Shown here one piece after another: positions 1-22,712 of a DNA stretch of 22,712 bases. The notes beneath the pieces were generated by a model. It was not told the origin of the DNA. It made no database searches and was given only the letters and a program-made list of their open reading frames with translations. Origin of the DNA: Plicaturopsis crispa FD-325 SS-3 (lineage: Eukaryota > Basidiomycota > Agaricomycetes > Amylocorticiales > Amylocorticiaceae). The stretch is from the NCBI GenBank assembly GCA_000827205.1, contig KN832580.1, positions 1 to 22,712 on the forward strand. Reading direction: 5' to 3'. Each line of letters begins with the position of its first letter. Position 1 is the first letter of the stretch. The position numbers and the translations under genes are program-made.

Positions 1-374
1 AAAAAAAGGCCCTCCCCAATACATTCTGGGCGTTCGTAGACGACAAGCTTAACGATCGTCGCAAGGAGGCCTTGAAGCTTCCCGAGGATGAGCGTAAAGC
101 CCACATCAGCCGGTGCGCAATCTGTGTGATTCAATTGTTCGCACGACTGACCACGGGATTCAGACCCTTTGATCTTGCTCTCAAAAAGCATATCGCGGAG
201 TTCCCACCTCGAGTCAAGAAGCCGAAGACAATGTCGCTACCTCCGTGGCAGGTTGAACTGCAAAACTCCGTTGAGGAGATGGCGACCTACAACAATGAAG
301 ACTTGAACGAACCGATCAGTAACGCCAACAACACGCAGGATGTTCCGCAGGATGATTCCCAGGAGCTAGAGTAA
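1..374 (+). CDS. 3' end of an unrecognised gene (partial at window edge)
   Basis: An open frame enters from the left edge (codons in phase with position 3) and runs to a TAA at 372-374, giving about 123 C-terminal residues. The visible part begins with an aromatic patch (FWAFVDDKL) followed by a charged helix-like stretch, then a hydrophobic segment with two Cys (CAICVIQLFARL), a Pro-Lys-rich linker, and a polar Asn/Asp/Gln-rich tail. The tail looks disordered. No catalytic motif is visible, and I do not recognise the family with certainty; the opening resembles hypothetical proteins that are common in mushroom-forming fungi, but this is only an impression. Codon use and the clean frame favour a real gene. 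The start and any upstream exons lie outside the window. Confidence 0.6.
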   Translation, partial: KKALPNTFWAFVDDKLNDRRKEALKLPEDERKAHISRCAICVIQLFARLTTGFRPFDLALKKHIAEFPPRVKKPKTMSLPPWQVELQNSVEEMATYNNEDLNEPISNANNTQDVPQDDSQELE

Positions 375-2444
375 TCAAGACCTCTCGTTTTTCATGTCCC
401 TTTCATTCATTCATGCCCCCTACATCATAAAGCCTCGTATAATACTGCTGCGTTACTCAGTACTACTACTGTAGTATATCTTTACGGTCAATTAATGCTC
501 GTCACTTGCGATTATCCATCTGTATGAAGTTGCAAGCATTGAAACCATTTTTACCAAGCCATTTGCACCGTAAGGCATGTATGTCTCATCGCTGTCAATG
601 CAATACCCATTCGACCCAAAGGTGTCGACCTCATTTCAATGAAATACAGACGACGAAACGACGTCTCTGCATGGACGTCGATCGGACGTATAGCAATAGC
701 TGTCGAATTCACAGCGGCTACTTCATGTCGGGCACACAACGGTTCGAATATCCAAACAACATTCCTTCTTCGGACATTCATATCGCGTATCAAAAAAACG
801 GTGGTGTATGATCATTACATTCACTATTCTGCAATAATTTGCCTAATAAGTTGAAAGAAATTCCCGCAGGGAGCGGATTCAAGCTGTGTTTGCCATGAAT
901 TCGTCTGACCGTCACTCGCAACCAGTAGATCACGATGCACCACGCAGACAGCCGGCGTCCCAGGGCCTACGCGCTTGAAGTCCCGATGAGGCTCTCGCGC
1001 TGGAAAAGCTGCACGAGCAGAGCAGCATGCACGTCGTCGTCGTCCGGTACGCGTGGTCGTTCCCTGCTCGTCAGCTCTATTTGATTCACATGTATGTCGA
1101 CGACGGTCTTTCCTTTTTCGCAGCACTCTGTGGTCTACCCTCTCAAGCCCCTCGTTCCTTCGCAGGCTCCAACATCTTAACTGCGAATCACCCGGCGTCC
1201 CCTCTATGCAAGTGTTACCGCTATCATCCATGTGAGCATGCTTAATATCGTTTGTGTCCTCCACGCTAGCAAGGACTGTTCATCTCCAGTCTGGGTCCGG
1301 GGTCATCACTTGCAAGCACCGGCTGCACCATTGCCTTGATGGGTTTTTGGCTCTGCACTTCACAATGCCTAGGCGTGTGTGCGTGGTCGTACGGCGAGAA
1401 GATGAGGACAATCACAATTGGGGTCGTGATGCGGTCGTGTTCAAAGCCTGGAATATGGGTGCGTCCAACTGCCCACCTCCTTCTTGATTCTTTGCTTATA
1501 GACATTGCCTGCTCAATCTATCTACACCTCCGGGACGTACCCTGCACCGAGCTTATTCTCGTCGGCCAAGACAGCTCGAGGCGGACCACGAGGACGATCG
1601 TATCACCGACGACGAGCATGGTGAGCCTTGTGGCTCAATTGTACAGCCCTGCGACGCCTCCGCGGCTCAGAGTGTTGCTCGTCACAGCGAGGTTTCTTCT
1701 CGGCGCCGCTGCGGGCATTCTGGGCTGATGAATACCATCACCGGATAGGTTCACAGACTTCCACGCTACCGCCGCCCAGCCATGTACCGTAGCAATAATA
1801 TTATCATTTTCTATCGTTTTTGGGTGGTTTCCATAAGGCCTACTAAACCGCCACCAAACCGTTGGCTGCCAGGTGAACTTCGCATTTTCGCTGGCGCCAC
1901 TCAACCGCCGGCAGAAACTTTGGCGTATAAGCTAGACATTCCGCCGCCGGCGTAAAATTTGCATGGACACGCAGTGGATATCTGCGTCCGTAAGGCAAAA
2001 AGATCGTACATTTTTCAAAATTTTGGCCTTTTCGTCCGCACTGGGATCGAACGTAGACGAATTTTTCGGACCAAATCCGTCCGCACTAGGATACAACCTT
2101 ACTCAGCTCTCGTCCAACGTTCAACGTTCAACCCTTGTCGACTAGGACCTTGCGGGCACAGATTGTATCTGCAACCACTAACTTAACCAGTTTCTACGCC
2201 CAGATGAACCAGGACGGGCGCCAGCTCAGACATCTCCCAAGAGTGCGCTGCTAAGCGATACTAAGCAAGCAAGCAGTGACATGGACAAGTGACTTGCAAG
2301 CAACTTCCATCGTTGGAAAGTGGTGATGTGGTGCGTGGGAGCAAGCACGTCGGATGTGATAGAAAGGATGTCTGTGACATGCACCGAGCGTCTCACGACG
2401 TTGCTTTCCTGTCCCATACAGCTTTCTGCGGCATCTTACTCGCC
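375..2444. other. intergenic stretch, no supported gene
   Basis: No frame here gives a protein I can recognise or splice into a convincing gene. The longest frame (824-1264, minus) is Arg-rich, low in complexity and has no family resemblance. Around 1830-1865 a small imperfect hairpin is present (GGTGGTTT pairing with AAACCGCCACC). Around 2025-2100 there are two imperfect copies of a CGTCCGCACT(G/A)GGAT-like string. Both could be scraps of old repeats. The last 200 nt should contain the promoter of the gene at 2445, but no clear TATA box was seen. Confidence 0.5.
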
Positions 2445-3562
2445 ATGCCTCTCACCAGCATCCGACTAGGGCGTGTGGTGGAGGAGAGCGCTGATGGACG
2501 GCTCCTAGTACAATGGGATGGAGCTATCCAGGATCAGGATACTGATTGGATCCCCGGTAATCCAGTTCTGCTAGCCTCCTGGAGGAAAAAGGTCTCTATT
2601 CCTACATCTCAGTGTCCATTTTAGCTCATTGGACGTCATATATCTTCTCTCCACCAGTCCAGAGAGTCTCCACTGACAGCTAGTGCTGCAATCCGTCCGG
2701 CGGAACGTAGCCCTCGCCGTTCAGCTTCGGCTACGGTAAGATTTCTCGGTTTGGATTTCTTCTACTACGTAGAAGGCTGATCTTTCAATGTAGTCGGAGG
2801 ATGAAGGTGAGGCCACCGATGACGAAGACGATGCGGACGAGGATGAAGACGACGAGGACGACAAGGATGAAGACGACGAGGACGACAAGGATGAAGACGA
2901 CGAGGACGACAAGGAATACCAGGAAGAAGACGATTCCTCAGATAGTGAATACCAGGACGATGACGAAGATGAGGTTATTGCTAGTGCAAAGGGGGGAGGC
3001 CGACACCGACGCAAACAGTCTGTCAAGGACAAAGATGTGTCCAAGAATGGTTCTGTGGCGGAGAACGAGCCCCAGCAGGATCTCCCAAGGCTTGTAGAAA
3101 ACGTATGTGGGTCTTCTTCTTCCTTTTTGCAGTGGCAGCTGACAATTTCTTTCCTACAGATGTCTTTGATGTGCAGCAGCAGCAACACCGAGCGATCTAC
3201 GACTATGACGCCTGGCAGGGATGAAGAGGCTCTGGCTTCGAGCCAGCTTCGCAAATGGTTAGAGGTCAGACTTTTCTCAAGCATATCCCATATCTCGTGT
3301 GCAGTGCTTGCTAACTCTAGCTGTTGCCCAACACAACTGCATACATGCAGTCTCTGACACAGAAGGAGCTCTTTAAGTACACGACCAAGACAAATATCCG
3401 GCGAGCCAATGGTAACAAACCCCGCCAGAAATCCGGTATGCATTTTTCCGATTCATTTTGTTACTATGGCTAACAATAGTCCAACCAGAGGCTGTTGATG
3501 CCATACTACTGGCCCCTACTCTGCCATCGAAGCAGGACATACAGTCTGTGATAGATGGCTAA
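2445..3562 (+). CDS. acidic hypothetical protein, six exons, about 278 residues
   Basis: Proposed exons are 2445-2591, 2658-2735, 2794-3102, 3160-3264, 3321-3435 and 3480-3562. The five introns (66, 58, 57, 56 and 44 nt) keep one frame to a TAA at 3560-3562. The last two introns carry CTAAC branch-site-like strings; the first donor (GTCTCT) is weak. The first 49 residues alternate hydrophobic and polar positions (GRVVEESADGRLLVQWDG), a strand pattern like small SH3/Tudor/chromo-type barrels, but that is a guess. Residues 76-135 are strongly acidic, with DEDDEDDK repeated three times (residues 92-115), followed by a basic patch (RHRRKQ) and a polar tail. Such proteins often bind histones or other basic partners, but no function is shown here. 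The second ATG-proximal frame extends upstream without a stop, yet the ATG at 2445 has the best context (CGCCATGC) and starts the plausible domain. Confidence 0.65.
2842..2913 (+). repeat. 24-bp tandem repeat, three copies, inside the acidic exon
   Basis: Three perfect head-to-tail copies of a 24-bp unit (GATGAAGACGAC plus GAGGACGACAAG) encode DEDDEDDK each time. The copies are identical at the DNA level, so the expansion is recent or maintained. The unit keeps the frame, so copy number could change without breaking the protein. Confidence 0.95.
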
Positions 3563-4744
3563 TTTGGACATTTACAAATTTTGATTCGAGACAGACTTGT
3601 GTTTGTCTAGTCCAAGCGCAATAAGACTGTTTAAAATCAACATTATCAGACTGTCCCAGAGACTTCAATCTGATGTCAGACGGCCCATAGACGCAAAGAC
3701 TCTGATCACACAAAAGCAGGTCAAAATCAATCATATTAGGCATATAAATCATAATATATACGATACGGAGTACTACGTGAGCTACGGCATGGGCATGACA
3801 TAGTGAGAAAATTGCGTCCAAAGCGAAAGAGGGCCTGGCATGGATGGGATGAAGCAAGTCCTAAAGGCAAGGCGACGGCAAGGCGACGGCAAGGCGTCGG
3901 GTGTGTGCAGGCAAGCGCGGACCGCACTTCAGCGCGTACCAGCGTTGGCCCTACTACGCGTAGCCGTCGACAAAGGTCCACACTACGCATGCACTACGTA
4001 GAGCGTGTGCGGTGCGTGTACCCTATACGGCGAGACGCGGGAGCCATGGTGGCGCGCTGGCGTGTGGTGTACGCTGGTGTGTGGTTAGCGAGCATCTTCG
4101 ACCACTAGGCAAAGCAAAGGGGCGCACAAACACTGGCATGTGCTCGCGTGAAATGCGCGTGTGAACGACTAGGCGTGGGCGGGGCCGCTGAAGCGCGCTG
4201 GCGTGGGGCGTTTGTGAGCATCCGCTGACACGCAGGCATGGGACTTGCTGGCCGTCGGGTGGCCTGCGCCATGCGAGCGGTGTGCGGTGTGGTGTGTGCA
4301 ATGTCGACGCGTAGAGCGCGCGCCGGGTAATGAGCTAGCATGCGAGCCGGCATGGCCGGGTGGCACGGAAAGTGCCAGCTTACGCTGGAGTGGGAGTAGT
4401 GTGACTTGCCTGTTCCTCGTGGTCGCGCTTCACACCGCCGGCAGTACATTTGCAGTGGCGGAGGAGACGCAGCTTCGAGCACTGGAGGCACGATGTCAGA
4501 ACCCAGCGTGTACGTACGTATGCAATGGCCAAAACAGAAAAAACCGGACATACTGGGGGTGTGCATACTCCGGCCTCGACCTTGCACAGCTTAGCCCCTC
4601 GTTGTAGGCGTATATTCGTACAACTGATACCTTGCGGCGAGGTCGTAAATACTGAGAAAGAAGCCCAGTTTGAGCGCCAGCGAGACGGCGAGGGACAGGG
4701 ACGTGCGCACGATAATGAAGGAGGATTTCTCCGGTTAGTCTAGC
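3563..4744. other. intergenic stretch, no supported gene
   Basis: The first 250 nt are AT-rich and could hold the 3' end of the preceding gene. From about 3800 the composition changes to GC-rich, with GTGTGG/GCGCG simple-sequence character. The overlapping frames on both strands in 3800-4600 (Arg/Ala/Pro-rich) are what such composition produces by chance. Near 4758-4783 the 13-bp string TACACCGGGATTG occurs twice in tandem, just before the first GNAT relic. Confidence 0.5.
3866..3898 (+). repeat. 11-bp tandem repeat, three copies
   Basis: The unit GGCAAGGCGAC occurs three times head to tail, the last copy ending GTC instead of GAC. It lies in non-coding GC-rich DNA. No function is apparent. 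Confidence 0.9.
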
Positions 4745-5364
4745 TTGCACGCTCCATATACACCGGGATTGTACACCGGGATTGAACTTGTGCATTATGC
4801 AGGGCGATTGTGTGCCTGCCGTCCGAGACAGATTCCTCAGCCGCAGGGACGCCGATCGGGTTGGTCTACCTCGTGTGGACCAACCCCGCGCTCGCGCATA
4901 ACAGAACCAACGAGCTCTCCGTTTTCTTCGGCCCGCAGTTCCACGGCCGCGGGACTGAGGCGGTGCGGTGGGTGCTGGAGATGGTGTTTATGCGCCTGGG
5001 CCCACCGCGTGTCCCTGAGCACGCACGGCTAGCATGTGCGGCGCGCGTAGGAAAAAGAGTATGTGGACTAGCTGGTGACAGTGTCGAATCAGCGGCTCAC
5101 GACTCGATCGTGACTCGTGGCGCGTTCCGACTTGCTTACCTTGCGGGTTCACGCTCGAGGGGACGAGCAGAAAGGCCGTATTCAAGGAGGGGAGCTTTTA
5201 GGATATACTCCATATCTGTGTGTGTGTGTTTTCACGTCGTTCTTAAGCAATTGTTTTGTGATCGCCTCGCTGACCGTCTACGCAGGGGGATTCTCGAGGA
5301 GGAATGTCTTGGTTTGCGCTACAGGGAGAGGAGGGTTCTGGCGGGAAATCAGAGAGGACGACAT
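4745..5364 (+). pseudogene. GNAT-family N-acetyltransferase relic, copy 1
   Basis: The core exon (from about 4803) reads IGLVYL, LAHNRTNELSVFFGP and RGTEAVRWVLEMVFMRLG, the strand, turn and helix order of a GNAT acetyl-CoA binding core (Acetyltransf_3-like), with the pyrophosphate-loop remnant G-R-G-T. Around 5147-5195 follows GFTLEGTSRKAVFKEGSF, then a stop where the paralogues have Trp-Asp. A last exon (from about 5287) has a remnant of GILEEE but is out of frame. The region matching KRAYEKA at the end of the core exon is garbled, and no exon for the N-terminal RLVYRA segment was found, so the copy is 5'-truncated and frameshifted. It is most similar to the minus-strand copy at 14640-15552, and the S block follows both. 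GNAT proteins move an acetyl group from acetyl-CoA to an amine; this copy cannot be working. Confidence 0.75.
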
Positions 5365-5850
5365 GACATGTTACACGTACAATGTACAATGTGGCGAAAA
5401 CGGTAACAGTGCAAGATGTCGTCCCTCCTTCCACGCGAAATATCTGGTGTACGGCTGAGTGGGTGGACAGAGTGTCGGTACGGTGAAATCGGAGCTTGGC
5501 GGCCATAATTGTGTGGCTTGCGCTATCCAGACGAGTGAGGAATTAGATATGCAGGCTTGCGCGGAGCTGAGTATGACACAGTGTAGAGTGCATGCGGGGC
5601 ATCGGCGTGTGCACGCGGTACAGAACATCGCACCGCGGACTCGGACTTTGAAGTCACTCAGCTGAATGGCATCGCAGTGTCTGTGATACCTGCATGCAAT
5701 AGCGTGTGCGTCAGCCTCTGCCGCATTTGCAATATTGTCGTTCCAGACATGACAAGCATACCTCATTCACGAGTGGTAGGGCATGCAAGACGCATGGATG
5801 ACCTTCAATGACAGGCGGTATCAGATCGATAGTGAAGAGAAAGTCACGAC
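5365..5850 (-). repeat. S block, copy 1 (reverse relative to 11547-12131)
   Basis: This stretch is the reverse complement, with many substitutions, of 11547-12131 and 14301-14640. Shared landmarks include GCATGCGGGGCATCGGCGTG, the CACCGCGGACTCGGACTT string and the GCAAATGCGGCAGA-type string (here reversed near 5725). Near 5795 a short frame reads AWMTFNDRRYQIDSE; the paralogue at 11605 (minus) reads AWRAFNDRRYHIDSE. This resembles a piece of an exon from a common mushroom protein family, but only the fragment is left. No intact gene is seen. Confidence 0.7.
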
Positions 5851-6015
5851 GGCATGGCTAGTGTTCTTCCTTTTCCAGTTCGATTCACGGACGACGGAGC
5901 GTCTAGATAGGGCCGGGGCCTGTATGGATACGAGTGACGTTCAACCTGGTGTGGACTTGCAGCTTGAAGTATGGCGTCGGAACCCCCAGGATACTACTTA
6001 CAGTGAATCTGTGGC
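5851..6015 (-). repeat. R1 block, copy 1, truncated and reversed
   Basis: The sequence matches the inner part of the reversed R1 at 12132-12270 (shared landmarks: GTTCGATTCACGGA and ATGGATACGAGTGACGTT). It stops near 6015, where it is joined directly to the 3' end of the second GNAT relic on the opposite strand. This is a rearrangement breakpoint. Confidence 0.7.
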
Positions 6016-6019
6016 CACA

Positions 6020-6626
6020 TATTATTCGTATCCCAGAACTTGCCCTCCCGAACCAACGCCTTCCGATTCGTGCCCTCCAACACGAATCCCCTGTAGCACC
6101 ATCCATCAGTCCCCCACCCCCTTCAAACCACATTAACACACCAAACGAGACACTCACGCTTTCTCATAAGCCCTCCGCGCTACCGACGTGTTGAGGGGGG
6201 AGAAGTCGATGACGCCGATGGGGGTTCCGGGGAGATGGGGGGAGGAGGGGTGGGGAGGCAGATGACAGCGCTGGGGATGGGAGCAGTGAGGGATGGGGAA
6301 GGGGAGGGGATGGGAGGGGAGGGGACGTACCAGAGAAGCGCGGCAGGCGCGCGTTGGGCCCAGTGCTCCGCCAGCTCTTTCTTGCCCCTTGGACTGTATG
6401 TACCGTTTCCCCGTCAGCTCAGCGCCCCAAAACAAACGAAATAATAGAAGGAAGAAAGAGTGGTAGAGTGGTAAACAACGCACTATGGCGCGCGCACAGA
6501 CGACTTGGTGAGCCTGACCGGATCCTGCATCCACGCGAATACGTGCTCGACGTCCCCGTCCTCCCAAGCGCGGTACACGAGACGCTCGGAGAGGTGCATG
6601 TCTGTTGGGATGTCTGGAGCTGCCAT
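6020..6626 (-). pseudogene. GNAT-family N-acetyltransferase relic, copy 2, core deleted
   Basis: Reading from 6626 leftwards, exon 1 gives MAAPDIPTDMHLSERLVYRA, WEDGDVEHVFAWMQDP and LTKSSVRAP, a typical GNAT N-terminal strand and helix, and it is cleaner than in copy 3. A 45-90 nt intron-like gap and a garbled second exon follow. The third exon gives TPIGVIDFSP and then jumps straight to LNTSVARRAYEKA: compared with copy 3, about 40 residues are missing, including the acetyl-CoA loop. The next intron is conserved in position and is followed by GFVLEGTNRKALVREGKFWDT, ending near 6035. DNA similarity to the upstream region of copy 3 continues to about 6790. The deletion makes it inactive. Confidence 0.75.
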
Positions 6627-7111
6627 GTCTTCTTGCGGGGTGTTCAGTAAAACGGCGTGCGTTCGAGTTTGACGGGTAGCGAGGGAGGGTTATATGGCCA
6701 CGGGGTACCTCCGCAGTGCTACTCGCTTGAGTCACCAAGACCGCTCCGTAGTGATCAGCCTGGGCCTTGTGCATATGGCAAGCAGATTTACGATGTGGGA
6801 CCATATTGTGTTGCAGATACGGGATCCGGAAGGAGGAGAGTGACAGCGCGCGGAGACGAACAGATGATGAATGATCTTATCAGATTACGTCCGCTATATG
6901 GCAGCTGCGCAGTGCGTGTGCCACCCAACCGTAACAACGCAAGCGGCAAGGTACGCAAACCGTTTACACAAGTTAGGCTCATTGACACGCAATTAATTCG
7001 GTCATACAGAGGCTACCGGAGAAATGGCGTGCAGGGGAAATCCCGATAGCCAGCAAAACCGGAGACTTGGAAAACGACAGAGAAGTTATTGCTCAGCTCA
7101 CTTACTCTCCG
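6627..7111. other. upstream remnant of GNAT copy 2, then unassigned DNA
   Basis: The first part (to about 6790) is the reverse complement of the DNA just upstream of GNAT copy 3 (8090-8248), with landmarks such as the CTGCGGAG/GTACCCCGT/TATAACCC series. The remainder, 6790-7111, has no recognised feature. Confidence 0.5.
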
Positions 7112-7120
7112 TTATATAAG
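7112..7120 (+). promoter_or_regulatory. TATA-box-like string
   Basis: TTATATAAG lies 34 nt before the ATG at 7154 that opens the RNase H fragment. The spacing is short for a fungal promoter, since the transcript start would fall almost at the ATG. It may be chance. Confidence 0.3.
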
Positions 7121-7153
7121 CGGTGAATCCGCTACGCCGTTCGAACTCCCGCC

Positions 7154-7488
7154 ATGGAGAAAACTGTACTTGATTATGAAGGACGACTATGCATTGACCC
7201 AAACTCGGCGAAGCTGGAAAAGAAGGATGCAGCAATCGTGCATCGGGAACAGGTGAGTAAAATTCGTCATGACTCTCACCACCTGTTCGTATACTCGGAC
7301 GGTACAATGGTGGAAGATGGTCCATACCGTCCAGTTGGATTTGGAATTGCGGGATACCATAATAGGAGAGAACGTATTACGAGACGAGGCGGTCTCGGTA
7401 CGAAAGCGGAGGTATACGATGCAGAGCTCGCAGGACTAGCCTGGGCTGCGACAGACGCTACTAGTTACGCTCGACTTCATCCTGAAGG
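7154..7488 (+). pseudogene. LINE-type RNase H domain fragment
   Basis: The frame opened at 7154 reads HHLFVYSDGT (Asp at residue 49), GFGIAGYHNR, and GLGTKAEVYDAELAGLAWAA (Glu at residue 91), then YARLHPEG. This is the first two-thirds of a type I RNase H fold with the first catalytic Asp and the Glu. The spacing and the YSDGT/AELAGL wording resemble the RNase H domain that follows the reverse transcriptase in Tad-like fungal LINEs. The part carrying the next Asp (normally in a DN pair after HLHP) is absent, because at about 7488 the frame runs into the R1 block. No reverse transcriptase or endonuclease is present upstream. It is a captured, broken piece. Confidence 0.65.
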
Positions 7489-7990
7489 GGCACATTATGG
7501 TTTTGCGCAGGGTGCTGAACTGCCGGTTGCCGTACACGTACAAGTCTCGTGTCCGACCGTGACGACGCCGATGGAAGCCGCTGTATCTTTCTTCAAGGTG
7601 CTTTATTGCTTTCTTGAACACTCGATGTGTAAACAGCAAGGTTTCTAGAGGTATACAGAGTTGATCGTTGATCGATACTGACCGTAGAACGGAATCCAGA
7701 GGACACGGCGAACTCGCACATGGACGCGAGGTCCATGACGCGAGTTTCCTCTCGCCGTCATGTAGAAAAAGGTGTACGATTATTTTATCTCTTCTTCCCT
7801 GGACTACGAAACTTACTTGTGCACATTCAGCATCAAATAATACAGCATCTGCGCTATGAGCAGTAGCTTCAGCCATGGATTCCGCCGCTGCCGCCGCGAC
7901 GATGAATGATGGCCACAGTTTCACAGTACGCTAGGCTACTTCAAGTCCACGTATCCCGCGGACACTTGTCCGTGAATTGAACTGGTAAAG
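7489..7990 (+). repeat. R1 block, copy 2
   Basis: This is a near-full copy of R1, colinear with 11008-11510. Landmarks are the start CACATTATGGTTTTGCGCAG, the middle ACGCGAGTTTCCTCTCGCCG, and the end TTGTCCGTGAATTGAAC. It has small indels relative to the other copies. The long minus-strand frame inside it (7436-7924) is also open in copy 3, but both are recent duplicates, so openness is weak evidence for a gene. Confidence 0.85.
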
Positions 7991-8248
7991 GAACAATCTG
8001 ACAAGATCATTCGTAGTCTCTTCCACACGGCGCTCGCTCTGGCACTCTCCGAGTCCTCCTTCCTCGTATCTCCAGGCCCACCTTGGAATTCTGCTTGCCT
8101 GCCATATGCACAGAGTCTATAGGCTGCTTACTACGGAGCCGGTCGCTTTGACTCGAGCAGCACTGCGGAGTGACCCCGTTGCCGTATAACCCACCTTACC
8201 CCGCCGCAACATGAACAAGTCGTAGAACCCCTTGCGCGCAACGAAGAG

Positions 8249-9264
8249 ATGGCAGCCCCGAACATCCCAGCGGACATGCACCGCTCCGAACGGCTCGTGT
8301 ACCGCGCATGGGAAGACGCGGACGTCGAGCATGTAATTCGCGTGGATGTAGGACCCGGTGACGCTCACAAAGTCGTCTTTGCGCGCGCCCTAGTGCGTTT
8401 TTACCACTTTACCACTCTACCACTTTGCTCCTTCCTCCATTCTTTCGTGCGTGGCGCTGGGCTGACGGGAAACGAAACATACAGTCCAAGGAGCAAGAAG
8501 GAACTGGCAGAACACTGGGCAGAACGCGCGCCCGCGGCGCTACTCTGGTAAGTCCATCCGTCTCCTCAACCTCGAGTACTAGCCAGAGTGTCCAATGCCC
8601 CGCGTCAGCGCCGTCATCTGCCTCCCCTCCGCGTCAGACCCCCTCCCCACTGGTACGCGCACGGGAATCACAGGCTCGCCCACTGGCATCGCAGGCCCGC
8701 CTATAGCAATCGCCGGCACACCAATCGGCGTCATCGACTTCTCCCCTCCCCTCGCACACAATCGCACAACGACGATGTCCGTCCTTATCTCCCCCTCCCA
8801 CCAGCGGCTTGGGTACGGCACAGAGGCGGTAGGGTGGATCCTCGAGCAGGCGCTTATGAGGCTGGGGATGCACCTGAGCGCGTCGCCGTTGAATGTCGGG
8901 GCGCGGAGGGCTTATGAGAAAGCGTGAGTCGTCTCGTTTGGTGTTAATGTGGTATTGTGGGGCTGATAGAGTGGTGTGGTGGTGGTGTGGTGTGGTGTTA
9001 CAGGGGATTCGTGTTGGAGGGTACGAATAGGAAGGCGCTGTTTCGGGAGGGCAAGTTTTTGGGATACGATTAACATGTGTGTCTTCGCTCTCCCGTTCCT
9101 ATGTCGGCAGAGGAGCTGAGAACCATGAGCTGACTTTCGCGGACACGGCATACAGGGGAATATTGGAGGAGGACTGGTTTGCGCTGCAGGAGCGGAAGAA
9201 GGCTGCGGCTGCGGCTGGTGCGTCGCAGGAAGTGGCAGCTGGTGCTAGTGCGTCGCAGGCATGA
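8249..9264 (+). pseudogene. GNAT-family N-acetyltransferase, copy 3, nearly complete
   Basis: Five exons can be traced: 8249-8392, 8485-8547, 8609-8923, 9004-9076 and 9156-9264. They give MAAPNIPADMHRSERLVYRA, a middle helix (ELAEHWAE), AVICLPSA, an indel-rich Gly/Pro/Thr insert, GVIDFSPPLAHNR, then the acetyl-CoA loop QRLGYGTEAVGWILEQALMR, ARRAYEKA, GFVLEGTNRKALFREGKF and GILEEDWFALQERKK with an Ala-rich tail. The order fits a full GNAT enzyme of roughly 240 residues. Compared with copy 2 there is one extra A near 8332, a TAG in the restored frame at 8346-8349, and one extra T in the run at 9055-9060. These break the frame, so it is called a pseudogene, although the two insertions could be sequence errors. 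The insert (IGVI/ITG/IAG repeats, about 8650-8720) is not in the other copies. Confidence 0.75.
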
Positions 9265-9671
9265 TTAGCACGCGACCCACGCGTTATATCGACGTGCACT
9301 GTTATCGATATCCCTGGACCCTTTCGCACACCAGGCCAATCGGATCTACTCATATCTTGAAGATATACGTGCGTACGTCGTGGCGAGTGATATGTCCGTC
9401 GTTGCTTGGCTCTATGCTCTATCTCTATAGCAAAATAGATACGAGAGTAGTGGTGGTTAAACACAGCCCGTCCAAGCTTCAAGGTATCTTGATTTTGCAA
9501 GGGGAAATGTATATATGACAACGAGCAACGACGTACGTACAGCAGCACAAATCCAAGGAAAACATTGAGGTGAGACGAAATGTCCGCGAGAGGCGTACGA
9601 AAGCAAACGCGACAACTAAGAGCAATACGACAGCAGGATGTTATAGAGCAAGGTCGAAACGGACTGCATGC
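9265..9671. other. convergent intergenic stretch between GNAT copy 3 and H
   Basis: No gene is seen. From about 9478 onwards the DNA belongs to the left arm of the inverted duplication and is matched by 13667-13870. The conserved GTATATATGACAACGAGCAA/CGACGTACGTACAGCAGCAC stretch lies about 150 nt beyond the stop of H and of its decayed copy, so it is probably 3' flanking DNA carried along with the gene. Confidence 0.6.
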
Positions 9672-10934
9672 TCACGCTACTCTGGCCGCCTCCCTCCTTG
9701 CCAGCTCGGCCGCGATGCGCGCCTCCATCTGTGCCTCCAGTCGAGCCTGCATTTCCGCCATTGCTCTCGCCTGCTGTGCCTGCATTTCCGCCATTGCGCT
9801 CGCCGCCTGTTCCCGAGCCGCTCTATCCCTCTCGTCTGCCCTCCTGGCCTGTTCCTCCATCGCTTTCGCCAGCTGCGCCGCCTGTTCCCGCACCTCTCTT
9901 GCTTCCTGCTCAGCCGCTCTGGTCCGCTCCTCAGCGGCTCTATCTCGCTCGTCTGCCCTCCTAGCCTGTTCCTCGGCCCGTTCATCAGCGGCTCTGGCCC
10001 GCTCATCAGCGGCTCTAGTAGCCGCAGCGATTTCCGCAGCAAGTTCCTGTTCACGTGCATTGATCCGCTACAATGCGGAAATTCAGTCACACAAAGATGG
10101 GAACGGAAATGGCAGGCTTACTTGCACCGCTGCAGGCCACGTCCTCTCCTCAAACAACTTAACAAGGGCCAGAACCACCGAATCGGGCGGCTGCCCGATG
10201 TTAATGTTGGTAAACGCAACGCGGCCCATACGCCGCGGCTTCGGGTTAGGCACGAACTCCTTCGACGTATCGCGCACGACGCGCGTGAACAGCTCGTACA
10301 GCAGACTCCCGAAAAAGTAACATTGAGTCTTCTGCAGGTGATACTGGGGGAACTCGTCGTGCACCAAATTCGCCATCTCCACGAGCTTCATGCACGACCT
10401 CTCCGCGAAGCTCATGTCGACCTCGAACGTGCGCAGCCGCTTAGCGTTGCGCCCGAGGAGCAGCGCCTCGGGCGTCGCCGCGAGCGTCACCTTGTCGTAC
10501 GCGGGCACGGCGCTCGAGCTGGAGATGGAGGAGTTGTGCGAGGCGGTCTGCAGGGAGTGCGTGGAGTAGGAGGAGAGCGTGCGCAGGTCGCTGTCGGACA
10601 TGGAGCGCGGCTGCGTGGGCCGGGTGCAGCGCTCGAGGATGAGCGCGCCTTTGGCGGAGCGCCCGTCGGGCGCCTCGTAACACACGAGCGCGAGCACGAA
10701 CTCGTGTGTGGCGGGCCGGCTCCGTTGTTTGTACTGCTTGAGATGGGTGATTTGGTACGTGCTGTGGTTCTTGTAGGAGAGTAGGTATTTGCTGAGTACG
10801 TCCAGAGGCCATTCCTTGGGCTCTTTTTCGAAGAGGCGGATATCGTGTTGGGGTGTAGATTCCGTCATGGCGAGGCGCAGGCGGTGGAGGAGGAGACGGG
10901 CACGGAGCCAGACTTCAGAGAGGAGGAAGAGCAT
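9672..10934 (-). CDS. H: conserved-type hypothetical protein with C-terminal coiled coil, apparently intact
   Basis: Two exons, 10934-10122 and 10067-9672, are joined in phase by a 54-nt intron (donor GTAAGC, acceptor TTGTAG), giving 402 residues. A second ATG at 10868 (MTESTPQHD) would give 380; the decayed copy has ATA there, so the start is open. The N-terminal part is globular-looking, with KEWPLDVLSKYLLSY, STYQITHLKQYKQRS, ALILERC, a Ser/Thr-rich stretch (about 105-140), then EALLLGRNAKRLRTFEVDMS, QCYFFGSLLYELFTRVVRD and PDSVVLALVKLFEERTWPA. Residues 272-402 form one long Ala/Arg/Glu coiled coil in which EEQARRADERDRAA occurs twice (303-316, 342-355). The family looks like hypothetical proteins frequent in polypore-type fungi; I know no function for it. 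It is the left half of an inverted duplication whose other copy is broken. Confidence 0.75.
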
Positions 10935-11546
10935 GGTTTACTGTCGATATAGATATAGTGCAGATATGAGCCTGCTGGCAGCGTGAAGAGTCGTGGGCTT
11001 GTCGTGGGCACATTATGGTTTTGCGCAGGGTGCTGAACTGCCAGTTGCCGTACACGCACGAGCCTCATGTTTGACCGTAACGGCTCCGAATTGGAAGCCG
11101 CGGTATCTTTCTTGGTGCTTTCTTGCTTTCTTGAGACACTTGAGCGTTCGACGTGTAAACCGCATGGTTTCGAGAGGTATACAGAGATGCTCGATAGTGA
11201 CCGTACCAGAACAGAATCCAGATAATCCAGAGGACACGGCGAACTCGCACTTCGACGCCATGACGCGAGTTTCTTCTCGCCGTCAAGAAAAAGGTGAACG
11301 ACTATTTTATATCTTCTTCTCTGGACTACGCAACTTACTTGTGTACAACCAGTATCAAATAATACAGCATTTGCGCTATGAGTAGTGGCTTTAGCCATGG
11401 ATTCCGGCGCTGCCGTCGCGATGATCAATGATTGTCCCAGTCTCACAGTACGCCTACTTCGAGTCCACAAACCCCGCGGACGCTTGTCCGTGAATTGAAC
11501 GGGTAAAGCAACCGTACTGGCCGCCGGCCATGCCACCGTGACTTTC
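10935..11546 (+). repeat. R1 block, copy 3, upstream of H
   Basis: R1 (11008-11546) is colinear with copy 2 at 7489-7990. The first 70 nt are the immediate upstream region of H and are shared with H'. The promoter of H should lie here on the minus strand; only a weak TATATC string at about 10946 was seen. A 246-residue minus-strand frame (10865-11605) spans this copy, overlapping the start of H, but has no recognisable domain. Confidence 0.8.
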
Positions 11547-12131
11547 TCAAGTTCACTATCGATATGATACCGCCTGTCATTGAAGGCCCTCCACGCGTCG
11601 TGCATGCCTTACAACCCATGCATGAACGAGGTATGCTTGTTTTGTCTGGAACGACGATCCTGCAAATGCGGCAGACGCTGACGCACACGCTATGGCATGC
11701 AGGTAACAGACGCTGCGGATCGCGATTGCATCCTGCTAGTAGACTTCCGAGTCCGAGTCCGTGGTGCGATGTTCTGTATCGTCTTGTGCACGCGCCGATG
11801 CCCCGCATGCACTCTACGCTGTGTCATTTTTTTCATCCTCAGCGCCGCGCAAGCCTGAAGCCTGCGTATTAAAATCCTCATGTCGTCTTGATAGGCGCAA
11901 GCCAGCCGATTACGGTCGCCACGCTCCGATCCCACCGCACCGACACTCTGTCCGCTCACTCAGTCGTACACCGGATATTTCGCGTGGAGGGAATGCAACA
12001 TTTTTTCACCGTTGCCGTTTTCGCTATATCGTACGCGCAAGCCATTCCTCCTCGAGAATTCCCCTGCGCAGACGGTCAGCGATGCGACCACAGAACAGCT
12101 ACTTGCGAAGGATGGAACATCACGCACACAG
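11547..12131 (+). repeat. S block, copy 2, forming the loop of the inverted duplication
   Basis: The loop matches 14301-14760 in the same direction and 5365-5850 in reverse. Near its left end, the minus strand reads AWRAFNDRRYHIDSE (from 11605), as in copy 1. The right end retains CTCCTCGAGAATTCCCC, which in the other units belongs to the final GNAT exon (GILEEE read on the minus strand). So the unit continued into a GNAT gene before it was cut at about 12131 and joined to a reversed R1. Confidence 0.75.
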
Positions 12132-12708
12132 CCACGGTGGCGTGGCCAGTGACTGTGCGGTTTCTTTACCACTGGAAGTTCGATTCACGGATGGATACGA
12201 GTGACGTTTGGCCTGAAGTGGGAGTCCGAGTCGGAACTCTAGGATACTGTAGTGAGACTGTGGCCGTTATATTCATCGACTGGGCGGCGGCGGAATCCAC
12301 CGCTGAAGCCACTGCTCATATATCATAGCGTAAATGCTGTAATACAAGTGTGCACCAGTAAGTTGAATATATAGTCCAGAGAGAAGACATACAATTGTTG
12401 TGCACACATTTTTCTACAAGACGGCGAGAGGAAACCCGCGTCGTGACCTGTCGTCTGACTTCCCCGCGTCGAAGTACCAGTTCGCCGTTTCTGCTCTACT
12501 GTCACTATCAATCAACGTTCAACTCTGTATACCTCTCGAAACCATGCTGTCTACACTTCGAGTGTTCAAGTGTCTCAAGAAAGCAAAAAAGCACCAAGAA
12601 AGATACAGCGGCTTCCATCGGAGTCGTCACGGTCGAACCATGAGGCTCACGACTCTTCACGCTGCCAGCAGGCTCAAATCTGTACCACATCTATAGCGAC
12701 CGTAGACC
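12132..12708 (-). repeat. R1 block, copy 4, reversed, upstream of H'
   Basis: This is the reverse complement of 10935-11546. At about 12652 a stretch of about 65 nt that includes the CACATTATGG end of R1 is missing, so the shared GTCGTG and GAGCCTCATG strings lie next to each other. Confidence 0.8.
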
Positions 12709-13667
12709 ATGCTCGTCCTCCTCTCTGAAGCCTGGCTCTGTGCCCGTCTCCTCCTCCACCGCCTGCGCCTCGCCATAACGGAAACTACACCCCATCACAC
12801 TATGCGCTTCTTCAACGAAGTGCCCAAGGAATGGCCCCTGGACGCCCTCACCGAGCGCCTGCTGTTCCGTAAAGAACACAGCCAATAACAAGTCACCCAG
12901 CTCGAGCAGTACAAACAAAAGAGCCGGACCGCCACGCACGAGTTCGTGCTTGCGCGCATCCGCTACGTGTACGACGGGCGCCCCGCCAAAGGCGCACTCA
13001 TCCTCGAGCGCTGCACCCGGCCCACGCAGCCGCGCGAGTCCATGTCCGACAGCGACCTGCGCACCCTCTCCTCCCACTCCACGCGCTCCGTCCAAACCGC
13101 CTTGCACAACTCCTCTGTCTCCAGCTCGAGCGCGGTGCCGCAACGCTGAGCGGCTGCGCAGGTTCAAGGTCAACCTGCGCTTCGCGGGGGGACTCGTGCA
13201 TGAAGCTCGTGGAGATAGCGAGTCTGGTGCACGAGGAGTTCCCCCAGTATCAGCTGCAGAAGCTGAAGAATATGGGCCGGGTTGCGTTTACCAACTCGGT
13301 CATCGGGCAGCCGCCCGATTTGGTGGTTCTGGCCCTTGTTGTGTTGTTCGAGGACAAGATGTGGCCTGCCGCGGAGAAAGTGAGACTGCCATTTGCTCCC
13401 TTCTTTGTGTATCTGAATATTTGCATTGTAGCGGATCGTTGCATGGGGCGACGTGAAGAGGCGCGGGCATGGGCATTATCGGCAGCAAGGCATGAATAGG
13501 AACTTTCTGCGGCTACTAGAGCTGCTGAGGAGCGGGCCAGGGCAGCTGAGGAGCGTTCAGAGCAGCAGGCGAGAGCAATGGAGGAGATGGAGATGCAAGC
13601 TCGGCTGGCACACATGGAGGCACGCATGGCAAGCAGGGGAGGACCAGCGCTCGTGACCACAGCGTGA
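12709..13667 (+). pseudogene. H': decayed inverted copy of H
   Basis: The copy starts in the same way as H (LLSEAWLCARLLLHRLRLA) and keeps KEWPLDALTERLLF, then meets an in-frame TAA at 12886-12888 where H has a Tyr codon neighbourhood (STYQ). The frame is open again over ATHEFVLARIRYVYDGRPAKGALILERCTRP. About 45 nt coding for the PAYDKVTL region are missing near 13140, and about 100 nt coding for QCYFFGSLLYELFTRVV are missing near 13265, the first with a frame change. The intron before the coiled coil is recognisable (GTGAGACT..TTGTAG, about 13379-13431). The coiled coil is shortened and interrupted. These lesions make a working full-length product impossible. Confidence 0.85.
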
Positions 13668-13870
13668 GCGTCAAACAGTCAAACATACATGTTTCAACCT
13701 TGCTTATATCATCCTGCTGTCGCATTGCTTTCAGTTTCCAGTTGTCGCCTTTGCTTTTGTTTGCCTCTCGCGCGGACATTTCGTCTCTCAATGCTGTTTG
13801 GGATTTGTGCTGCTGTACGTACGTCGTTGCTCGTTGTCATATATCCCCCCCCTCCCTCGCAAAATCACTA

Positions 13871-14006
13871 TACCTGCCTGCAGCTCGGGACCCTCTGAAC
13901 CAGCGGGGTTCGAGAAAGTGGCTTTCAAAGGACGACAAAGGACAACATACGTTGGTCGAGCAGGTGCATTTAAATTTTAAATTTAAGTAAAAGAGCCTAG
14001 GTCGAC
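13871..14006. other. unique spacer with AT palindrome
   Basis: This is a short spacer between the end of the right arm and the next R1 piece. It holds an AT-only inverted repeat (TTTAAATTTTAAATTTAA) at about 13969-13986, then AAGAGCCTAGG, and R1 similarity begins at ACGCGAGTTTCC. Confidence 0.6.
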
Positions 14007-14300
14007 GACGCGAGTTTCCTCTCGCCGTCACGTAGAAAAAGGTGAACGACAATCTTATATCTTCTCCTTTGAGCTACGCAACTTACTCGTGCATACTTGC
14101 ATTACAGTTTGAGCAGCGGCTTCAGTGATTGATCGTTCCGGCGCCGCAGCGTTGATGGATAAGATGGCTACAGTCTCACTGTACTAGTATCCTGGCGTTC
14201 CGACACCCACATCAGGTCGAACGTCGCTCGTATTTAGACGCGCCGTCTCCGTGACTCGAACTGGTAGTGAAGGAAGAGCACTGGCCACGCCACCGTGACT
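14007..14300 (+). repeat. R1 block, copy 5, 5'-truncated
   Basis: The sequence begins with the mid-R1 landmark ACGCGAGTTTCCTCTCGCCG and continues, with substitutions and small indels, to GCCACGCCACCGTGACT. The left half of R1 is absent. Confidence 0.75.
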
Positions 14301-14640
14301 TTCTCTTCACTATCGATCTGAACGACGAACGATCTTGCAAATGCGGCAGAGGCTGACGCACACGCTATGGCATGCAGGTAACAGACCGTGACGCTCTGCG
14401 GTTGTATCCAGCTAGCTATAATAGACTTCCAAGTCCGAGTCCGTGGTGCGATGTTCTGTATCGTCTTGTGCACACGCTGACGCCCCGCACTCTACTATCG
14501 TCCTCAGCGCCGCGCAAGCCTACATATCCAAATCTTCACGTCGCCTTAATAGGCGCAAGCCACCCAATTATGGTTGCCACATTCCGATTCCACCGTACCG
14601 ACACCGTCTCTGTCCACTCACTCAGCCGTCTTCTCCTCTG
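14301..14640 (+). repeat. S block, copy 3
   Basis: Colinear with 11547-12060: shared landmarks GCAAATGCGGCAGA, GGCTGACGCACACGCTATGG, GTCCGAGTCCGTGGTGCGAT and GTACCGACAC. In this unit S runs unbroken into a GNAT copy, which gives the original order. Confidence 0.8.
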
Positions 14641-15552
14641 ATTTCTCACGAGAACCCTTCTCTCCCTACAGCGCAAATCACTCCTCCTCGAGAATCCCCC
14701 CTGCACAGACGGTTAGCGACGCGACCGCGAAACAACTGCGTACGGACGACACGACGGGAAAACACACAAACATATGGATTATATCCCAAAAGCGCCCCTC
14801 CCTGAACACGGCCTTCCTGCTCGTCCCCTCCAGCGTGAACCCGCTATGGAGGCAATAAATCAAATCAAAACGCGTCACGAGTCACGATCGAGTCATGAGC
14901 CGCTGATTCGACACGATCACCAGCCAGTCCACGTACGCTTTCTCATGCGCCCGCCACGCCGCCGCATGGCAGCCGTGTGTGCTCAGGAACACGCGGTGCA
15001 GGCCCAGGCGCATGAACGCCATCCCCAGCGCCCACCGCACGGCCTGGTCCCGGTCCAGTACCCGCGCTCCTGGAACCGTGGGCCGAAGAATACGGACAGC
15101 TCGGTGCCCCTGTTGTGCGCGAGCGCGAGGTACATAGACCAGTCCGATCGGCGGCCCTGCGGATGAGGGATCCGCCTCGGACGGCACGGGCAGGCACACA
15201 ATCGCACTGATGCACATGTTCAATCCTGGTGTACTTATGTGTACCGTGTACCGTGCGAGCTGGACTGACCGGAGGAGTGCTGCAGAAAGCCAAGCGTTCC
15301 ACGGGCCCGACATGTCGTGCTTGCCTTGGGGTCTGCCAGGCGTGTTTGTGTTTCCGCCCGTCAGATGCGGTGCGCACAACAGCTGTGTGGACAGTGGACG
15401 TACTTGGGCGCCCGCCGCGAGATGCTGGCAGTGAACTGCGGGTCCTGCATCCACGACAAGATGTGGTCCATGTCGGGCTCTTCGTACGCTCGGTAAACGA
15501 GCCGCGTAGTGCGGTATTGCATCAGCAAACCTACATCTGTCTGATTTGTCAT
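14640..15552 (-). pseudogene. GNAT-family N-acetyltransferase relic, copy 4
   Basis: Reading leftwards from the ATG at 15552, exon 1 gives MTNQTDVGLLMQYRTTRLVY, RAYEEPDMDHILSWMQDPQF and a good GTACGT donor at about 15405. The core exon (from about 15209) gives AIVCLPVPSEADPSSAGPPI, then shifts frame within GLVY, continues as ALAHNRGTELSVFFGPRFQERGY, shifts again, and returns as AVRWALGMAFMRLGLHRV and AAAWRAHEKA. After the next intron, GFTLEGTSRKAVFREGRFWD is intact; the last exon has GILEEE followed by TGA where copy 3 has Trp. So it is full-length but carries at least two frameshifts and a nonsense codon. It pairs with copy 1 as a lineage distinct from copies 2 and 3. Confidence 0.8.
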
Positions 15553-16677
15553 GAGCGTCTTGGGCTAGTACTGAGCAGATGCATTGTCACTATAGGTACG
15601 CACCTCCTGGTTTTCAATCTATCTATCTTCCTGAGGGCAACGGCGATAGTACGAAGTCCGACCCACTGGACGTCGGAAATCGTTGCGGCGCCTGCAGCCC
15701 TCCTTCTCTTCTTGCTTGAATGACCGTTCGGGCCCACCGCTAATGTGCGTTCAGTTCCCCACAGCTGCCAACTTGCCACTCCGGCATGCCTTCACAAATG
15801 GAGTCCCGTGTCGCTCCTCGCTCAGCCGATACAACACGCCGTTACGGTACTCGTACGCGTAGGTAGATGGCCAGCCACCGCGTCGCGTAGACCCGTGCAA
15901 CTGTTCAATGCATTGTGTATCCACGCGACCTCGTTTACGCCGCCGCCACGCGTTCCTTGGCGGCAAATCTAATCAAAGGGCTCGAGCTCAATTCTGCCGC
16001 ACGTTAGAGTGGTTCCCGCAGTAAGTCGTAATGCCTTTCGTTTCCAATTACCCTGTGTGCTAACATCCCATCTAGCATGTCTCCGTAGGGTCTACAAAGT
16101 ACGGGATACTAGGCTTGGGTCACCCTCACGCGTCGTACTTAGCTGACAGCGCGAGCGTTATCGTCGAGCGCATCACTGCTGCTGCCTTAAGTACAGCACT
16201 GCACATACAATGGACGGACAGTTTACCTTGCTACACAGAAATGAACCTGTTACGAATTTTATGACATATATGCAATGCTCTCCATAGCACTATCCACCCG
16301 TCCCTCAACTATTGTGCATATATACTTCACTATCCAAGCTATGGTTCACATGATAACGTGGGGCATACTCTGTACAGCTAGTATGGTGGCTACGGATCTA
16401 CTGTAGCCTTGCAGGTGCCACGGCTGGCAGGGGCCAGGTAGTAGGCACTGGCACCATATTGTACAGAAAATGAGTGCATTCGGCAATTCCTGAGGCCTGA
16501 GGAGGCGTTGTGCCCTAGGCGGGCGTCAGCCTTCAGGCGATTATGTTATCCAAGTCGGCGCGTTTCAGGAAAAGTTGCCTTTTGCACTTGTTCTGACAAA
16601 ATCTTCTGAACATTCACAGTCAGCCTCTATCTCATACTGTTGGACGAATATCTATTCGACACTGCCTAGTCGACTCT
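15553..16677. other. intergenic stretch upstream of the recombinase-like gene
   Basis: No supported gene. A minus-strand frame at 15751-15966 contains GGWPSTYAYEYRNGVLYRLS and ERHGTPFVKACRSG, which reads more like protein than random translation and could be a leftover exon, but I cannot place it. Around 16490-16543 a GC-rich imperfect hairpin is seen (GCCTGAGGAGG facing CCTTCAGGC). No terminal inverted repeats or target-site duplications were recognised. Confidence 0.45.
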
Positions 16678-16732
16678 CCAATCAAACATGAAGTTAAACC
16701 TCTCACTCACTCGGACGTTGGACATCCGCTGA
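16678..16732 (+). promoter_or_regulatory. CCAAT box and short upstream ORF ahead of the recombinase-like gene
   Basis: CCAAT lies at 16678-16682, 86 nt before the main ATG. An ATG at 16688 opens a 14-codon frame (MKLNLSLTRTLDIR) ending in TGA at 16730-16732. If transcription starts before 16688, this small frame would be met first by ribosomes and would reduce translation of the main frame. The transcript start is not known. Confidence 0.3.
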
Positions 16733-16767
16733 ATCTTCTTGTTGTATCTAGTAACTCTACGATCATA

Positions 16768-19700
16768 ATGGATACAATCCGCAGCATGTCAAATATGCTA
16801 GATCCTGGAACAGAGATTTCCGTGTTCCTGAAGGATCAGGAAGAGGACCCAGTGGTGTATGATACTTCTGGCTTCCTAGCGAACGCTACTCTAATATAAC
16901 ATCCCTTTCTTTGCAGATGGACGAATAAGCAGAGTTCCTTGTCCAAGAAAAACATAGCGATGATATTTGACATCTTGGCAGGTATGTTAGAGCTGTCTGT
17001 CAAGTAAGTCCTTTGCTGGTGGCTAACCCCTGGTGATCGGGATCATGCTCAGAAGGCGGACAAGATCAAGATGGTGACTCAAGCCGGATGTCTGACGATG
17101 ACGAAGACGACGAAGACAATGACGGCGGAAACAATTTCTCCCATATCCTAGAAAAGTATGAAGAGGAGATAGAAAAGACGATAGAAGGAGAGAATGTCGA
17201 TGAGACACAAACCTTCGACAATACTATGCTTTCAAGCTCGGACCTCAATACGCTTTCGGTAGATGGCCCCGGTTCAGGAGTCGGGATGATCGTTAAATCG
17301 ATGAAAGATCTCAGTGAGCCCTCCTTTTGTAGTGCTCGGAATACGCCGTTCATTTAAGGATTTTAGCTCTGGATCTTGACCCTCGGCCCACACGCACTAC
17401 CGCTATCAAGCAGGACCTGGATACTGACTTCCAAGGCCAAGGTACGCTGATCCGCGGTGCAGCTAGCAGCAGGTCTCAAGAACTCTCTAGTGTATACAGA
17501 TATGCTGGCGGACATCATTACAGAAAAAGACATAATCAAGTGAGCTCTCTTGGGATTTCTATATTTATTTGGGGGGAGGCAGTTATATTGCCTAGCCCAG
17601 TCCTTACTTCCACTTTTATGATCTCCCCATTTCTCTTGAATGTGTTCCCACCTTTCCATGCTGACCGCTATCGGCACTCGCAGTCATCGACATCGTCATC
17701 CTATTTTGCCAGAGGACGGAGAATATCTTCTTCAGACCAATGTTTTGGCCAGATATAGCTTATATTATAATACCAGGTGTGTGTCTGTGATATTAACATC
17801 CTATTGCTGAACGAACCACTGATTCCATCCATCTTATCTATGGCGGATTCACTCACAACTTACTAGATATCATATCATCATATGTGGCTTATGCCATTCA
17901 GGGCTGTCCATAACCGGTGTTCAACACCACCGCGAATTGGCTGCATTTTCAGTCGAGGAATGGACGGGAACGGCGAACGTGTCTCGTTCTATCCCACATC
18001 CGGGAGAAAAACTTCCAAAAGGGGCCCAAGATTCCATAGTCAAGAGTATAACAACTCTTGGGTATCCTACTCCTCTTGACTACAACGTTCTCGAGGTTCA
18101 AGCTGACAGGCTCAGTACCAAAATTTATCAGCAAGGCCCAATCAAAGGCCTCGGTGTCATGGAGGGTTGGGCCTGCCTGTTGTGCCCCGACTGGCGTCTT
18201 GCTGCCGCGTCGCCGATCAAATCCTCCCTTAGAAAGCACTTTCCAAAGGAGCATCCCGGCCAATACAAGCCTGGCAAGTGGGACGTTATGAAGCGGACAC
18301 AGATCCAAACACTCTTGCGCAGTAACCCCGCTTTGAAGAAGTGGAGGCCATGTGCGGTCCAGGTCCAAGACAGCACTGCGGTATCCAGACCATCTATGTC
18401 GATCCCAGCAGCCACCCCATCTATTCCTCCTCCACTTCCACTTCCATTGCCACGCACCACCGTCGATCTTCGTGCACTGAAGCAGAAGATGGTCAGCGGA
18501 CTAGAGCAGCCATCACGCAAGCTGGATAACAGACTCGCGAAGCCGTATGTGCGCCAGTTAGGTATCGACACATTCTTCCGAAAATACACCCTACAAGACC
18601 TGCACCTCATCAGCAACCTGGCTCGTATCCCCAATCTCCGACAGAAAGAAGGCCTTGAAGCACTGGATTCACTGCCTTTCCGCCTCAATCGCTTATCTCA
18701 CGTCCTGCGGAAGACCTTTTATGACGACTGCAAATTTGTCAAGGTTTTGGACGACAGTTTTCTGTTCACGATTTCTCATTGTGACCCGTGAGTTCTTTGT
18801 CCTTGAAGGGCTCTCTGTTTCACTAATTATTTGTGTCTGCCAATAGCCAGCGCAGACACAAACCCACAAAGCCTTTCAAGCCGTCTGCGTTGAAGCGCAC
18901 TTGGAGCGTTTATGCCCTCGTCGAACTGAAGCTGCTTTGGGCAAATTTACAGTACTTTTGTTCGACCGCCCTCATCGAGGACGATCATCAAAGGCTCATA
19001 AGATACAGTGATGCTCAGGAGGCCGCGCTTTCAAATCTGGTCACTCAACTGAAGGCCACCGATTTCTCTGAGAAGGACTGCATCGAGGCACTGTACGGTG
19101 CTCTCGATGCACTCTACTTCCCTGACTTAAACGACGAGATTTATGTTATGAAGAACAGCCATGCAGTGGCAGTCTTCCTGGCCATCTCTTACCTTGCGGA
19201 CGAAGGCAAGGACTACGTGCCGGTCGATCATGTACCCCCTTTCCTAGCGAAGGTTCAATTCTCCATTCGATTGCGTGCGTGCCACCATCTTGCCCAGAAG
19301 TTATCTCCCCGCGTCCTCGAGGAGCTCCGGCAGCAGGTCCCTGACTCAGACGAGGACGACGAGGACGACGAGGACGACGAGGACGACGAAGGCAGAGCCG
19401 CGATGCAGGACCAGAAGGCCAAGGCCAAGAGCGGAAGAAGTGGGACCAAGGACCGTATGAATAACCATGGTGCTGATATCCTCAAAACTGCAGGAGAGCC
19501 ATGGAGAAGGTGCGTGCCCTGTCAAACCTGTTTTATCAAGTAGCTGACGGTATGTCTTCCGACTGACCAGGCGAGTGGATCGATTCTGCGAGGAATATCT
19601 GCAAGAGAGAGGGTATTCTCCCTTTTCAATTGTCCGTGATCACATTCATGTCGCAACGATGGAGGTGAAAAACACGCCGAGACCTCCCACGGCACGATGG

Positions 19701-20906
19701 CTGTCCCGCGACAGTCTCCGAGTCTTCCAACCCCGTCACCGCTCTCATCTTGTCGAATCCGAATCCGGGATACCGATTCCGACGGTGACATATTATGACA
19801 TAGACGTCGAACATCATTTCCGTTCCATCCAAGATTCACTCAGCGACGTGGAACAATTCTTGCATGAAAGGATCCTTTTAGGTCTATCCCTCGACCGCGA
19901 TCTCATGGAGCCAGACTTCACCACCATGAGCGATCAGGGTGACCAGACCACACACGGGTTCGGGGCCATCACATCGTCTGACCCATTACTCGACAACCCT
20001 GACAGTGCAAGACTGTTCAATGCTTTTCTTGAGCATAAGGCCTTCTCAATGGAAACCTCGTTTGACCAGATCTCCGGCCAATCGGGAGACCTGATTGCAG
20101 ACAAAGCGCAGGTCTTGAACTGGCTAAGCGATATTCACATATTGACATCCAAGGTTTTCGTGTTGTCGCACACTTCCCAGGGATTACCCGGCCGTGGAAC
20201 AGAGGAAAGCCTGTACCAGACTATCAACACACCAAGTGGCCCCCGAAACCTCTACATTAATCAAGAACTCGGGACGTTGGAATGGCATTCCAGCTACCAC
20301 AAAAACGCCGAGCAAAGGGGTCATCACAAGTACATCGTGCGGGCTCTGCCGTATCGCATCGCCCGCCTTCTCTACATCCTCCTCCGTCTCATCCGACCTA
20401 TAGAGCTCGCCTTTGTCCTGAAATATCGCAATCATACCGAAAAGCAGAAGATCGCTACTCTGGCTGCTTACAGCCAGAGGGTATGGGCTACCTCCGGAAA
20501 GGCGTGGACCTCGGACGATATGTCGGGGTACCTTGAAGCCTGGTTCAAGGCAACAGCAAATGTTTCGGGCCTAGGTATCCGTCCCTACAGACATATGGCC
20601 GTTGCTCTACAGCGGAAACGACTGCCATACTATAGCCGCACTTCCGATGCTGCAGCCACGGCGTTGGCTGAGGCAGCTGACTTGATGGCTGGACATACCA
20701 CTGCGACAGCAGAGCACGACTATGCGCGTCAGGGCTATGAATATGTACCGGCGAGTCTCAAGGAACAGTATGTGCAGGTGTCCAGAGACTGGCACAAGAT
20801 GATTGGGTTGACGACAGAGCAACCGAAAGCTACACCATCGCCTTCGGCAAAGATATCTGTGAAGGGGAAGGGGAAGGGGAAGGGGAAGGGGAAAAGTTCG
20901 GCTTAG
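16768..20906 (+). CDS. OrsD-type zinc-finger / tyrosine-recombinase-like protein, about 1180 residues
   Basis: Nine exons (16768-16856, 16917-16981, 17053-17313, 17367-17441, 17500-17539, 17684-17776, 17867-18787, 18847-19509, 19571-20906) keep one frame. Residues 65-75 are acidic. Residues 184-340 look like an OrsD (DUF3505, PF12013) region: C214-x2-C217 with His 228/229, then C311-x2-C314 with His 332 and 337, a paired C2H2-like finger. A second acidic run (DEDDEDDEDDEDDE) sits near residue 680. The C-terminal third has the tyrosine recombinase set in order: Arg945 (PGRGTEE), Lys980 (YHKN), Arg1076 (RPYRH), His1111 (AGHTT) and Tyr1120 (HDYAR). Such enzymes cut and rejoin DNA through a 3'-phosphotyrosine link. 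The protein ends in a (GK)n basic tail. In fungi this combination is often joined to a RecQ-like helicase; none is seen here. The 144-nt intron and exon 5 (40 nt) are the least certain joins. Confidence 0.82.
20860..20894 (+). repeat. GGGGAA/AAGGGG hexamer run coding for the GK tail
   Basis: About five copies of the hexamer AAGGGG lie just before the stop and encode Lys-Gly repeats. The run is a simple-sequence tract that can change in length without a frameshift. A basic tail could help DNA contact, but this is inference. Confidence 0.85.
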
Positions 20907-22712
20907 GCGACGGGATTGGCATTGGAAATATATTCGAGGAGGGAGGGAAGGAGTTTTAAGCAGCCTAGCCGTATTTGAAATGTGTATATTGCTCTGTAGG
21001 TCTTGAGGACAGACCTGAGCGCTGGCCTAATTGTGAATGCTTGCGGGTCGATTGTATCGAATGAAAAGAGCTACATGCGCAAGGGAATAAAATTTGCAGG
21101 CAGCTGCAGTCTATTTATGATATTTGCAATGAAGTCGAAAAGATACAAATCGCGATGCGCGTAGATCCGCTTGAGTTAAGGTGTCTTTAGGCTGATCCCA
21201 TCGATGGTCCAACAAGAGGAAGGGGGCAGGCAATGAATCAAGCGCCTTGCTTGCACCAAAGGCGACCAGGGCAGAGCCAGGCCACGATTGGATTCCGGAT
21301 GACAACGTGCGTGCTGTCCATACATATGCAGGCCTGGTGAAGGGAGGAGCGACGGGACCGTGCGTCTGTGCATATTCAGGGAGCTCGCTGCGGTTCCCGC
21401 GCCAAGCGAGTCCATGATCTTTAGCGCAGATTGCGTCAGTTCGGGTGAGGGAAGAGTGCAAGATCGAACGTACTGCGAGAGATGATTGTATTCTTATGTC
21501 TTATGTCTGGCTGTCGGCACAAGAGAATATTTATCAAAGCTTACTTCCTCGTGAACCGTGAAGGTGTGTGGACTGAGTGCTGAGTTAGAGCATTGACACA
21601 TGAGTACAAGAATGTGAACATGCAGACGAAAAGAGGAACAGAATGCGCACACCGTTGGGATACAGAGCGGGCGCTGGCGAGCCGCATCATGACTGACGGA
21701 ACGACCTAGCATAAAACAAGGAAGTCTAGCATGGTGCCGATGGTATTAGACAAGAAAGACATACATATGAGTATAACAGGCCAGGATTGCTTACTGCGGC
21801 GTGACAGATAGATAGGATGCGGGTCAGGGGATACCAGGGACTAGCGGGACGTAACATGACGTGGGCTATTGCCCATCGCACTACAGGAACTTGAGATATC
21901 CGAGAGATTAACAGCGCAGCAGCAGCATGAGATACGACGAACAGACGGGACGCTCAAAACTTTGAGTCAGTGAAGACGCCGTGATAAAAAATCAGCCCTG
22001 CGTACCACTCGTCACCGGCGAGGACGCTAACCTAGCCAAAGCACTGAGATAGCGACCCTGGTCAGCATGGCTTCATGGAAATGGAATGCGACAAGCGGAG
22101 GCCAAGAGACTTACCCGAGCGCAAGGACAAAGCGGCCACGCGGCCTTCATCGCGAGCGCGGGTTGGTAAAAGGCCCGAGGTCCTGCGGATCGCACTCGCA
22201 GACGCGACTATATAAGTCCTGCCGCAGACCGATTTCGACACCGTTGGTCTCTGGTCCGGGAGTGTGTAGAGTAAAACATACCTCGCATTATAGGATCTGG
22301 ATGAGAGATGAACGCACGCATCATGCCATCGGCTCGGTCGAGGATAGCTAGGGTTTCGGCATGTTAGGAGATGAAACTGCTGGCATACATTGTATATTGT
22401 ATACGCACTTGCATGGCACTCGTCCTGCTCCTGGATAGCGGATAGAAAAACAAACAAGTACGGCGTCTTGCGATGTCTGGCGGTCTGGCGACTGGTGGAT
22501 CTAAGTAAGTTGTATTATTTCGTGAATAATTTTGAGTGAGCGGTAAATTTGCATCTGCATTTGGAGTCAGAAAAAAGGATTCGATAAGTGTGCTCACAGC
22601 TGGCCAGGTAGGTGAGGAGGAAAGAGGTAGAAATCCGACAGCGAGCGGCAAACTCTCCAAGTTCGCGGCCCGAAGTTTGACTTGATCTACATGGCGCTAG
22701 AGCCCAAACTTC
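20907..22712. other. 3' flank and intergenic stretch, no supported gene
   Basis: Frames here (for example 21111-21461 minus and 22062-22457 minus) have no recognised domain and lack convincing splice partners. A TATATAAG string lies at 22209-22216, but no coherent frame follows it. At the very end GAAGTTTG (22672-22679) and CAAACTTC (22705-22712) form a short inverted repeat. Confidence 0.5.
21086..21091 (+). terminator. AATAAA polyadenylation signal candidate
   Basis: AATAAA lies 180 nt after the stop of the recombinase-like gene, in an AT-rich stretch. The position suits a fungal 3' UTR end. Fungal signals are loose, so it is only a candidate. Confidence 0.4.

Follow-up and report, generated by a model that had tools for sequence, protein, structure and literature searches.

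The window, by which we mean the whole 22,712-base stretch of Plicaturopsis crispa DNA analysed here, contains a real gene whose product joins an N-terminal part taken as OrsD to a C-terminal domain that resembles the catalytic part of tyrosine recombinases, enzymes which cut and rejoin DNA. Together with three diverged relatives in the same genome, this gene probably represents a real and little described family of OrsD proteins which, judging from their residues, may act like tyrosine recombinases. On balance we favour a joint reading in which OrsD and the tyrosine recombinase-like C-terminal domain mark a lineage of Crypton-like elements, or a derivative of such a lineage, in which a helicase is optional. 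A full-text search, with subscription papers and preprints mostly outside its reach, returned no paper that treats OrsD and tyrosine recombinases jointly, and in the literature found OrsD has not previously been joined to this class of enzymes.

A nine-exon gene model with a borderline N-terminal OrsD match

The window forms the beginning of a contig of 200,731 bases (C27), and the genome searched amounts to 33.2 Mb on 49 contigs. According to our model the gene is made of nine exons (16768-16856, 16917-16981, 17053-17313, 17367-17441, 17491-17539, 17684-17776, 17867-18787, 18847-19509 and 19571-20906), all of its introns run from GT to AG, and the spliced 3552 nt encode 1183 residues in a frame free of stops, which bears out the clean frame over nine exons described in the earlier note. 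A splice script returned eight exons at two of its three settings, the disagreement being confined to 17442-17752, and the small exons of this interval, the weak part of the nine-exon model, are putative. The join 17776/17867, on which the first half of the OrsD match hangs, is common to all three settings. Furthermore, since R947, K983, R1079, H1114 and Y1123 all lie within the last exon, doubts about splicing leave these five residues untouched. An acidic tract stands between OrsD and the recombinase-like domain, as it likewise does in the relatives on contigs C17 and C39, and the Lys-Gly tail reported before is indeed present at the end of the protein. Nothing in Rfam matched in the window. 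A KDZ-associated domain, TTAGGG arrays and the presence of spliceosomal introns give the genome a fungal appearance.

The assignment of the N-terminal part to OrsD (PF12013, of which DUF3505 is the older name according to a passage of PMC4469406) is based on a profile score, on two C-x2-C...H motifs and on PF12013 matches in the three relatives. The spliced N-terminal part gives a match in two stretches with 26.5 bits (E 9.4e-6), just under the cut-off of 26.6, and the second half of the region alone gives 22.3 bits; by this score the OrsD call of the earlier note is borderline. The paired C-x2-C motifs which that note had listed are present as well and start, in the nine-exon numbering, at residues 217 and 314, the former numbers being 2-3 lower. 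Among the relatives, the C17 and C35 copies score above the cut-off (38.4 and 34.6 bits) and the C39 copy below it (20.4 bits). When the genome was scanned with PF12013, the exons being read apart, C35 and C17 only were listed and the window locus was not.

Table 1. Features of the gene and of the surrounding block (residue numbers follow the nine-exon model)
Feature	Position in window	Strand	Basis or remark
Stretch bounded by a repeat on either side; maximal extent of any possible element	16425..22004		
Gene: OrsD, acidic tract, recombinase-like domain and Lys-Gly tail; 1183 aa	16768..20906	+	frame, splice sites
OrsD (PF12013) zinc-finger region, interrupted by intron 17777-17866	17684..18254	+	profile match
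First C-x2-C...H-H motif: C217, C220, H231, H232	17883..17930	+	sequence
Second C-x2-C...H-x4-H motif: C314, C317, H335, H340	18174..18254	+	sequence
Acidic Asp/Glu tract between OrsD and recombinase-like domain	19346..19393	+	
Candidate tyrosine recombinase catalytic domain	20013..20810	+	conserved in four genomic copies
Candidate catalytic Arg I, R947 (GLPGRGTEE)	20193..20195	+	invariant 4/4
Candidate catalytic Lys, K983 (SYHKN)	20301..20303	+	invariant 4/4
Candidate Arg II and next His, R1079-H1080 (RPYRH)	20589..20594	+	invariant 4/4
Gly-His of third box, H1114 (AGHTT)	20691..20696	+	invariant 4/4
Candidate nucleophile Tyr, Y1123, nine residues past H1114	20721..20723	+	invariant 4/4
Lys-Gly repeat tail	20857..20903	+	none seen in relatives

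The recombinase-like domain and its four copies

Three relatives of the domain were found elsewhere in the genome, on C17 (48229-48972), C39 (28646-29473) and C35 (48852-49289), and such copy counts are lower bounds. Using the whole window protein as query, tblastn ranked C39 first (E 3e-16, residues 739-1124), followed by C17 (2e-11) and C35 (7e-6). Genome searches with the C39 or the C35 member each led to the same four places (C27, C17, C39 and C35), and that with the window member to C27, C17 and C39. The copies have diverged widely, C17 and C39 sharing 42% identity in the domain and the window copy 20-25% with the others.

The four-copy alignment has 241 ungapped columns, of which 23 are invariant, and all five candidate catalytic residues are among the latter. 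For five residues chosen before the relatives were known, the chance that all should prove invariant is about 5e-6. The claim that R, K, R, H and Y stand in recombinase-like contexts is thereby strengthened, their earlier residue numbers being 2-3 lower than those of the nine-exon model. What is kept in the four copies can be written as R-x2-[E/D], K, R-H, G-H and a Tyr at His+9; the positions just ahead of the third-box His (Gly) and just past Arg II (His) are thus invariant too. A second invariant Arg, R964, lies between Arg I and the Lys and is a possible alternative Arg I. When the domains were shuffled, a signature composed for this purpose appeared 24 times per 200,000 for the window copy, 142 for C17, 10 for C39 and 31 for C35, counts that are descriptive since the signature was composed after the sequences had been seen.

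The copies were compared with known recombinases, namely the PF00589 matches of seven bacterial genomes together with lambda Int and Cre, which gave 53 domains and, after removal of those at least 80% identical to a kept one, 43. Left out of this set were 160 phage loci (the best 80 of 98 and the best 80 of 295), nearly all of which share at least 98% identity with Cre or lambda Int, the four exceptions sharing 65-80%. Within the set, His and Tyr are nine residues apart in 30 of the 43, an acidic residue (E or D) occupies the third position after Arg I in 39, a His comes directly after Arg II in 28 and Gly precedes the third-box His in 34. All four of these features are present in each of the four copies, and the 132 residues from Arg I to Arg II in the window copy fall within the range of 87-140 seen in the known enzymes.

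Three features depart from the known enzymes, one of them being the second invariant Arg (R964) mentioned above. The box II His, which stands three residues before Arg II in 40 of the 43 known recombinases, is replaced by Arg in the window and C35 copies and by Ser in C17 and C39, and the catalytic set can no longer be called complete, as it was in the earlier note. A His (or Lys) at this place is a classical feature of the class, and its absence is the reason why we do not file the domain as a tyrosine recombinase member. Moreover, Arg II and the third-box His are separated by 31-39 residues in the four copies versus 20-26 in the 43 known recombinases.

Profile comparisons give a mixed picture. 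In hhalign the alignment of the four-copy profile to the set of 43 obtains a score of 23.6 (P 0.0097, probability 4.3%) and brings R-H and G-H..Y into register, the reversed profile scoring 10.7; that score was reached by none of 300 and by one of 1500 column shuffles, i.e. one of 1800 overall, and this single shuffle scored 34.5. The signal depends on C35, since the score falls to 14.0 when this copy is removed and stays at 25.4-26.6 when any other member is. When C17 is the member left out, the best local match covers 18 columns and lies ahead of box I. It is also to this stretch ahead of box I that Arg I and its neighbours (GLPKRLTEEAL in C39) are aligned, out of register, when the alignment is forced over the full length. 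Taken separately, the N-terminal half was equalled by 7 of 200 shuffles and the C-terminal half by 13 of 200. With a PSSM built on the three boxes, four known recombinases score 49-76 bits versus 1.8-7.4 for the four copies, shuffles did as well 297, 133, 131 and 841 times per 3000 for the window, C17, C39 and C35 copies, respectively, and all boxes were at their expected places in C39 only. The missing box II His and the displaced Arg I of the full-length alignment have lowered our confidence in the recombinase reading.

Library searches were of little help. A Pfam scan of the domain in the four members returned no match, PF00589 and PF11917 included, so that the recombinase profile search suggested at the outset did not favour the recombinase assignment. 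PHROGs gave two matches, each to a single member (E 0.24 and 0.27), and the PDB sequences, searched with the last exon as well as two profiles, yielded chance or low-complexity matches only. In viral contigs, 3 pattern matches were obtained with the single window protein and 88 with the C17 and C39 alignment, none of them confirmed, and none was confirmed either among the 170 pattern matches of this alignment in bacterial and archaeal genomes.

A domain of another fold that accompanies OrsD, with a conserved Arg, Lys, His and Tyr that recall the recombinase motif, would account for this lack of recognition by the family and structure sequence libraries, as it would for the loss of the box II His, the low PSSM scores, the Arg I found out of register and the longer path from Arg II to His. 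We nevertheless consider such a fold unlikely, in view of how the five residues are ordered, spaced and kept invariant, of the Gly, His and acidic positions that accompany them and of the rarity of equally good shuffles in hhalign. A tyrosine recombinase-like working of the domain would accordingly be judged good on the five residues and weak on profiles.

The helicase copy, the flanking DNA and mobility

The C35 copy places the domain in a wider context. Indeed, OrsD, the recombinase-like domain, DEAD (E 3.9e-13) and Helicase_C (E 6.7e-9) follow one another there in successive frames on one strand, which run off the contig end and probably make up one gene. Since C35 has the same domain with the same residues, the recombinase-like part is found with a helicase as well as without one. 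DEAD and Helicase_C were found in one of the nine frames of the relatives that were scanned, namely that of C35, and a search of the genome with this helicase gave one other match at E <=0.001, a weak one on C7.

In the window, no helicase was found among the 8 frames scanned, and the C35 helicase has no match on C27, where the readable DNA extends 1.8 kb past the stop of the gene and the positions from 22713 to at least 35000 read N. Within readable DNA, the absence of a downstream helicase, which had been noticed from the outset, therefore stands. The same was observed near C17 and C39, both of which adjoin stretches reading N.

The gene could for that reason be seen as the remnant of an OrsD-helicase gene of the telomere-linked type that has lost its helicase end and is turning into a pseudogene. 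C35 does combine OrsD, the domain and a helicase, and UTASb units of Ustilago maydis, as a part of PMC10532341 describes them, consist of the core, the OrsD domain or both. However, the frame of 1183 residues is unbroken and ends in a stop, and C17 and C39, for all the masked DNA beyond them, are also free of a helicase where they can be read, which makes this explanation improbable. Because neither of these two copies shows a helicase in readable DNA, the genes without one seem to form a separate lineage.

Repeats flank the gene on both sides. Pieces of the left one, between 15702 and 16424, recur on C7 and C8, and the right one begins at about 22004 and has a copy on C28 at 93%. The left-repeat copies on C7 and C8 extend 21 bases beyond that of the window and then also diverge from each other, so that the left boundary is the end of a repeat rather than a clean insertion site. 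The flanking repeats were considered as an empty site and set aside, their left and right copies not being continuous in the stretches fetched. No exact repeat of more than 10 bases is shared by 15500-16767 and 20907-22712, and flank repeats of 4-6 bp are, without an empty site, indistinguishable from chance. Overall, neither element ends, nor terminal repeats of more than 10 bases, nor an empty site, nor cargo were found around the gene. DNA queries with parts of the block, neither of which took in 17901-18999, detected no copy elsewhere apart from pieces of 35-50 bases of the acidic tract. An old or domesticated member would explain these findings no less well than an active element would.

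Alternatively, the gene may have been domesticated by the host from such an element and no longer move, with the domain kept for DNA binding or remodelling, whether catalytic or not; to this alternative we give some weight, while holding it rather doubtful. The single-copy state of the queried DNA, the many introns and the intact frame differ from what a young multicopy element would show, box II lacks its His, and the domestication of Crypton recombinases has precedents (PMC3212892). Conversely, the four copies have all retained both Arg, the Lys, the third-box His and the Tyr; in animal genes derived from Cryptons, by contrast, most of the tetrad is absent from the DUF3504 domain (PMC3212892).

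Related systems and the significance of the family

CryptonF elements are among the known systems nearest to this gene. As with CryptonF, the window gene encodes a fungal protein in which two Arg and a Tyr match those of tyrosine recombinases, and no terminal inverted repeats were found. CryptonF proteins combine the recombinase with GCR1_C in a passage of PMC3212892; by contrast, Pfam detected no GCR1_C in the last exon of the window gene, OrsD stands ahead of the recombinase-like part, and the His of the R-H-R-Y tetrad, taken here as the box II His, is missing in the four copies.

The captains of Starships (DUF3435, PF11917) are another reference. They resemble the window protein in being fungal proteins of the tyrosine recombinase type, and Starships are described from Pezizomycotina, both points coming from a part of PMC12134995; they have also been reported in the basidiomycete Tremella fuciformis (PMC13066641, in part). 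PF11917 differs in having no match to the domain, and the genome-wide search with it was without a match, but its positive controls were silent as well.

Bacterial and phage recombinases (PF00589) share with the four copies Arg I, the Lys, Arg II, the third-box His and the Tyr, in the same order and with the same His-Tyr spacing, and differ from them by the box II His and by the shorter distance from Arg II to the third-box His.

Telomere-linked helicases form the last group. The telomere-associated elements of Colletotrichum higginsianum associate, as C35 does, OrsD/DUF3505 with a helicase (a passage of PMC5576322). In U. maydis, another part of PMC10532341 places helicase-like ORFs in both UTASa and UTASb, and the subtelomeric RecQ helicases of Agaricus bisporus are described in PMC7473861 as having no domain besides the helicase core. 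Unlike the genes of C. higginsianum and the UTAS of U. maydis, the window gene has no helicase in readable DNA. It lies 17-21 kb from the end of C27, where no TTAGGG array is seen, and the window as a whole contains no telomere repeat array; C35, being at a contig end, is subtelomeric only as a possibility. None of the passages compared names a recombinase domain in telomere-linked OrsD or helicase genes.

The fold, catalysis, DNA binding and mobility that we infer can be put into one scheme. The OrsD part, with its paired zinc fingers, would bind DNA, and the C-terminal domain would cut and rejoin it through the Tyr, by way of a 3'-phosphotyrosine link, the two Arg, the Lys and the third-box His assisting the Tyr in catalysis. 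OrsD and the domain occur as a pair in four diverged copies, followed within readable DNA by a DEAD-type helicase in C35 only, and the helicase would be an optional module of a Crypton-like mobile element lineage.

A broader and more tentative proposal is that OrsD genes and OrsD-bearing RecQ-like helicases form one mobile class with a divergent tyrosine recombinase, in which OrsD would target, the recombinase would insert and the helicase would be optional. RecQ-like helicases have been reported at the chromosome ends of many fungi, where PMC5576322 and PMC7473861 do not settle what they do. The presence of the domain in the helicase form would recast OrsD-bearing chromosome-end helicases as recombinase elements, and a recombinase-like domain in the OrsD-helicase family, together with a helicase-free branch, would provide a concrete and testable mechanism of spreading. 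If the proposal is true, the spread of helicases over chromosome ends would reflect active integration and not only end-to-end recombination.

Repeats and duplications around the gene

Repeats having copies elsewhere in the genome border the OrsD/recombinase-like gene on both sides, the left one recurring in pieces on contigs C7 and C8 and the right one on C28 at 93% identity. Upstream of the gene, direct and inverted duplications are clustered, mostly 80–97% alike, together with an inverted repeat pair of 44 bases with perfect complementarity and a spacing of 4.2 kb.

Coordinates of the features in the window and in L006 and L008, the stretches around the C17 and C39 relatives (own coordinates)
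Feature	Stretch	Coordinates
Asp/Glu-repeat-rich frame	Window	2794-3357
Second GNAT frame	Window	4786-5403
Duplication cluster	Window	5000-15700
Direct duplication (example)	Window	7764-7931 / 11286-11453
GNAT frame	Window	8583-8924
Inverted repeat pair	Window	9511-9554 / 13801-13844
Inverted duplication (example)	Window	10676-10998 / 12645-12967
Left flank repeat	Window	15702-16424
Right flank repeat	Window	22004-22712
Frame with CxC1 cluster	L006	527-1885
Apparent gene continuation	L008	4914-5740

Other reading frames in the window

The duplication cluster contains a GNAT acetyltransferase frame (PF00583, 33.1 bits), and a second such frame gives a weaker match. For the 187-aa frame rich in Asp/Glu repeats, the family scan returned no family above its cut-off.

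Surroundings and 3' end of two relatives

The C17 relative has, some 4.3 kb away from its OrsD frame, a neighbouring frame that matches the KDZ transposase cysteine cluster CxC1 (29.8 bits, above cut-off); the CxC2 score of this neighbouring frame falls slightly under that profile's own cut-off. Read by eye, the C39 gene appears to continue past its Thr-Pro repeat tail via small exons and to terminate in C-x2-C..H..C.
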